From Thermoleptolyngbya sichuanensis A183 (lineage in GTDB: Bacteria > Cyanobacteriota > Cyanobacteriia > Elainellales > Elainellaceae): a stretch of 64,000 nt of DNA. The translations under genes and the position numbers were made by a program. The stretch spans positions 4,526,001 to 4,590,000 of the forward strand of contig NZ_CP053661.1 of the NCBI RefSeq assembly GCF_013177315.1. The letters run 5' to 3'. Each line of letters starts with the position of its first letter. The first letter of the stretch is position 1. This document shows positions 1 to 64,000 of the stretch, piece after piece. A model generated the notes under the pieces. That model had not been told where the DNA came from. It did no database searches and worked only from the letters and a program-made list of their open reading frames with translations.

Positions 1-2
1 AG

Positions 3-620
3 GCAGAGGTGGAAGGTGCGGTCACGTCGGCTTTGCAGCAAGACGGCGCAGGCTGGGGCGTGTTTGGGCTAATCACCATTGCCGTGCTGCGGGAAGGATT
101 CGAGACGGTGCTGTTTCTGGCGGCGCAGTTTCAGGACGGGCTGGCTCCGGCGCTGGGCGCGATAGCGGGCTTGGTGGGCGCAGTGACCATTGGGGTGCTG
201 CTGTTTCAACTGGGCGTGAAAATCAACCTGAGGCGCTTCTTTCAGGTGATGGGGGTGCTGCTGCTGCTGATCGTGTCGGGGCTGGTGATCTCCATGCTGC
301 GTCATGTAGACCTGGCGATCGCCGCCTGGGTGCAACTTCATCCCGCCTGGGCAAATCTCTGCTTTAGCGCCGGGCCAGACTGCGTGCTGGGGCCGCAGGT
401 GTGGGATGCCCGCGCCGTGCTGCCCGACAAAAAATTTCCCGGCGTGCTGCTAAAGGCGCTGCTGGGCTACCGCGACCAGCTGTATCTGGCACAGGCGATC
501 GCCTACCTGGCGTTTTTGGGAATCGTCGGCTGGCTCTATTTCCAGAGCCTCAGCCCTCAGAGCGCTGGCCCTACAGCAAAAAGCGTAAAAACAAACTCGC
601 CAAGCCCCCAAGAGCACTAA
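3..620 (+). CDS. FTR1-family iron permease, C-terminal part (5' end outside window)
   Basis: The reading frame is open to the left edge, so the GTG at 9 is probably not the true start and this is the C-terminal part of a longer gene. The fragment has several hydrophobic segments and the REGFE motif (about residue 29), which matches the RExxE motif used by FTR1/EfeU-type permeases to bind and translocate iron across the cytoplasmic membrane. The last ~30 residues are polar. The gene ends inside the 3' end of the convergent pentapeptide gene, overlapping it by 50 bp. Family assignment rests on the motif plus hydrophobic pattern. Whether it is an EfeU-type ferrous importer or another FTR1 relative cannot be told from this part. 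Confidence 0.8.
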   Translation, partial: AEVEGAVTSALQQDGAGWGVFGLITIAVLREGFETVLFLAAQFQDGLAPALGAIAGLVGAVTIGVLLFQLGVKINLRRFFQVMGVLLLLIVSGLVISMLRHVDLAIAAWVQLHPAWANLCFSAGPDCVLGPQVWDARAVLPDKKFPGVLLKALLGYRDQLYLAQAIAYLAFLGIVGWLYFQSLSPQSAGPTAKSVKTNSPSPQEH

Positions 621-1359
621 CCACATTGCCAACCCCGTTGCTGCGCCGCTGGGCCCGCCGTTCCCGCTCTTCGGCTGCCAGCACTTGCTCAATCCCAGTG
701 ACAAACCGCTCTGAAAGCTGCTGCCCTGGAATGTTTCCCTGGGCCAAAAACATTTGCTGGGCCTGCCGTCCGTCTTCCATTGCCCCTGCTTCATCGCCCA
801 ACTGAAGCCGCGCAATGCCCCGCGCCAGCATCGCGCTTGAAAAGTCAGGCTGGCGACTAAGGCTCTGATTGAAATACTGAATCGCATCGGGGAAGTTGCC
901 GCGCTGCGCCTCTGCCAACCCCCAGAGGTACAACTGCTCCACCGACACCAGGTTTTCGGGCAGCCCAATCGCCCGCCACAGGTTTGCCCCGTCCAGCAGC
1001 GCCCCGGTCAGATTTGCGCCATAGAGGTAGGCTTCGCGCAAGTCTGCCCCGCGCAAATCTGCCCCACGCAGGTCGGCTCCACCCAGATTGGCATAGGACA
1101 AGACCGCCCCTTGCAGGTTTGCCCCTTGCAGGTTTGCCCCTTGCAAGTTTGCCCGGTTCAGGTTCGCCAAACTCAGGTCAGAACGGCTGACATCTACCCC
1201 CGACAGATTGGTGAACACCAGCCCCGCCCGGTGCAAATCACACTGCTGGCACTGACGATTTGCAAGCAACCGCTGCACATGCTCAAGATTTTCGGCGCGG
1301 GCAGGCAGGGCCACACCCAGCGCAGCCAACAGCCCTAGAGAAACGAGTTTGGAGTTCAT
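571..1359 (-). CDS. Secreted pentapeptide-repeat protein with TPR-like C-terminus
   Basis: I chose the ATG at 1359 because it opens a classical signal peptide (MNSKLVSLGLLAALGVALPARA); an upstream ATG at 1446 would bury it. After the signal comes a Cys-containing segment (CQQCDL). About sixteen A(D/N)LXX pentapeptide repeats follow, such as ANLQGANLQGANLQG and ADLRGADLRGADLRE, and should fold as a right-handed beta-helix. The next ~60 residues look like TPR units (GLAEAQRGNFPDAIQYFNQSL). The tail is a basic stretch and a short hydrophobic end. This pentapeptide-plus-TPR layout is common in cyanobacterial exported proteins of unknown role. It probably acts in the periplasm or thylakoid lumen. 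Its 3' end overlaps the convergent permease by 50 bp. Confidence 0.85.
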   Translation of the reverse strand: MNSKLVSLGLLAALGVALPARAENLEHVQRLLANRQCQQCDLHRAGLVFTNLSGVDVSRSDLSLANLNRANLQGANLQGANLQGAVLSYANLGGADLRGADLRGADLREAYLYGANLTGALLDGANLWRAIGLPENLVSVEQLYLWGLAEAQRGNFPDAIQYFNQSLSRQPDFSSAMLARGIARLQLGDEAGAMEDGRQAQQMFLAQGNIPGQQLSERFVTGIEQVLAAEERERRAQRRSNGVGNVVSALGGLASLFLRFLL

Positions 1360-1593
1360 AGCGTTGTTCAAAACCGGGTGGAGGAGTTCCGCGATATCGC
1401 TGCTATACAGTGTGCAATACGGTGTGAGCAGTACGGTATGAGCCAACTGTGGGAGCTAGCCCTGAGAATCAACCGCTGCAACACACACTGCAACACTGCA
1501 ACATCACATTGCCCAAAAGTGTACTGAGAAATCGCAAAAACGGAGCATTAATTTTAATTTTGGCGCTGCGCGAGGGTCGTTACGCTGTGATAT

Positions 1594-1607
1594 AGTACAC
1601 ATGTTCT
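1594..1607 (+). promoter_or_regulatory. Candidate LexA box over the -10 region of the VOC gene
   Basis: AGTACACATGTTCT fits the cyanobacterial LexA consensus RGTACNNNDGTWCB (Anabaena work, recalled from the literature) at every defined position. It overlaps a TATAGT -10-like hexamer at 1591-1596 and lies 22 bp before the ATG at 1629, where a repressor would block transcription. Binding itself is inferred. Confidence 0.5.
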
Positions 1608-1628
1608 TTTTTTTGGGAGGCGATCACG

Positions 1629-2084
1629 ATGGCAGTCAAACCGATTCCTGATGGATATCCAGCGGTGACTCCGTATCTGATTGTGCATGACGCGGCAGGG
1701 GCGATCGCCTTCTATGAGCAGGCGTTTGGGGCAACGGAGCTAATGCGCCTGGCTGACCCATCGGGCAAGCTGGCCCACGCCGAAATCAAAATCGGCAACT
1801 CGCCCATCATGCTGTCCGACGAGTTTCCGGAGATGGATCATCGCAGCGCCCAAGCCATTGGCGGAACGCCTGTCAGCCTGATGGTCTATGTAGAAGATGT
1901 GGATTCGCTGTTTAATCGGGCGATCGCCGCAGGGGCAACGGAAATTCGCCCCGTGGAAAATCAGTTCTATGGCGATCGCGCGGGTACGCTGGCCGATCCG
2001 TTCGGTCACGTCTGGACGCTTGCGACCCACGTCGAAGATGTGTCTATGGAAGAGGTGAATGCCCGGTTCAGCGCAATGGTTTAG
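1629..2084 (+). CDS. VOC-family (glyoxalase/bleomycin-resistance-like, PhnB type) protein
   Basis: The 151-residue protein has the vicinal-oxygen-chelate pattern: PYLIVHDAAGAIAFYEQAFGA at the first beta-alpha unit and DRAGTLADPFGHVWTLATH in the second. The ending ADPFGHxW is typical of the PhnB/YdcE-like branch, often annotated glyoxalase or bleomycin resistance. Such proteins bind a metal and act on small molecules, but this branch seldom has a proven substrate. The start is supported by a GGGAGG ribosome-binding site 8-9 bp upstream. The gene stands alone behind a putative LexA-controlled promoter and converges on the Uma2 gene. Family is confident; reaction unknown. Confidence 0.85.
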   Translation: MAVKPIPDGYPAVTPYLIVHDAAGAIAFYEQAFGATELMRLADPSGKLAHAEIKIGNSPIMLSDEFPEMDHRSAQAIGGTPVSLMVYVEDVDSLFNRAIAAGATEIRPVENQFYGDRAGTLADPFGHVWTLATHVEDVSMEEVNARFSAMV

Positions 2085-2169
2085 GGCTGGTCAGGGGAAG
2101 CTTAAGAGGCAACTGGTTGAGAAGCAACTGGAGGGGCGATCGCCCTCAACCCAGGCAACCGCCGAAGCG

Positions 2170-3000
2170 CTACTCGCTGGGCAACTCGCCGAACCGCGCC
2201 CGATACTGTGCGAGGAGTGCTTCGGCCTGTTCCGCCCGCAGCCGTTCTTCTTCTGCCCGCTGTCGCTCTTCTTCCGCCCGCTGCCGCTCGATGGCGGTCG
2301 CTTCTTCAGGGATTGGTACAAGCTGCCCGTCTGGGGTAAAAAACCGCAGCTTGCGATCCTGAATTCCCAAGAATAGCTGAAGCTGTTCGCTCCACAGCCA
2401 GCCCCGCGAGTCGGTTTCGAGGGGCTGGTAGCGTCCGTCTAGCAGGTGAAATCCGCAAAACTCCAGCGTATGGGGGTCAAACCAGAAGTAGTCGGGCGTG
2501 CGGAAGGTGTCTTGATAGAGCTGTTTTTTCAGCCCGCGATCGACATGAGCCGTCGAATCCGACAGCAGTTCAATGATGACGTTGGGATATTTGCCGCCCT
2601 CTTCCCACACGACCCAGCTTTTGCGGGGCTTGGGGTCGGCCCCCAACACCACAAAAAAGTCCGGCCCGCGAAAGTCCTCTGATTTGCGCTCGCGCAGGCT
2701 GTAGTAGATGGTGAGATTGCCAAAGGCGTAGAAATCTCGATGGGTGCTGGGGTCTGGCCCGCGCCACAGCCATTCAAGCGACTGAATCAGCAACAAAATT
2801 TGGCGGAGATGCAGTTCAGATTCCAATGGAGGTTCGTCGCTGTAGAGGTCGCCGGGTGGAAAGGGAACCTTGTCCAGGTCAAGACCAGAGTCTATACCCG
2901 CAGCCCAAGCAGGCTCCGGGCTAGGCAAATTGCTGGATGCGGTGCGGGGGGCTGTCGCTGGTTCCAGACCCTGACCGTCCAAGTCTTTTGCAATGGACAT
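2170..3000 (-). CDS. Uma2-family (DUF820) putative endonuclease with coiled-coil tail
   Basis: The central domain (about residues 60-215) has the Uma2/DUF820 pattern of the PD-(D/E)XK nuclease fold: RGPDFFVVLG, then PNVIIELLSDSTAHVDRG and KKQLYQ. Such genes are greatly expanded in cyanobacteria, mostly with unknown biological role. The N-terminal ~55 residues are low in structure. The last ~45 residues form a charged heptad-like coil (RQRAEEERQRAEEERLRAE), a common tail in this family. The start codon is the first ATG of the frame and has no clear ribosome-binding site, so it is less certain than the domain call. No partner gene suggests a toxin-antitoxin pair. Confidence 0.85.
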   Translation of the reverse strand: MSIAKDLDGQGLEPATAPRTASSNLPSPEPAWAAGIDSGLDLDKVPFPPGDLYSDEPPLESELHLRQILLLIQSLEWLWRGPDPSTHRDFYAFGNLTIYYSLRERKSEDFRGPDFFVVLGADPKPRKSWVVWEEGGKYPNVIIELLSDSTAHVDRGLKKQLYQDTFRTPDYFWFDPHTLEFCGFHLLDGRYQPLETDSRGWLWSEQLQLFLGIQDRKLRFFTPDGQLVPIPEEATAIERQRAEEERQRAEEERLRAEQAEALLAQYRARFGELPSE

Positions 3001-3107
3001 GGCAAGACGGGGTTGAGGGGTTGAGAGGGGTTGAGAGATGAGCCTAGTTTAGCGAATGGGGTATAGACCTCTCACGCTGCCTGACCTGGCCTGGTTCCAG
3101 ACCGGTT

Positions 3108-4307
3108 TCAGCCCGACTGCCAGGCCTTGTAATGGATGCCCGCGTCCTTCATGCGGCGCAGCGCTTCACCGAGGCGATCGCACTCAGCAATCAGGCTAAT
3201 TCGCACGTACCCTTCGCCGCCCTCCCCAAAGGCGTTGCCCGGTGTCACCACTACGCCCGTTTCGCCCAGCAAATGCAGCGCAAAATCGGTGGAGCCAATT
3301 CCCGGCGGGCACGGAACCCAGAGGTACATCGTCGCCAGGGTTTTGGGCACGTTCCAGCCCAGTTCGCCCAGCCCGCGAATCAGAAAGTCGCGGCGGGTGC
3401 GGTAGCGTTCCTGCACCTCATGTAGATACACATCCGGCAGTTGCAGCGCCGTTTCTGCTGCCGTTTGCAGGACGCTAAAGAGGCCGTAGTCCAGATTGGT
3501 CTTTAGGGTGCGGAGGCCCTGGATAATGTGGCGATTGCCCACCACAAAGCCAACGCGCCAGCCCGCCATGTTGTAGGTTTTGGACATCGTGTGGAACTCT
3601 ACGCCAATCTCCTTTGCGCCAGGAATTTCCAGCAGGCTGGTGGGCTGGTAGCCATCGAACGCTAGCTCGGCGTAGGCCTGATCGTGAACCAGCAGGATTT
3701 GGTGCTGGCGGGCAAAGGCAACTACATCTTCAAAGAACTCCCTGGGCGCAGTGGCCGCAGTGGGGTTGCTGGGGTAGTTGAAGTAGAGGATCTTGGCGCG
3801 GCGGGCCACCTCTTCGGGAATTGCCGCCAGGTCAATCAGCCAGTTGTTTTCAGGCTTCAGGAGCAGTGGGTAAATGTCGCCTCCGGCGATCGCCGGCCCG
3901 CGAAAGTGCGCCGGATAGGCCGGACTGGGCACCAGCACCACATCGCCCGGATTTACATAGGCAAAGGATAAATGCGTCAGCCCCTCCTTCGACCCCAGCA
4001 GCGGCAGCGCCTCGCCATCGGGGTCAAGCTGCACGCCATAGCGACGGGCATACCAGTCGGTAATCGCCTTGCGAAAATTGGCAGTCCCCTCAAAGGGGGG
4101 ATAGCCGTGGTTGGCAGGATTTTGCAGCGCCTTCATCGCCGCCTCAACGACGGGCTGGGGCGTTGGGCCATCGGGGTTGCCCATGCCCAGGTCGATCAGG
4201 TCTAGGCCTTGCTCTCTTGCCCGCGCCTTCAGCTCATCCAGCCGCGCAAACACGTAGGGCGGCAGCGCACTCAGCCGATCCGCCGGGCTAATCCAGTCTA
4301 GTTTCAT
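3108..4307 (-). CDS. PLP-dependent aminotransferase, LL-DAP/aspartate aminotransferase type
   Basis: A class I/II aminotransferase of usual length (399 aa). The sequence shows DLGMGNPDGPTP near the N-terminus, the substrate-site segment NYPSNPTAA (about 177-185), the DQAYAEL segment (Asp for the PLP pyridine) and the PLP lysine in HTMSKTYNMAGWRVGF (about residue 243). This subgroup is often annotated LL-diaminopimelate aminotransferase or aspartate aminotransferase in cyanobacteria; the real donor and acceptor are unproven. Its start codon overlaps the stop of the upstream dehydrogenase gene by 4 bp (ATGA), which implies co-transcription and coupled translation, and probably a shared pathway. 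Confidence 0.88.
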   Translation of the reverse strand: MKLDWISPADRLSALPPYVFARLDELKARAREQGLDLIDLGMGNPDGPTPQPVVEAAMKALQNPANHGYPPFEGTANFRKAITDWYARRYGVQLDPDGEALPLLGSKEGLTHLSFAYVNPGDVVLVPSPAYPAHFRGPAIAGGDIYPLLLKPENNWLIDLAAIPEEVARRAKILYFNYPSNPTAATAPREFFEDVVAFARQHQILLVHDQAYAELAFDGYQPTSLLEIPGAKEIGVEFHTMSKTYNMAGWRVGFVVGNRHIIQGLRTLKTNLDYGLFSVLQTAAETALQLPDVYLHEVQERYRTRRDFLIRGLGELGWNVPKTLATMYLWVPCPPGIGSTDFALHLLGETGVVVTPGNAFGEGGEGYVRISLIAECDRLGEALRRMKDAGIHYKAWQSG

Positions 4308-5536
4308 TCCGACACCTCCGCAGACACGGGGGGGAGGAGGAAAGAAGACGGATGGGAAGGCTGAGCCGGAGCGCGATCAGCGTCGTCCAGGTTTCGCGCT
4401 GTGGCCGCCTCCTGGGCCCAGCTATCGGCAATGGGCGCTGTGGTGGACACCATCGCCGCCATCAGGTGCGCTGGGGTAACGGCAAAGGGCAGGCGGTGAA
4501 TATCGGAATGGTCTGCACAAGCGACTTCGGCTGCGTGCTGCAACTGAGCGATTGTGATATCGCCGAGGCCCAGATCACCCAGCGTCCTGGGCAGGCCGAT
4601 GTCGTCATAAAACTGGAGAAGCTGCTGGCGGGCGCTGCTGGCGAGGCGGTTGCCCTGCACCATTTCCTCCAGCCGCAGTTGCACCAGAATGCCGTAGGCA
4701 ACTTTTTCGCCGTGCAGCGTGCCGTGGCTCTGAGGTAAATGGGTCAGCCCGTTGTGAACCGCGTGGGCCGCCACCGTGCGACACTGGGCCCCGCCGATGC
4801 CGCCGATCACGCCCGCCAGCAGCACCGTTGCGTCTACCACGTCCTGCCAGGTGTCGCTACCGGGCGATCGCAGCGCTTCGGCCGACTTTTGGAAGAGGAT
4901 GTCGCGCAGCACCCGCGCCTGCTGCACGGCGGCAATGAGAAACGTGCGCTCCGAATGACCGCTGCTGACCGAGGCTTCGTACCACTTGGCGATCGCATCG
5001 CCAATGCCCGCAACTAGCGTGCGCGGGGCCGCCGTCTGTACCAGGTCATAATCCAAAATCAGCAAATCAGGACAGCGGGGCAGCCCCACGTCGTAGAGAA
5101 ATGCCCCCGCCTTGGAATACACGTTGGACAGCGCCGTCCAAGCCGCACAGGTGGCACCAGAGGTGGGAATTGTGACGATTGGCAGGCTGGTTTGATGTGC
5201 CACCAGCTTGGCCGCATCCAGCGCCTTGCCGCCGCCCACGCCGATGACGAAATCTGCACCGTGCTGGGCGATCGCCTCCCGCAGCTTGGCCAGTGAAGCC
5301 TCGCTGCAATCTGCCCCGTAGCTTGCCTCTGTTGCGCTCAGCGAATGCTTTTTGAACACGGGCTGGAGCCGCGGCCGCACTCCCTTCAGCGTGCGATCGC
5401 CCCCAATCACCACGGGCCGCCGCCCCAACTGCGCGATCGCCTCTGCCGCCTGGGCGATCGCCCCCTGCCCGCGCATGACCTGTGCCGGGGCAATCATGGA
5501 GGTTATCAGCGTCGGAGGCGAGGAGGGTTTGGCCAT
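4304..5536 (-). CDS. Iron-containing alcohol dehydrogenase family, glycerol-dehydrogenase-like
   Basis: The N-terminal half holds the NAD(P)-binding signature GVGGGKALDAAK (about 101-112) of the GldA/group III alcohol dehydrogenase fold. Probable metal ligands follow: Asp in GIGDAIAKWYEA, His in AHAVHNGLTH and His in GTLHGEKVAYG. This fits an oxidoreductase acting on a polyol or small hydroxy compound in the cytoplasm. The C-terminal ~40 residues are a polar, proline-rich extension not typical of GldA. It is the first gene of a two-gene unit with the aminotransferase (4-bp overlap). An alcohol dehydrogenase followed by a transaminase could turn an alcohol into an amine through a carbonyl; that is inference. 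Confidence 0.85.
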   Translation of the reverse strand: MAKPSSPPTLITSMIAPAQVMRGQGAIAQAAEAIAQLGRRPVVIGGDRTLKGVRPRLQPVFKKHSLSATEASYGADCSEASLAKLREAIAQHGADFVIGVGGGKALDAAKLVAHQTSLPIVTIPTSGATCAAWTALSNVYSKAGAFLYDVGLPRCPDLLILDYDLVQTAAPRTLVAGIGDAIAKWYEASVSSGHSERTFLIAAVQQARVLRDILFQKSAEALRSPGSDTWQDVVDATVLLAGVIGGIGGAQCRTVAAHAVHNGLTHLPQSHGTLHGEKVAYGILVQLRLEEMVQGNRLASSARQQLLQFYDDIGLPRTLGDLGLGDITIAQLQHAAEVACADHSDIHRLPFAVTPAHLMAAMVSTTAPIADSWAQEAATARNLDDADRAPAQPSHPSSFLLPPVSAEVSE

Positions 5537-5636
5537 AGGTTCGGTAACCGGTGTTGCGGTGCAGCGTGTTTGAGGGACTGGGGATTCGCCGGAGGGTGCA
5601 AGCAGCGCTTGATGAGCCTGGTCGCTCTATCACCCC

Positions 5637-5690
5637 TTAGAAATCCCTTAGAAATCAAAGATCAAAAATCAAAGATTAAAAAATAGAGAT
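5637..5690. repeat. Heptamer-type short tandem repeat
   Basis: Imperfect AT-rich repeats of the AAATCAAA/AAAATCC kind between two minus-strand genes. The same family recurs near 16720, 34665, 40141 and 49678. Comparable short tandemly repeated heptamers are common in cyanobacterial intergenic DNA. Confidence 0.6.
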
Positions 5691-6161
5691 TTCCATCTTA
5701 TCGTCGTTGCGATCGAACAGGGAGCGCTTGACCTGGCCCAGGTATACCAACTGGGTCAGCCCTTCCTGGGGGTGGGTGACGGTGCGGGCGCGGATGGTCA
5801 TCTGGTTTTCGCCGCTGCGGCCCAGGCGGCCGGGTGAAAAGAGGTCGTTGGCGGCCTGCTGGAGCGTGGCGGTGAGTTGCTCTCTGGTGAGATCGGGGGG
5901 AACCGCAATCACGACCTGGGTGGAGCCAGAGTCATAAACCGTCGAAAAGCGCACCGCACCCGGAATTTCCACGCGGGTAATCGGCATCAGGCTGAGCGCA
6001 AATAGCCCCACCGTTAGCACAGCCATAAACCCGGTGATGCCCACAAACCGGAAGCGGATGCCCCACTGGAACAGGAAGCCGAGGGCGGCGATCGCCCCCG
6101 CCACCAGGGTAATGAGTCCCGCCCACTGGGTCGCCGTCAAAAATTCAGCAGGTGTTGGCAT
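5676..6161 (-). CDS. Ycf51-like (DUF2518) membrane protein
   Basis: A 161-residue protein with two N-terminal membrane segments (about 13-32 and 38-60) followed by a soluble domain with VVIAVPPDLTREQLTATLQQ and VYLGQVKRS. This matches my recollection of the Ycf51/DUF2518 family, which is conserved in cyanobacteria and some plastid genomes and has no assigned function. It lies alone between the dehydrogenase unit and a coiled-coil protein gene, all on the minus strand. The end overlaps the AT-rich heptamer repeat. Confidence 0.7.
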   Translation of the reverse strand: MPTPAEFLTATQWAGLITLVAGAIAALGFLFQWGIRFRFVGITGFMAVLTVGLFALSLMPITRVEIPGAVRFSTVYDSGSTQVVIAVPPDLTREQLTATLQQAANDLFSPGRLGRSGENQMTIRARTVTHPQEGLTQLVYLGQVKRSLFDRNDDKMEISIF

Positions 6162-6273
6162 AGCTTAAAAGATTGCAAGATGAGGAGAATGCAGGACAAA
6201 CCGTAACGGAGTCCCTGCCTTCTGCAATATTCACCTTATCAGAACGGAACGAAGATGCGGCGATGATGATGCC

Positions 6274-7536
6274 TCACTGCCCTGTCAGCTTACTTAGGGC
6301 ATTCTGCGCCTGAATCGTCAGCAGTTCTGCCTCTTTGTAAACCGTGGTGCCACTGGGGATCGCCTTCAGTTCGGTGAGGATGCGGTTAAGCTGGCCAATT
6401 TGATAATTGGCATTGGTGCTGCCTGCGAGCTGCTGAAACTGCTGAATCTCCTGGTTTACCCGCGCCAGACGGCGCACAGCCTCGGCTTCGGCATCGCGGC
6501 GCACGCGAATTTCGCCCAGGTTGGCCTGATATTGGGCCAGCAGTTTTTCGGCCTCGGCTTTGCCTTGCAGATCATTGCTGGGAACTTGCCGCAGGCGGGC
6601 GATCGCCTCATTCCACAGATCCATCACCCGATCCCACTCTGCTACGGTATGGGGCGGGTTTTGGGCTGCTTTGGCCGCTTGCCAGGCAAACTGGCGGGCA
6701 TTTTCAATTTGCGCGTTGACCTTGGCGCTTTCGGCAGCCAGCCCAACGGTGCTGCGAAGCTCGGCGACGGCGGCGGCGTGGCGGGTGCGGGCAGTGCGGC
6801 CGGCGAGGGTCTGGCTGGGGATTAGTTCCAAGTCTTGCAGACCCGCTTGCCAAGCGGCGATCGCCCCTGCTTGGTCAGCCGGGTTGGCGGCCTGCTGATA
6901 AGTCTGCTTAGCCTGGGCGATTGCCTGCTCTGCCGTCACCAGCGCCGTTTGAGCGTTCTGCTCCTGAGCGGCCTTGGCTTGCAGGCGGGCCACTTCCATA
7001 CGGGCATTGTTAAAGCCTGCGGTGGTGAAGCTCCAGCGATATAGCCCGCTCCAGCCGTCGTACCAATAGTCGTGCAGCCACACGGGTAGCTCGTCTAGAC
7101 GCTTCTGCGCTTCGATGGCCTTGCGCTGACCCGCATCAATATCTTCGGGGCGGGTAGGGTTGTCAATCAGTTGTTTAGCTTGCTGCGTCAGGGCGATCGC
7201 CGCCTTGTAGTTGTTGTCCATACTGACATAGCTGGGCAACAGCAGCACGGGCGCTTTTTCGGCAACCGGGCGGCGAATCGGCGCGTAGGGCAGGTTGATG
7301 GCCCAGAGAATGCCCGCTGGAACGCCAACAAGCAGCCCCAGTCCCAGCAGCTTGCCCAAAAAATTTCCACTCCGGCGCGGCGGGGGCGCACTCACAGGAC
7401 GCGCCTGGATTGCCTGCCGCCGCTCATGCTCTAGCTCTCGTTCAAGTTCGGTGAGCGATTTGGGCTTTGCGGGCAGCGGGGCAGGCGGCGAAGACGGTGG
7501 GCTGGCAGGGCGAAAGACTCGGTTAAACAGTCCCAT
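6274..7536 (-). CDS. Hypothetical membrane-anchored coiled-coil protein
   Basis: I chose the ATG at 7536 (MGLFNRVFRP) over one at 7668, because the upstream extension lacks family character and runs into 13-bp tandem repeats. The protein starts with a proline-rich cytoplasmic stretch and one membrane segment at about residues 56-75 (KLLGLGLLVGVPAGILWAI). A long Ala/Gln-rich alpha-helical region follows to the end, with heptad-like patterns (AEQAIAQAKQTYQQAANPADQ). I do not recognise a named family; similar proteins are annotated hypothetical in filamentous cyanobacteria. It would sit in a membrane with the helical part outside or in the lumen. Confidence 0.7.
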   Translation of the reverse strand: MGLFNRVFRPASPPSSPPAPLPAKPKSLTELERELEHERRQAIQARPVSAPPPRRSGNFLGKLLGLGLLVGVPAGILWAINLPYAPIRRPVAEKAPVLLLPSYVSMDNNYKAAIALTQQAKQLIDNPTRPEDIDAGQRKAIEAQKRLDELPVWLHDYWYDGWSGLYRWSFTTAGFNNARMEVARLQAKAAQEQNAQTALVTAEQAIAQAKQTYQQAANPADQAGAIAAWQAGLQDLELIPSQTLAGRTARTRHAAAVAELRSTVGLAAESAKVNAQIENARQFAWQAAKAAQNPPHTVAEWDRVMDLWNEAIARLRQVPSNDLQGKAEAEKLLAQYQANLGEIRVRRDAEAEAVRRLARVNQEIQQFQQLAGSTNANYQIGQLNRILTELKAIPSGTTVYKEAELLTIQAQNALSKLTGQ

Positions 7537-7626
7537 GATGCAGCGATGGAAAAGGAGAAAAGACAGGTAGCGGGAAACACCGCCGGATCTCCATCCTAGC
7601 GTTCCCAATCGAGCCGCTGCTTTCGC

Positions 7627-7678
7627 CAAACTCGCCCAGCAAACTCGCCCGGCAAACTCGCCCGGCAAACTTGCTCGG
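7627..7678. repeat. 13-bp tandem repeat, four units
   Basis: CAAACTCGCCCGG is repeated four times head to tail: units at 7627, 7640, 7653 and 7666, the first and last slightly diverged. Related CGCCAAACTCGCC pieces and a second CTCAGTGCCCGCTA follow to about 7787. The repeats fill the gap between the coiled-coil gene and the alpha-E gene. Confidence 0.75.
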
Positions 7679-7781
7679 ACTCAGTGCCCGCTACTTCATG
7701 CGCTAGTCAGCTAGGCCCATCAGCTAGGTGCATCTGAAATATTCGCCAATATTCGCCAAACTCGCCGAGTCTCAGTGCCCG

Positions 7782-8729
7782 CTAGACCACTTCCAGCGCA
7801 AAGAACGTCTCGCGGATTTTCCTGCCAATGTCGTTCAACGCAGTTTCCAGGTCGTCGAGAAACTCGTGCAGCCCACGCTGGGTGATCTCTTCAACGGTAA
7901 TGTAGTCCAGTTCGGAGCGCAGTTTTCCCAGGGCCCGTTCTGCTGGGTTGCGCCATACACCGCGAGAACTGCCCGTAATCTGGTGGAGCGATCGCTCGGC
8001 TTCTAGCAGGCAAAACTGGATCGACCGGGGAAACTCCCGATCCAGCACCAAAAAGTTCACCACATCCTGCGGCGTGATGCGGTGCTGCCGCTTGCGATAC
8101 ATCTCATAGCCGCTGGCTGATTTCAGCAGCGCGATCCACTGCAACTCGTCCAGCGGCGTGCCCACGTCTTTGACTGAGGGCAGCAGGATGAAATACTTCA
8201 CGTCCAAAATCCGCGCGGTCTTGTCTGCCCGCTCGATCATCCGCCCAATCCGCCCAAAGTGCCAGCCCTCGTTGTGCGACATAGTAGCGTTCATCACGCC
8301 TGCAAACAGGTGACTCGACATCTTTACCTGCGAGAAAAAGTCCGACAAGTCCAAGTCATCAGGGCGCTGGCAGGCATCTTTCACCATGAGATAAAAATCG
8401 TTGACCTGCTCCCACATTTCCGAGGAAATGCTCTCCCGCACCGATCGCGCGTTTTCTCGGGCCATTTGCAGGCACGACAGGATGGAGTTGGGGTATTTGG
8501 CATCAAAGGTAAGGAAGCGAATCACGTTGTCTGCCGTCGCTGCGCCATAGTTCTCTTTGAACAGCGTCAGGTCGCCCGTCGTCAGCACCAGCGGCTCCCA
8601 CTGCTGGGCCACGCCCACGGGCGAATCCAGCAGCAGGTTCAGGTTCACGTCTACAAATCGGGCGACGTTTTCGGCCCGCTCGATATAGCGGTTAAGCCAG
8701 TAGATGGAATCGGCAACGCGGCTGAGCAT
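7782..8729 (-). CDS. Alpha-E domain protein (DUF403)
   Basis: The whole 315-residue protein is an alpha-E domain. It begins MLSRVADSIYWLNRYIERAENVARF, the usual opening of this all-helical family, and includes FGRIGRMIERADKTARILD. In many bacteria alpha-E genes sit beside a circularly permuted ATP-grasp ligase and often a transglutaminase-like protease; the set is predicted to make and process a peptide, without a known product. Here it lies 65 bp downstream of the ligase gene if that gene ends at 8795, so both are probably one operon. No transglutaminase gene is adjacent. Confidence 0.9.
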   Translation of the reverse strand: MLSRVADSIYWLNRYIERAENVARFVDVNLNLLLDSPVGVAQQWEPLVLTTGDLTLFKENYGAATADNVIRFLTFDAKYPNSILSCLQMARENARSVRESISSEMWEQVNDFYLMVKDACQRPDDLDLSDFFSQVKMSSHLFAGVMNATMSHNEGWHFGRIGRMIERADKTARILDVKYFILLPSVKDVGTPLDELQWIALLKSASGYEMYRKRQHRITPQDVVNFLVLDREFPRSIQFCLLEAERSLHQITGSSRGVWRNPAERALGKLRSELDYITVEEITQRGLHEFLDDLETALNDIGRKIRETFFALEVV

Positions 8730-8794
8730 TGTTTGATGGATTGATGGAAGGCTAGTTGATTGAAGGAAGATTAGAGGTTAAAGGGTTGGACTTG

Positions 8795-10231
8795 CTAACT
8801 ATTGCCCACGACCCACGTATCCTTCGTGCCGCCGCCCTGGGATGAGTTGACGACGAGGGAGCCGCGCCGCAGGGCAACGCGGGTGAGTCCGCCAGGGTTC
8901 ACATAAATCTCTTTGCCGTAGAGGATATACGGCCGCAGATCGACGTGACACCCTTCGATGCGATCGCCCATCAGCGTCGGGGCGCGAGACAGCGTAAGCG
9001 TGGGCTGGGCAATATAGTTGCGCGGGGTGGCGCGGATGCGTTCGGCAAAGTCTTCGCGCTGCTCTGGCGTGGCGTGGGGGCCGATCAGCATTCCATAGCC
9101 GCCAGACTCGTTCGCCGCCTTCACCACCAGCTTGTCCAAGTTTGCTAACACATGGGCCTGATCCTGCGGCTCCCAGCAGAGATAGGTCGGCACGTTGGGA
9201 ATGATCTGGTCTTCGCCCAGATAATATTTCACCATCTTGGGCACGTAGGCGTAGATTACCTTGTCGTCGGCTACGCCCGTACCCGGCGCATTGGCCAGCG
9301 CCACCCGCCCACGCCGATAGACCTCCATAATGCCGGGAATACCCAGCATCGAGTCGGGGCGAAACGTGGTGGGGTCAAGAAAATCATCGTCAATGCGGCG
9401 ATAGACCACATCTACCCGCTGAAGACCCTTGGTGGTCTTCATTTGCAGATAGCCATCCGCCACCACCAGATCGCTGCCCTGCACCAGTTCCACGCCCATC
9501 TGCTGCGCCAAAAAGGAATGCTCGAAATAGGCAGAGTTGTACATCCCCGGTGTCAGCACAACCACGGTGGGATCGTCCAGGTGGGGCGGAGCCAGGTTTA
9601 GCAGGGTTTCCAAAAGCTGGCCCGCGTAGTCGTCTACAGGCAAAATCGGCATCTGCCCAAACACCAGCGGAAATGTGGTTTTCATGACGCGGCGATTTTC
9701 CAGCACGTAGGACGCGCCAGAGGGACAGCGCAGGTTGTCTTCCAGCACGTACCACTGCCCGTCGCGATCGCGCACCAGATCTGTCCCCGTGATATGGCAC
9801 CAGATGCCGTTGGGCGGCTCCATGCCCAGACAAGGCTTGAGAAACCCTTTAGATGAGTAAATTAAGTCTTCCGGAATCAGTCCGTCTTTGACGATTTTTT
9901 GCTCGCCATAAATATCGCTCAAGAAGCGGTTCAGTGCCTCAATCCGCTGCTTGAGTCCGCGCTCCAGCCAGGCCCAGTCATGTCCAGATACGATGCGCGG
10001 AATAATGTCGAAGGGCAACACCCGCTCAGTGCCCTGTTCATCGCTATAGACGTTGAAGGTCGCCCCCAGCCGCAGTAGGGCTTTTTGGGCAGACTGCTGT
10101 CGCTGCATCAACTCCTCGATGCTCAAAGAGTTGATGCGCTCAACCAGCGGCAGCGCTTCGGGGCGAGGCTGTCCTCGTTCGACAAACAGCTCGTCGTAGA
10201 AATCTCCGGGGTCGTAGTCGTCCAGTTTCAC
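8795..10231 (-). CDS. Circularly permuted type 2 ATP-grasp protein (DUF404/407), putative peptide ligase
   Basis: From [15 protein letters not shown] onward the sequence matches the circularly permuted ATP-grasp family: [45 protein letters not shown] (cofactor-site region), [15 protein letters not shown] and [14 protein letters not shown] (nucleotide loop). Family length is about 475-480 residues, which the GTG at 10231 gives (478). The longer frame to 10384 adds residues encoded by a dispersed GC-rich palindrome and is unlikely to be translated. There is no strong ribosome-binding site, so the start is tentative. The enzyme should form amide bonds with ATP; substrate unknown. It precedes the alpha-E gene. 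Confidence 0.85.
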
Positions 10232-10332
10232 GGCAAAAGAAATTAATTTTTCTAGTAATTTTTCTGGCTCGTTTCTTTGATTCGTCAAAGGGTGCGGATG
10301 AATGACCCTAGGACGGGCTTTAGAGCACTTTT

Positions 10333-10366
10333 GATCCCCCCAGCCCCCCTTAAAAGGGGGGAATCG
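10333..10366. repeat. Partial copy of the CCCCCTTAAAAAGGGGG palindrome family
   Basis: GATCCCCCC followed by a CCCCCCTTAAAAGGGGGG palindrome at 10344-10361. It shares its core with the elements at 15874-16345 and 37628-37920. The rest of the 431-bp gap from 10232 to 10662 shows nothing I can name. Confidence 0.7.
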
Positions 10367-10662
10367 ACTCAGGGCAAGCAACAACCTAGAAAGTTTTAGA
10401 ACACCGCCCAGCCTGCTGCTGTGTACTTACCACGCCCCCCACTATGGCAAACCGCGTCTTCCAAATCGGCCAAAACGGATACTGTAAAAACCTGCTTTCA
10501 GTGTTGAACTGGTTCGCAAGCATCCTCTAGCGCTTCAACCCCCCCGATCCTTGCTTGTTTTGGGCAGAGTCTTTGGGTCTGGCGTTTAGGATGTAGGGAT
10601 GATACCAAACCTTTTTGAAATTCCCCTGGATTCCCTTTGAAAAGATTAAGGAAGAGCTAGCT

Positions 10663-11301
10663 ATGGCATACGTCACAGACCTGGGTGCAGGTCAGCGCCT
10701 CTGGATTGAAAGCCGCGATCGCCTCACGATTCTCACCCTTCTAAGCGCCAGCGCCGGACAGCAGCAAAGCCAGCGAATGTCGGTCGAAACGGGTGCTTGG
10801 GCCGCACCACCCCAGGCATTTCGCACAGCAGGCGGTGTGGTGGTGCAAGTGGAGACAGAAAACGGCTCGCGCTTTGTGCAGGTGCAGGGGAGCCAGATGC
10901 AGTCGCTCAACGGTGTGCCTGTGCTTTCGGGGGCGGCGGTGCTGCCGATGCAGGAAACGACAGAAGACCCAATGCCGCCGATGGAACCCATGAAGCCAAT
11001 GGAACCCATGAAGCCAATGGAACCCATGAAGCCAATGGAACCCATGAAGCCAATGCCGCCGATGAATTCCGGTCATCCCCTACAAATGGGCGAGATGCAG
11101 ATGGGCGAGCTAAAGATGGGCGATATGGAAATGCGCCTGAACCCGATGCAAATGAAGATGGGCAGTTTGGAGATGCGAATGGGCAGTGCCGAACGCCAGT
11201 CCCAGCAGCGATTTTGTACCCAGTGTGGCGGCGAGGTGCAGATGGGCGATCGCTTTTGCGCCCAGTGTGGTCATCGGGTGGGAGAACTGAGCCACAGCTA
11301 A
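10663..11301 (+). CDS. Hypothetical Met-rich protein with C-terminal double zinc ribbon
   Basis: Start at 10663 is supported by AAGGAAGAG about 8 bp upstream; the frame also opens at 10615 without such a site. The N-terminal ~85 residues look like a compact beta-rich domain (LWIESRDRLTILTLLS, GGVVVQVETENGSRFVQVQG). The middle is a perfect four-unit MEPMKP repeat, then a Met-rich region (QMGEMQMGELKMGDMEM). The end carries two CxxC pairs, CTQCGG and CAQCGH, spaced like a zinc ribbon. I do not recognise the family. The Met-rich part could bind soft metals such as Cu(I), or simply be a flexible linker; neither is shown. Confidence 0.75.
   Translation: MAYVTDLGAGQRLWIESRDRLTILTLLSASAGQQQSQRMSVETGAWAAPPQAFRTAGGVVVQVETENGSRFVQVQGSQMQSLNGVPVLSGAAVLPMQETTEDPMPPMEPMKPMEPMKPMEPMKPMEPMKPMPPMNSGHPLQMGEMQMGELKMGDMEMRLNPMQMKMGSLEMRMGSAERQSQQRFCTQCGGEVQMGDRFCAQCGHRVGELSHS
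10981..11052 (+). repeat. Perfect 18-bp coding tandem repeat, four units
   Basis: ATGGAACCCATGAAGCCA occurs four times without a mismatch at 10981, 10999, 11017 and 11035. Each unit encodes MEPMKP. Unit gain or loss would keep the reading frame. Confidence 0.9.
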
Positions 11302-11790
11302 GGCAAGCTTCAGATTCAGCCTGCATCCCCTGTAAAGCCCCCTGTAAAGCTCCCTATAAAGCCCTGTACGAAGCCCGATAAGAAGGTTGGCGGGCACTTT
11401 TCTCGCCCAAGTTTTCCCGTCTAGATATCTCGTCCAAATTTCTCAGCCGGATCTCTCGTCCAGATTTTCTCACCCGGTTTTCTAAAGCAGACTTGTAGCC
11501 GCGAAGTCTGACAGATTGTTAACTTGCTGTAATCTACCTTGGCAGGTAGGGAAAACTAACTAATGGGTGGTCAAAATCTTAAATTCTTACAAATTGTTGA
11601 TTTTATGCCGCTGGATTTATACCGTTGCACCAGCAATCTGGGTATGGTTAACAATACCTGCTTCTAGCCCAGCGGATTTCGTCGGAACGCCCTGTTCAGA
11701 ATGCCCTGTTCAGAAACCCCATCAGAACAACAGCCTCGCTGATTTGCCCGACCCGCTCATTTGCCGAGATGCTCTGTAGACCTGTTTGCG
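11302..11790. other. Gene-free stretch with degenerate tandem repeats
   Basis: About 11329-11385 holds imperfect CCCTGTAAAGC units. About 11396-11486 holds TTCTCGCCCAAGTT-like units. The remainder to the hydrolase start shows no gene, RNA or promoter I can support. Confidence 0.45.
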
Positions 11791-13908
11791 ATGCCTTTGC
11801 TGCCCCTACACGCTCGACGGTTTTTTACTCGACACGCCGCCCCCGGAGTTGAGAATCTGTCCGCGAAAACCGAAAGACCTGCACCTGCTGACCGATGGCG
11901 TGATGTCCCATCTGTGCTTTTATCTGCCCCTCTGAAGCGGTTTATCACGGCCCAGCGATGGCGATCGCCCCTGGGCTGGGTGGGTGGAGCGCTGCTGCTG
12001 GTGGGTAGCCTAGCCGATCCGGCAGCAGCGGCAAAAAAGCTCTCGATCAAGCTCGGCCCAGTGCAGTCTTCGGTGCAATTGTCCGATTTACAGCACTACG
12101 CCAAGACCGGGGATGTGCAGGGGTCGCTGCGGGGCTATCGTCTGCTGCTTAGTCCATCTCTGCAAAGCACGCTGCAAAGCAGTATTCCACTTGATCCAAA
12201 CGCTGGGCATCGCCTGGTTAAGGATCTCCTGAGTTCCTCGGCGGGCGATCGCCTGCTTACAGCACTGGAGCGCGTTATCCCCAATGGCGATCGCAAAATG
12301 CTGCAACTGGCGCTGACTCGTGCCGCCACCCACGCCAACGGGCTGAGCCTGCTGGGATTCTTGCAAGAATTTCCCGCTCCAGAAGTCGTGCTAGACCTGA
12401 CGGCAGTGGCCTCGCTGACCTCGCAGATGAATCTAGCCTACTGGCAAAGTCAGGCGCTGACCTCGATTTTGGAGCGCGAGCTGACCGTGCCTGAAGCAGC
12501 TCCCTTCCATGCGGAGCTAGACCCGACCCGTCCCGGTATGCATTGGGTACGCCAGCAGTCCCTCGTCTTCCGCGACTACGAACGGGCCCGCACGATTCCG
12601 GTCGATTTGTACTGGAGCTATCGCACGACTGGCCCGCTTATCGTTATTTCTCACGGCTTTGGAGCCGACCGCCGATTTTTGGGCTATCTGGCGAGACACT
12701 TGGCTTCCTATGGCTTTGCAGTGGCCGCACTGGAACACCCTGGCAGCAACGTCGCCTGGATCACGGAAATTACGCAGGGGAGGACACGGGGGCGACATGG
12801 CACCGATCTTCTGCCCAGCCAGGAGTTTATCGATCGCCCTCATGACATCAGCTTTTTACTGAGCGAACTCGATCGGTTGAATCGTCACTCCACGTTGCTC
12901 AGGGGGCGGCTAGATACCCAGCAGGTCGTGGTCATCGGCCACTCGCTGGGCGGCTACACGGCGCTAGCGCTGGCCGGAGCCAGACTCGACTTGCCCAATC
13001 TGCGCCAGTTTTGCAATAGCCCGGAGCGGGTCGCCCTGTCCATTGCTGACTGGTTGCAGTGTACGGCGGCGGATCTGCCCGACGAACTGCCCGATCTGCG
13101 CGATCGCCGGGTGGCGCGAGTGATGCTGCTCAATCCGGTGATTGGTCGCCTGTTTGACGAAGAGAGTCTGGCGAAGATCCGTATTCCGACGCTGATTGTA
13201 TCGGGCACTTCAGACGCAGTGATGCCCGCCGTCAGCCAGCAGTTGTTGCCCTTTACCCAGCTTCCGGCTGATTCCAAGCTCTTGCTCACAGTCATTGGCG
13301 GCGGGCACCTCAGTGTTGGCGATCCCGAAAACCTGAACCAGGCGCTTACCCACAGCCTGTTTATGCGAGAACAGGGCGATCGCGAAACAGAGGCACTCCG
13401 ACAATTGCTCAAGGGCATCTCGCTGTCCTTTGTCAAACAGCTTACGCCGGATGCTCGTCACTACAAGCCATTTTTGTCGGCAGAGTATGTCCAGTCGTTT
13501 TCCACCGCCACCCTCCAACTGCGGCTAAATGCCCAGCTTTCAGAAAAGCTGTCGAACTGGCTCCAGATGGCAGCGCTGCCCCTAGAACAGATGACCTCCA
13601 GCGCCCAGCCCCAGCCGCGTCAATACGTCAGAACGCAGGTGGCAGGAACGGGGATCACCGTGCTGCTGGCGGGGTTGCCGCTGGTGGTGTTTGTCCTGCC
13701 GGGATATTTATCCTCATCGGTGAATCGGGTGCTGCGGCGCAAAGGTCAACCGGGACGAGCCAATTTGTCAGGGCATTCTCAGCCAGGGCATTCTCAGAGG
13801 CTACATTCCGAGCAGGCAGATGGGGAACTGACGGATCGAGCCGCCCATGCGGGAATCACAGACGCAGACTCAGACTCAAAAGACTTAGAAGAAGCCGATA
13901 GATCCTGA
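11791..13908 (+). CDS. Exported alpha/beta hydrolase with N-terminal DUF1400 domain
   Basis: After a basic N-terminus a signal-like segment ends in AxA (GWVGGALLLVGSLADPAAAA). Next comes a DUF1400 domain (SIKLGPVQSSVQLSDLQ to about residue 200), as in cyanobacterial putative lipases/dienelactone hydrolases. The hydrolase domain holds the oxyanion segment VISHGFGADRRF and nucleophile elbow GHSLGGY. Probable acid and base lie in VSGTSDAVMP and GGGHLSVGD. One more hydrophobic helix (VLLAGLPLVVFVLPGYL) lies near the C-terminus before a polar tail. I chose the ATG at 11791; an in-frame TTG exists at 11761 and neither has a clear ribosome-binding site. Substrate unknown, ester or lipid likely. Confidence 0.85.
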   Translation: MPLLPLHARRFFTRHAAPGVENLSAKTERPAPADRWRDVPSVLLSAPLKRFITAQRWRSPLGWVGGALLLVGSLADPAAAAKKLSIKLGPVQSSVQLSDLQHYAKTGDVQGSLRGYRLLLSPSLQSTLQSSIPLDPNAGHRLVKDLLSSSAGDRLLTALERVIPNGDRKMLQLALTRAATHANGLSLLGFLQEFPAPEVVLDLTAVASLTSQMNLAYWQSQALTSILERELTVPEAAPFHAELDPTRPGMHWVRQQSLVFRDYERARTIPVDLYWSYRTTGPLIVISHGFGADRRFLGYLARHLASYGFAVAALEHPGSNVAWITEITQGRTRGRHGTDLLPSQEFIDRPHDISFLLSELDRLNRHSTLLRGRLDTQQVVVIGHSLGGYTALALAGARLDLPNLRQFCNSPERVALSIADWLQCTAADLPDELPDLRDRRVARVMLLNPVIGRLFDEESLAKIRIPTLIVSGTSDAVMPAVSQQLLPFTQLPADSKLLLTVIGGGHLSVGDPENLNQALTHSLFMREQGDRETEALRQLLKGISLSFVKQLTPDARHYKPFLSAEYVQSFSTATLQLRLNAQLSEKLSNWLQMAALPLEQMTSSAQPQPRQYVRTQVAGTGITVLLAGLPLVVFVLPGYLSSSVNRVLRRKGQPGRANLSGHSQPGHSQRLHSEQADGELTDRAAHAGITDADSDSKDLEEADRS

Positions 13909-14192
13909 ATCTGGCGGATCAATGTGCGGATCAATTTGGAGCGCGGCCTTTTGAGTTTATGTATGATTGAGGCCAGCCTCTTGAGACTGTCCGCATTGAC
14001 CGGAGCAGAATTTAGAGTTTAAGGGACGTGCTGTTGCCGGGGGCGATCGCCCTTCTGCCCTGCACTGATCCCACAGTTAGAACATCAGATGAACGTCAGA
14101 TGAAACGTCAGCAAGACTAATTTCGTTCAAGCTGATACACGAATTCACGAACGGCAGCGCGAACGCCTTTTGCCTTTTATTTTGTCCTAACT

Positions 14193-15341
14193 ATGCGCCC
14201 CTACGCCCTGACAAATTGCGTACTGCATACTGGTGAGCAAGATTTGGTCGATCACGCGCTGCTGATTGAGGGCGATCGCATTCTCGACATTCTCCCGTCC
14301 TGGGATTTACCCGACTCTTTCGGCGTTATTGACTTGCAAGGCGACCACGTTTCACCCGGTTTTGTCGATTTGCAACTGAACGGCTGTGGGGGAGTCATGT
14401 TCAACGACGAGATTACAGCCAAGACGCTGGAGATCATGCACACGACCAACCTTAAAAGCGGCACCACCAGCTATTTGCCAACGCTGATCACCACGTCGGA
14501 TACGGATATGCTGCGGGCGATGGAACTGGTGCGCGACTATCGAAAATTTCGCCCCCATAACGTGCTAGGGCTGCATTTGGAAGGGCCCTATCTAAACCCA
14601 AAGCGCAAGGGCATCCACAACGAGCGCTACATCCGTCGGCCCGAACCAGCAATGATTCAGCAGATCGCGGCGGCGGGTCGCAATTCTGTGTTGCTGCTGA
14701 CGCTGGCTCCCGAAATCGTAGAGATAGACGATATTCTGACGCTGGCAGATGCAGGTATTTTGGTGTCCGCCGGCCATAGCGATGCAACCTACGAGCAGGC
14801 GATCGCCGGATTCGACGCAGGCGTGGGCATGGTGACGCATTTATTTAACGCCATGTCGCCCTGGCTGGGGCGCAGTCCGGGGCTGGTAGGCGCTGCCTTT
14901 GACCGAGATGACGTGTATGCCGGAATTATTGCCGACGGTCATCACACCCACCTGCGCTCGATCGCCCTGGCCCACCGCATGAAAGGTGAAAAGCTGCTAA
15001 TTGTCACCGATGCCACGCCGCCCGTTGGCACTCAGATGGACTCCTTCAGGATTGGCGGGCAGGTGGTGTTCTACCGCGAGGGCAAGTGCGTGTCGGCCGA
15101 GGGAACCCTGGGCGGCTCTGCGCTGACGATGATCGAGGCCATCCGCAACTGCGTTTCGATTGGGCTGCCCCTAGACGAGGCACTGCGGATGGCGAGTGCT
15201 TATCCCGCCGCGGCGATCGCCGTGAACGATCGTCTGGGCTATCTCGCACCTGGCTACGTCGCAAACCTGGCGATGTTCAACGATGCGCTGGAGATTACCG
15301 GCGTGTGCGATCGGGGCGAATATTTGGCGGTGATGAGCTAG
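14193..15341 (+). CDS. nagA: N-acetylglucosamine-6-phosphate deacetylase
   Basis: A 382-residue amidohydrolase of usual NagA length. Motifs in order: GDHVSPGFVDLQLNGCGG, the metal Glu in LHLEGPYLNPKRKGIH, His in VSAGHSDAT, His in THLFNAMSP, and the catalytic Asp in IVTDATPPVG. It removes the acetyl group from GlcNAc-6-phosphate to give glucosamine-6-phosphate and acetate, in amino-sugar and cell-wall recycling. No nagB or transporter is adjacent. The gene converges on mscL with a 51-bp gap. Confidence 0.92.
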   Translation: MRPYALTNCVLHTGEQDLVDHALLIEGDRILDILPSWDLPDSFGVIDLQGDHVSPGFVDLQLNGCGGVMFNDEITAKTLEIMHTTNLKSGTTSYLPTLITTSDTDMLRAMELVRDYRKFRPHNVLGLHLEGPYLNPKRKGIHNERYIRRPEPAMIQQIAAAGRNSVLLLTLAPEIVEIDDILTLADAGILVSAGHSDATYEQAIAGFDAGVGMVTHLFNAMSPWLGRSPGLVGAAFDRDDVYAGIIADGHHTHLRSIALAHRMKGEKLLIVTDATPPVGTQMDSFRIGGQVVFYREGKCVSAEGTLGGSALTMIEAIRNCVSIGLPLDEALRMASAYPAAAIAVNDRLGYLAPGYVANLAMFNDALEITGVCDRGEYLAVMS

Positions 15342-15392
15342 CAATTAAGCTCCTAACTCCTAACCCACCCCCACGCCCTCGCATCGTCGCGA

Positions 15393-15803
15393 CTAGCGTC
15401 GTTCTAGCGTTTCCGTCAGGCGCTCCACCGCATCCGCTAGGCGAGTGTTCACCTCAGCCAAATCAGGCGCTTCGGGATCGGCTTCCTTGCGCTTAAACGA
15501 AGCAAACCACTTGATCACCAGGTACAGCGAAAAGGAAATAATCAGGAAGTTAATAATGGCGGCCAAAAAATTGCCCACGGGAATAGCACCAATAATTGTG
15601 ATGCCCGAAATTCCTGCCGCCGGATCTACGCCAAAAATCAGGGCGATGATGGGCATGATGATGTCGTCCACCAGCGATTGCACAATCGAGCCAAAGGCTG
15701 CGCCGATGATTACACCCACCGCCAAGTCAACCACGTTTCCCTTCAGGGCAAATTCTCGAAAATCGCGGAGAAACCCGCCTACCGCACCGTTTCGTCGAGC
15801 CAT
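15393..15803 (-). CDS. mscL: Large-conductance mechanosensitive channel MscL
   Basis: The 136-residue protein matches MscL along its length: amphipathic N-terminus [20 protein letters not shown], first membrane helix ([22 protein letters not shown]), periplasmic loop, second helix ([22 protein letters not shown]) and a charged C-terminal bundle. It forms a homopentameric inner-membrane pore that opens under membrane tension during hypo-osmotic shock. Upstream DNA is filled with miniature elements, starting about 70 bp from the start codon. Confidence 0.95.
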
Positions 15804-15873
15804 GATTTCTGTTCACTCCTAAACACAATCAACCAGAAGAATCAATCAGACATTTAACCTAGAAACTGCCTTT

Positions 15874-16179
15874 AGAGGATGTTTGAAAAGTCCTACTGTT
15901 TGTAGCAAAGCGTGCTAGATCCCCCTAAATCCCCCTTAGAGCTAATTTATGAAGCAAATCTTAAGAAGCCTGAAACTCTTGGCATGTGTGGCTTTGAGGT
16001 CATGTTTGCCCAGGAAAAGCGGTTTCTCGGAAATCCTTGATTAACAAGGCTTTCAGGCTCCTTTACAAATTAGCTCTTAAAAAGGGGGACTTTAAGGCGG
16101 TTTCCCCCCTTGTTAAGGGGGGCTAGGGGGGATCTCTGAGTGCTTAACATTACAGGCGATACCTTTTCAAACACCCTCT
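15874..16179. mobile_element. Miniature inverted-repeat element, copy 1, split by a nested element
   Basis: Ends are AGAGGATGTTTGAAAAG and, in reverse, AGAGGGTGTTTGAAAAGG, forming imperfect terminal inverted repeats. The interior is a long palindrome built of GATCCCCCTAAATCCCCCTTA and its complement. Without the 138-bp nested insertion plus the 3-bp duplication it equals the 165-bp neighbour copy. No transposase is encoded. Confidence 0.8.
15939..16076. mobile_element. Nested 138-bp miniature element with TTA target duplication
   Basis: Begins GAGCTAATTT and ends AAATTAGCTC, a perfect 10-bp terminal inverted repeat that extends imperfectly (both arms contain GCCTGAAA). It is flanked by TTA at 15936-15938 and 16077-16079. 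The intact sister copy at 16181 shows the empty site with one TTA, so the ends and target duplication are read directly from the sequence. Confidence 0.85.
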
Positions 16180-16180
16180 G

Positions 16181-16345
16181 AGAGGATGTTTGAAAAGTCC
16201 TACTGTTTGTAGCAAAGCGTGCTAGATCCCCCTAAATCCCCCTTAAAAAGGGGGACTTTAAGGCGGTTTCCCCCCTTGTTAAGGGGGGCTAGGGGGGATC
16301 TCTGAGTGCTTAACATTACAGGCGATACCTTTTCAAACACCCTCT
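16181..16345. mobile_element. Miniature inverted-repeat element, copy 2 (intact, 165 bp)
   Basis: Head-to-tail neighbour of the element at 15874-16179, essentially identical outside the nested insertion. It has the same terminal inverted repeats and the same internal palindrome, which can fold into one long hairpin. Confidence 0.8.
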
Positions 16346-16352
16346 GAGAGAC

Positions 16353-16442
16353 AGGACTGACGCACTTGCCATAAGTTCTCTAGGTTTTGGAGGATTTCTT
16401 GCGGGTGCAGCCCGCAAGAAATCCTCCAACTGCGTAAGTCCT
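16353..16442. mobile_element. Miniature element with AGGACTKACGCA-type ends
   Basis: A 90-bp unit that starts AGGACTGACGCA and ends TGCGTAAGTCCT. Inside is a perfect 19-bp stem (16387-16405 with 16411-16429) around a 5-base loop. A second, shorter member lies at 28374-28447. The stretch from 16443 to 16759 holds only an AT-rich heptamer repeat near 16719-16746. Confidence 0.75.
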
Positions 16443-16759
16443 AAGAGATTCTCTTCAGGCCGATCCCTCAGCCCAGAGAAATTTCTATCGGTCAAACCAC
16501 GGCTCTAGGAACCCTTTCTGCCCATACGGTAGTGCGAGTTTTTTCGGATTGCAAGGTCAACAGGATGCTGTCGGAGCAGTCTTGCTTTTCGGGCGCTTTC
16601 TTGTCTCAATCCTGTATCAATTCTGCTAACCACCCTATACCAATTCTGCTAGCCACATCGCCTGCGCGGAGCCAGGAAAAGAATGGCTAGAAATCTTGCA
16701 GAGCTTGACGGGCACTCCAAAATCGCAAATCCAAAATCGCAAATCGATGTCAGGGCTTC

Positions 16760-18301
16760 TTAGCGCCGACGCTTGCCTCGCTGCAAGGCTTTGGGCTTGG
16801 GAGCCGCGCTCCAACCCTGCGTGGCGGCGTTGTAGATTTTTTCGTTCGCTTCTGCCGATTTGAACAAGTCCACCACGGGATTGGGATAATCCACGCCCAG
16901 CCGTAGCCCAAAGCGCTGCTGTTCGACGGGCAACAGTTTCCAGGGTTCATGCACCTTAGCAGCGGGCACGTTCGCCAGTTCTGGTAGCCAGTGCTTTACA
17001 TAGTCGCCCTGCGGATCGTAGTCTTTGGACTGCTTGAGGATGTTGAAAAAGCGAAAGCCGCGAGCGTCGTTGCCCACGCCCGCCGTGTAGTTCCAGTTGC
17101 CGTAGTTGCTGCATACGTCGTAGTCGATCAGCAGCGACTCGAACCACTCTGCGCCCATGCGCCAGTCGATGCCCAGATTTTTCGTTAGGAAACTGGCGAC
17201 GTTTTGCCGTCCACGATTGGACATGAACCCGGTGGCGGCCAGTTCTCGCATGTTGGCATCCACCAGCGGAAAGCCCGTCTGCCCTTTGCGCCACAGGTCA
17301 AACCGCTGCCAATCCTGCTGCCAAGGGATGGGAATGCCCTGGAGACCAGAGGGATAGAACACTTTGGAGCCGTGCTTGGCGCAGATAAAGCGAAAATAGT
17401 CGCGCCAGAGCAGTTCAAAAATGAGCCAGTAGGTGGAGTCGTTTTTGATGCGCTCTGCTTCGTAGCGACCGACTTCGGCGTGGATCAGGCGCGGCGACAG
17501 GCAGCCCAACGCCAGCCACGGCGAAAACTTGGAGGAATAGTCTGCACCCAACATGCCGTTGCGCGTGTCTTTGTATACCCGCAGGCGATCGCCCTCCCAA
17601 AAATAATCCTTGAGTCGTGCCAGTCCCGCCGTTTCGCCCCCCTGAAACCGCAGCACCCCCCGCGCATCGGTTGCAGGCGGCATCAGCCCCAGGTCTGCCA
17701 GAGTGGGAATTTCGCCTGGTTTGTGCGAATCGTCTGGCCAGTCGTCTGGCAAATCCTCTGGCAGGGGCGGCAGCGACTTGGGCGCAGGCAGGGGCGGGTT
17801 GACCGATGAGTCGCGCTCGACCTGCTTGCGAAAAGCGGTAAACAACTCCGGAAGCTGCGACAGATCAAAGGGCAAATCATCGGGATGATAGAGCGTATGT
17901 CCCCAAAACGATTGCACCCGAACGCCCAGCGGCTTTAGGGCATTGCTGAGGGCGATTTCGACTGCTTGCTCCTCGGCGGTCGCTTCTTGGTGATAGAAGA
18001 CCGCAGAAATCGCCAGTTTTGCTGCCAGGCGGGGAATAATAAGTTCAGGGCACTCCTGGCAAATGAGTAAATCACTGCCCAGGCCGCAGAGCGATCGCCG
18101 CAAATCAGCTACACTCTCTAGCAAAAACTGGGCCCGAAACGCGCCTGTCTTGGGGAAGCCAAAAGCAGTCTTATCAAACTGGCGCGGGTCGAAACAGTAG
18201 ACCGGGACGATCTCTGCGCCGCTGGCGATCGCCCGATGCAGCGGTTCATGATCGTGGAGCCGGAGGTCGTTGCGGAACCAGAGAAGAATACGTTGGGTCA
18301 C
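16760..18301 (-). CDS. DASH-family cryptochrome / photolyase
   Basis: A 513-residue photolyase-family protein. The N-terminal alpha/beta domain opens MTQRILLWFRNDLRLHDHEPL. The FAD-binding C-terminal domain shows KFSPWLALGCLSPR, LLWRDYFRFICAKHG, MRELAATGFMSNRGRQNVAS and DYDVCSNYGNWNYTAGVGND. The RDYFRF and MSNRGRQNVASF segments and the short basic tail fit the cry-DASH branch rather than class I CPD photolyases. Such proteins bind FAD and a folate antenna and repair CPD lesions in single-stranded DNA; some also signal blue light. No operon partner. Upstream (18302-18647) no gene is visible. Confidence 0.9.
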   Translation of the reverse strand: MTQRILLWFRNDLRLHDHEPLHRAIASGAEIVPVYCFDPRQFDKTAFGFPKTGAFRAQFLLESVADLRRSLCGLGSDLLICQECPELIIPRLAAKLAISAVFYHQEATAEEQAVEIALSNALKPLGVRVQSFWGHTLYHPDDLPFDLSQLPELFTAFRKQVERDSSVNPPLPAPKSLPPLPEDLPDDWPDDSHKPGEIPTLADLGLMPPATDARGVLRFQGGETAGLARLKDYFWEGDRLRVYKDTRNGMLGADYSSKFSPWLALGCLSPRLIHAEVGRYEAERIKNDSTYWLIFELLWRDYFRFICAKHGSKVFYPSGLQGIPIPWQQDWQRFDLWRKGQTGFPLVDANMRELAATGFMSNRGRQNVASFLTKNLGIDWRMGAEWFESLLIDYDVCSNYGNWNYTAGVGNDARGFRFFNILKQSKDYDPQGDYVKHWLPELANVPAAKVHEPWKLLPVEQQRFGLRLGVDYPNPVVDLFKSAEANEKIYNAATQGWSAAPKPKALQRGKRRR

Positions 18302-18647
18302 AGTCGTCAGAATACTTCAGAGTACTGTCATCAGGGCACATGGATCAGCATCCATTCCTTAACATAGCGTTACACAGGCTTGGTTGCCTGCGGACAGCCC
18401 GGATTTGCAGCCCGATTTGCAGACCCACTCAGCCCAATTTGCAGCGCTTAGATATCGGCTCATCTTGGCGAGTGAAGACCAGACTTGTTAAGAATTTTTA
18501 GAGATTGTGGCTCTCTTGCTACTCTGAAGAAAGAGGGTGCATTGTCAATCAAATGGCTGAAATCGGTTTAAGGTAATCAATTTAAGACCGTTAAGATCGT
18601 TAATTTAATCCCTTTGTCTGCTCAGTCAGACTCGTGTTAAAGGCTGC

Positions 18648-21600
18648 ATGAACCCCGATCCTGGTGCCACCCATCCCTCTAGCAGCCGTGCAGACGAAGC
18701 AGGGAGCGCTCGCCGTTATCAAGCCGTGGTGAATAGCCAAACCGAGCTAGTTTGCCGCTTTTTGCCCAATGGCGTGCTGACCTTTGTGAATTCGGCCTAT
18801 TGCGATCGCTTTGGCAAATCCGCAGCCGAACTGCTGGGGCAGCCCCTCGTCAACCTGGTTCATCCAAACGAGCAGGGCCGCGTCACTCAGCAGTTGACCG
18901 AAATTCAAACCCTGACCCCAGATAGCCCGGTTCAAACCCACGAACATTGGGTCTGGAGCGCAACGGGCGAAATGACCTGGTATGAGTGGATCGTCCAGGG
19001 CTTTTTTAACCCATCTGGCGAACTGATCGAACTGCAAGCCGTCGGGCGCGACGTGACTCGCCGCAAACAGATGGAGCTAGAGCTAGAGCGCTATCACCAG
19101 GAACAGCGCACCCTCAACCGCATTCTAACGCTCAGCCTAAACGCCCAATCTACGCCGGATGTGTTTCGCTGCATTGCCGAAGAGGTGCGGCAAGCGACGG
19201 GCTTTCTGATCGTGGCCATTGAGCGATATGACACGACCCGTCAGACGATGGTGTTTGAGGGGCTGTGTGGCGTGGATTGTTCGGCAGATCCAGCCGTCGG
19301 GGAAGCCATAGAGGGATGGGGCGGCGAATGGATTAATGAACAGACTCGCGAATGCAGGGGAGCCTGTACCCACGCGCCGACGCTGGAGTTTCCAGTTGCA
19401 GAAACCATGTCGGGCGTGGTCGCGCAAACGGGGCAAGCGCTGATCCGGCATTACGAACCTGAAGCGACGGTTCCGGGCGATCGCACGTCACTGCTGCGGG
19501 TGCTGGGGATCGCTACGTTCGTGTGCCTGCCGCTGACCGCAGACGGACGCACCCTCGGCACCCTTAGCCTGGGACATCCCCAGCGGCAGGAGGTGTCGCC
19601 ATCGCTGCTGGAATGGCTGCAAAGTCTATCGGGGGCGATCGCCGCCTTGCTCAAGCGCCAAGAGACAGAGCGATCGCTGCAAGCCTCGGAGCAGCGCTAC
19701 CGGCTGCTGTTTGAAAGCAATCCCCTGCCCATGTGGGTGTTTGACCTAGACACGCTGGCGTTTCTCATGGTGAATGAAGCGGCGGTGCAGAAATATGGCT
19801 ATAGCCGCGAGGAATTTCTCAGCATGACCCTGGCAGAAATCCGCCCACCAGAGGAGATTCCTCGGCTGCTGGCGATGATCTCTGCCGTGAATCAGGGCAT
19901 GGAAGATTCGGGCATCTGGCTACACACCCAAAAAGATGGCAGTCCGATCCAAGTGGAAATTACCTCGTACCGGCTCACCTACCAGGGGCGGCGGGCAGAA
20001 CTGGTGATCGCCAAAGACGTGACTGAACGATTACAAATCGAAGCGGCCCTGCGCGAAAGCCAGCGCAAATACGAAACCCTGTTTCAAACTGTGCCCGTGG
20101 GCATTGCTATGACGGATGAACAGGGTCGGATTGTGGAGGTGAATCCGGTACTGGAGGAAATGTTGGGCATTCCGGCGGTTGAGCAAACGCGCTATGCGTG
20201 CGATCGCCCTGCCCAGCCCATGCTGCGGCCAGACAGCACCCCCATGCCGCCAGAGGAATTCGCCAGCGTCCGCGCTCTGACAGCGCAACAGCCTGTTCAT
20301 AATGTTGAAAAGGGCATTGTTCGCGCCGACGGCTCTGTGCAATGGGTGAATGTCTGCGCTGCGCCGATTCCGCTAGAAAACTATGGCGTGGCGATCGCCT
20401 GCATCGATATTACCCAGCGAAAACAAGCCGAACTCGCCCTGCAAGACAGCGAAACGCGCTGGCAAACCGTCGTCCAGTCCACCAATGACGGCGTGTTTGA
20501 TGCAGACCTGATCACGGGCAAGACCTTCCACTCTGAGCGCTGGAAGACCATGCTGGGCCACCAGCCCGACGAACCCTCAGAAACCTACGAAGCGTGGGAG
20601 CAGCGCATCCATCCCGATGATCACGCGCGGGTCATGTCGGTTTACGAAGCCTACTGCCAGGGAGCGCTGCCCCTGTTTCGGGTCGAGTATCGGCTGCGCT
20701 GCAAAGACGGCAGCTACCGCTGGGTGCTAGATCGAGCGCAGATCCTCCGCGACGAACATGGTACGCCCGTGCGGATGATTGGCACCATGACCGATATCCA
20801 CCATCTCAAGGATGCGGAAGAAGCGCAAAGGCTCCAGGTAGAGCGGGAACGGCTGTTGTCTCGCGTGACGCGGCATATTCACCAGTCGCTCGATTTAAGC
20901 GAAATTTTGAACTCTGTGGTTACGGACGTGCGGCAGTTGTTTCAGTGCGATCGCGCTTTGATCTACCGCTTTCATCAGGTTTCCACGCAACCTGCCCAGG
21001 CGATTGTGGAATCGAGCTTGCCCGGTTGGGGCGTGGTGCTAGACGATCCCCAGGTCTGCGGTCGGGTCGAAGAAGTGCTATTGCGGCAATATGGCGATTC
21101 CCATAGGGATCGCTTCGCGAATCGCCCCAGCACCGAAGTTCAACCCACCCGCATCGACAACATTCACACGGCGAACCTCTCGCCAGAGTTTCGCGAGATG
21201 CTGACCCGCGTGGGCGTGCAATCTGGTCTGACCGTTGCCATCAACTGCGACGGCAATCTGTGGGGGCTGCTGTGTGTTCACCAATGCCAATCTTTGCGAG
21301 AGTGGCAGACCTGGGAGATAGATTTGCTGATGCAACTGGCCAACCAGTTGGCGATCGCCGTGCAGCAGTCGGAACTCTACAGCCAAGTGCAGCGGATCAA
21401 CGCCGAGCTAGAAACCAAAGTGGCCGAGCGCACGGGCGAACTGCGCCAGTCTCTTGAGTTCGAAGCCTTGCTCAAGCGAATTACTGACCAAGTCCGCGAT
21501 AGCCTCGACGAGCGCAAAATCTTGCAAACGGCGGTGCAAGAGCTGGGGCAGGCGCTTGGGGTCTTCTGCTGCGACACCGCGCTCTACGATGCCGAAAACC

Positions 21601-22855
21601 AGGTTTCCACCATCTACTGCGACTATACCCGCGAGGTTAAGTCCGAAGAGGGCACGCAGATCCTCATGGCAGACTATCCCGATCTCTATCGCCAGCTTTT
21701 GCAGGGAATGCATCAGCAGTTTTGCTATGCCAACGAGGTGACGCGCGATTCCCGTAGGGATCGCTTCGCGAATCGTCTGCTGACCCGCCCAGTGGCCAAA
21801 CACTGTACGATTTTTTCCTGCCCCATCCGAGACGATCAGGGAGTCCTGGGAGACATGGTGCTGCTGCGGCCCGCCGATGAATTCTTTAACGAGCTGGAGG
21901 TGCGGCTGGTGCAGCAGGTGGCCAACCAGTGCGCGATCGCCCTCCGCCAGTCTCGCCTCTATCAGGCCGCCCAGGCCCAGGTCACCGAACTGGCCCGCCT
22001 GAATCAGCTCAAAGACGACTTTCTTTGCACCATTTCCCATGAGCTACGAACCCCCGTCGCCAATGTCAAAATGGCAGCTCAGATGGTTGAAACAACCCTC
22101 CGAGCAGAGGGCATCCTCGACAACCCCAGCCATCCGCTAGGGCGCTATGTGCAGACTTTGCAAGAGGAATGTCAGCGAGAGATTAATCTAATCAACGACC
22201 TGCTTGACCTTTCCCGGCTCGATGCCGAAGTCGATCTGCTGCACCCTGTTCCCATTCACCTGCAATCCTGGATTTCCCACGTTGCGGAACCCTTCTTAGA
22301 CCGCATCCATCGCCACCAGCAGCACCTCAGCCTTGACCTGCCGCCCGACCTGCCGCCCCTCACCACCGACCTCAGCCACTTTGAGCGCATCCTCACTGAA
22401 TTGCTCAACAACGCCCGCAAATATACCCCCATCGGCGAACGCATCGAGGTGCGAGCCAGCCTCGTAAACAACGTCAGAAGTCGAACATGGTTGGATTCGC
22501 CATCGGCGAACGCATCGAGGTGCGAGCCAGCCTCAGCAGCGACCGCATGGAGCGCGACGAAGTGGAACAAGATGGAGCCGAATCTGAAAGCCCGCTCTCC
22601 AGCCCCCTTCCACTCCCTCACTTACTCATCACCATCACCAACACAGGGGTCGAAATCCCTCCAGAGGAGTGCGATCGCGTGTTTGATCGGTTTTATCGCA
22701 TCCCCAGCAGCGACCCCTGGAGGCACAGCGGCACTGGCCTGGGGCTGGCGCTGGTCAAAAAGCTCACGGAACTGCTGGGCGGCCGCATTGGCATTCGCAG
22801 CAGCGCAGGACAAACCACCGTCTGGCTCCGCCTTCCGCTCGTTCTGCGGCAGTGA
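18648..22855 (+). CDS. Multi-PAS/GAF sensor histidine kinase, frame broken near 22464
   Basis: Order by motif: PAS (~15-130), GAF (~155-335), three PAS/PAC units (~350-725), two GAFs (~745-915 and ~925-1110), HisKA with the H-box FLCTISHELRTPV (~1125) and a HATPase whose N-box is ELLNNARKYTP. There is no N-terminal membrane helix, so it should be cytoplasmic. Just after the N-box a 71-bp duplication (35-bp repeat plus 36-bp spacer) shifts the frame. The G1 (TNTGVEIPPE), F (FDRFYR) and G2 (GTGLGLALVKK) boxes are in the other frame and end at 22855. Without the duplication the protein would be 1378 residues. The shifted frame runs to 23060 as nonsense. It also carries two in-frame palindromic insertions. 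Kinase activity is doubtful as sequenced. Confidence 0.85.
21094..21125 (+). repeat. Dispersed palindromic repeat inserted in frame (copy 1)
   Basis: GCGATTCCCATAGGGATCGC followed by TTCGCGAATCGC; the outer GCGATTC/GAATCGC arms are inverted. It adds GDSHRDRFANR to the sixth sensor domain of the kinase. Related copies are at 21745, 30143 and 50280. Confidence 0.75.
21745..21775 (+). repeat. Dispersed palindromic repeat inserted in frame (copy 2)
   Basis: GCGATTCCCGTAGGGATCGC followed by TTCGCGAATCG, nearly identical to the copy 650 bp upstream. It encodes RDSRRDRFANR inside the last GAF domain of the kinase. Confidence 0.75.
22429..22534 (+). repeat. 35-bp direct repeat with 36-bp spacer that breaks the kinase frame
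   Basis: The two copies, 22429-22463 and 22500-22534, are identical over 35 bp and both translate as IGERIEVRASL, each in its own frame. The repeat unit of 71 bp is not a multiple of three. Confidence 0.9.
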
Positions 22856-22896
22856 TTGCTGGAAACGTCGCCCCACTCAGCAGAGGGGAAAAACCC

Positions 22897-23661
22897 TCAG
22901 CCTGACCGCCTCGCCTCGCCCCAACCCAGCGGACAGGTCGCCAGATCCAGAACCAGCGCAGCAAGCTGGGGAGTCGCGCCGAACGGCGGATAGAGCCGGA
23001 ACTGGCAGGTGGGAAACTGCGTGGACAGGTCGCGCACGTCCTGGGCGATCGCTTCGGTAATCCCGCCGGGAAACAGAAAAAACGGCAGAATGTCCACCTG
23101 CTGAGCGCCCTGAGCTACCAGCCTGGCGGCCTGATCGGCAAGCCCCGGCGGCAAGGCCCAATAGGCGGCGATCGCCCCGATTTGCTGGGCCAGCGCTTCC
23201 ACGGGCGCATTGCCTCCGGGGCGACGACTGCCGTGCGCCAGCAAAATTCGGGCCACAGGTTCAGAATTTGGGGCAGGCAATAAGTTTGCCAGCCTGGGGT
23301 GGCTCCCCAGATGGGGCGCAATCTCGATGGACAGGCGCGGGCTAGCCTGCTGGCGGGCGATCGCCACCTCAGCGGGGATGTCTTCCATTACATGCACCCC
23401 CGGCAACAAAAATAGCGGGATAATCACGAGGCGATCGCCCCCCAGGGTCAGCGCTTGCGTCGCCACTTGCAAGATTCGCTGGTGCAACGGCTGTGGACTT
23501 AGCTCCAGTGCGGCCGTCTCCACCAGCGGCGGCAGCCCACCCGCCTCCCGCCGTCGCAACTCCGCCGCAACCTGATGCGCCAAAACCCCAGCCTCGGCAT
23601 GAGGTCTGGGGTCGCGGCTGCCGTGAGTCACCAAAAGGTAGGCGGGAAGATGGGCGGGCAA
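22897..23661 (-). CDS. CbiX/SirB-type sirohydrochlorin chelatase family protein
   Basis: A 254-residue protein with two similar halves, each starting with the chelatase motif: YLLVTHGSRDPRP and ARILLAHGSRRPGG. Each half has the later hydrophobic segment (IIPLFLLPGVHV; ILPFFLFPGGIT). The two-half layout is typical of CbiX-long chelatases that insert Co or Fe into sirohydrochlorin for cobalamin, siroheme or related tetrapyrroles. Siroheme would be needed by the nitrite reductase encoded 7 kb away. The metal cannot be told from sequence. It is convergent with the kinase gene, whose shifted frame runs into its 3' end. Confidence 0.85.
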   Translation of the reverse strand: MPAHLPAYLLVTHGSRDPRPHAEAGVLAHQVAAELRRREAGGLPPLVETAALELSPQPLHQRILQVATQALTLGGDRLVIIPLFLLPGVHVMEDIPAEVAIARQQASPRLSIEIAPHLGSHPRLANLLPAPNSEPVARILLAHGSRRPGGNAPVEALAQQIGAIAAYWALPPGLADQAARLVAQGAQQVDILPFFLFPGGITEAIAQDVRDLSTQFPTCQFRLYPPFGATPQLAALVLDLATCPLGWGEARRSG

Positions 23662-23712
23662 TTCAGAATTTGGCTAGGGTTGAGTCAAAAAGGAATCTGC
23701 CCCTTATTATCC

Positions 23713-24267
23713 TCAATTCTGACTGGCTAAGGTGAAGGCCGGTGTGAGGCTGTCGTGGGCCAGGAAGTGCGACAGGTGGAAGGCGCGATCTTCCGACTCC
23801 AGCAGGATCTTTTCATAGAGGTGGCGAGTGGCGCGATCGCCCAGGCTCTCTGCCTGCCCAGCCTGCCGCCGGATCACCTTGATGATTTCCTGCTCTGCGC
23901 TCAGGTCATGCTCCACCATGGCCCGACAGGAAAATACGCCGTCCGGCTCTGGCGTAAAGCAGCATAGCTCTGCCAGTTTGCTGAAGCTGGCAACGGGCAC
24001 ACCGCCCAGACCGTTTAGCCGCTCACCAATCTCATGGACATGGCCCTGCACCTCGTCATAGCCTTCCGAGAAAAATCCGTGCAGTTGATAAAACTCAGAG
24101 CCTTCCACCACAAAGTGATGCTTTTGATATTGCAAATACAGCGCTTGGAAGCTTGCCAGGACAATGTTAAAGCCTTCACAAACCGCTGTGGTGACGTTCA
24201 TCTCCAACCCGATGGGGTTGTCTTTCATCTGCTCAAAGGTTTGAATCGGACTTGCCGTAATAGCCAT
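23713..24267 (-). CDS. dps: Dps-family ferritin-like protein
   Basis: The ATG at 24267 follows GAGGAGCGCACCT, a good ribosome-binding site; an ATG at 24282 would add five residues and lies across that site. The 184-residue product has the Dps/ferritin four-helix pattern with ferroxidase-type residues in [20 protein letters not shown] (His, Asp/Glu) and [14 protein letters not shown]. Dps dodecamers oxidise Fe(II) with peroxide, store iron and shield DNA. This sequence lacks a long basic DNA-binding tail, so iron or peroxide detoxification is the likelier role. The upstream AT-rich region (24268-24523) may hold a promoter, but no regulator site is convincing. Confidence 0.88.
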
Positions 24268-24523
24268 AGGTGCGCTCCTCAATGATCGCAGGTTTCCTGG
24301 TTTTTTTCAGTCGATACTCAACACAGTATACAGATTAAAAAAAGCCGTCAACTACCACACAATTTCTTAATAAGAAAGATTCTCAAAACACAAAAAATCA
24401 TGACAATTCACAACGAATTCAATAGCGATTATACAAACCCAAGTCTTCTTTGAGAGCTTTTGTATTAAGCAGTGCCCAAAAAACACTAAAATATCGCCCA
24501 AGCATTGCTCTCCGATGCCAAGA

Positions 24524-25501
24524 CTATTCAGCAGCATAAGCATCTTTGGGTTGAACTTGAGTTTCCGCTAAGGGCTTAGAATCAATTGCCCAAGCAGACC
24601 CCAGACTAATTAAATCTTCAACATCCCGCAGCATATTTAAACACATTGCATCCAGCGGCAAATCGTTTGCGTCGGTGCCAAAGGGGTTTTCAATTTCAAT
24701 GCCAATCTCTTCGATGCCCAGCAGCGTAAAGGTAATGAGAGCAACGATGGGCCCGGTCGCCCACTGTAAATCTGCGACCAATTGGAAGGGCAACGTCAGG
24801 CAATAAAGCAACAGCAATTGTTTCAAATGAATCACATAAGCCAGGGGAATAGGCGTTCTTAAAATTCGTTCACATCCTCCCAGCACATCGACCATCGTGC
24901 TAATCATTTTTTGCATTGTGTCGAGTTGATAGGCTGTAAGCCGATTTCGGCGGCGCTGCTTTTGTAAATAGCTGCTAATCCAAAAGGCTATTTCTAAGGG
25001 TGGCGTGTTGGTATTTTGCAGCTTAAAGTAGTAATCTTTGGGGAGCAAATCAAGGAGCATCAAGTCTTCAAAAGACTGTTTGCGGAGGTGCAGCTTGGTG
25101 GCCACTGCAAACGCAACCAATAATCGCAAGATAGAAATCTTTTGGGCGCGATCTTGAGAATTCTTTTCAGCCACATTTACCCAGATTTGCCGCGCCAAGT
25201 TGCGGGTGGTGTTGGTCAGGGTGCCCCACAGCTTTCGCCCTTCCCAGAAGCGCTCGTAGGCGGTGTTGGTGCGGAAGACCAGCAGCAGGCCCAGCACGAT
25301 ATTGGGAATCAGCCCAGACAGCGCCGGAATCGAAACTGCGAGGTCACGGGCATGTAGGATGGCGATGAGTTCTCCAAACAGTCCGCATAGCAACGCTCTG
25401 GGCAAGACGTAGGGCACGACCGAGCCACGTAGTTGCAGGGCAGAGCGAAACCAGCTTCGCTTTTGGGGGGCAAGGAGGAGGTTCCAACGGGGTTGAGGCA
25501 T
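24524..25501 (-). CDS. Bestrophin-family (UPF0187) ion channel protein
   Basis: The 325-residue protein shows the bacterial bestrophin pattern: RGSVVPYVLPRALLCGLFGE (first helix), IPNIVLGLLLVFRTNTAYERFWEGRKLWG (the conserved RTNxAYxRFWE segment) and ITFTLLGIEEIGIEIENPFG near the C-terminal half (the conserved E-x-I-x-N-P-F-G). Family members form pentameric anion or cation channels; plant and cyanobacterial relatives have been linked to thylakoid ion balance. It is a single gene with a separate terminator hairpin upstream of it. Confidence 0.88.
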   Translation of the reverse strand: MPQPRWNLLLAPQKRSWFRSALQLRGSVVPYVLPRALLCGLFGELIAILHARDLAVSIPALSGLIPNIVLGLLLVFRTNTAYERFWEGRKLWGTLTNTTRNLARQIWVNVAEKNSQDRAQKISILRLLVAFAVATKLHLRKQSFEDLMLLDLLPKDYYFKLQNTNTPPLEIAFWISSYLQKQRRRNRLTAYQLDTMQKMISTMVDVLGGCERILRTPIPLAYVIHLKQLLLLYCLTLPFQLVADLQWATGPIVALITFTLLGIEEIGIEIENPFGTDANDLPLDAMCLNMLRDVEDLISLGSAWAIDSKPLAETQVQPKDAYAAE

Positions 25502-25578
25502 GAGGTTTGGCGAATTGAGATAGGGCGACTGGTATTAGCTATTAATGTAGATAGACCAGATTAAAAAACAGATCCTGA

Positions 25579-25613
25579 ACCCTGCGCCGCCCGCTGCGCG
25601 GGCGGCGCAGGGT
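25579..25613 (-). terminator. Strong hairpin, likely terminator of the LysR gene
   Basis: A perfect 16-bp GC-rich stem (25579-25594 with 25598-25613) around a TGC loop. On the minus strand, about 10 bases after the stem comes TTTTTTAA. Its place between the lysR stop and the bestrophin start fits a terminator. A short dispersed palindrome is the alternative. Confidence 0.5.
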
Positions 25614-25730
25614 CTTTGGGTTTTATGTTTATTGATGTCCACCTACTTAGTAGGGGATTTGGGGACTTGCGACACTCCATCACTGCCTGAATCCGCTCCC
25701 CTAAGAATGATCCCCGATTTAGCCTAACCT

Positions 25731-26618
25731 CTAACTCTTGCCTATTTTTTGGGCGATCGCCAAAAATCGCTGCACAGTGGGCGAGGGGTCGGGCTGGCGG
25801 GTGAGGAGGGCGATCGCCGCCTTGGGGGTGGGTTCCTGGAGTTCGCGATACACAACCCCGGTGCGCTGGAGGTTTTGCAGCGACAGGGGAACAATGGCCA
25901 CGCCGATTTCTGCGGCCACTAGGCTGATAATGGTCTGCATTTGGATTGCTTCCTGCACGATGGCGGGGCTAAAGCCGCCCTGATGGCAGAGGCTAATGAT
26001 CTGGTCGTAGAGTCCGGGAGCCAGCGGCCGGGGAAACAAAATGAAGGGTTTGCCCGCCAAATCTTTGAGCGACACGCTCGGCTGCTGCGCGAGGGGATGC
26101 TGCTGGGGCAGGGCGACGACGAGCGGCTCCTCACACAGCGGCATCAGGCAGAAGTCTGGCTCGTTTACGGGCGGGCGGACGAGGCCCACGTCCATGCGGC
26201 GATCGCGCAGCCATTGCACCTGCTGGTCGGTGGTCAGTTCGTGCAGTTCCAGGCTGACATCCGGCGCAGCGGCGCGAAAGCCCCGGAGCAGCGTCGGCAG
26301 CACGCTGTAGGCTGCGGAACTGACGAAGCCGATCACCAGTTGTCCCCGTTCGCCCCGGCTCACCTGCTGCCCCAGTTGCACGGCCTGATCCAACTGCTGC
26401 ATGATTCGCCGACATTCCGCCAAAAACACCGCGCCTGCCTCCGTGAGCTGCACGCTGCGCTTGGTGCGGTAGAAAAGCTGGAAGCCCAATTCCTCCTCTA
26501 GCTGACGAATCTGCTGACTGAGGGGCGGCTGGGCCATGTGCAGCCGTGCGGCGGCCCGCCCAAAGTGCAGTTCTTCGGCCACGGTGATGAAATAGCGCAG
26601 GTGACGCAGTTCGATCAT
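25731..26618 (-). CDS. LysR-family transcriptional regulator
   Basis: A 295-residue LTTR. The winged helix-turn-helix is at residues ~1-60: MIELRHLRYFITVAEELHFG, AARLHMAQPPLSQQIRQLEE, then FYRTKRSVQLTEAG. The two-lobed effector domain follows, with LVIGFVSSAAYSVLP and LVAAEIGVAIVPLSLQNL. The opening resembles the BenM/CatM/CbbR-like branch. No divergently transcribed target is adjacent: the neighbours are a bestrophin gene downstream and, upstream, the convergent-free end of an ATP-grasp gene on the same strand. The effector and regulon cannot be named. Confidence 0.9.
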   Translation of the reverse strand: MIELRHLRYFITVAEELHFGRAAARLHMAQPPLSQQIRQLEEELGFQLFYRTKRSVQLTEAGAVFLAECRRIMQQLDQAVQLGQQVSRGERGQLVIGFVSSAAYSVLPTLLRGFRAAAPDVSLELHELTTDQQVQWLRDRRMDVGLVRPPVNEPDFCLMPLCEEPLVVALPQQHPLAQQPSVSLKDLAGKPFILFPRPLAPGLYDQIISLCHQGGFSPAIVQEAIQMQTIISLVAAEIGVAIVPLSLQNLQRTGVVYRELQEPTPKAAIALLTRQPDPSPTVQRFLAIAQKIGKS

Positions 26619-26716
26619 GCGGGCGATCGCCAGCTATTTTTCCTCAAAAATCCGAGAAGGTGGATTGTGCAAGACACGCGCAACCCAACCGTTTCCAGCC
26701 CCCTCCCAAGCAGGCG

Positions 26717-28330
26717 CTAGCCTTCGTGGTGAAAGTGCCAGTTGATGGGCGGCGTGTGGGACGCAGGATGAAACGGGTGCGACAGGTTCGCTTCAGTTTC
26801 CTGATCGAGCGTGGCGATCACCTGGTTATAGCGGTCTTCTGCGTCCTGGGGCGAGTCGCCGATGCTGGTCAGCCCCAGTTTGCCGTATTCCGACAGGCAG
26901 CCCATGATGTGAAACACGCTGCCTGTTTCGGTAATGGGCGTAAAGTGGAGGCGATGCTGCACGATGATGTCCATTAGGTCGCTGGGCAGCAAGCCGAGAT
27001 AGCGATCGCTCTGCAAGTTGTCGGTGGCGATGTAATATTTGGGCTGACCGTGCTGGTTGAGAAATAGCCCAGTTTGGGGATCGTAGCTGCCGCTGGTGAG
27101 CAGCTTCAGCGTCATGAAGGGATGCGTTGTGCCGCCTTTGCGGACGTTGATTTCGATCGCCTGCAAATCCCAGTCCTCCGTCGCGTCTGGCCGGACTGCC
27201 ATGAAATCAATGCTAAACCGTTCCAAAACGCCCTTTTCTGCCAGCACCTTGCCCACTGCATAGCCATAGTCTTGCAGGCGCATCCGGTAAGACTCGTCCG
27301 CTGGAAAGCGACAGCCCAAAAAGATTTGCCCGTCGGGCCCGCCCAAGATCTGGTCGTGGGTAGACAGCACCTCGACCTCACCCAGCGGCGTAATGCGGCA
27401 CTGGACGCTGGGCGATCGCTTTTCTTCGCCTTCGATAAACGCTTCGACAATCGCCCCCAGTTCGGGAATTTTGCTGCTGAAGTTGTCCCAGGTTTCGGTG
27501 TCGCTCTGGAAGCTGAGGTAGTGAAACGCCTGGGCGATCGCTTCCCGTCGGGCTTCGGTGGATGCCTGCCCCGGCGCAACGGCGGAGAGCGGCCGCAGAT
27601 CCAGCAGCGCGTTCCCCTGACCCGAAAAGCCCTCGTTTAGCTTTACGACCATCCGCTTCAGGTCGGGGCGACGCTCCCACAGGTCTACCGTTGCCAGCAC
27701 CAGTTCTTCTGCGGTCCAGGTCTGCAAGCTGCCGTCGGGATGGGGCACGTTGGCTTCGGCAAAGGCCTGGCGGCTGCCGCTCTTGGTGCCCCAATAGAGC
27801 AGGTCGGGGTCCAGCCCATAGAGCGGAATATCCAGTTGAAGCGACAGTTCCCGCTCTAGCGCAGTGGCGTTGAAGCAGGACATATACGCTTTTTCGGGGC
27901 GCAGCAGGCTGCGGATTTGCTGGACGAGGCGCGGCCGCTCCAGGATTTTTTGCGTCAGGGGCTTGGGATGCGAATCGTAGGTAGACAGCAGGATGAGGCG
28001 ATCGCGGGCGTGGGAGTAGGGGATTTCGGGCAGCAGGTGCAGATAGTAGTCGATGATGCTGGGGTGAATTGGCTGCGACGTGACGTAGATTAGCCGCGTG
28101 CCCGGATTCCGCAGGCGAATCAGCGAAAACAGCAGCCGCTCTTCGTAATGGTGAACCCCTTTGACCTTTTGCAATTCGCGCTGATCCAGCGTCAGGGAGG
28201 GAACGATCAGAATGTCATGTTCTCCCCGGTCAAATTGATCGATGGTTTGCCAGCGATCGCGCAGTTGTCGTTGCAACGTGTGAAAGCGATCGCTACCCTG
28301 CACCATCGGAGCCACCGTCAATGTCTGCAT
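26717..28330 (-). CDS. PGM1-related ATP-grasp peptide ligase
   Basis: The ~537-residue protein contains an ATP-grasp domain: KRMVVKLNEGFSGQGN (glycine-rich nucleotide loop), IVEAFIEGEEKRSPSVQ, RFSIDFMAVRP and LQAIEINVRKGGTTHPFMTL (metal-binding Glu/Asn). It resembles the ATP-grasp protein of pheganomycin biosynthesis (PGM1), so cyanobacterial relatives are called PGM1-related. PGM1 joins a peptide to a modified amino acid; the cyanobacterial substrate is unknown. I start at the ATG at 28330 (MQTLTVAPM), preceded by GGGGGATTT; the ATG at 28351 is an alternative. No precursor peptide gene is apparent alongside. Confidence 0.8.
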   Translation of the reverse strand: MQTLTVAPMVQGSDRFHTLQRQLRDRWQTIDQFDRGEHDILIVPSLTLDQRELQKVKGVHHYEERLLFSLIRLRNPGTRLIYVTSQPIHPSIIDYYLHLLPEIPYSHARDRLILLSTYDSHPKPLTQKILERPRLVQQIRSLLRPEKAYMSCFNATALERELSLQLDIPLYGLDPDLLYWGTKSGSRQAFAEANVPHPDGSLQTWTAEELVLATVDLWERRPDLKRMVVKLNEGFSGQGNALLDLRPLSAVAPGQASTEARREAIAQAFHYLSFQSDTETWDNFSSKIPELGAIVEAFIEGEEKRSPSVQCRITPLGEVEVLSTHDQILGGPDGQIFLGCRFPADESYRMRLQDYGYAVGKVLAEKGVLERFSIDFMAVRPDATEDWDLQAIEINVRKGGTTHPFMTLKLLTSGSYDPQTGLFLNQHGQPKYYIATDNLQSDRYLGLLPSDLMDIIVQHRLHFTPITETGSVFHIMGCLSEYGKLGLTSIGDSPQDAEDRYNQVIATLDQETEANLSHPFHPASHTPPINWHFHHEG

Positions 28331-28373
28331 AAATCCCCCAGTTTCGGGCATCTTTCAAAGGTTTATTGTAATC

Positions 28374-28447
28374 AGGACTTACTTACGATAAGTTTTCTGG
28401 GTTTTGGACGATTTCTCCGCGAGAAATCGTCCCACCGCGTAAGTCCT
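28374..28447. mobile_element. Miniature element with AGGACTTACG-type ends
   Basis: Starts AGGACTTACTTACG and ends CGCGTAAGTCCT, with a second TGCGTAAGTCCT just after (to 28461). The interior stem GGACGATTTCTC/GAGAAATCGTCC closes a 3-base loop. Same family as 16353-16442. It lies in the presumed promoter region of the PGM1-type gene. Confidence 0.7.
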
Positions 28448-28723
28448 ACTGCGTAAGTCCTATTGATAAAGCTCGAACTAGTTCAAACGAAATTTGTTAA
28501 GAAAACAAAACTCTGAAGCAGCCATCTTTCCAGACGGCAACCCCTGTTCTATCCCGTTGATCCGCGCTTAGCGCTTCAAATTACGTAAAATCGACCAGGC
28601 AACCCTAAATTTAGGCAAACCCAGCCTACCGAACCCTAGCACCCAGCGAAAGCGTTTGCGACTGCCTCTTGAGGAGGATGTTTGACGATTCTATCGAGTA
28701 GCCGCGCCAAATTACATCCTCGC

Positions 28724-28819
28724 GAAGAGGGAAGAGGGAAAAGGGAAGAACGAAAAAGGAAGAACGAAAAAGGAAGAGGGAAAAGGGAAGAACGAAGAGG
28801 GAAGAGGGAGGAATGGAAA
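28724..28819. repeat. Polypurine short tandem repeats
   Basis: Imperfect GAAGAGG/GGAAAAG/GAACGAA units, almost wholly purine on this strand, just downstream of the HEAT-repeat gene. A shorter relative lies at about 40108-40140. Together with 28374-28461 it accounts for much of the 28331-28824 gap; the rest shows nothing identifiable. Confidence 0.7.
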
Positions 28820-28824
28820 TTGGA

Positions 28825-30246
28825 TTACCACTCTGCGAGGGCGATCGCCACTTCTTGCCGGGTTTGTTCTGAAACTTGATGGTTGTTGGACAGTGCTTCG
28901 AGCTGCTGCCGACCTTGGTCGGGGTGAAGCTGCTTGAGGGCGGCGATCGCATGGAGTTTCACGCCCAGATCCGGCTCGGTTGCCAGGTGAACCAGGGCAT
29001 CCAGCGCGTCAAGGTCGCCCAATTTTCCAAGCTGGAGGGCGATCGCCTGTTTCACGGCAGCAGTTTGCACCGCAGGTAGATTACCGTGCAACAGTTCCAA
29101 CAGTTCCACCAGATAGCGGGCCGCCTGCCAGCGCAGTTCTGGGACTTCGACGCGACCCATTGCCTGAATCGTAGCGTGTAGCAGTGGGGCGGATGGGGCT
29201 TCCTCGCTCCACTGGAGCGCCAGCCGATGCAGATGGTGCAGGGCAGTGGGTGTGCCCATCCAGCCCAGCGCTTGCACTAGCGCCATGCGCTGTGGATGGG
29301 TCGTGTGGGACAAGTGGGCGACGCGGTAGAGCGCGGTGGCGGCCGGATTGGTGCCCAGGCGACCCAGGGCGATCGCCGCTTGCTGGGCCACGCCAGCACT
29401 AGCATCCAGCAGCAGCGGATAGATTAAGCTCACTAGGTCATAGTCCGACAGCAGGTCTGCGCGAAAACCGAGTTCCGTCACTGCTACCTGGCGCACTGCT
29501 GCTGAGGAGTCGCCCAGTGCTGCAATTAGCAGGTCAGGAATGTGGCGATCGCGGGCACTGCCGATGGCAGAGAGCGCGGCGGCTCTCACCTGTGGGTCAG
29601 GATCGCGCAGCAGTTTCATCAGCGGCTGAACCACGCCGGGATCTTGAATCTGGGACAGGGTTTTCACGGCCAGCAGGCGCGTGTGGGGAACTTGGAGCAG
29701 TTGGGCAAGGGGGGCGATCGCCGCTTTTCCAAAGCCTGCCAGCGCCGCCGCCGCGATCTGCTGCAAATCTTCGGTGGGGGCGGTTTGCAATAGGTGAACC
29801 AGCGCTGTCAGCACCGCAGGCTGACGAAACTCGCCTAAGATCCGAGCCACAAACCAGCGCGTATCCGGGTCTTCCTCTTCGTCTTGCAGCAGCGCCAGCA
29901 GCGGGTCGAGCAGCAGTTGCTTGACAGACTCTGCCGGTTCAGCCGCCAAGGCTTCTAGCCGAGGAAATAGCTTGGCCATGTCCCAGCGGTCTTGAAAGTC
30001 GCCCTCACACAGTACAGCGATCGCCCACTGACTCAGCGTTTCCAGTTCTGTTCGAGCGGGGCGGATACCACTGGTCTGCAACTGTTCTTCTAGATGCCCC
30101 AAGTGTTGCTGTACCCGCTGTACCAGCAATTCCCAATCGGCGGCGATTTGCGAAGCGCTCCCTGCGGGAATCGCCCCATCCTCTGCCTGCGGAAGCAGCG
30201 GGAAGTCCTGCGATTGGGCAGATAAAATACGCGGATTGCTGACCAT
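28825..30246 (-). CDS. HEAT-repeat protein
   Basis: The protein is an array of HEAT/PBS-lyase-type repeats from about residue 130: VARILGEFRQPAVLTALVHLL, IAAAALAGFGKAAIAPLAQLL, VKTLSQIQDPGVVQPLMKLL and VRAAALSAIGSARDRHIPDLL. Such solenoids act as protein-binding scaffolds; in cyanobacteria some are phycobilin lyases, but the lyase-specific CpcE/F context is absent. The start is uncertain: ATG at 30246 (MVSNPRIL) is preferred to 30282. Near the N-terminus a dispersed palindromic repeat (30143-30175) is translated as GAIPAGSASQIAAD. Function unknown. Confidence 0.8.
   Translation of the reverse strand: MVSNPRILSAQSQDFPLLPQAEDGAIPAGSASQIAADWELLVQRVQQHLGHLEEQLQTSGIRPARTELETLSQWAIAVLCEGDFQDRWDMAKLFPRLEALAAEPAESVKQLLLDPLLALLQDEEEDPDTRWFVARILGEFRQPAVLTALVHLLQTAPTEDLQQIAAAALAGFGKAAIAPLAQLLQVPHTRLLAVKTLSQIQDPGVVQPLMKLLRDPDPQVRAAALSAIGSARDRHIPDLLIAALGDSSAAVRQVAVTELGFRADLLSDYDLVSLIYPLLLDASAGVAQQAAIALGRLGTNPAATALYRVAHLSHTTHPQRMALVQALGWMGTPTALHHLHRLALQWSEEAPSAPLLHATIQAMGRVEVPELRWQAARYLVELLELLHGNLPAVQTAAVKQAIALQLGKLGDLDALDALVHLATEPDLGVKLHAIAALKQLHPDQGRQQLEALSNNHQVSEQTRQEVAIALAEW
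30143..30175 (-). repeat. Dispersed palindromic repeat inserted in frame (copy 3, diverged)
   Basis: On the minus strand it reads GGCGATTCCCGCAGGGAGCG then CTTCGCAAATCGC, the same pattern as in the kinase. It lies in the N-terminal part of the HEAT-repeat gene, in another reading phase than in the kinase. Confidence 0.65.
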
Positions 30247-30400
30247 ACTCGTCTGTGCCGCCAGATAGAAAAATGCGGTCAATGCCTTGACTGCTCTTGG
30301 ATTCTAGCCAGAAGCGCTGGGTTTTGTTGAGTCAGGCTCAGGTTCATTATGCAGGTTGTGCATTGTTGCAATTCGTAAATTTCATGCAACGAAAATTTTT

Positions 30401-30442
30401 GTAACAGGAGCTACGAATTTTCAGAATTAATGCTTCTAACGT
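30401..30442 (+). promoter_or_regulatory. NtcA-activated promoter of the nitrate operon
   Basis: GTA-N8-TAC (GTAACAGGAGCTAC, 30401-30414) is followed after 22 bases by TAACGT (30437-30442), a TAN3T -10 box. This is the standard class II NtcA promoter layout. It lies 176 bases before the nirA ATG, leaving a long leader. NtcA would activate it when nitrogen is scarce (2-oxoglutarate high). Confidence 0.8.
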
Positions 30443-30617
30443 ATCAATCATGCAAGGCAATGCAGGCTTGAGTCTTGCGGCGTTAGTCAAGTCTCCGTAG
30501 ACACAAGTTTTAGACACAAGTTTTAGCCAACACGGGTTCTAATTCTAGGCGTTGAGTCAAAAACGCAGGTCTACGCGCAGCATTACTTGCCGTTTCTTCC
30601 ATCCAAGGTCTCTTGCT

Positions 30618-32150
30618 ATGACCAGTACCGTTCCAGCAGAAACCAGTCTGAATAAGTTCGAGAAGCTCAAGTCCGAAAAAGATGGTCTGGCGGTCAAGTC
30701 TGAACTGGAAGACTTTGCCCGTCTGGGCTGGGAAGCGATGAATGAGACCGACCGCGACCATCGCCTGAAGTGGATGGGCGTGTTTTTTCGGCCCGTCACG
30801 CCGGGTAAGTTCATGCTGCGGATGCGGATGCCCAATGGCATTCTCACGAGCGGACAGATGCGGGTGCTGGCGGAGGTTGTCGAGCGCTACGGCGAAGATG
30901 GCAACGCCGACATCACCACGCGGCAAAACCTCCAGCTTCGCGGCATTCGGCTAGAAGATATTCCCGATATCTTCCGGCGGTTTGAGCAGGCAGGGTTGAC
31001 CAGCATCCAGTCCGGCATGGACAACGTTCGCAACATCACGGGTTCGCCCGTGGCGGGCATTGATGCCGACGAGTTGATTGACACTCGCGGGCTGGTGCGA
31101 AAGGTGCAGGACATGATCACCAACAACGGCGAGGGCAACCCGTCGTTCACTAACCTGCCGCGCAAGTTCAATATTGCGATCGCCGGATGCCGCGACAACT
31201 CGGTACACGCCGAGATCAACGACATCGCCTTTGTACCTGCCTACAAGGACGGACGGCTGGGGTTTAACGTGCTGGTGGGCGGGTTCTTCTCGGCCAAGCG
31301 CTGCGAAGCCGCTGTGCCGCTCAATGCCTGGGTCGATCCGCGTGATGTGGTGGCCTTGTGCGAAGCCATCCTCATCGTCTATCGCAATCACGGGCTGCGG
31401 GCCAATCGCCAAAAAGCTCGCCTGATGTGGCTGATCGACGAGTGGGGCATGGATAAGTTTCGTGCCGAAGTGGAGCAGCAGTTGGGACATCCCTTGCAAA
31501 CTGCCGCGCCCAAGGACGAAATCCTGTGGGACAAGCGCGACCACATCGGCATCCACGCCCAAAAGCAGCCGGGGCTGAACTACGTGGGGCTGCATGTTCC
31601 CGTCGGTCGGCTGTATGCGCCCGATATGTTTGACCTGGCGCGGATTGCCGAGGTCTACGGCAGCGGCGAAATCCGCCTAACCGTCGAGCAAAATGTGATT
31701 ATTCCCGACGTGCCCGATTCTCGCGTTGCGCCCTTGCTGAAGGAGCCGCTGCTAGAGAAGTTTTCGGTGAGTCCGGGGCTACTCGTGCGATCGCTCGTTT
31801 CCTGCACTGGGGCCCAGTTCTGCAACTTCGCCCTGATCGAAACCAAAAACCGAGCAATGGCGCTGATCAACGAACTGGAATCTGAACTGGAAATCACGCG
31901 CCCAGTTCGCATCCACTGGACAGGCTGCCCCAACTCCTGCGGCCAGCCCCAGGTCGCCGACATCGGTCTGATGGGCACCAAAGTCCGCAAAGACGGCAAA
32001 GCTGCTGAAGGCGTGGACTTGTACATGGGCGGCAAAGTCGGCAAACACGCCGAACTCGGCACCTGCGTCCAAAAAGGCATTCCCTGCGACGACCTCAAGC
32101 CCATCCTGCGGAATCTGCTGATCGAAAACTTCGGCGCACGACCGAAGTAA
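30618..32150 (+). CDS. nirA: Ferredoxin-nitrite reductase
   Basis: The ATG at 30618 gives a 510-residue protein, the usual length; the frame also opens at 30552 without support. It has duplicated ferredoxin-like halves and the siroheme/4Fe-4S domain. The cluster cysteines lie in SCTGAQFCNFA (about 400) and HWTGCPNSCGQPQ (about 438). TTRQNLQLRG and KFNIAIAGCRDNSVHAE are typical nitrite/sulfite reductase segments. It reduces nitrite to ammonium with six electrons from ferredoxin in the cytoplasm. First gene of the nirA-nrtABCD-narB operon behind an NtcA promoter. Confidence 0.96.
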   Translation: MTSTVPAETSLNKFEKLKSEKDGLAVKSELEDFARLGWEAMNETDRDHRLKWMGVFFRPVTPGKFMLRMRMPNGILTSGQMRVLAEVVERYGEDGNADITTRQNLQLRGIRLEDIPDIFRRFEQAGLTSIQSGMDNVRNITGSPVAGIDADELIDTRGLVRKVQDMITNNGEGNPSFTNLPRKFNIAIAGCRDNSVHAEINDIAFVPAYKDGRLGFNVLVGGFFSAKRCEAAVPLNAWVDPRDVVALCEAILIVYRNHGLRANRQKARLMWLIDEWGMDKFRAEVEQQLGHPLQTAAPKDEILWDKRDHIGIHAQKQPGLNYVGLHVPVGRLYAPDMFDLARIAEVYGSGEIRLTVEQNVIIPDVPDSRVAPLLKEPLLEKFSVSPGLLVRSLVSCTGAQFCNFALIETKNRAMALINELESELEITRPVRIHWTGCPNSCGQPQVADIGLMGTKVRKDGKAAEGVDLYMGGKVGKHAELGTCVQKGIPCDDLKPILRNLLIENFGARPK

Positions 32151-32353
32151 GTTGCCAGGTGCTCAGAGTCCAGGGGTCAGGTATCGGCGCTTAGCAGCTT
32201 ATCTTTACCTGATTTCTGACCCGTTCCCAAATCCTATCCCTCACTCAGCCAGTTTCTCACCGGATCTTGACACCGGGCGCAACTGGTAGGGGATTTTACA
32301 TCCCAAAATTTGCCAACTGATTACCCTAACCACAACTTCGGAGAACTGAACCT

Positions 32354-33682
32354 ATGTCTAGACTCTCTCGGCGGAAATTTATCTTTACGGCAGGCGTGAC
32401 GGCAGGCGCAACGATCCTGGCCAATGGATGCAGCGGCGGCTCGTCGCCTTCGGATACCAGCAGCCCGGCCGCCAGCGCTCCGGCCTCGCCCGCACCCGTA
32501 GCCGCAGCCGATACGCCCGAAGTGACCACTGCCAAGCTCGGTTTCATCGCCCTGACCGATGCCGCACCCCTGATCATTGCTAAGGAAAAAGGACTGTTTG
32601 CTAAGTATGGAATGCCCGATGTGGAAGTGCTGAAGCAGGCTTCCTGGGCTGTCACTCGCGACAACCTGGAGCTGGGGTCTGCTGGCGGCGGCATCGATGG
32701 AGCGCACATTCTGACCCCTATGCCCTACCTAATGTCGGCAGGCACGATTACCAAAGGTAATCAGAAGGTGCCGATGAATATTCTGGCTCGGCTCAATGTG
32801 AATGGTCAGGGGATTTGCCTTGCCAACACCTACAAGGACTTGAAAATTAGCACTGACAGCGCGCCACTCAAGGAAGCCTTTGCTAAGGCGAAATCTGAGA
32901 AGGGCGAGATTAAAGCAGCCGTGACGTTCCCTGGTGGCACGCATGACCTGTGGATGCGCTATTGGCTGGCGGCAGGCGGCATCGACCCCGACAAAGACAT
33001 TTCGACGATTGTGGTGCCGCCGCCGCAGATGGTGGCCAACATCAAGGTCAACAACATGGAAGCTTTCTGCGTGGGTGAGCCTTGGCCTGCTCAAACGGTA
33101 AACCAAGACTTGGGCTATACCGCCATCACGACAGGCGAGTTTTGGGCAGATCACCCTGAAAAATCGCTGACGATGCGGGCTGATTGGGTAGAACAACACC
33201 CCAATGCAGCGAAGGCAATTTTGATGGCAGTGCAAGAAGCTCAGATGTGGTGCGATGACATGGCCAACAAGGAGGAGATGTGCCAAATTATCTCCGGGCG
33301 AGAATGGCTGAAGGTGCCTGTAGAAGACATCCTAGAGCGGGCCAAGGGCAATTTTGATATGGGTGTGCGCCAGCTCGAAAATAGCCCGCTGCTGATGAAG
33401 TTCTGGAACGATGCGGCATCTTATCCGTTTAAGAGCCACGACCTGTGGTTCCTGACGGAGGATATCCGCTGGGGCTACTTGCCTGCTGACACCGACACCA
33501 AAGCGCTGATTGACGCGGTAAACCGGGAAGACCTGTGGCGCGAAGCCGCCAAGGCGATCGGGCAGGAAGCCGCCATTCCCGCTAGCACCTCTCGCGGCGT
33601 GGAAACCTTCTTTGATGGCGTGAAATTCGATCCCGAAAATCCGAGCGAGTACTTAAAGTCGCTGAAGATTAAAAAGGTGTAA
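32354..33682 (+). CDS. nrtA: Nitrate/nitrite ABC transporter substrate-binding lipoprotein
   Basis: A twin-arginine-type start (SRRKFIFTAG) leads into a lipobox with Cys at about 26 (ILANGC), so it is exported and lipid-anchored. A Ser/Ala/Pro linker follows. The NrtA domain begins TAKLGFIALTDAAPLIIAKEKGLF and contains GGTHDLWMRYWLAAGGIDPD and PPPQMVANIKVNNMEAFCVGEPW, typical of NrtA/CmpA. It binds nitrate and nitrite at high affinity in the periplasm for NrtBCD. Nitrate rather than bicarbonate (CmpA) is inferred from the operon. A ribosome-binding site (CGGAG) precedes the ATG. Confidence 0.95.
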   Translation: MSRLSRRKFIFTAGVTAGATILANGCSGGSSPSDTSSPAASAPASPAPVAAADTPEVTTAKLGFIALTDAAPLIIAKEKGLFAKYGMPDVEVLKQASWAVTRDNLELGSAGGGIDGAHILTPMPYLMSAGTITKGNQKVPMNILARLNVNGQGICLANTYKDLKISTDSAPLKEAFAKAKSEKGEIKAAVTFPGGTHDLWMRYWLAAGGIDPDKDISTIVVPPPQMVANIKVNNMEAFCVGEPWPAQTVNQDLGYTAITTGEFWADHPEKSLTMRADWVEQHPNAAKAILMAVQEAQMWCDDMANKEEMCQIISGREWLKVPVEDILERAKGNFDMGVRQLENSPLLMKFWNDAASYPFKSHDLWFLTEDIRWGYLPADTDTKALIDAVNREDLWREAAKAIGQEAAIPASTSRGVETFFDGVKFDPENPSEYLKSLKIKKV

Positions 33683-33818
33683 TGCGGTCGGGGGTAAGTA
33701 AACAAGTGAGTAAAGCTACTGAGGCATGAAGGACTCTTGCTTTATCTTATTTATCCCCCGACTTCTGTTCCCATAGTTCAACCTTTCTGCCCTAAATCCT
33801 AATTCTAACCCCTAGCGT

Positions 33819-34661
33819 ATGACAGCCGACCTCTCTTCTCCCCGCCGGCCTGGGCGATCGCTCTCTTCCAGCTTGGGCGCATGGCTTGGCAAGACGATTC
33901 GCCGTTCCATCCCCACAGCGATCGCCCTCTTCATTCTCCTGGGCATCTGGCAACTGGTGTGTTCAGGCGACAATGCGCCCCTGCCAGGGCCGATCCAGGT
34001 GGTGCAAGATACATGGGACTTGATCATCGACCCGTTCTATCGTGGCAGCGGTACAGATCAGGGCTTGTTCTGGCAAATTGCGGCCAGCTTGCAGCGGGTG
34101 GCGGTGGGCTATCTCCTGGCGGCGATCGCTGGCATCGCCCTCGGCATCCTGATCGGCGTAAGTGTGCTGATGTTTCAGGCGATTGATCCCATCTTTCAGG
34201 TGTTGCGAACCGTGCCGCCGCTGGCCTGGCTGCCCATTTCCCTGGCGGCCTTCCGCGACTCCCAGCCCGCTGCCATTTTCGTGATTTTCATCACCGCCAT
34301 CTGGCCCATCATCATCAACACGGCCGTTGGCGTGCAAAACATTCCTCAGGATTACAACAACGTTGCCCGCGTGCTAAAGCTGTCCCGACTCGATTACTTC
34401 TTCAAGGTGCTGCTGCCTGCCACTGTGCCCTATATTTTCACCGGCCTCAAGATTGCCATCGGTCTGTCCTGGCTGGCGATCGTTGCCGCAGAAATGCTCA
34501 CGGGCGGCGTGGGCATTGGCTTCTTTATCTGGGATGCCTACAACAGCGGCAGCAACAGTGAAGTGATCCTGGCCATTATCTACGTCGGTCTGGTGGGGCT
34601 GCTGCTCAACGCGCTGATCGGCTTCATTGCCTCCCGCGTCGTGCCCGAAGAACAGAAGTAA
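33819..34661 (+). CDS. nrtB: Nitrate ABC transporter permease
   Basis: A 280-residue inner-membrane permease with about six hydrophobic segments. The BPD-transporter coupling loop is NVARVLKLSRLDYFFKVLLPATVPYIF (EAA-like loop, about 180-205). LQRVAVGYLLAAIAGIALGI and LRTVPPLAWLPISLAAF are typical of the NrtB/SsuC/TauC group. It forms the channel with the NrtC and NrtD ATPases. Position between nrtA and nrtC fixes the identity. Confidence 0.95.
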   Translation: MTADLSSPRRPGRSLSSSLGAWLGKTIRRSIPTAIALFILLGIWQLVCSGDNAPLPGPIQVVQDTWDLIIDPFYRGSGTDQGLFWQIAASLQRVAVGYLLAAIAGIALGILIGVSVLMFQAIDPIFQVLRTVPPLAWLPISLAAFRDSQPAAIFVIFITAIWPIIINTAVGVQNIPQDYNNVARVLKLSRLDYFFKVLLPATVPYIFTGLKIAIGLSWLAIVAAEMLTGGVGIGFFIWDAYNSGSNSEVILAIIYVGLVGLLLNALIGFIASRVVPEEQK

Positions 34662-34699
34662 GTATCCCAAAATCCAAAATCTTAAAATCCAAAATCCCC
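34662..34699. repeat. Short heptamer repeat between nrtB and nrtC
   Basis: CAAAATCCAAAATCTTAAAA-type units fill the 38-bp gap. Similar units occur at 5637, 16719, 40141 and 49678. Confidence 0.6.
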
Positions 34700-36700
34700 A
34701 TGCTGCCATTCGTAGAAATCGACCACGTAGATCAGGTCTTCCCGCTCCCCGGCGGCGGAGAATACATCGCGCTGAAGAATATTGATCTGACGATTCGCAA
34801 GGGCGAGTTTATCTCGCTGCTGGGCCACTCTGGCTGCGGCAAATCGACCCTGCTGAACATCATTGCGGGCTTGGCGAAACCTGCGGCGGGCGGCGTGGTG
34901 CTGGAAGGTCGCCAGGTCACTGAACCCGGCCCTGACCGCATGGTGGTCTTCCAAAATTACTCGCTGCTGCCTTGGCTGACGGTGCGCGAAAACATTGCCC
35001 TGGCGGTAAATCGCGTCATGGCAACGGCTTCCAAATCGGAACGCAGCGCCATCGTAGAGCAGCATATTGACTTGGTGAACCTGCGCCACGCGGCCGACAA
35101 GCGGCCGGGGCAACTCTCCGGCGGCATGAAGCAGCGGGTGGCGATCGCCCGGGCCCTGGCCATCCGTCCCAAGCTCTTGCTGCTGGATGAACCCTTTGGC
35201 GCATTGGACGCGCTCACCCGCAGCAGCCTGCAAGACCAGTTGATGCAAATCGCCGAGGAACACGAACTCACCTGCATCATGGTGACGCACGACGTAGACG
35301 AGGCGCTGCTGCTGAGCGATCGCATCGTGATGCTGACCAACGGGCCAGAATCCTACGTGGGGCAGATTATGGACGTGCCCTTCGAGCGGCCGCGCGATCG
35401 ACTGGAGGTGGTGAACCATCCCAGCTATTACGGAATGCGGAGCGAAATTGTCTATTTCCTGAACCAGCAGAAGCAGGCCAAGAAGCGCAAGGCCGCCTTG
35501 CAGGTGGGGGCGATCGCCCGCAACGGGTTGGAAAAGGTGAACCTGGAACTGGGCTTTGTGCCGCTGACGGACTGTGCGCCGCTGGTGGTGGCCAAGGAAC
35601 TGGGCTTTTTTGAGAAATATGGGCTGGAACAGGTGACGCTGAGCCGCGAACCAAGCTGGAAGGCGATCGCCGAAGGCATCACCAGCGGCCGCCTAGATGC
35701 CGCCCAGATGATCGCTGGGATGCCCCTAGCGCTGACCCTCGGCATGGGCGGCAAAGCGCCTGTTCCCGTGACCACCGGCCTAGTCCTCAGCCGCAACGGC
35801 AACGCCATCACCCTCAGCCAGCGCTTTTTGCACGATGGCGTGCGGACGGTGGAAGAACTAAAGGCGGCGATCGCCCGCACGCCCGACAAAGTGCCCACGC
35901 TGGCGGTCGTTCACCCCGCCTCGATGCACAACCTGATGATGCGCCACTGGCTAGCCACGGGCGGCATCGACCCCGACCAAGACGTGAACCTTGTCACCAT
36001 TCCGCCGCCGCAGATGGTGGCCGCGCTCAAGGGCGGCGGCATCGACGGCTTTTGCGTGGGCGAACCGTGGAACTCCCGCGCCATCCAGGAAGGACTGGGC
36101 TATGCGATCGCCACGGATCTCGACATCTGGCCCGGCCACCTGGAAAAAGTGCTGGGCGTGCGCGAAGACTGGGCAAACCGCTATCCCAAAACCCACATCG
36201 CCCTCGTCACGGCGCTGCTCGAAGCCTGCGAATATTGCGACGATCGCCGCAACCGAGAAGCCCTGGCCGAACTCCTCTCCCGCGACGAGTATGTTGGCGC
36301 GACGGTCGATCAAATCCGTCCCGGCCTGGTCACGCCCTACGACCGGGGCACAGGCGACGAGCCAGAGCAATTGCTGCGCTATAACCAGTTCTTTGTCGAT
36401 CGCACCAACTGCCCCTACCGCACCGAGGGTCTGTGGATCATGACGCAGCTTGCCCGCTGGGGCATCACCCCCTTCCCCCGCAACTGGTTCGACATCCTCG
36501 ACCGCACCCGCCGCCTGGATGTGTTCGGAGCCGCCGCCCGCGACCTGGGCCTGCTGGACACCGAACCCAACCGCAGCCCCATCCACTTTGCCGACGGCAG
36601 CGTATTTGACCCCGACGACCCCATCGGCTACCTCCACAGTCTTGCCATCAAGCGCGACGTGCAAGTTGAGGAAGTCAGCATTGATGTCGTGACCGTGTGA
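34700..36700 (+). CDS. nrtC: Nitrate ABC transporter ATP-binding protein with NrtA-like regulatory domain
   Basis: Residues ~1-250 form an ABC ATPase: Walker A GHSGCGKST, Q-loop VFQNYSLLPW, signature LSGGMKQRVAIARAL and Walker B LLLLDEPFGALD. A linker leads into a second domain (~280-660) that resembles NrtA: LELGFVPLTDCAPLVVAKELGFF, HNLMMRHWLATGGIDPDQD, PPPQMVAALKGGGIDGFCVGEPW. This fusion is the hallmark of NrtC. The extra domain is known to mediate ammonium-triggered inhibition of nitrate uptake. Cytoplasmic face of the transporter, with NrtD. Confidence 0.96.
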   Translation: MLPFVEIDHVDQVFPLPGGGEYIALKNIDLTIRKGEFISLLGHSGCGKSTLLNIIAGLAKPAAGGVVLEGRQVTEPGPDRMVVFQNYSLLPWLTVRENIALAVNRVMATASKSERSAIVEQHIDLVNLRHAADKRPGQLSGGMKQRVAIARALAIRPKLLLLDEPFGALDALTRSSLQDQLMQIAEEHELTCIMVTHDVDEALLLSDRIVMLTNGPESYVGQIMDVPFERPRDRLEVVNHPSYYGMRSEIVYFLNQQKQAKKRKAALQVGAIARNGLEKVNLELGFVPLTDCAPLVVAKELGFFEKYGLEQVTLSREPSWKAIAEGITSGRLDAAQMIAGMPLALTLGMGGKAPVPVTTGLVLSRNGNAITLSQRFLHDGVRTVEELKAAIARTPDKVPTLAVVHPASMHNLMMRHWLATGGIDPDQDVNLVTIPPPQMVAALKGGGIDGFCVGEPWNSRAIQEGLGYAIATDLDIWPGHLEKVLGVREDWANRYPKTHIALVTALLEACEYCDDRRNREALAELLSRDEYVGATVDQIRPGLVTPYDRGTGDEPEQLLRYNQFFVDRTNCPYRTEGLWIMTQLARWGITPFPRNWFDILDRTRRLDVFGAAARDLGLLDTEPNRSPIHFADGSVFDPDDPIGYLHSLAIKRDVQVEEVSIDVVTV

Positions 36701-36761
36701 GGTGTAAAAAGCCAGCCCTATGCCCCATTCTCTCCTCTCTCTCAACCCTGAATCCCTAACA

Positions 36762-37604
36762 ATGCAGACTCTCGACTCAACCCAACTCCAGCCGCAGCCC
36801 GTGCCCATGACCGATGCGTTTTTGATGATCGAGAATGTCTCGAAGGTGTATCCCACCAAAGATGGCGGCACTTACACCGTGCTGGATGGCGTGAATCTGG
36901 CGGTGCAGGAAGGTGAATTTGTCAGCATCATCGGCCATTCCGGCTGCGGCAAATCGACCCTCATGGATATGGTGTCGGGCTTTCGCACGCCCTCCAGCGG
37001 CGAGGTGCGCCTGCGAAACCAGCGGATCACAGAACCCGGCCCCGATCGCATGGTGGTGTTTCAAAACTACTCGCTGCTGCCCTGGATGACGGCCTACGAG
37101 AACGTGTATCTAGGGCTGCACGCGGCGCGACCAGAGCTTTCTAAGAGCGAAAAGGCGGCGATCGCCCGCGACCACCTGGCCATGGTCGGTTTGGCCGACG
37201 CGATGGACAAGAAACCCCGCGCCCTCTCTGGCGGCATGAAGCAGCGCGTTTCCATCGCTCGCGCCCTGGCCCTGCGCCCGGAGGTGCTGCTGCTGGACGA
37301 ACCCTTCGGGGCCCTCGACCCCATCACCCGTGAGGAACTGCAAGAGGAACTGCTAAAAATCTGGACAGATCACCGGGTCACGGTGCTGATGATTACCCAT
37401 GACATTGACGAGGCGCTGCTGCTGAGCGATCGCATCGTCATGATGACCAACGGCCCCGCCGCCAAGGTCGGCGAAATCCTCGACATTCCCTTTGCCCGTC
37501 CCCGCAACCGCAGCCGCGTCATGGAAGACCCCCGCTATTACGAACTGCGGAACGAAGCGCTGGACTTTCTGTATCACCGCTATGCCCATGATGACGTGGG
37601 CTGA
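36762..37604 (+). CDS. nrtD: Nitrate ABC transporter ATP-binding protein
   Basis: A single ABC ATPase domain: Walker A GHSGCGKST, Q-loop VFQNYSLLPWM, signature LSGGMKQRVSIARAL, Walker B VLLLDEPFGALD and the switch His in MITHDIDEALLLSD. It pairs with NrtC to power NrtB. The ATG at 36762 (MQTLDSTQ) is preferred; 36720 is an in-frame alternative and neither has a clear ribosome-binding site. Confidence 0.93.
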   Translation: MQTLDSTQLQPQPVPMTDAFLMIENVSKVYPTKDGGTYTVLDGVNLAVQEGEFVSIIGHSGCGKSTLMDMVSGFRTPSSGEVRLRNQRITEPGPDRMVVFQNYSLLPWMTAYENVYLGLHAARPELSKSEKAAIARDHLAMVGLADAMDKKPRALSGGMKQRVSIARALALRPEVLLLDEPFGALDPITREELQEELLKIWTDHRVTVLMITHDIDEALLLSDRIVMMTNGPAAKVGEILDIPFARPRNRSRVMEDPRYYELRNEALDFLYHRYAHDDVG

Positions 37605-37627
37605 GTTTGAGGGAGAGAGGGCACTCC

Positions 37628-37920
37628 GGTTCCCCCCTTACTAAGGGGGGCTAGGGGGGATCAAGACTCCTGCATCTAATTCGATCCCCCTAAATCCCCC
37701 TTAAAAAGGGGACTTTGAGGAGTCTGGTTCCCCCCTTAGTAAGGGGGGCTAGGGGGGATCAAGACTCCTGCATCTAATCCGATCCCCCTAAATCCCCCTT
37801 AAAAAGGGGGACTTTGAGGAGTCTGGTTCCCCCCTTGCTAAGGGGGGCTAGGGGGGATCAAGACTCCTGCATCTAATTCGATCCCCCTAAATCCCCCTTC
37901 AAAAGGGAGACTTTGAGCAG
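37628..37920. repeat. Three tandem 98-99-bp palindromic units between nrtD and narB
   Basis: Units begin GGTTCCCCCCTTA at 37628, 37726 and 37825. Each contains GGGGGGCTAGGGGGGATC, a spacer AAGACTCCTGCATCTAAT and then GATCCCCCTAAATCCCCCTT, which can pair with the first part. The third is slightly diverged at its end. The units fill almost the whole 339-bp gap. The core is shared with 15874-16345 and 10333. Confidence 0.85.
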
Positions 37921-37943
37921 GGCGATAGCAAAGGGTTAACCAA

Positions 37944-40106
37944 GTGAAGGATGAAACTCAAATTAAAACCCTGTGCCCCTACTGCGGCGTGGGCTGTGGG
38001 CTAGAGGTCGTGCCGTCGCAGGGCAAGGGGGCGTGGCAGGTGCGGGGCGATCGCGCTCATCCGTCGAGCCAGGGGATGGTATGCGTCAAGGGTGCGACGG
38101 TGGCAGAGTCGATTAGCAAGGATCGGCTGCTCCATCCGATGTGGCGCGAGTCGCTAGAGCAAAACTTTCGGCAAATTAGCTGGGAGGAGGCGCTGGACAA
38201 ACTGTGCGATCGCCTCCAGACGGTTCTGGCGAGCCAGGGGCCCGACGGCATCTGCATGTATGGCTCTGGCCAATTCGTCACCGAAGATTACTACACCGCC
38301 CAAAAGCTGATGAAGGGCTGTTTGGGGACGAATAACTTTGACGCAAACTCGCGGTTATGTATGTCCTCTGCTGTGTCGGGTTACGTACAGAGCTTTGGGG
38401 CAGACGGGCCGCCCTGCTGCTATGAGGATTTGGAGCAAACGGACTGCGCGGTGATCGTCGGCAGCAACATGGCCGAGTGCCACCCGATCGCCTTCAACCG
38501 ATTGCGGAAGTATCACAAAAAAACGCCCCACGTCCGCCTGATCGTGGTCGATCCGCGCCGCACCCAGACTGCCGACGCAGCCGACCTGCACCTGGCCCTC
38601 CGCCCCGGTACAGATATTGACCTATTCAATGGCATCGCCTACCTGCTGATGCAGTGGGGCTTCGAGCAGGCGGCGTTTATCCAGCAGCACACCAGCGGCT
38701 ATGCCGACTACGCCGAGGTGGTGCGTCACTACTCGCCTGACGTGGTAAGCGATCGCTGCGGCATCTCTATCTCTGACCTGGAAACTGCCGCCCGCTGGTG
38801 GGGCAAGTCGGGGCGGGTGCTGTCGCTGTGGTCGATGGGATTGAACCAGTCGAGCGAGGGCACGGCCAAGGTTCGTAGCCTGATCGACCTGCACCTGCTC
38901 ACCGGGCAAATCGGCAAACCGGGCGCGGGCCCGTTTTCCCTGACGGGCCAGCCCAACGCAATGGGCGGCCGCGAGGCGGGCGGCCTGTCGCACCTGCTGC
39001 CCGGCTATCGATTTGTGGCCAATCCCCAGCATCGCGCTGAGGTCGAACACGCCTGGAATCTGCCAGCGGGACAAATTTCGCCCAACCCCGGACGCACCGT
39101 GTGGGACATGATTCGCGGGCTGGAGGCGGGGGAGGTGGGTCTGTTCTGGATTGCGGCGACGAATCCGGCTGTGAGCCTGCCCGATTTGGTGCGAGTAAAG
39201 GCGGCCCTGGGGCGATCGCCCTTTACGGTCTATCAAGAAGCCTACTTCCCCACCGAAACTGCCGAATTTGCCCATCTGCTGCTGCCTGCGACACAGTGGA
39301 GCGAAAAGAGCGGCACGATGACCAACTCGGAGCGCATGGTCACGCTGGCTAAAGCTTTCCAGCCTGCCCCCGGTGAAGCCCGCGCCGACTGGGAAATTTT
39401 CTGCGAAGTCGGCCGCCGCCTTGGGTTTGCCGCCCAGTTCCCCTTCCAAACCGCCGCTGAAGTTCATGCCGAATTTGTGAAGCTCACCCAGGGCCGCCCC
39501 TGCGACATGAGCGGCATCAGCCATGCGCGGCTAGAGCAGGAGGGCCCCTTGCAGTGGCCACTGCCCAGCGGTGAGAATCCTGAATCGCAGACCCAGCCTG
39601 CCAAGCGCCTCTACACCAACCTGCAATTTCCCACGCCCGATGGCCGGGCCCGCTTTAGCGCCTCTCACTCGCGGGGGCTAGCAGAACCCCCCGACCCCGA
39701 CTTTCCGCTGGTGCTGACGACGGGACGGCTGTATGGCCACTGGCACACCCAGACCCGCACCGGACGCACCGAAAAGATTACGCAAATGTACCCCAACCCG
39801 TTTATCGAAATTCACCCCCGCGATGCGGAGCCGCTGGGTATTGTCGAGGGAGATGTGGTAGAAGTGCGATCGCGCCGGGGTTGGGCCCGCTTTCCCGCTA
39901 AAGTCACTCGGGCGATCGCCCCTGGAACCGTCTTCGTACCCATGCACTGGGGCGCTCTCTGGGCCGACCATGCCGAAGCCAACGCCCTCACCCATCCCAC
40001 AGCCTGCCCCGACTCGAAGCAGCCGGAACTGAAGGCCTGCGCGGTGAAACTGTTGCCAATTCGGGTAGAAACGCCCGTGCGCGAGGAGTTGGGCGTGGTG
40101 GGGTAG
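37944..40106 (+). CDS. narB: Ferredoxin-dependent assimilatory nitrate reductase
   Basis: A 720-residue molybdopterin oxidoreductase of usual NarB length. The N-terminal 4Fe-4S site is [15 protein letters not shown] plus [10 protein letters not shown]. Mo-bis-MGD-binding segments follow ([49 protein letters not shown]) and a C-terminal dinucleotide-binding domain ([18 protein letters not shown]). It reduces nitrate to nitrite with ferredoxin electrons. The start is a GTG at 37944; the nearby ATG at 37951 is out of frame. Last gene of the nitrate operon, separated from nrtD by the hairpin repeats. Confidence 0.95.
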
Positions 40107-40107
40107 G

Positions 40108-40176
40108 GGAGAAGGGAGAAGGAAGAAGGAAGAACGAAGAAAAATCCAAAATCTAAAATCTAAAATCTAAAATCGA
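40108..40176. repeat. Polypurine stretch plus AAAATCT heptamer repeat
   Basis: GAGAAGGGAGAAGGAAGAAG-type purine units run to about 40140. AAAATCTAAAATCTAAAATC units, period seven, follow to 40176. Both types recur elsewhere in the window. Confidence 0.7.
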
Positions 40177-40227
40177 TACAAGACCCTTCCATAGGCTGGC
40201 CGTGGGCTGGCTGGATAAACAGGCGCT

Positions 40228-42000
40228 ATGGCAGATGATCAGGTGCTGCGGCAAACTCTGGTGCGGCTGGATGGGCTGGGCTACAAGGCTTATAAAGAGA
40301 TTCAGGGCAGCTATCGGTTTCCGGGCTTTACGCTGCATATTGACTTTGTACAGGGCGATCCGTTTGCGGCTCCTAGTCGGCTGCGGGTCGTCGTGCCCCA
40401 GGCGGAGGCGGGTTTCCCAACAGAAACGTTCCACTCGCGCAGCCGGGAAATCGCCCTGCGGGATTACCTAACGCGGCAGTTTGGCAAGGCAGCGGCGGCG
40501 GTGCGCGAAAAGCGGGGCAGCGGCAACAGCGGCCTGATGGCGATCGCCCCGACCAGTCAATACATCCTAGAGCGATCGGCCCTGTGGGTGTCGGAGGCGG
40601 TGGTCGAAGCGCGATTTTGGGTGGGGCTGCCCGCACGGGGACGGCAAATCTTGGGGCGCACGGCGGCGGATCTGTTGTGCGACGACCTGCCGCTAATTGT
40701 GGGGCGATCGCTCTTTTACTCGGCTTTGAACCCGACTGAACTCCAGCAGCATTTGACCGTGGCAGAAGACACCGACTGGCTGCGCGACCAGTTGGCAGCG
40801 CGAGGGCTGGTGGCCTTCGTGCCCGATGGAGCGCTCTTGCCCAGACAGAGCGGCGTAGACGAGCGCCCGCTTCAAGACTCCAGCGCTGTGCGATTTCGCT
40901 CGCCTGCGTCGCTGCGGGTGGAGTTCCATCGGCCCAACCAGGGCAGTATCTCTGGCATGGGCATTCCCAAAGGCATCACGCTCATCGTCGGCGGCGGCTA
41001 CCACGGCAAATCCACCCTGCTCAGGGCGATCGCCCTCGGCATCTACACCGCCATTCCCGGCGACGGACGCGAACATCTGGTGACCGACGCAGCCGCCGTG
41101 AAGATTCGCGCCGAGGACGGCCGCAGCATCACGGGCGTAGACATTTCGCCCTTTATCAACCACCTGCCCCAGGGCCGCTCGACGACGCGCTTTAGCACCG
41201 AAAACGCCAGCGGCAGCACCTCCCAAGCAGCCAGCATTATAGAAGCGCTGGAGGCGGGGGCGCGGCTGCTGCTGGTAGACGAAGACACCTCCGCTACGAA
41301 CTTTATGATCCGCGATCGCCGGATGCAAGCCCTCGTCGCCAAAGACAAAGAGCCAATCACGCCCTTGATCGACAAAATCCGCCAGCTTTATCGGGATTAC
41401 GACCTGTCCACGATCCTCGTCATGGGCGGCAGCGGCGACTATTTCGACGTGGCGGATACCGTCATCGCCATGACCGACTATCAGCCCCAGGACGTGACCC
41501 AACAGGCCAGGGCGATCGCCGCTCAGTTTGCCACTCAACGCAGGGCTGAAGGGGGCGATCGCTTTGGTTCGCTCACCCCTCGCGTTCCCCTCCCCAAGCG
41601 CCTCGACTCGCCCGAAAAGCAAGGGGAACAATCCTGGCACGGCGGCCGCCGGGGGGATACTCGCCCGGTGGAGGGCGATCGCCCAGGACGCGGCCCCAAG
41701 CTGAAGGCACGAGACATTGACGAACTAGTGTTTGGCTCGGAAACCGTAGATTTGTCCGCCATAGAGCAACTAGTGGAAGTAGGACAGGTGCGAACCATTG
41801 GCGCGGCGATCGCCTATTTACAGCAGCACTACCTCGACGGTCGCCGCACGCTGCCCGATCTTCTGAACCAGATTACACCCCAGCTTGCCACCAACCGCAT
41901 AGACGAACTGACGACTTATCGCCAGGGGGATCTGGTTGCGGTTCGACCTTTGGAACTTGCCGCAGCTTTGAATCGTCTGCGATCTCTGAGCTTGCGGTAA
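40228..42000 (+). CDS. ABC-class ATPase (COG3044 / MRB1590-like)
   Basis: A 590-residue protein of the predicted ABC-class ATPase family. Walker A is GGGYHGKSTLLRAIALG (about 250), then DISPFINHLPQGRSTTRFST, the signature-like NASGSTSQAASIIEALEAGARLLLVDEDTSATNFM (Walker B LLLVDED) and ILVMGGSGDYFDVADTVIAM. The N-terminal ~200 residues (SYRFPGFTLHIDFVQGDPFAAPS) are the family-specific domain. A low-complexity Gly/Arg stretch sits at about 445-490. The trypanosome homologue MRB1590 takes part in RNA editing and binds RNA; bacterial roles are unknown. It is soluble and has no transporter partner. Confidence 0.85.
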   Translation: MADDQVLRQTLVRLDGLGYKAYKEIQGSYRFPGFTLHIDFVQGDPFAAPSRLRVVVPQAEAGFPTETFHSRSREIALRDYLTRQFGKAAAAVREKRGSGNSGLMAIAPTSQYILERSALWVSEAVVEARFWVGLPARGRQILGRTAADLLCDDLPLIVGRSLFYSALNPTELQQHLTVAEDTDWLRDQLAARGLVAFVPDGALLPRQSGVDERPLQDSSAVRFRSPASLRVEFHRPNQGSISGMGIPKGITLIVGGGYHGKSTLLRAIALGIYTAIPGDGREHLVTDAAAVKIRAEDGRSITGVDISPFINHLPQGRSTTRFSTENASGSTSQAASIIEALEAGARLLLVDEDTSATNFMIRDRRMQALVAKDKEPITPLIDKIRQLYRDYDLSTILVMGGSGDYFDVADTVIAMTDYQPQDVTQQARAIAAQFATQRRAEGGDRFGSLTPRVPLPKRLDSPEKQGEQSWHGGRRGDTRPVEGDRPGRGPKLKARDIDELVFGSETVDLSAIEQLVEVGQVRTIGAAIAYLQQHYLDGRRTLPDLLNQITPQLATNRIDELTTYRQGDLVAVRPLELAAALNRLRSLSLR

Positions 42001-42507
42001 AAACAGGAAATTTCCAAGAAAATTTTGGCTAACAAGCGCTTCTGGTGCGGTTCACCGCCTGCAATCGTCTTTCGGCAGCGAAATACGCGCTGATTCATCG
42101 ACCCAAAACCAGGGACATCGGCCCATTTCTCTCTACACCCCCAGCATGAAATCTATGTAATTGACATCTTCGGAGCCAGTCGCCGTGATACCTTAATGAA
42201 GGCGACGGTATCCTACGCCGCAGTTTTCAAAGCAGTTTTCAAAAGACTGACTCGATGAACTGATAACGTCCTACCTCTGAATGCAAATCCTGACGGCCTG
42301 ACAGGTTTGTCCTCGACAGGTTTGTCGATATGCCGAAGGAACTTGCCTACTAAATACTCGCCTAAAGCGTTTCCATCAGACTTTAATAAACCACAGCCTG
42401 CTCTGGAAACTAGCCTGCTCTGGGGACATTGCCCGCATCACAGGCTTCTCATAGCAAGACTTCCAAGCTATTAGACTGAATTTCAACCTGGAGGAATCTT
42501 CGACACT
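42001..42507. other. Long gene-free leader region upstream of the RRM gene
   Basis: No open frame of note. A TTGACA at 42161-42166 followed by GTGATACC could be a promoter, which would leave a leader of about 300 bases before the RRM start. Long leaders are known for cold-induced cyanobacterial RNA-binding protein genes; here this is inference. Confidence 0.35.
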
Positions 42508-42942
42508 ATGTCCATTCGTCTTTATGTAGGCAATTTGCCCAAAGAGCTAGAGCGGCAGGAATTAGCTGCCCTGTTTGCGGAATTTGATGAAACCTTGACC
42601 ACCAAAATCATCACCGACCGCAAAACGGGGAAGTGCCGTGGCTTTGGGTTTGTCACGGTGAAAAGCGAAGAGCAGGCAGACCAGGTCATCGAAAAGTTTG
42701 ACGGTTTTCTGTTTAAGGAAACCCCGCTGAAAATCGAACGCGCCCAGCCCCGCGAAAAGGGCAGTGAGGAAGGCGATGAGGCCGCTCCCGCCGCAAGCAA
42801 CAGCAACCGCAAGAAGAACAACAGCAAGGCTAAGAAGGCGGCCGCAACGACCGAGCCAGAATCCGTACAGCCCGATCCTCGCTGGGCGCAGGAACTAGAG
42901 AAACTGAAGGAACTGCTGTCTACTCAAACGGCAAATTCATAG
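42508..42942 (+). CDS. RRM-domain RNA-binding protein
   Basis: A 144-residue protein with one RNA recognition motif at residues ~2-80: RNP2 IRLYVGNLP and RNP1 KCRGFGFVTV. The tail is charged and low-complexity (NSNRKKNNSKAKKAAATTEPE), then a short helix. It is longer than the glycine-rich Rbp proteins and resembles the Lys/Asn-tailed type of cyanobacteria. Such proteins bind single-stranded RNA; some respond to cold, and some direct mRNAs to thylakoid membranes. CTGGAGGAATC gives a strong ribosome-binding site. Confidence 0.9.
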   Translation: MSIRLYVGNLPKELERQELAALFAEFDETLTTKIITDRKTGKCRGFGFVTVKSEEQADQVIEKFDGFLFKETPLKIERAQPREKGSEEGDEAAPAASNSNRKKNNSKAKKAAATTEPESVQPDPRWAQELEKLKELLSTQTANS

Positions 42943-42986
42943 TTTTGCTGGCTGCGTTCGGCGGCCAGGTTCCTTAATCTGGACAA

Positions 42987-43014
42987 GGGCGATCGCACTC
43001 CGATCGTCCTTTTT
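42987..43014 (+). terminator. Terminator of the RRM gene
   Basis: GGGCGATCG pairs with CGATCGTCC (one G-T pair) and is followed by TTTTT. The stem uses a HIP1 octamer. It lies 44 bases after the stop codon. Confidence 0.6.
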
Positions 43015-43112
43015 GTTGCCACTGGTTACCACTGTTGGTTGCCGTTGGCTGCTACAAACTTTAGGATGTAAGGCAAATCCACTTTTCAGGCTGTTGTTGG
43101 GAGAAAGATTTC

Positions 43113-44738
43113 ATGGCAGAGCGGCGACTGGCAAGACGACTGCGATGGGTCATGGCGGGGCTGGCAACGTCGCTGCTGGGCACCCCGGCGATCGCCTACA
43201 TTGCCTCTATGACCTCGATGGAAGCAGGCGGCATCGATGCGCGGCGGGTGCAGTCCGAACCCTACAACCTCATGGGCCGCAAAATCGCTATTGGTCAGGT
43301 AGAAATCGGTCGCCCAGCCCTGTTTGGCCTCGATAAAACCGCTGCCAATAACTTTGCGGTGCGGGTGCGCCAGGTGTTCTTTCGGGATGGGGTAGCTCGT
43401 CCCAACGATACCGTTGACCCCCACGCGGCCAGCGTCGCCAGCGTCATGGTGAGCAACGACAAGCTGGTGCAGGGCGTTGCGCCAGAGGCAAAGCTATACG
43501 CAGCCGCTGCGGGCTTCGAGCGGCGGGGCGGCCAGCCGCAGGAATGCCTCGCCTCCCAAACCGTGGCGCTGCAAAACGGCGATGACGTGCGGGCAATTAA
43601 TTTCAGCTTCGGCGAGTCGCTGGCGCAGGACCCACGCCCCAATGCGCGGCTCGATGGCAACGCCCTGTTGACCCAGTGCATCGACTGGTCGGCCAATCAG
43701 CATAATGTGCTGTATGTGATCGCGGGCAACCAAGGCGAAGGCGGCATCCCCATCCCCACCGACAACTTCAACGGCATGATCGTGTCTAACTCGATCGCCG
43801 TCAATGGCGTGTATCGAAAGGTCAGCTTTTTTGACCTGGGGAGCGAGCCGCCGCCTATCTATGGCAGGGCCCGCGAACCGGAGACCAATGTCGGCCCGCG
43901 CCGCTCGGTCAGCCTGATGGCTCCTGGCACCAATATTCAAACCATCAACCCCGACGGCAGCCTCAGCAACCCTGCAACCGGAACCAGTTTCGCTGCCCCG
44001 CATGTTACGGCGATGGTGGCGCTGTTGCAGGAATATGGCGATCGCCAAATCCGCGAACAGCAGCCCAACTGGAGCCTGGATGCCCGCCGCCACGAGGTCA
44101 TGAAAGCAGTAATGATGAACGCGGCAGATAAGATTCAAGACCGGGGCGACGGCCTGATGCTGGGCATGACCCGCACCGCCGTCAACAAGCAAAACCGCGA
44201 CTGGCTCAGTTCCGATGCCTATACAGACGAAGCCAAACCCCTGGATGCCGACATGGGCACGGGGCATCTGCACGCCTATCGGTCGCTAATCCAGTTCGGT
44301 TCGGGTCAGTTTTCGCCCGATGCCCCTGTGCCGCCTGTTGGCTGGGATTATCGCACCGTTGGCACTGGACGAGACGCGCCCGCCTATCGAGACTATGTGC
44401 TGGAGCGGCCGCTGGTAGCAGGCAGCCACGTCGCCATCACTCTTGCCTGGAACCGCGTGGTGGAACTGAAGGACACCAACCGCAACGGGCTGTACGATAT
44501 TGGCGAAACCTTTGAAGACAAGGGGCTGAATAACCTGGACGTGTATCTAATGCGGGCGGAGGATGAGCGGGAGGGCGATCGCATCTGGTCTTCCGTCAGC
44601 GCCGTAGACAGCGTGGAGCATATCTTCCACCCTGTTCCCGCAACGGGGCGCTACAAGATTCGCGTCGTGTACCGCGATCGCGTCAACACGCCCACCCAAG
44701 CCTACGCCCTGGCCTGGTGGACGGCTCCGGCAGAGTAG
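43113..44738 (+). CDS. Exported S8 (subtilisin-like) protease with Glu in place of catalytic Asp
   Basis: A signal peptide (ARRLRWVMAGLATSLLGTPAIA) is followed by an S8 domain. The Ser motif is ATGTSFAAPHVTAMVALL (about 290), the His motif VDPHAASVASVM (about 108), and the oxyanion Asn lies in VIAGNQGEGG. At the usual D-(S/T)-G position the sequence reads KIAIGQVEIGRP, so Glu replaces Asp. Near 455-472 a DTNRNGLYDIGE segment looks like an EF-hand/calcium loop in a C-terminal pre-peptidase-like beta domain. GGGAGAAAG gives a good ribosome-binding site. Activity with a Glu-His-Ser triad is uncertain; substrate unknown. Confidence 0.82.
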   Translation: MAERRLARRLRWVMAGLATSLLGTPAIAYIASMTSMEAGGIDARRVQSEPYNLMGRKIAIGQVEIGRPALFGLDKTAANNFAVRVRQVFFRDGVARPNDTVDPHAASVASVMVSNDKLVQGVAPEAKLYAAAAGFERRGGQPQECLASQTVALQNGDDVRAINFSFGESLAQDPRPNARLDGNALLTQCIDWSANQHNVLYVIAGNQGEGGIPIPTDNFNGMIVSNSIAVNGVYRKVSFFDLGSEPPPIYGRAREPETNVGPRRSVSLMAPGTNIQTINPDGSLSNPATGTSFAAPHVTAMVALLQEYGDRQIREQQPNWSLDARRHEVMKAVMMNAADKIQDRGDGLMLGMTRTAVNKQNRDWLSSDAYTDEAKPLDADMGTGHLHAYRSLIQFGSGQFSPDAPVPPVGWDYRTVGTGRDAPAYRDYVLERPLVAGSHVAITLAWNRVVELKDTNRNGLYDIGETFEDKGLNNLDVYLMRAEDEREGDRIWSSVSAVDSVEHIFHPVPATGRYKIRVVYRDRVNTPTQAYALAWWTAPAE

Positions 44739-44913
44739 CGCTCGTCAAATCCCTAGTTTCTTCGACGCATCGGGAGCTTAAACTACAACTACTCCTGCAA
44801 GCACTCCTACAACCGCTATTCGCTATCGCTATTTGTACCGCTATTGGATAAAGGACCAGATGCAGGTCTCCACACTCGTCAGCCCCTATTGGTTAACGAG
44901 TTTACTACAACCC

Positions 44914-45252
44914 CTATTGGATAAAGTGCCAGATGCAGGGGTAGCGATAGGGGCGCTCCAGGTTGGTGGCAGCGTTCACCATTGCAATAATGGGCATGAT
45001 TGTGCTGACAATTACCAATCCAATTAGCAGCGGAATGCCAATCAGCACGAAGCACAGCACCAGGAAAATCACGCCCCAGATCAGCACCGTCAGGTAAAAG
45101 TTGATGGCTTCTTTGGCATTGCCCTGCACGATGGGATCATCCGAAATCAGCAGCAAGACGATGGGCACTGCAACTGATACCAGCGAATAGCAAATCAACT
45201 GCGACCCGTGGCAGAGAACTGAATAGAGCTTGCGCTGTTCGAGGTCAGTCAT
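44914..45252 (-). CDS. DUF4870 (Tic20-like) small membrane protein
   Basis: A 112-residue protein with three hydrophobic helices: LICYSLVSVAVPIVLLLI, the NAKEAINFYLTVLIWGVIF segment and LIGIPLLIGLVIVSTIMPIIAM. The motif D-P-x-V-Q-x-x-x-K-E-A-x-N-F is characteristic of DUF4870. Function is unknown; these proteins are distantly like Tic20. A near-duplicate of its last codons and stop lies just downstream (44839-44864). Confidence 0.8.
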   Translation of the reverse strand: MTDLEQRKLYSVLCHGSQLICYSLVSVAVPIVLLLISDDPIVQGNAKEAINFYLTVLIWGVIFLVLCFVLIGIPLLIGLVIVSTIMPIIAMVNAATNLERPYRYPCIWHFIQ

Positions 45253-45256
45253 GGGT

Positions 45257-45378
45257 ATGAGGAGTTGAGTTAAGAATGTGAGGAGTTGAGTTAAGAATAT
45301 GAGCCGGGAGTATGACTCAGGATTACGAGCCGGGAGTATGACTCAGGATTATGCGTCAGGAGTGTGAGTCAGGAATAC
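45257..45378. repeat. Two kinds of tandem repeat between DUF4870 gene and prfC
   Basis: TGAGGAGTTGAGTTAAGAAT occurs twice from 45258. GAGCCGGGAGTATGACTCAG plus GATTA occurs at 45301 and 45327 (period 26) with decayed pieces after. Located in the shared upstream region of the two divergent genes. Confidence 0.75.
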
Positions 45379-45493
45379 TAGTGTCTTCACCAGACGGGGC
45401 GGCTTTTCCGGCGATCGCCCACGATTCGGGCTGGCTTGCTACGATAAAGGTTGCTTCCTGTATATGCTCTACTTGCTCTGAGTCTTTTCTGGC

Positions 45494-47122
45494 ATGACCA
45501 CCGACCTCCAAGCTGAAATTGCGACTGCGGTTGACCAACGGCGCAACTTTGCAATTATTTCCCACCCCGACGCGGGTAAAACCACGCTCACCGAAAAGCT
45601 GCTGCTGTATGGAGGCGCGATTCACGAAGCAGGTGCAGTCAAGGCCAAGCGGGCGCAGCGCCACGCCACCTCAGACTGGATGGAAATGGAGCAGCAGCGG
45701 GGCATCTCCATCACCTCCACGGTGCTGCAATTTGACTACAGCGGCTACACGATCAACCTGCTGGATACGCCCGGACACCAGGACTTTAGCGAAGACACCT
45801 ACCGCACCCTGGCCGCCGCCGACAATGCGGTAATGCTGGAGGACGCTGCCAAGGGTCTGGAACCACAAACCCGCAAGCTGTTTGAAGTGTGCCGGATGCG
45901 GGGCATTCCCATCTTCACCTTTTTCAATAAGCTGGATCGGCCGGGGCGCGAGCCGCTGGAGCTAATGGACGAAATTGAGCAGGAGTTGGGGCTGCAAACC
46001 TATGCAGTGAACTGGCCCATCGGCATGGGCGATCGCTTCAAAGGGGTTTACGATCGCCGCAAACAGCAAATTCACCTGTTTGAGCGCACGGCCCACGGCA
46101 GCCGCGAGGCCAAAGATACTGTGGTGGATCTGGGCGATCCGCGCATCGAAGATCTGCTCGAAAAAGACCTGTATTACCAGTTCAAAGAAGAACTAGAACT
46201 GCTGGAGGCAGCGGGCACAGAGTTTGACCTGGCGCAGGTTCATGCGGGCAAGCTAACGCCTGTCTTTTTTGGCAGCGCCATGACCAACTTTGGTGTGGAG
46301 CTATTTTTGGAATCCTTCCTGGACTACGCGCTGAAGCCCGGTTCTCGCCGCAGCACCCAGGGCGACATCGACCCGACCTATCCCGAATTTTCTGGGTTTG
46401 TGTTCAAGCTGCAAGCCAACATGGACCCCAAGCACCGCGATCGCATCGCGTTTATCCGGGTCTGCTCCGGCAAGTTTGAAAAAGACATGGTGGTGAACCA
46501 CGCCCGCACGGGCAAGACGGTGCGCCTGTCTCATCCGCAAAAACTGTTTGGGCAGGGGCGGCAGTCCCTCGATGAAGCCTATCCCGGCGACGTGATTGGT
46601 CTGAACAATCCGGGTATGTTTGCCATTGGCGACACGATTTACAACGGCAAAAAGCTGGAATACGAGGGCATTCCCTCCTTTTCGCCAGAACTGTTTGCCT
46701 ATTTGCGAAACCCCAACCCCAGCAAGTTCAAGCAGTTTCAAAAGGGTGTCAACGAGCTGCGGGAAGAGGGCGCGGTGCAGATTATGTATTCCACGGACGA
46801 GTCGAAGCGGGAGCCGATTCTCGCCGCCGTGGGGCAACTCCAGTTTGAAGTGGTGCAGTTCCGCTTGCGAAATGAATACAACGTGGACAGCCTGCTCGAT
46901 CCGCTGCCCTACAGCGTGGCCCGCTGGGTGGGTGGTGGCTGGGCAGCGCTGGAAAAGGCAGGTCGCCTGTTCAACACGGTGACGGTGAAGGATAGCTGGG
47001 GTCGTCCGGTGCTGCTGTTCAAAAACGAGTGGAACTGCCAACAGGTGGAAGGGGAGCATCCAGAACTGGATCTGCGGGCGATCGCCCCGGTTGCGTCGGG
47101 TCAGGAACCCGCAGCAGTGTGA
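45494..47122 (+). CDS. prfC: Peptide chain release factor 3
   Basis: A 542-residue GTPase of standard RF3 length. G1 is [15 protein letters not shown], with [19 protein letters not shown] (switch I), [16 protein letters not shown] (G3) and [11 protein letters not shown] (G4). RF3-specific domains follow ([39 protein letters not shown]). With GTP it recycles RF1 and RF2 from the ribosome after termination. Monocistronic by position; the divergent DUF4870 gene shares a repeat-rich upstream region. Confidence 0.96.
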
Positions 47123-47387
47123 TTCAGGAACCCGCAGCGGTGTGATTTTAGCCTAATAACCGCGCGATCGCGTGTAATTTCCGTATTTTCTGGGAAGCCT
47201 AGAGGCAAGCTGCATTTTTCCAAGTTGCACTTTTCTCTGGGCCGGTTTGCGAATAGCCCCTATGCTTGGGTTAGGGACTGTGTAACTTTCTCTAACGCAC
47301 GACTAGCGCAGCATTTTAACGAGCCTTAGCGCTTGACTCAGCCTTTGGGCTAGATGATCCTTTGAGCCACGCCAGCGAGGAGCGGAT

Positions 47388-49679
47388 ATGAGCGAGCGGT
47401 CAAAATTGCCTGTATCGTCCGGGTCCACGGGCGCGGCGGCGCGGGCGCTGCTGGATGCGGGGTTGGCAGCGCTGAAGCGGCAGGAATATGGCACGGCAAT
47501 CGCCCATCTGGAGAGCCTGTTTCGCACGCCCGCCGAGCGCTCGGTGCAGCTTAAGGCGCGAATGGGGCTGGTGATGGCCTACGAAAAATCGGGCAATGTG
47601 CAGGAGGCGATCGCCCTCTGTCAAACCCTCAGCAACAGTTCCCATGTGCAGACCCGCCGCTGGGCCGCCAAAGCCCTGGCAGAGATTGCCCAGCGCCATC
47701 CAGAAGCCGCTGAACCTGCCGCTGCTTCGGCACAGTCTCTAGAAGCTCCTCCGGCTGCTGCCCGACCCGCGTCAGAAGATGACCTCGCGGCGGGGTTGAC
47801 TCACGCTCCCGGCAGTCGCTCTCCCAGCCGCCCGTTGCGATCGCCCAGCCATCCCCCCGCTGCGTCGGCAAGCTCCCTGCCCAACGACACGGCGATCGCC
47901 CCCGTTCAAACAACGCCCATTGACTGGCGGCTGGCCGGCCGCGCCCAAAAGTGGTCGCCGCTGCCGATGGTGGATCGGGCGGGTCTTTGGGCGCTGGGCC
48001 TGGGAACGGCGATGGCCCTGTTCGCCTTGCTGCGGGGGCTACTGCTGGCGACGTTTTGGCTATTTAACCACACGATCGCCCGCATCACATTTCCGGTTGA
48101 CCTTCGGTATTACAGCATTTACCGCGATCCGGCGGCGCTAGTGCTGCTCGGTCTGTTGGGTCTGGCGATCGCCCTACCCTGGCTGATGACGCTGTTGCTG
48201 CGTCGAGCCTACCAGATGCAGCCGCTGGCAGTAGATACCCTGGAACAAGCCAGCCCCGAAGCCGCCCGCGTGCTAAAGCGAATCTTTGGCCAACAGCAGC
48301 GCCCCTTGCCCAAGCTGGAACTATTGCCCACAGACGCGCCGCTGCTGCTGACCTATGGATCGCTGCCTCGCCTGTCGCATTTGGTTCTCAGTCGTGGGCT
48401 GTTGGCGCAGCTTCGGGATGACGAGATTGCGGCGCTGGTGGCCGGGGAAATCGGGCATTTGCAGCACTGGACCGCAGGCGTGATGTCGCTGGTAACGTTG
48501 GTGGGGCTGCTGCCCTATCTGCTGTATCGGGTGCTGGGGCAGTGGGGCGATTCCCAGCGCAATGCCGGGCTACGCGCTCTGGCGATGGACGGTTCCCTGT
48601 TGGGCTACGGCCTTTTTTGGCTATGTCGGGCCGTGGGGCTGTGGTTTTCGCGGCGGCGACTGTTCTACAGCGATCGCACCTCCTCTAACCTGACGGGCAA
48701 CCCCAACGCCCTCAGCCGCGCCCTGCTGAAATGTAGCCTGGGCCTGTCGCAGGCCGTGGCCCAGCAGCGCCAGACTAGCCCACTGCTAGAGAGCCTGGAA
48801 CTGCTCATGCCCGTTGGGATCAAAACGTCACTCACGCTGGGCAGCCTCTACGCCCAGCACCCCAGCCCCGACCTGCTCCAGTGGGATTGCCAAAATCCCT
48901 ACCGCCACTGGCTCTCGGTCAGCAATGCCCATCCCCCCTTGGGCGATCGCCTCCAGCACCTCAGCCGCTATGCCCAGCACTGGCGCTTGTTCCCCGAACT
49001 CGACCTGCCGCCCGCTGCCCCGCCTCGTCTGTCCTGGAAGGAACGTCGTCCTTTGCTGCTGCAAGCCTCGCCATACCTGGGGCTGGGCATTGGGCTGGCG
49101 ATCGCGCTCTTCCTCTGGCTGGTCGGCGGAGTCGCCACTCAGTTCAACTGGCGCGGGCTGACCTGGATGTGGGGCGATCGCACGCTGCTGATGGGCTGCG
49201 GGCTGCTGGGCTTTAGCTTTGGCACGTTTGTCCGCATCAATTCCTTCTTCCGCGACATTCCCCGCACGGCTCCCACCGACCTGTCTCTGGTAGAACTGAT
49301 GCAGCCCCCCGCTCCAATTCCCTTACCCGGACAACCGCTGCGCCTGCGGGGAACGCTGCTGGGTCAGCGCGGCATCTGCGCCCTGCCCAGCCAGGACTTG
49401 CTGCTCCAGTGCGAAACGGGGCTAATCCGGCTGCACCACACACACCGCTTCGGCCCGCTGGGCAGCCTCCTCGCACCCGGTCGTCACCCCAGCGGCTTGA
49501 TCGGCCGCCCCGTCACGGTTACAGGCTGGTTTCGCCGGGGCGCAACACCCTGGATCGATGTAGAAACGATTCAAACGACGCAGGGCGCAGTTTGCCGCAG
49601 CGAGCACCCCCTCTGGTCTACGCTCGTGGCGATCGCCGCTGCGCTCTGGGGCTTCCATGTCATCCTGACGGGCTTTTAG
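47388..49679 (+). CDS. Degenerate M48-like membrane protein with N-terminal TPR
   Basis: Residues ~10-110 are TPR-like helices (GLAALKRQEYGTAIAHLESLF), then a Ser/Pro/Ala linker, two membrane helices (~200-265) and an M48/HtpX-like domain: LVLSRGLLAQLRDDEIAALVAGEIGHLQHW. Active M48 proteases have HExxH there; this one has GEIGH, so the first zinc ligand is missing. The later Glu ligand segment reads LFYSDRTSSNLTGNPNAL rather than the usual E-A-D form. More membrane helices (~565-620) and a small beta-domain with GTLLGQRGICALPSQ end the protein. It is probably not a zinc protease; a binding or scaffolding role is likelier. GAGGAG supports the start. Confidence 0.75.
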   Translation: MSERSKLPVSSGSTGAAARALLDAGLAALKRQEYGTAIAHLESLFRTPAERSVQLKARMGLVMAYEKSGNVQEAIALCQTLSNSSHVQTRRWAAKALAEIAQRHPEAAEPAAASAQSLEAPPAAARPASEDDLAAGLTHAPGSRSPSRPLRSPSHPPAASASSLPNDTAIAPVQTTPIDWRLAGRAQKWSPLPMVDRAGLWALGLGTAMALFALLRGLLLATFWLFNHTIARITFPVDLRYYSIYRDPAALVLLGLLGLAIALPWLMTLLLRRAYQMQPLAVDTLEQASPEAARVLKRIFGQQQRPLPKLELLPTDAPLLLTYGSLPRLSHLVLSRGLLAQLRDDEIAALVAGEIGHLQHWTAGVMSLVTLVGLLPYLLYRVLGQWGDSQRNAGLRALAMDGSLLGYGLFWLCRAVGLWFSRRRLFYSDRTSSNLTGNPNALSRALLKCSLGLSQAVAQQRQTSPLLESLELLMPVGIKTSLTLGSLYAQHPSPDLLQWDCQNPYRHWLSVSNAHPPLGDRLQHLSRYAQHWRLFPELDLPPAAPPRLSWKERRPLLLQASPYLGLGIGLAIALFLWLVGGVATQFNWRGLTWMWGDRTLLMGCGLLGFSFGTFVRINSFFRDIPRTAPTDLSLVELMQPPAPIPLPGQPLRLRGTLLGQRGICALPSQDLLLQCETGLIRLHHTHRFGPLGSLLAPGRHPSGLIGRPVTVTGWFRRGATPWIDVETIQTTQGAVCRSEHPLWSTLVAIAAALWGFHVILTGF

Positions 49680-49738
49680 GATTTTGGGTTTTAGATTTTG
49701 GGTTTTAGATTTTGGGTTTTGGGTTTGCGATTTTAGAG
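49678..49738. repeat. Heptamer-type tandem repeat (GATTTTGGGTTTTA units)
   Basis: GATTTTGGGTTTTA is repeated about four times after the M48-like gene, in the opposite orientation to the AAAATCC repeats elsewhere. The rest of the gap to 49929 holds nothing identifiable. Confidence 0.7.
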
Positions 49739-49929
49739 CGCCTGTCTAGTGTCTGTGAGCTGCCAGGAATTTCATTGGTGGCGCTGTGTAAGAATGTCGG
49801 TTTTACCGCAGGGCATGGTCTAGAAGAGATCTACCCATAGTCACAGATTCGGCGCTTTTTTGAGCCGCTGTTCAACCTGTTGTGAAACTGTGAAACTATT
49901 GTGAATGCTACATCGCAGAACGAGTGCCC

Positions 49930-50973
49930 TTATTCTGCACTGCCGGATTCTGCCTTGACCAGCGGGGCGGGGGCGATCGCCACTGGAGGCACGCGGGAAC
50001 CAGGCACACCGCTGGCGGCCAGCAGTTCGGCCACCGTGGCGCAGCGCATGGGCAGCCCATAGGTGCTGGGGTTGACGAAGTGCTGATAGGTGAAGTGGCG
50101 ATAGCCTAGACAGAAGCGATCCCAGGCGGCCATCTGGATGCGGAAGAGGACAATGAGGAGATCGATCAGCCGACGAGTCAGCGGAATGCGGAAATAGATG
50201 CGCTTACCCAGGTAGGCGCTCATGTCGGCGATCGCCCGGTTCACCGTGATTGGTTCACTGCCCAGCACCAGTTCGCGCCAATTCGCGAAGCAATCCGTCC
50301 CAGAATCGCCCAGTTCTGGCGGGTGTTCTACGAGATGGGCGACAACTTGGGCAATATCCTGTGCGTGGATAAAGTGAAAACTGCCGTCGAGCTTGAGGAA
50401 GCGCAGCAGCCCGATCCATTTTGTGACCTCGGTAATGCCGCCTGAGAGGTGCGAGTAGGGCTTGGTGTCATCGCCACCAAAGACCAGTGTGGGGAAAACG
50501 GTGGTAATTTGGGGGGCGATCGCCAGCTTAGATAGCCGCTGATGGCAGGCGTATTTGGCGCGGATATAGTCGGTGCCGATTTCGCCCGCCTGCTTGAGCG
50601 GCTTGCCCTCGCGATCCAAAATGCTGGCAGTGGAAAAATAGATGACCTGTTCACACACATCCGGGTCAAGCAGGTTCATCAGCCGGACGGTTTTAATCAC
50701 GTTTACGTCAAACACGTCCTGTGCCCCGCCCCATACGGCAGCGGTGAGGATTGCTACATTAATGGTTTTAAGCAGCTTATTTTGCTGCTCGATCTGGCGC
50801 ATATCGCCTACGATGAGGTGGATTCCCGGCCGCGTGTCTACACTCAGCCGAAACTTCTGCGGGTTTCGCACCAGTAGAAACAGTTCGTGCTGCGTCTGAT
50901 GAATCAGCGCGTCAGCAATGTAGTGCCCAACGCAGCCGCTTGCGCCCGTAAGGAGGATTCGCTTCGGAGTCAT
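49930..50973 (-). CDS. Extended SDR-type NAD(P)-dependent epimerase/dehydratase family protein
   Basis: The Rossmann motif RILLTGASGCVGHYIAD (TGxxGxxG) is at residues ~5-20, followed by LLVRNP, and a YxxxK-type pair is represented by DYIRAKYACHQRL (about 145). It is therefore an extended short-chain dehydrogenase, 347 residues. I start at 50973; the frame extends to 51018 but that extension overlies the hemE terminator. A decayed copy of the dispersed palindrome (50280-50310) is translated in frame as GDSGTDCFANW. Substrate unknown; nucleotide sugar or isoprenoid derivatives are common in this group. Confidence 0.82.
   Translation of the reverse strand: MTPKRILLTGASGCVGHYIADALIHQTQHELFLLVRNPQKFRLSVDTRPGIHLIVGDMRQIEQQNKLLKTINVAILTAAVWGGAQDVFDVNVIKTVRLMNLLDPDVCEQVIYFSTASILDREGKPLKQAGEIGTDYIRAKYACHQRLSKLAIAPQITTVFPTLVFGGDDTKPYSHLSGGITEVTKWIGLLRFLKLDGSFHFIHAQDIAQVVAHLVEHPPELGDSGTDCFANWRELVLGSEPITVNRAIADMSAYLGKRIYFRIPLTRRLIDLLIVLFRIQMAAWDRFCLGYRHFTYQHFVNPSTYGLPMRCATVAELLAASGVPGSRVPPVAIAPAPLVKAESGSAE
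50280..50310 (-). repeat. Dispersed palindromic repeat inserted in frame (copy 4, decayed)
   Basis: Plus-strand AATTCGCGAAGCAATCCGTC then CCAGAATCGCC matches the complement of the kinase copies with several substitutions. It is read in the same phase as in the kinase (GDSGTDCFANW compared with RDSRRDRFANR). Confidence 0.6.
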
Positions 50974-51004
50974 GTGTGGGGGTGGCGGAGTGAAGAAACG
51001 AAGT

Positions 51005-51030
51005 AAAAACCTGGGCACGATGTACCCAGG
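51005..51030 (-). terminator. Terminator of hemE
   Basis: On the minus strand CCTGGG, a 9-base loop and CCCAGG are followed by TTTTT (A run at 51005-51009 on the plus strand). It lies about 20 bases after the hemE stop. Confidence 0.65.
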
Positions 51031-51050
51031 CGTTCACTCTACAAAGGCCG

Positions 51051-52112
51051 CTAGGCGATCGCCAGCAGTTTGTCGGCCTGCTTGGCGGTTTCAAAGAAGA
51101 AAGCGGCGTTTTCTTCGGGCGTGCCCGGAAGGATGCCGTGGCCCAGATTGAGAATATGCCCCTGATTTCCGGCTTTGCGGATGGTGTCGAGAATGCGATC
51201 GCGGATGAAGGCTTGCGACCCAAACAGCGCGCACGGGTCAATATTGCCCTGCACCCCTACGGCCGGCCCTAAGCGGCGACGCGCTTCGGCCATGTCTACC
51301 GTCCAATCTACGCTGACGATATCCACGCCCGATTGTGCCATGCGCTCCAGCAATCCGGCGCTGCCGTTGATATAGAGAATCATCGGCGTGTCGGGATATT
51401 TGGCCTTCACCTGGCGCACAACCTGCTGCTGGTAGGGCAGGGCAAACTGGTCATAGTCTTGCGGGCTAAGGTGACCCGCCCAAGAGTCAAACATCTGTAC
51501 CACCTGTGCGCCGTTTTCGATTTGATAGCAGACGTAGGTGGCGATCGCATCTGCCAGCTTGCTCAAGAACTGATGCAGAATCGCAGGCTCCGTAAACGCC
51601 ATGCTCTTGATAATGGTGTAATCCTTCGAGCCTTTGCCTTCGATGGAATAGGCCGCCAGCGTCCAGGGAGCGCCGACGAAGCCCAGCACTGCCGCTTCGT
51701 TGCCCACTTCCTGCCGCAGCGTCCGCAGAATCTTGCCGACGAAGCTGAGATGCTGTTCGGGGTCGAGTTCATGAAGTGCATCGACTTGCGCCTGGGTGCG
51801 AATGGGCGGATCGATGATGGGGCCACGGCTTTCGATGATGTCGAAGGGAATACCAATTCCTGGCAGCGGCGTGAGAATATCGGAAAACAGAATCACCCCA
51901 TCGGGACGAAAGGCTCGCCAGGGCTGGAGCGAAATTTCTACCGCCAGGTCAACCGTTTCCGAGCGCTCACGGAAGGAGGGGTATTTGTCGCGCAAATCCC
52001 GATAAATCTTCATGTAGCGCCCGGCCTGGCGCATCATCCACACGGGCGGGCGGTCTAACACCTCTCCACGCGCAGCCCGAAGCAAGTATGGCACTTGGGT
52101 TGATCCTGTCAT
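51051..52112 (-). CDS. hemE: Uroporphyrinogen decarboxylase
   Basis: A 353-residue protein matching HemE along its length: [26 protein letters not shown] (substrate-binding Arg residues), [19 protein letters not shown] (conserved Asp), [20 protein letters not shown] and [14 protein letters not shown] near the end. It decarboxylates the four acetate side chains of uroporphyrinogen III to coproporphyrinogen III, for heme, chlorophyll and bilins. A terminator follows. The upstream region (52113-52439) has an imperfect hairpin (CGCTCTGG at 52262 with CCAGAGCG at 52300) and repeated ATGAGCCTGGA; beyond 52440 an IS island begins. Confidence 0.96.
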
Positions 52113-53542
52113 TGAAACGTCTCTCTTTTAAAGGGGTTAGGGATTAGGGTTTGGGGACTAGCGCTGTCGCTCCGCATGGCTGGCGCGAGGGTAAGAAGAC
52201 CAGGCAAATGGCGAGGTTAGCTGTAAGAAATGAGCCTGGAATATATGAGCCTGGATGAACGCGCTCTGGTTGACTCGATTCACTCGACAAGTGAACTGGC
52301 CAGAGCGTCTTTTCGTCAAGCACAAACTCCGGCAGGTCAGTCACACACAACTGAGCGGTAACGTCTGATTATACGCGATCGCGCACCCCAAAAATCCCTT
52401 TTCCACGCCGCACAAAGCAAAGCAAATCTAGCCTTAGGAACTTTAGTTTGGACTAACTGGCATCACAATAATGCTCAACAGGATGCCATAAAGAATCTGC
52501 TCAACCGTTCATAACAGTTGAACTTAAGGAATTGGATACAATCCTGCTCGCAGTTAAGCTGCTGTTGCAACCGGACTGTTCAGGGATTGTTCGGATGTCT
52601 TGCGTTTCGAGGCTCGTTTTTTGACCATCGGATAGCAGGGACGAGGAGTTGGCTTGTGCCCCTTGCCTCGTCCTGGCGATTTACCACGAGGTTTAGGCGC
52701 AGGAGCAGGGGTGCCAATCGCTGCCAAAATGCCTGCAAACGCTTGTGCGACCCGACCCGGAGTCAACGTTTCTTGCGGTGCCTGCCAGGGCAAGGGGTGG
52801 TCAGTACAGTCCTTTCGCGCTAACCACAACTGCCAACTGAGCAACGGCATCAGGCTGCTCCACTGTTCGGTTGCCGATACAGAACTGAACTGGGGATGTG
52901 TCCAATATAGCCTCTGCTTGGCAAAGCGATACCAGTGTTCAATGGCAAAGCGACGGAGGTAGTGCAACCACAGGGTTTCTAACGGAGGCATCTGCTCACC
53001 CAGCCAAACTAACCACAAAGGAGCCAAGCGTCGCGTGCTGCTCTGTGTCTCCAGCACCTCCACGCGCAACACTTCCATTGCCCGTTTGGGGGATTTGCGG
53101 AAATGGTATGCACTCCAACGACTGACCCGCACTCGTCCCCAGTTGGGATCATCGACTTCAACGGTTTCGACCGGGACACTCCAAGTGTCAGGGTCATTGA
53201 GTTTCATCTTATGTCCATGCTTGGCAGGTGCGCCTCGCCCTCGATACGCTGGGGGCGCGCCATAGACACATCGATTGGATGTAACCCGCAGCAGCAAGTC
53301 TGCCTCAATCCCTGCCGTTTGGTTGACAAAACTGGCATTGCCGTACCCTCGGTCGTAGATCGCCAACGGACGCACCGCTAACTGCCGAGTCACTTGTTTG
53401 AGTTGGAATGCCGCTTTACTGGCGGGTGTTTCAAAGCTGGTGATGCGCTCATGCCGCAATGGTAATGCCCAACTGCCCCTGTCTTCAGCAATCCAGGCTA
53501 AGGTACTGTAGTTTTGTCCGGCTATCGGGGCATGTCCTGTTC

Positions 53543-54703
53543 GGGAGCATCCCACTTTCGCGAAAACAGTGCGAAGGGTGAGAATGGGAGGGTAGCCCCA
53601 GGGATGACTCACCATGACACCTGAAGACCAAAAGCGATTGGAAACTTGTACAGCAGAGATCGCCGAGATTTTGTATCGCAATAGCAACCGAGAGGGGCTC
53701 GATAGTCTAGAAGGCATCGAGCAGACTGTACGACGGCAAATGCTAGAGGAGGTGAGCCCTCGAGTTGCCCTTTTTTTGTCAACCAGAAAGCCTACCCCGC
53801 CCGAGGCCGGGTTCGCCGATTGAAGAGTTTAGTAGGGGTCCTTGAGATTCGTCAAAGTCAGGCAGAACGGTTAGGCGTAAAGGCTTACAGCCGTCTCAGT
53901 GGTGGCCTAGAGAAAGCCAACCTACGCTTAAGTGCCAACGAATCGTTTCAAGATGCAGAGGATGACATCGTAGCCCTGACCGGGATGCGGGTCGGGCACT
54001 CGACCCAACAACGTCTGGTGGGGCGTCAGTCGTTCGAGTCTGCCGAGGCTAAACAAGGCGTCAGTGAGGTCAGCATTGATGGCGGCAAAGTCCGTCTGCG
54101 TGACCTGCTAGAGTCCGATAGCCCGTGGCGAGACTACAAAGCGGTGCGGGTGGAGGGGATTGATTACAACGCCTTCTTCCAAGACAATGACAGCTTGATT
54201 GATTATCTCAGCGCTCAACGCTTGCTCTCCCCACTGGTCTGTCTGGGCGATGGTCACGCTGGGGTGTGGAATCTGTTTGCTCAACTCACCACCGTTGAGA
54301 CCCGTTGGGAAATCCTCGATTGGTACCATCTCAAAGAAAACCTCTACAAAGTCGGTGGGTCGCTCAAGCGCTTAGCAGCGGCGGAAATGCTGTTATGGCA
54401 AGGTCAAGTGGAAGCCGCCAGGGCCCTCTTTGCCGACTGTCGGCGCAAGCAAGCCCGCAATTTTGAAGCCTATCTGAGCACCCATCGCTCTCGCATCGTG
54501 AATTATGGGTTCTACCAGGCTGAGCAACTCTGTTCTATTGGATCAGGAGCCGTAGAATCGGCTGTCAAACAGATTGGGCGACGCCTCCAAATTTCGGGTG
54601 CTCGCTGGAATACGGCCTCCGTTAATGCCATGTTGAGTCTGCGCTGTGCCTACCTCAATGGACAGCTCGCCAGTTGACTGTTTCATCGAAAGTGGGATGC
54701 TCC
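53543..54703 (+). mobile_element. ISKra4-like insertion sequence with 10-bp target duplication
   Basis: The 1161-bp element has terminal inverted repeats GGGAGCATCCCACTTTCG and, reversed, GGAGCATCCCACTTTCG. It is flanked by TGTCCTGTTC at 53533-53542 and 54704-54713. Copy B of the IS4 element supplies the uninterrupted target with one TGTCCTGTTC-equivalent, so the boundaries are exact. Confidence 0.9.
53614..54677 (+). CDS. ISKra4-family-like transposase, two frames joined by likely -1 frameshifting
   Basis: Frame 1 (53614-53823, 69 aa) begins MTPEDQKRLETCTAEIAEIL. Frame 2 (open from before 53763, ending 54677) continues FFVNQKAYPARGRVRRLKSLV and holds DDE-type motifs: SIDGGKVRLRD, CLGDGHAGVWNL and DWYHLKENLYKVGG, with SGAVESAVKQIGRRL near the end. 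The overlap has a T run (53771-53777, CCC then seven T); a -1 slip there joins both parts into a full transposase of about 350 residues. The alternative is restart at 53820, where TTG overlaps the frame 1 stop. Conserved order and intact frames suggest an active element. Confidence 0.8.
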
Positions 54704-54940
54704 TGTCCTGTTCTGCCTGATAAGGTGCGGTCTTTCAAACGCCTGGCAGCAGGACGGTTCCACCGACTCGCATCACCTGCCAACAACGGTTGCTGCTGAG
54801 TCGGTATCTGCTGCACCAACAGCTTCAGCACCTTTGATCGGGGTAGGCGGCTATCGCGCAACGCTTCATAGGTGCTCGACCACTGGCGACGAAAGACAGG
54901 ACTCTGCGATAGCCTCACAAACGACACGATGCACGCACTC

Positions 54941-56459
54941 ACTTTAGTTTGGACTAATGGTGAAGAGGAAGGCAGTCAATGAGAAGCACCGACTGCCGTA
55001 AGGTCAATGAAGTACAACCAACATTGACCCCATGATTTTCAACGAACTTCAGCAATTTCGCCAAACGTTGTATGCCAGCTTGGGAAACGCCAGAGATGCC
55101 CTGTTTGATCTGATGGATGCCGTGTTAGTGAGTGCGTGCATCGTGTCGTTTGTGAGGCTATCGCAGAGTCCTGTCTTTCGTCGCCAGTGGTCGAGCACCT
55201 ATGAAGCGTTGCGCGATAGCCGCCTACCCCGATCAAAGGTGCTGAAGCTGTTGGTGCAGCAGATACCGACTCAGCAGCAACCGTTGTTGGCAGGTGATGC
55301 GAGTCGGTGGAACCGTCCTGCTGCCAGGCGTTTGAAAGACCGCACCTTATCAGGCAGAACAGGACATGCCCCGATAGCCGGACAAAACTACAGTACCTTA
55401 GCCTGGATTGCTGAAGACAGGGGCAGTTGGGCATTACCATTGCGGCATGAGCGCATCACCAGCTTTGAAACACCCGCCAGTAAAGCGGCATTCCAACTCA
55501 AACAAGTGACTCGGCAGTTAGCGGTGCGTCCGTTGGCGATCTACGACCGAGGGTACGGCAATGCCAGTTTTGTCAACCAAACGGCAGGGATTGAGGCAGA
55601 CTTGCTGCTGCGGGTTACATCCAATCGATGTGTCTATGGCGCGCCCCCAGCGTATCGAGGGCGAGGCGCACCTGCCAAGCATGGACATAAGATGAAACTC
55701 AATGACCCTGACACTTGGAGTGTCCCGGTCGAAACCGTTGAAGTCGATGATCCCAACTGGGGACGAGTGCGGGTCAGTCGTTGGAGTGCATACCATTTCC
55801 GCAAATCCCCCAAACGGGCAATGGAAGTGTTGCGCGTGGAGGTGCTGGAGACACAGAGCAGCACGCGACGCTTGGCTCCTTTGTGGTTAGTTTGGCTGGG
55901 TGAGCAGATGCCTCCGTTAGAAACCCTGTGGTTGCACTACCTCCGTCGCTTTGCCATTGAACACTGGTATCGCTTTGCCAAGCAGAGGCTATATTGGACA
56001 CATCCCCAGTTCAGTTCTGTATCGGCAACCGAACAGTGGAGCAGCCTGATGCCGTTGCTCAGTTGGCAGTTGTGGTTAGCGCGAAAGGACTGTACTGACC
56101 ACCCCTTGCCCTGGCAGGCACCGCAAGAAACGTTGACTCCGGGTCGGGTCGCACAAGCGTTTGCAGGCATTTTGGCAGCGATTGGCACCCCTGCTCCTGC
56201 GCCTAAACCTCGTGGTAAATCGCCAGGACGAGGCAAGGGGCACAAGCCAACTCCTCGTCCCTGCTATCCGATGGTCAAAAAACGAGCCTCGAAACGCAAG
56301 ACATCCGAACAATCCCTGAACAGTCCGGTTGCAACAGCAGCTTAACTGCGAGCAGGATTGTATCCAATTCCTTAAGTTCAACTGTTATGAACGGTTGAGC
56401 AGATTCTTTATGGCATCCTGTTGAGCATTATTGTGATGCCAGTTAGTCCAAACTAAAGT
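54941..56459 (+). mobile_element. IS4-superfamily element copy B, complete (1519 bp)
   Basis: Left end ACTTTAGTTTGGACTAATGG and right end GCCAGTTAGTCCAAACTAAAGT form terminal inverted repeats of about 17 bp. One intact transposase lies within. No clear target duplication: flanks are GCACGCACTC on the left (copy A) and ATTCCTGCAC on the right, so it did not arise by a simple insertion here, or the flank was later deleted. Confidence 0.88.
55032..56345 (+). CDS. IS4-superfamily DDE transposase (intact)
   Basis: A 437-residue transposase with N-terminal helical region, first catalytic Asp in LLAGDASRWNRPAARRLKDRT, second in LAIYDRGYGNASFV and the Glu in YLRRFAIEHWYRFAKQRLYW, which fits the Y(2)R(3)E(6)K signature of IS4-type enzymes. 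The tail is basic (KPRGKSPGRGKGHKPTPRP). The family could be IS4 proper or a sister such as IS701. This is the only full-length copy; it may act on both copies' ends. Confidence 0.9.
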   Translation: MIFNELQQFRQTLYASLGNARDALFDLMDAVLVSACIVSFVRLSQSPVFRRQWSSTYEALRDSRLPRSKVLKLLVQQIPTQQQPLLAGDASRWNRPAARRLKDRTLSGRTGHAPIAGQNYSTLAWIAEDRGSWALPLRHERITSFETPASKAAFQLKQVTRQLAVRPLAIYDRGYGNASFVNQTAGIEADLLLRVTSNRCVYGAPPAYRGRGAPAKHGHKMKLNDPDTWSVPVETVEVDDPNWGRVRVSRWSAYHFRKSPKRAMEVLRVEVLETQSSTRRLAPLWLVWLGEQMPPLETLWLHYLRRFAIEHWYRFAKQRLYWTHPQFSSVSATEQWSSLMPLLSWQLWLARKDCTDHPLPWQAPQETLTPGRVAQAFAGILAAIGTPAPAPKPRGKSPGRGKGHKPTPRPCYPMVKKRASKRKTSEQSLNSPVATAA

Positions 56460-57585
56460 ATTCCTGCACGCGCGGCAAACGCGAGGGCGACAGGCGCTCC
56501 ACCCAGGCTTCGAGATAGGCCCGGTTGGACTGTTGCTGGGCAAGATCGGTTGTATCTAGCGGATGCGGTAGCGTGCCCAAAATAGCTGCCGTCGTCACGC
56601 AAAACATTGATTTTTGGAAGCTGAGACAGATCTTCACCCGCAGGTCATCTTCGCCGCGCAGCCCTTGCTGATAAATTTTGTGCAAGTAATCAGGCAGAAA
56701 ATGGCGCATATCCTGCATCAGCAGCGTGGGCGGAATGCCTCCACCCCCAATGGGCAGCGGATCGGCAAACAGCGCTCCATAGTTAAAGTCTGCCTGGTTG
56801 GCTGAAATTTGGTGCGCCTGTGCGTTGTAAGACACCGTGCCAAAGAAGGGAAACGACCGGAGAAACACCGCTTCCACATAGGGCAGCGCGGTATCGGGCA
56901 AAAAGGTCAACCCAGCGGAAGCTGGCAGCAGGTCGTAGGATTTTCCGTCAATATTGACCGCATAGGTGATCGGCAGTGCGGCTGCATCGACTAAGCCCTG
57001 CTTGACATGCGCCACAACATCGGCAATTGTCTGGATTTCTCCCCGGTCGTAGCGATCCGAAAGCGTCAGGAACATCGGACTCATGACCCGCCAAAACTGC
57101 CCTAGCCCACTGTAGTAGCAAAGCTGCCGCACCTGTTCTACCAGGAAGTCGGGAAATATCTGATTGAGGCCGCTCATCAACGGATTGGACTTGACCTTGG
57201 CGCGAATCGCCGTTTTCGCCAGGTTCACAAACTCCGGCGTGTCGAGAAATGCATCCAGCCCGCCGCCACCGTGCCAGAACATGCCTTTCATGCAATATTC
57301 GGCAAATTCGTAGTTAATCCGGTCGTGCCACCAGTGGCGCAGCAGCTTGGCTGTTGTGATTTCGCCGTTGAAATATTTGAAAAACGGAAACAGCACCAAA
57401 AACTGATGCTCTGAAATGTAAATCAGGTTGCGCCAGTAGGCATCCAGCACCACGCCATAGCTCTTGAGAATGCCCACCACTTCCACGACGTTTTCCGGGG
57501 TGTCGGGCAGCAGCGCACCGCCAGATTCAATCCGGTCCACGATGTAGGCGAGGGGATGGGCGGCGGGAGGAGGTGCGGTTAGCAT
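56443..57585 (-). CDS. cupB: CO2 hydration protein, probably CupB/ChpX, 3' end altered by IS
   Basis: A 380-residue soluble protein of the CupA/CupB (ChpY/ChpX) family, which binds the NDH-1MS complex and converts CO2 to bicarbonate with Zn. RHWWHDRINYEFAEYCMKGMFWHGGGG (His84, Arg89, His) fits the conserved His/Arg region reported to hold Zn in CupA. The last residues, FSLD and the TAA stop, are encoded by the terminal repeat of IS copy B, so the native C-terminus is replaced. CupB rather than CupA is inferred from the absence of a cupS gene, the ccm neighbourhood and length; not certain. Co-oriented with ndhD and ndhF (115-bp gap). Confidence 0.82.
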   Translation of the reverse strand: MLTAPPPAAHPLAYIVDRIESGGALLPDTPENVVEVVGILKSYGVVLDAYWRNLIYISEHQFLVLFPFFKYFNGEITTAKLLRHWWHDRINYEFAEYCMKGMFWHGGGGLDAFLDTPEFVNLAKTAIRAKVKSNPLMSGLNQIFPDFLVEQVRQLCYYSGLGQFWRVMSPMFLTLSDRYDRGEIQTIADVVAHVKQGLVDAAALPITYAVNIDGKSYDLLPASAGLTFLPDTALPYVEAVFLRSFPFFGTVSYNAQAHQISANQADFNYGALFADPLPIGGGGIPPTLLMQDMRHFLPDYLHKIYQQGLRGEDDLRVKICLSFQKSMFCVTTAAILGTLPHPLDTTDLAQQQSNRAYLEAWVERLSPSRLPRVQEYFSLD

Positions 57586-57699
57586 AGCAGGAGCTTCAGG
57601 ATCTTATAGAGCAAGGGGGTTGGGTGTGGGGTGGTGGGATGGTTGCGTAAGCTGCGTGATCCCTGATCTTTAAGGATGTTTAAGAAAATTACTCAAAAA

Positions 57700-59211
57700 T
57701 TACTCAACGCTTCGGCGGAGGGGGCGGGGTGCCAGCGCAGCGGCGATCGCCCGGTCGTCTAGCGTGCCCAGCGACAGGGAGGTGAGTTCACTCCAGCGGG
57801 TCATCCAGTTGGGCTGAAGCCCCAGGAAGATGACCAAAACGACGACCACAATCGAAGGAATGCGGTCTTTCCAGTAGATGGCCGGCAGGTTCGCTAGGGC
57901 ATCCGGCAGCCGTCCAAAGAAGACGCGGTTAATCAAATTCAGGAAGTATACGGCTGTTAGCCCAACGCCGAGCATACACAGCAGAGTCTGGATGGGGAAG
58001 ACCAGCAGGCTGCTGCGGTAGATGATGTACTCAGCAATAAAGCCCACCATGCCGGGAATGCCCGCGCTGGCCATGACCCCAGCAATCATTAGGGAACCCA
58101 CCAGCGGTAGACCTCGCTCTGGGGTCAGCAGGCCCCGCAGCACCGTCACATCCCGCGTCCCGGTTTTGGCATAGACCACGCCCACCAGGAAAAACAGCAG
58201 CGCGGAAATTAGCCCGTGGCTGACCATTTGGGCGATCGCCCCGGCGATGCTCAGCGGCGTGGCGGCGGCGGCGGCTAACAGGATATAGCCCATGTGCCCG
58301 ATGGAACTGTAGGCGACGATTTTCTTCATGTCGGTCTGGGCGATCGCCACAAAGGAGCCATACAGCACATTCACCACCGCCAACCAGGCCAGCCACGGTG
58401 CGACGACTTGCCAGGTTTCAGGAAATAGCCCCAGCCCAAAGCGCACAATTCCGTAGGTTCCCAGCTTCAGCAGCACACCCGCCAGCAGCACCGAGGCTGG
58501 CGTTGGCGCTTCGACGTGGGTATCTGGCAGCCAGGTATGCAGCGGCACAATTGGAATCTTGATGCCGAAGCCAATCAGCAGCGTAATCAGCAGCACCAAC
58601 TGAGTGGCAATCGGCAGCGCCGGGTTTTGCAGCGCCGCATAGTCAAAGCTGCCTGTCCCACTGAGCAGCGCCAGCCCGAAGAAAGCAGCCAAAATCAGGA
58701 TTCCAGACAGGGCAGTGTAAATCAGAAATTTGGTTGCCGCATAGCCTCGCCGCGCACCACCCCAAATTGCCACCATCAGATAAAGCGGAATCAGTTCCAC
58801 CTCGTAGAACAGGAAGAACAGCAGCAGGTTTTCTGACAAAAACGCCCCCGCCACGCCCGCTTCTAGCAGCAGCATCAGGCAGTACCAGAGCCGGGGACGG
58901 TTCAGATTCGCATCGGTGCTGTAGATTGCCAGCCACACCAGCAGGCTATTCAGCACCAGCAGCGGCAGCGACAGCCCATCCATCCCTAGCTTGTAGCTCA
59001 GCCCAAGCTGCTCAATCCACGTCAGCGATTCCTGAAACTGAAATCCAGCCGCACTCGTGTCAAACTGGCTGACCAGCACCCCAGTCCACGCCAGAACCAT
59101 CGTTGCAAACACCAGCGCCACCTGGCGACCCCGCTCTGCTGCCTGCGCCTGGGGCAAGAAGCTGATGATCAGCGCACCAATGACCGGAAACCAGATTAGA
59201 ACACTCAGCAT
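57700..59211 (-). CDS. ndhD4: NDH-1MS proton-pumping subunit NdhD, probably NdhD4
   Basis: A 503-residue membrane protein of the NuoM/NdhD family with about 13-14 helices. LLFFLFYEVELIPLYLMVAIWGG includes the conserved membrane Glu, and LIGFGIKIPIVPLHTWLPDTHVEAPTPASVLLAG the antiporter-domain Lys and conserved H-x-W-L-P-D segment. IAQTDMKKIVAYSSIGHMG is also conserved. Within cyanobacteria NdhD3/D4 pair with NdhF3/F4 and Cup proteins in CO2-uptake NDH-1 complexes in the thylakoid. D4 is inferred from the context and not proven by motif. Confidence 0.82.
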   Translation of the reverse strand: MLSVLIWFPVIGALIISFLPQAQAAERGRQVALVFATMVLAWTGVLVSQFDTSAAGFQFQESLTWIEQLGLSYKLGMDGLSLPLLVLNSLLVWLAIYSTDANLNRPRLWYCLMLLLEAGVAGAFLSENLLLFFLFYEVELIPLYLMVAIWGGARRGYAATKFLIYTALSGILILAAFFGLALLSGTGSFDYAALQNPALPIATQLVLLITLLIGFGIKIPIVPLHTWLPDTHVEAPTPASVLLAGVLLKLGTYGIVRFGLGLFPETWQVVAPWLAWLAVVNVLYGSFVAIAQTDMKKIVAYSSIGHMGYILLAAAAATPLSIAGAIAQMVSHGLISALLFFLVGVVYAKTGTRDVTVLRGLLTPERGLPLVGSLMIAGVMASAGIPGMVGFIAEYIIYRSSLLVFPIQTLLCMLGVGLTAVYFLNLINRVFFGRLPDALANLPAIYWKDRIPSIVVVVLVIFLGLQPNWMTRWSELTSLSLGTLDDRAIAAALAPRPLRRSVE

Positions 59212-59349
59212 GGCGAATCGGAAGGGTTGGATGCTTGGGCGAGGGTTTGGGTAGAGGGTTTGAATGAAAAGTTTGGTTAAAACGCTCGGATGACAGCTTT
59301 TTCTTTTAGACGTTTTGGCGACGGGCGTTTTGAATTCAGCAATAGCGAT

Positions 59350-61194
59350 TTAAAACATCCAGCCCAGCCAGGCGATGCCCAAAATGACTCCGATAAACAC
59401 GGTCAGCAGGTAGTGTCTGGCGCGTCCTGAGACGGTGTATTTCAGGCTCTCGCCACCAATCAGCGAGGCAACGCCAAGGAGATTCACCATGCCGTCTACC
59501 ACGTATCGGTCAAACCAGGCCGTGAGCCGCGACCCCTGAGCCACAGCAAACACGACCGTCAGCTTGTAAAGCTGCTCAATCCGAAAATCGTGGGCCAGGA
59601 AATCCTGGAGCGATTTCCAGCCCAGTCCTCCTGGCTGCGGCAGGGGGCGAGATCCCATGTAAAAGAAAACACCCAGCCCACAACCTGTGATGCTGGAGGC
59701 AAATAGCGCCCCGGCGATCGCCAGATTCACGTCTCTCCAGTCGGGCAGCAGTCCCCAGTTGTGGAGCATGACGGGCACAAGCAGCGTGGCGATCGCCACC
59801 GATACCATCGGCACTGCAATCGGCCAGGGTGCTTCAGGAGCGCGTCGCGTTTTAGGCTTTACCTCACCACAAAAGACCAAACCAAACACTCTCGTTAGCC
59901 CAAAAGCCGTCAGTCCATTGACGATCAGCAGCACCGCCAGCAAACCTGGCGAAGACCGCCACACCGGCAGCGCCCACTGATACATCGCCCAAAAGCAGCC
60001 CATCGGCACCAATCCCACAGACCCTAGCGCCCCGATAATAAAAGCGCTAGCGGTTGCAGGCATCCGCGACCCCAGGGCCCCCATTTCTCGCAGATCTTGA
60101 GTGCTGGTGGTCAGAATCACTGAGCCAGTGCACATAAACAGCAGTGCTTTGGCAATTCCGTGGGTTAGCAGCAGCAGAAGTGCAGTGTCATGCTGCTGTA
60201 GCCCTACGGCCAAAAACACCAGACCCAGGTAAGCGCTCGTGGTGTGGGAAAGGGCGCGTTTGATGTCGATTTGGGCGATCGCCACCAGCGAAGCCCCAAC
60301 CGCCGTCACCGTCCCCAGCACCATCAGGGTCGTCAGCGCCACAGGCGACAGCGCCACGATCGGCTGCATCCGAATCAGCACGTAGGCTCCGCAGGCCACC
60401 ACCACCGAGTTCCGCAGGATCGAAGCCGGGTTTGGCCCCTCCATTGCCTCATCCAGCCACAGGTTCAAAGGAAACTGGGCACACTTGCCGACCGGGCCCG
60501 CGATCAGGGCCAGACCCACCAAATTTGCCACCAGCGGCGACAAATTCGCTGTTTCAGCCCAGGCTTCTAGATAGGGAAAATCTAAATCACCCGCCAGTAG
60601 ACCCACCGCAACCACGCCCATCAGCAGCAGCACATCGCCCACGCGCTTGGTCAGAAAGGCATCACGAGCCGCCGTGACCACCAGCGGTTGGGCATACCAA
60701 AATCCCACCAGCAGATAGGTCGAAAGCGTCAGCATCTCCAGCAGGGCATAGCTGAGGAACAGCGAGTTACTTAGCACCAGTCCGCTCATGGCTCCCTCAA
60801 AAAAGCCCATTAGCGCGTAGAAGCGGGCCAGCGCCCAGTCTTTCTCTAGGTATCCCAGGGCAAACACTTGGGCAATCAGGCTCAAGGCCGTAATAATCAG
60901 TGCTGCGCCAACGCTGATTCGGGATAACTCTAGCGATAGGGTAATGTCCAGATCTAGCACCGACAGCCAGGGTAGCGGCTCATACTGGGGCGGCATATCC
61001 CAAACGGCCCACAGCAGCAGCGCACAGTGAACCAGGGCCAGCAGCGTCATCAAAATATTGAAATAGGCCGCTGGCCGGGGACCCGTTCGCCGCACCGCCC
61101 CCGCAGACCAGGGCAACGTCAACAGCGCCCCCAACAGCCCATAGCCTGGTACCCACCAACTGGTTTCAATTAGAAACTGAACCATCGATACCAT
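59350..61194 (-). CDS. ndhF4: NDH-1MS proton-pumping subunit NdhF, probably NdhF4
   Basis: A 614-residue NuoL/NdhF-type membrane protein with about 14-16 helices. GLVLSNSLFLSYALLEMLTLSTYLLVGFW, GPVGKCAQFPLNLWLDEAMEGPNPASILRNS (antiporter motif with the conserved Lys) and VAIAQIDIKRALSHTTSAYLG are family features. Such short NdhF proteins (NdhF3/F4) belong to CO2-uptake NDH-1 rather than respiration. It is the first gene of ndhF-ndhD-cup (138-bp gap to ndhD). ATG at 61194 or 61185 are both possible starts. F4 is by context. Confidence 0.82.
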   Translation of the reverse strand: MVSMVQFLIETSWWVPGYGLLGALLTLPWSAGAVRRTGPRPAAYFNILMTLLALVHCALLLWAVWDMPPQYEPLPWLSVLDLDITLSLELSRISVGAALIITALSLIAQVFALGYLEKDWALARFYALMGFFEGAMSGLVLSNSLFLSYALLEMLTLSTYLLVGFWYAQPLVVTAARDAFLTKRVGDVLLLMGVVAVGLLAGDLDFPYLEAWAETANLSPLVANLVGLALIAGPVGKCAQFPLNLWLDEAMEGPNPASILRNSVVVACGAYVLIRMQPIVALSPVALTTLMVLGTVTAVGASLVAIAQIDIKRALSHTTSAYLGLVFLAVGLQQHDTALLLLLTHGIAKALLFMCTGSVILTTSTQDLREMGALGSRMPATASAFIIGALGSVGLVPMGCFWAMYQWALPVWRSSPGLLAVLLIVNGLTAFGLTRVFGLVFCGEVKPKTRRAPEAPWPIAVPMVSVAIATLLVPVMLHNWGLLPDWRDVNLAIAGALFASSITGCGLGVFFYMGSRPLPQPGGLGWKSLQDFLAHDFRIEQLYKLTVVFAVAQGSRLTAWFDRYVVDGMVNLLGVASLIGGESLKYTVSGRARHYLLTVFIGVILGIAWLGWMF

Positions 61195-61591
61195 CCCCTA
61201 CGCGCGTTACACATACCAAGATAGGTGCCAAATAGGTGCCAATATTTTGGGCTGTCTCTTGTCAACTCGTAGACATGCCATAGTGGCTCAAACGTTTCCC
61301 TAGCGAGCCTGAGGCTACTCTACCGCAGCAAACCCTATAAGCCTGACTAATTTCAGACGAATCCAAACCCTGAGCCTAGTAGGTTCGTGCCCTTGTCCAA
61401 ACCAAAGTGGTCTTAGCCAAGGTGTGAACTAGCTTGAACCCATTGGTCTAGAACTATTTGAGCAACTTGAGCGATTCTCGCATCGCTGCTAATGCCAGAT
61501 CAAGCGAACCGAGGATTTTCCTGGATGCTGGCGGGTTGCGACGTGCTGTTGACTCTGTTGACTTGGTGCTAAGTTGACTTGGTGCTAAAAA

Positions 61592-61626
61592 GGCGATCGC
61601 ACTTTTCTCTAGAACGTGCGATCGCC
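61592..61626. other. HIP1-based hairpin
   Basis: GGCGATCGCAC (61592-61602) pairs perfectly with GTGCGATCGCC (61616-61626). It could be a structured leader or a terminator; a direct repeat GTTGACTTGGTGCTAA precedes it. No U run on either strand. Confidence 0.35.
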
Positions 61627-61718
61627 GCTACACAAAGTTTTTGTAATAAGGACTATAGCATTACCGCCGCAAAAGCTAAAAAAAGCAAACAACTTGTTGA
61701 CCCTCTGGCTTCACACGA

Positions 61719-61746
61719 TTGACAACGTTGAAATGTAAATTATTGT
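61719..61746 (+). promoter_or_regulatory. Candidate sigma-70-type promoter facing ccmK
   Basis: TTGACA (61719-61724), 16 bases, TATTGT (61741-61746). It points towards ccmK 1 kb away, in AT-rich DNA. If real, the ccm operon would have a very long leader; or it drives a small RNA. Confidence 0.3.
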
Positions 61747-61870
61747 GTTGATTCTCAATCAAAAAACACAAAATATTAAATCCCCTCAAGGTTTACGAAC
61801 TGTTTTCCTAGAATAAAACATTGGCTCTCGCTTTCCTCATAGAATATAGGGGCCATTACAGGATAAGGAG

Positions 61871-62305
61871 TTAAAGGTTCAAGGATCTGGCAACTTCCGA
61901 AACAGCACTTTTCGGTAGGTGTGCCTGTCCTTGGTATTGTTCACAGATATTTGTCAGATAGTTTGTCAGATATTTTTTGTAGGTATTGCCACAATGCACA
62001 GGATGTGCGGTTCTATGTGCAGCTTTGCTCACACCACGCATTACACTACAAGCCTTTGCGCTCTGTTCTTGGGTCAAGCCTGTTAAGGAGCAGATTGCCA
62101 ACGGATATAACGCTGAGTTATATAGACCATAAAAACAATTACTTTGGTTTATATTGCCAAAGCGTCCAACCCCCTTGTATTCTGACAATGGGAATTCCGT
62201 CGTGCTTTTCCAATCTATTTCTTGTGATGCAAATGCCGAGTTTGTTTGCTCATTTAGAGATTTTTTGGACATCTTGTGATATCGGCTGAATCTAAATTTC
62301 AGCAC
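61871..62305 (-). CDS. Doubtful hypothetical ORF in AT-rich gap
   Basis: A 144-residue frame with a basic start (MLKFRFSRYHKMSKKSLNEQ) and Cys/Tyr/Asn-rich middle. Its base composition is more AT-rich than neighbouring genes. I recognise no family. An opposing 122-residue frame covers the same DNA. It may be a foreign gene, a relic, or chance. The rest of the 61195-62764 gap contains the hairpin at 61592, the promoter-like site at 61719 and nothing else identifiable. Confidence 0.25.
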   Translation of the reverse strand: MLKFRFSRYHKMSKKSLNEQTNSAFASQEIDWKSTTEFPLSEYKGVGRFGNINQSNCFYGLYNSALYPLAICSLTGLTQEQSAKACSVMRGVSKAAHRTAHPVHCGNTYKKYLTNYLTNICEQYQGQAHLPKSAVSEVARSLNL

Positions 62306-62764
62306 TTTATCTAAGGATTTGAAGCCGTACAGGTTGTTGACTATGGCTAGATCTCCTCAGAGGTTCCTACAGGAAACTCCAGAGTAATTGCTCTATGCCC
62401 ATGTTGCACGGTTGTTCTGGTTTGAAGCACGCTGAGGATGATGGTTGCCGGGTTGGCTAACCGCAGCTTGTATAGCTGAGACAAAGCGTTATCGCTTGCG
62501 TCATTTCCCACACCTATGGTCGCTTAAGTCCATTCTGCAAGACTGATGGAAGGTTGAAGCAGAGTCGTTATATCTAAAGTCGCTGCTGGCTGTTACTTAG
62601 TTGCACATAACTTGTCATAATTAACAGTTGCAGACAGATTGACGGTGTTGGGCTGGTGAATAAGGGTTCTGGACGAGTTTGCTGGCCCAGGCTGCGAGTG
62701 GCGATGAATGGCGATCGCAGGTTGTAGTTTTGTTTGAGTACCGTTTTTTGGAAGGGAGAAAACG

Positions 62765-63106
62765 ATGGCAATTGCAGTTGGAATGGTAGAAACTCTGGGC
62801 TTTCCTGCCGTGGTCGAAGCGGCGGACGCAATGGTGAAAGCAGCACGGGTGACGCTAGTTGGCTATGAGAAAATCGGCAGTGGGCGGGTGACCGTGATTG
62901 TCCGTGGCGACGTGTCCGAAGTGCAAGCTTCCGTGGCAGCTGGGATTGAAAACGTGAAGCGAGTCAACGGCGGACAAGTGCTGTCCACTCACATTATTGC
63001 TCGTCCTCATGAAAACCTGGAGTACGTGCTGCCGATTCGCTATACCGAAGCCGTTGAAGCCTTCCGGGAAAGCGTCAGCGGGATTCGCCCCGTCAACCGT
63101 CCGTAG
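62765..63106 (+). CDS. ccmK: Carboxysome shell hexamer protein CcmK
   Basis: A 113-residue single BMC domain: [31 protein letters not shown], the pore-lining motif [21 protein letters not shown] and [16 protein letters not shown]. The KIGSG pore and short tail place it in the CcmK1/CcmK2 group; the slightly long C-terminus ([15 protein letters not shown]) is closer to CcmK1. Hexamers tile the facets of the beta-carboxysome. GGGAGAAAAC gives a good ribosome-binding site. First gene of ccmK-ccmL-ccmM, 10 bp before ccmL. Confidence 0.95.
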
Positions 63107-63116
63107 TAGCCGCTAG

Positions 63117-63419
63117 ATGCAGATTGCCAAGGTTTGCGGTACGGTCGTTAGCACTCAAAAAGAGCCTAGCTTGCAGGGGGTCAAGTTTCTGTTGTTGCAG
63201 TTTGTCGATGTGGAGGGAAACCTCTTGGCAGACTATGAGGTGGCAGCAGACAGCGTAGGGGCCGGGCTAGATGAATGGGTCTTGGTCAGTCGAGGCAGTG
63301 CTGCGCGTCAGACCCCTGGCGGAGAGTCTCGTCCCCTGGATGCCCTAGTGATTGGCATTATTGATACCGTGAGCGTGGAGAATCTCATGCTTTATCGCAA
63401 GCGGGATCAAGATCGATGA
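63117..63419 (+). CDS. ccmL: Carboxysome vertex pentamer protein CcmL
   Basis: A 100-residue EutN/CcmL-type protein: MQIAKVCGTVVSTQKEPSLQGVKFLLLQ, then DSVGAGLDEWVLVSRGSAAR and ALVIGIIDTVSV. Pentamers close the twelve vertices of the icosahedral carboxysome. It follows ccmK directly and is separated from ccmM by 304 bp. Confidence 0.95.
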   Translation: MQIAKVCGTVVSTQKEPSLQGVKFLLLQFVDVEGNLLADYEVAADSVGAGLDEWVLVSRGSAARQTPGGESRPLDALVIGIIDTVSVENLMLYRKRDQDR

Positions 63420-63455
63420 TTGTCAATGGTTGTCTAAGAGGGCTGTCCAGCAGTG

Positions 63456-63500
63456 GTTCCGATTCTAGAGTTCTAAGTTCTAGCGTTCCGATTCTAGAGT
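63456..63500 (+). repeat. 16-bp direct repeat between ccmL and ccmM
   Basis: GTTCCGATTCTAGAGT occurs at 63456-63471 and 63485-63500, with TTCTAAGTTCTAG-like pieces between. Confidence 0.8.
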
Positions 63501-63532
63501 GGTGAGGGCGATCGCCCGTTGAGTGCTGTGGG

Positions 63533-63571
63533 AAACCGAGAGCCTGACCATGTGTTTCAGGCTCTCGGTTT
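63533..63571 (+). promoter_or_regulatory. Intercistronic hairpin between ccmL and ccmM
   Basis: AAACCGAGAGCCTGA pairs perfectly over 15 bp with TCAGGCTCTCGGTTT around a 9-base loop. No U run follows, so it is more likely an mRNA processing or stability element, or a leaky attenuator, than a plain terminator. Otherwise the gap holds only the 16-bp direct repeat and a HIP1 site. Confidence 0.55.
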
Positions 63572-63723
63572 ACGGCTGATCGGGGTCGATCGGGCTGTGA
63601 GGGTGGTGAAAGGTTTGGATTGACCTTGCTCGATCTGTGTCGGCCGGTTTTGCGGGTTGATCGGCCTGTTAATTTTGCCGGTCACGGTTCGAGTTTTGTT
63701 GCTGGGTCAGGAGAGCTGTGGTC

Positions 63724-64000
63724 ATGGTTGCTCAAAGCTCCGTTGCTGCTACACCCTGGGCAAAGGGGGTAACGCAGCCCAAGATTCATGAGACTGCATA
63801 CGTTCACTCCTTTTCGACAGTGATGGGAGATGTGCAGATTGGTGCAAACGTACTGATCTCACCGGGCGCTTCCATCCGAGCAGAGGAGGGCGCACCCTTT
63901 TATGTCGGTTCGGGCAGCAGCGTTCAGGAGGGGGCGATCGTTCACGGGTTGCCGCAAGGGCGCGTGCTGGGGGATGATCAGCAGCCCTACTCAGTCTGGA
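63724..64000 (+). CDS. ccmM: Carboxysome assembly protein CcmM, N-terminal part (cut by window end)
   Basis: The first 92 residues start MVAQSSVAATPWAKGVTQPK. They continue into the left-handed beta-helix of a gamma-carbonic-anhydrase domain: KIHETAYVHSFSTVMGDVQIG, ANVLISPGASIRAEEGAPF and VGSGSSVQEGAIVHG. CcmM's later Rubisco-small-subunit-like repeats, which condense Rubisco, lie beyond the window. Order after ccmL fixes the identity. Confidence 0.93.
   Translation, partial: MVAQSSVAATPWAKGVTQPKIHETAYVHSFSTVMGDVQIGANVLISPGASIRAEEGAPFYVGSGSSVQEGAIVHGLPQGRVLGDDQQPYSVW

What the first reader, a model, noticed from the sequence alone, without database searches (positions are those of the whole stretch)
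22429..22534. A removable 71-bp duplication switches off a giant histidine kinase
Seen: identical 35-bp copies (22429-22463, 22500-22534) with a 36-bp spacer lie between the N-box and the G1/F/G2 boxes of the HATPase. The 71-bp unit shifts the frame, and deleting one unit gives 4137 bp, a clean 1378-codon gene with all kinase boxes in one frame. Known: direct repeats of this size recombine or slip at measurable rates. Inference: a reversible ON/OFF switch of the kinase, or a very recent knockout in this strain. The downstream part still lacks stop codons and keeps good motifs, so inactivation is recent or toggling.
Basis: partly seen in the sequence, partly recalled or inferred. Interest (0 to 1): 0.8.

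Follow-up and report, generated by a model that had tools for sequence, protein, structure and literature searches.

The report
Misplaced CRISPR spacer breaks a kinase
A 36-letter snippet, copied from just upstream of the organism's own nblA gene, sits inside a large sensor-kinase gene between two copies of a 35-letter target, which is the mark left when CRISPR spacer-writing enzymes insert at a wrong place; about fifty such scars appear to lie across this genome.

Summary
In detail: perfect 35-bp direct repeats (22429-22463, 22500-22534) flank 36 bp, and the 71-bp unit shifts the frame of a PAS/GAF histidine kinase inside its HATPase domain. The switch interpretation is not supported. The 36-bp "spacer" is a 36/36 copy of the nblA upstream region elsewhere in the genome. 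The genome's only Cas1 is an RT-Cas1 fusion, with Cas2 beside it, and all three CRISPR arrays found have 35-bp repeats with spacers of about 39 bp. In 1.7 Mb of this genome I found 16 loci with the same anatomy: different targets, different inserts, unit lengths 69-78 bp, joint maximum-likelihood duplication length exactly 35 (34 and 36 each worse by about 7 lnL units). Samples from two relatives (0.7 Mb) had none. A same-genus genome has the kinase uninterrupted and nblA in place. Best explanation: off-target spacer integration by RT-Cas1-Cas2, acting as a natural insertional mutagen, here knocking out a kinase recently. Off-target integration is known from E. coli overexpressing Cas1-Cas2 and from in vitro work; a natural genome carrying about 50 scars, one disrupting a gene with a self-derived insert, is a new variant. 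Whether the insert came from RNA or DNA is open.

The parts
18648..22463 (+). 5' part of a PAS/GAF/HisKA sensor histidine kinase gene, up to and including the N-box of the HATPase domain and target copy 1
   Evidence: ORF; Pfam PAS, GAF, HisKA
22429..22463 (+). target-site copy 1 (35 bp), equal in length to the CRISPR repeats of this genome
   Evidence: repeat length
22464..22499 (+). 36-bp insert: spacer-sized, 36/36 identical (reverse complement) to the nblA upstream region at G000:C1:1299909-1299944
   Evidence: NblA PF04485; donor in native place in the sister genome
22500..22534 (+). target-site copy 2 (35 bp)
22487..22855 (+). 3' remnant of the kinase (G1/F/G2 boxes) in the shifted frame; its ATG lies inside the insert
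   Evidence: HATPase_c profile 37-109
44835..44942 (.). possible second, older and decayed event of the same kind in the window (unit 73 bp, 7 mismatches over 35), outside large genes; weak

Best explanation
The 71-bp unit is an ectopic (off-target) CRISPR spacer integration. A 36-bp prespacer matching the region just upstream of the cell's own nblA gene was loaded on the RT-Cas1-Cas2 integrase and inserted by two staggered transesterifications into an arbitrary 35-bp stretch of the kinase gene instead of the leader end of the array. Fill-in of the gaps duplicated the 35-bp target, exactly as a repeat is duplicated in the array. The added 71 bp shift the frame inside the HATPase domain and inactivate the kinase. 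The same integrase has left about 9 such scars per Mb, roughly 50 in the genome, of different ages. Shown: anatomy, donor copy, the match of duplication length with the repeat length, recurrence, empty sites in the sister genome, and intact RT-Cas1 and Cas2 reading frames. Inferred: that RT-Cas1-Cas2 made the insertions, and that the kinase is functionally dead.
For: 1) The insert copies another locus exactly, ending at the insert boundaries. That locus is the native nblA upstream region, conserved in place in the sister genome. 2) The only Cas1 found in the genome is a 755-aa RT-Cas1 fusion with Cas2 beside it and type III effector genes nearby; closest solved chain by sequence 7kft Cas6-RT-Cas1. 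3) All three arrays found have 35-bp repeats; spacers of the main array average 39.2 +/- 4.3 bp. 4) 16 loci in 1.705 Mb share the anatomy, with unrelated targets and inserts. Joint ML duplication length is 35 (lnL -7.3 at 34, -7.0 at 36; the same optimum when any single event is left out). Unit lengths 69-78 match the array's units (KS p = 0.52). 5) Insert G+C is 0.495, like array spacers (0.47) and below random genome samples (0.566; 0.28% of samples as low), while the duplicated targets have genome-like G+C. 6) Relatives: 0 events in 400 kb of G003 (Cas1 without RT) and 306 kb of G044 (RT-Cas1, 34-bp repeats); about 0.001 chance of none at the own-genome rate. 7) Sister genome: uninterrupted kinase; single-copy empty site, clearest at L177, also L005 and L027. 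8) A purified Cas6-RT-Cas1-Cas2 complex duplicates 35 bp on full-site integration, and 2 of 14 full-site events were away from the leader-repeat junction (PMC8102632).
Against: No direct demonstration that RT-Cas1 made these insertions. Only one of the 16 inserts has an exact source in the genome (a second resembles a dispersed simple repeat); a concatenate of 13 inserts found no credible phage match and the two tried exactly had none in IMG/VR. Whether the machinery is active today is untested. Another RT-Cas1 genome (G044) gave no events in 306 kb, so RT-Cas1 alone does not guarantee them. The scan favours matches of roughly 20 bp or more and the 16 were chosen by eye from its output, though other lengths and spacings were searched equally and gave only simple repeats, tandem coding repeats or MITE-like elements.
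Confidence: 0.9

Rival explanations
1. Reversible phase switch: the direct repeats recombine or slip to remove and restore the 71-bp unit, toggling the kinase.
For: Direct repeats of this size can recombine (general knowledge); the frame beyond the unit is still open.
Against: The spacer is not derived from the repeat or its flanks but copied from nblA, so loss could not be reversed by slippage. The same anatomy occurs at 15 other sites, mostly outside large genes. Copies at 10 of 16 sites have diverged without excision.
Confidence: 0.03
2. Template-switching or break-repair accident: a 35-bp duplication with a 36-bp filler copied from nblA, unrelated to CRISPR.
For: Templated insertions with duplications are known outcomes of repair (general knowledge); the insert has a genomic template.
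Against: Does not predict a constant duplication length of 35 across 16 sites nor insert lengths matching array spacers.
Confidence: 0.04
3. Assembly or sequencing artefact.
For: Reads were not available; a perfect repeat in a single assembly can be an error.
Against: Sixteen loci with the same geometry, ten with diverged copies; the insert is a true distant sequence; the genome is held as one contig.
Confidence: 0.01
4. Footprint of a transposon or casposon-like element with a 35-bp target-site duplication.
For: Cas1-family integrases also mobilise casposons, which make target duplications (PMC4150552 and PMC4046053, abstracts).
Against: Inserts are 34-43 bp and unrelated to each other; only one Cas1 is found and it sits in a CRISPR locus.
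Confidence: 0.02

Closest known systems
Non-canonical (off-target) spacer integration by E. coli Cas1-Cas2 (Nivala, Shipman and Church 2018, doi 10.1038/s41564-017-0097-z; paper not held, known here through PMC11788318 and PMC9456107)
   Same: Spacers integrate into non-array regions of the genome, with possible fitness effects, as described by the citing papers.
   Different: There with overexpressed Cas1-Cas2; here natural chromosomal scars in a cyanobacterium with a type III RT-Cas1, many per genome, some old, one disrupting a large gene with a self-derived insert.
Cas6-RT-Cas1-Cas2 integrase complex (7kft/7kfu; PMC8102632)
   Same: Homologous RT-Cas1; full-site integration duplicates 35 bp; a minority of full-site events off target in vitro.
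   Different: In vitro, and with an N-terminal Cas6 domain that is absent here (Pfam finds only RT and Cas1 domains in the 755-aa protein).
Ectopic spacer acquisition in Streptococcus thermophilus CRISPR1 and CRISPR3 (PMC7999890, PMC5338259; abstracts only)
   Same: Spacer inserted away from the leader end.
   Different: Inside the array; here at unrelated chromosomal sequence.

Membership tests
Off-target Cas1-Cas2 spacer integration | Target duplication equal in length to the CRISPR repeat of the host | tested here: met
   35 bp here; ML length 35 over 16 events; all three arrays found have 35-bp repeats
Off-target Cas1-Cas2 spacer integration | Insert of spacer length | tested here: met
   36 bp; events 34-43 bp when a 35-bp target is assumed, against array spacers of 31-54 bp (mean 39); KS p 0.52 on unit length
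Off-target Cas1-Cas2 spacer integration | Insert copied from a nucleic acid present in the cell | tested here: met
   36/36 identity with the nblA upstream region for the window event; source not found for most of the others
Off-target Cas1-Cas2 spacer integration | Intact cas1 and cas2 in the genome | tested here: met
   RT-Cas1 (Cas_Cas1 272.7 bits, no stops inside) and Cas2 reading frames; activity not tested
Off-target Cas1-Cas2 spacer integration | Empty single-copy site in relatives | tested here: met
   kinase ortholog uninterrupted in the same-genus genome; clean single-copy site for event L177, also L005 and L027
Off-target Cas1-Cas2 spacer integration | Dependence on Cas1 catalysis | not testable with these tools
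   needs a knockout or an in vitro reaction
Canonical CRISPR array | Repeat identical to the cognate array repeat | tested here: not met
   the targets match the array repeat at 11.8 of 35 positions on average (better orientation) against 10.1 for random sites; a weak excess only
RNA-capturing RT-CRISPR adaptation (type III) | RT domain fused to Cas1 with the YADD motif | tested here: met
   RVT_1 77-293 and Cas1 450-710; YADD in the sequence
RNA-capturing RT-CRISPR adaptation (type III) | Spacer derived from RNA | tested here: inconclusive
   the insert lies directly upstream of nblA, plausibly in its 5' leader, but the DNA has the same sequence; nothing in the insert tells them apart
Phase-variable contingency switch | Reversible gain and loss of the repeat unit | not testable with these tools
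   no reads; indirect evidence is against (diverged copies persist at other sites)

The most novel reading that the evidence does not exclude
RT-Cas1 in this cyanobacterium reverse-transcribes cellular and phage RNAs and writes them at low fidelity into arbitrary chromosomal sites, so that CRISPR adaptation acts as a genome-wide retro-insertional mutagen; the kinase carries a snippet of the nblA transcript leader.
Probability: 0.25. Interest if true: 0.88.

Novelty: new variant of a known kind. Interest (0 to 1): 0.74.

Why it matters
CRISPR adaptation is usually treated as site-specific, and off-target integration as a product of overexpression or test-tube reactions. A natural genome with some 50 scars of the correct length, one of which breaks a large signalling gene with a piece of the host's own nblA upstream region, would show that the cost is real. 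It gives a simple signature (target duplication equal to the repeat length, spacer-sized insert) for measuring integrase fidelity across genomes. Diverged copies at older sites offer a relative clock, and the inserts record what the integrase captured, independently of selection on the array.

Tried and rejected
Reversible switch, assembly error, repair filler and transposon footprint (see rivals). Rfam search of the window: no match. Sources of the other inserts: own genome, phage records with a concatenate, exact IMG/VR scans for two inserts: nothing credible beyond nblA and one simple repeat. Target-site motif: no clear end motif among 14 sites; weak likeness to the CRISPR repeat. A direct-repeat candidate at L051 10290 proved to be a tandem repeat and was dropped; the 28-bp repeat cluster at L053 and the MITE-like repeats at L178, L029, L031 were not counted. 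The Nivala 2018 paper itself is not held.

Full report
Observation. The direct repeats are exact, 22429-22463 and 22500-22534, with 36 bp between. They sit between the N-box and the G1/F/G2 boxes of a PAS/GAF/HisKA/HATPase kinase. The upstream frame holds PAS, GAF and HisKA; the shifted frame beyond holds HATPase_c profile positions 37-109 only. In the same-genus genome G001, whose contig stretch is identical to the record titled Cyanobacteria bacterium J069, the ortholog is one frame of about 1400 codons with no such unit.

The spacer is the clue. A search of the own genome found that the 36 bp between the repeats are identical over 36/36 bases, and to the base at both ends, with a site on the other strand 3.2 Mb away. 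That site lies directly upstream of a 64-aa NblA gene (PF04485). The nblA upstream region is conserved in place in G001 (88% over the stretch that covers most of the donor and the gene start), so the kinase copy is the derived one. An insertion of about 36 bp with a 35-bp target duplication is what Cas1-Cas2 makes when it adds a spacer.

Machinery. The only Cas1 match in the genome is part of a 755-aa reverse transcriptase-Cas1 fusion (RVT_1 77-293, Cas1 450-710) beside cas2 and type III effector genes with weak Cas10 palm, RAMP, Csx10-like and Csx7-like matches. A 103-repeat array lies next to it with a 35-bp repeat and spacers of 39.2 +/- 4.3 bp. Two more arrays, at 4.33 and 5.18 Mb, also have 35-bp repeats. 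The duplication length therefore equals the repeat length of every array found.

Recurrence. I took 80 further stretches of 20 kb and scanned 1.705 Mb in all for direct repeats with mismatches at spacings of 40-160 bp. Apart from simple repeats, tandem coding repeats and MITE-like elements the hits cluster tightly: 16 loci with a unit of 69-78 bp. Their targets and inserts are unrelated to each other. A joint likelihood over the match profiles peaks at a duplication length of 35, with 34 and 36 each about 7 lnL units worse, and the optimum stays at 35 when any single event is left out. Unit lengths do not differ from the array's own units (KS p = 0.52). Two loci (window 44837, L179 19343) are decayed and individually weak; without them 35 remains the optimum. 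Insert G+C (0.495) resembles array spacers (0.47) rather than the genome (0.566), while the duplicated targets have genome composition. Against local flanks the insert difference is not significant on its own (p = 0.09). Most events lie outside large genes or at gene ends (by open reading frames only); the kinase event is the clearest gene disruption and is among the six with identical copies.

Controls. 400 kb of G003 (Cas1 without an RT) and 306 kb of G044 (RT-Cas1 74% identical, 34-bp repeats) contained none apart from real arrays. At the own-genome rate of 9.4 per Mb the chance of that is about 0.001, so the rate looks like a property of this lineage and not of all RT-Cas1 carriers. In G001 event L177 has a clear empty site: both own copies match the same single G001 stretch and the insert is missing. 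L005 and L027 also lack the unit.

Mechanism and known precedent. A purified Cas6-RT-Cas1-Cas2 complex duplicates 35 bp on full-site integration; 12 of 14 full-site events were at the leader-repeat junction, so a minority were not (PMC8102632). Overexpressed Cas1-Cas2 in E. coli integrates into non-array regions (Nivala et al. 2018, as cited in PMC11788318). The present case works like these. What is not shown is that RT-Cas1 made the insertions, and whether the nblA-derived piece came from RNA or DNA: the RT domain and the position upstream of a gene fit RNA, but the sequence cannot tell.

Ten of 16 scars have copies that have diverged by one to seven positions, so such units persist. The inserted 36 bp could not be regenerated by slippage once lost. 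A one-way knockout with rare loss at most is the better reading.

Noticed in passing
L089:1670-1778 (genome G013, another genus of the family): A homologous kinase carries, in the same linker between N-box and G1 box, a 72-bp in-frame unit with 35-36-bp copies (2 mismatches) and a 36-37-bp middle: perhaps the same kind of scar, tolerated because in frame.
   Followed up: partly
L006:16227-16980: The sequence next to the first, slightly degenerate repeat of the main array is repeated in several tandem 191-bp copies, each carrying about 29 bp of the CRISPR repeat; a multiplied or damaged leader might relate to off-target integration.
   Followed up: no
L004 array spacer 46; match at G000:C1:270956-270998: One of 102 spacers of the main array matches the own genome, inside an acetyltransferase-like reading frame.
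   Followed up: partly
window 37628-37930: Tandem 98-99-bp units of a palindromic CCCCCTAAATCCCCCTTA-type repeat; similar MITE-like repeats occur at other places in this genome.
   Followed up: no
L053:11572-11780: Cluster of a 28-bp repeat (CTGTGGTGAATAAAAACCACGGAGACAC) with irregular spacing; not a regular array.
   Followed up: no
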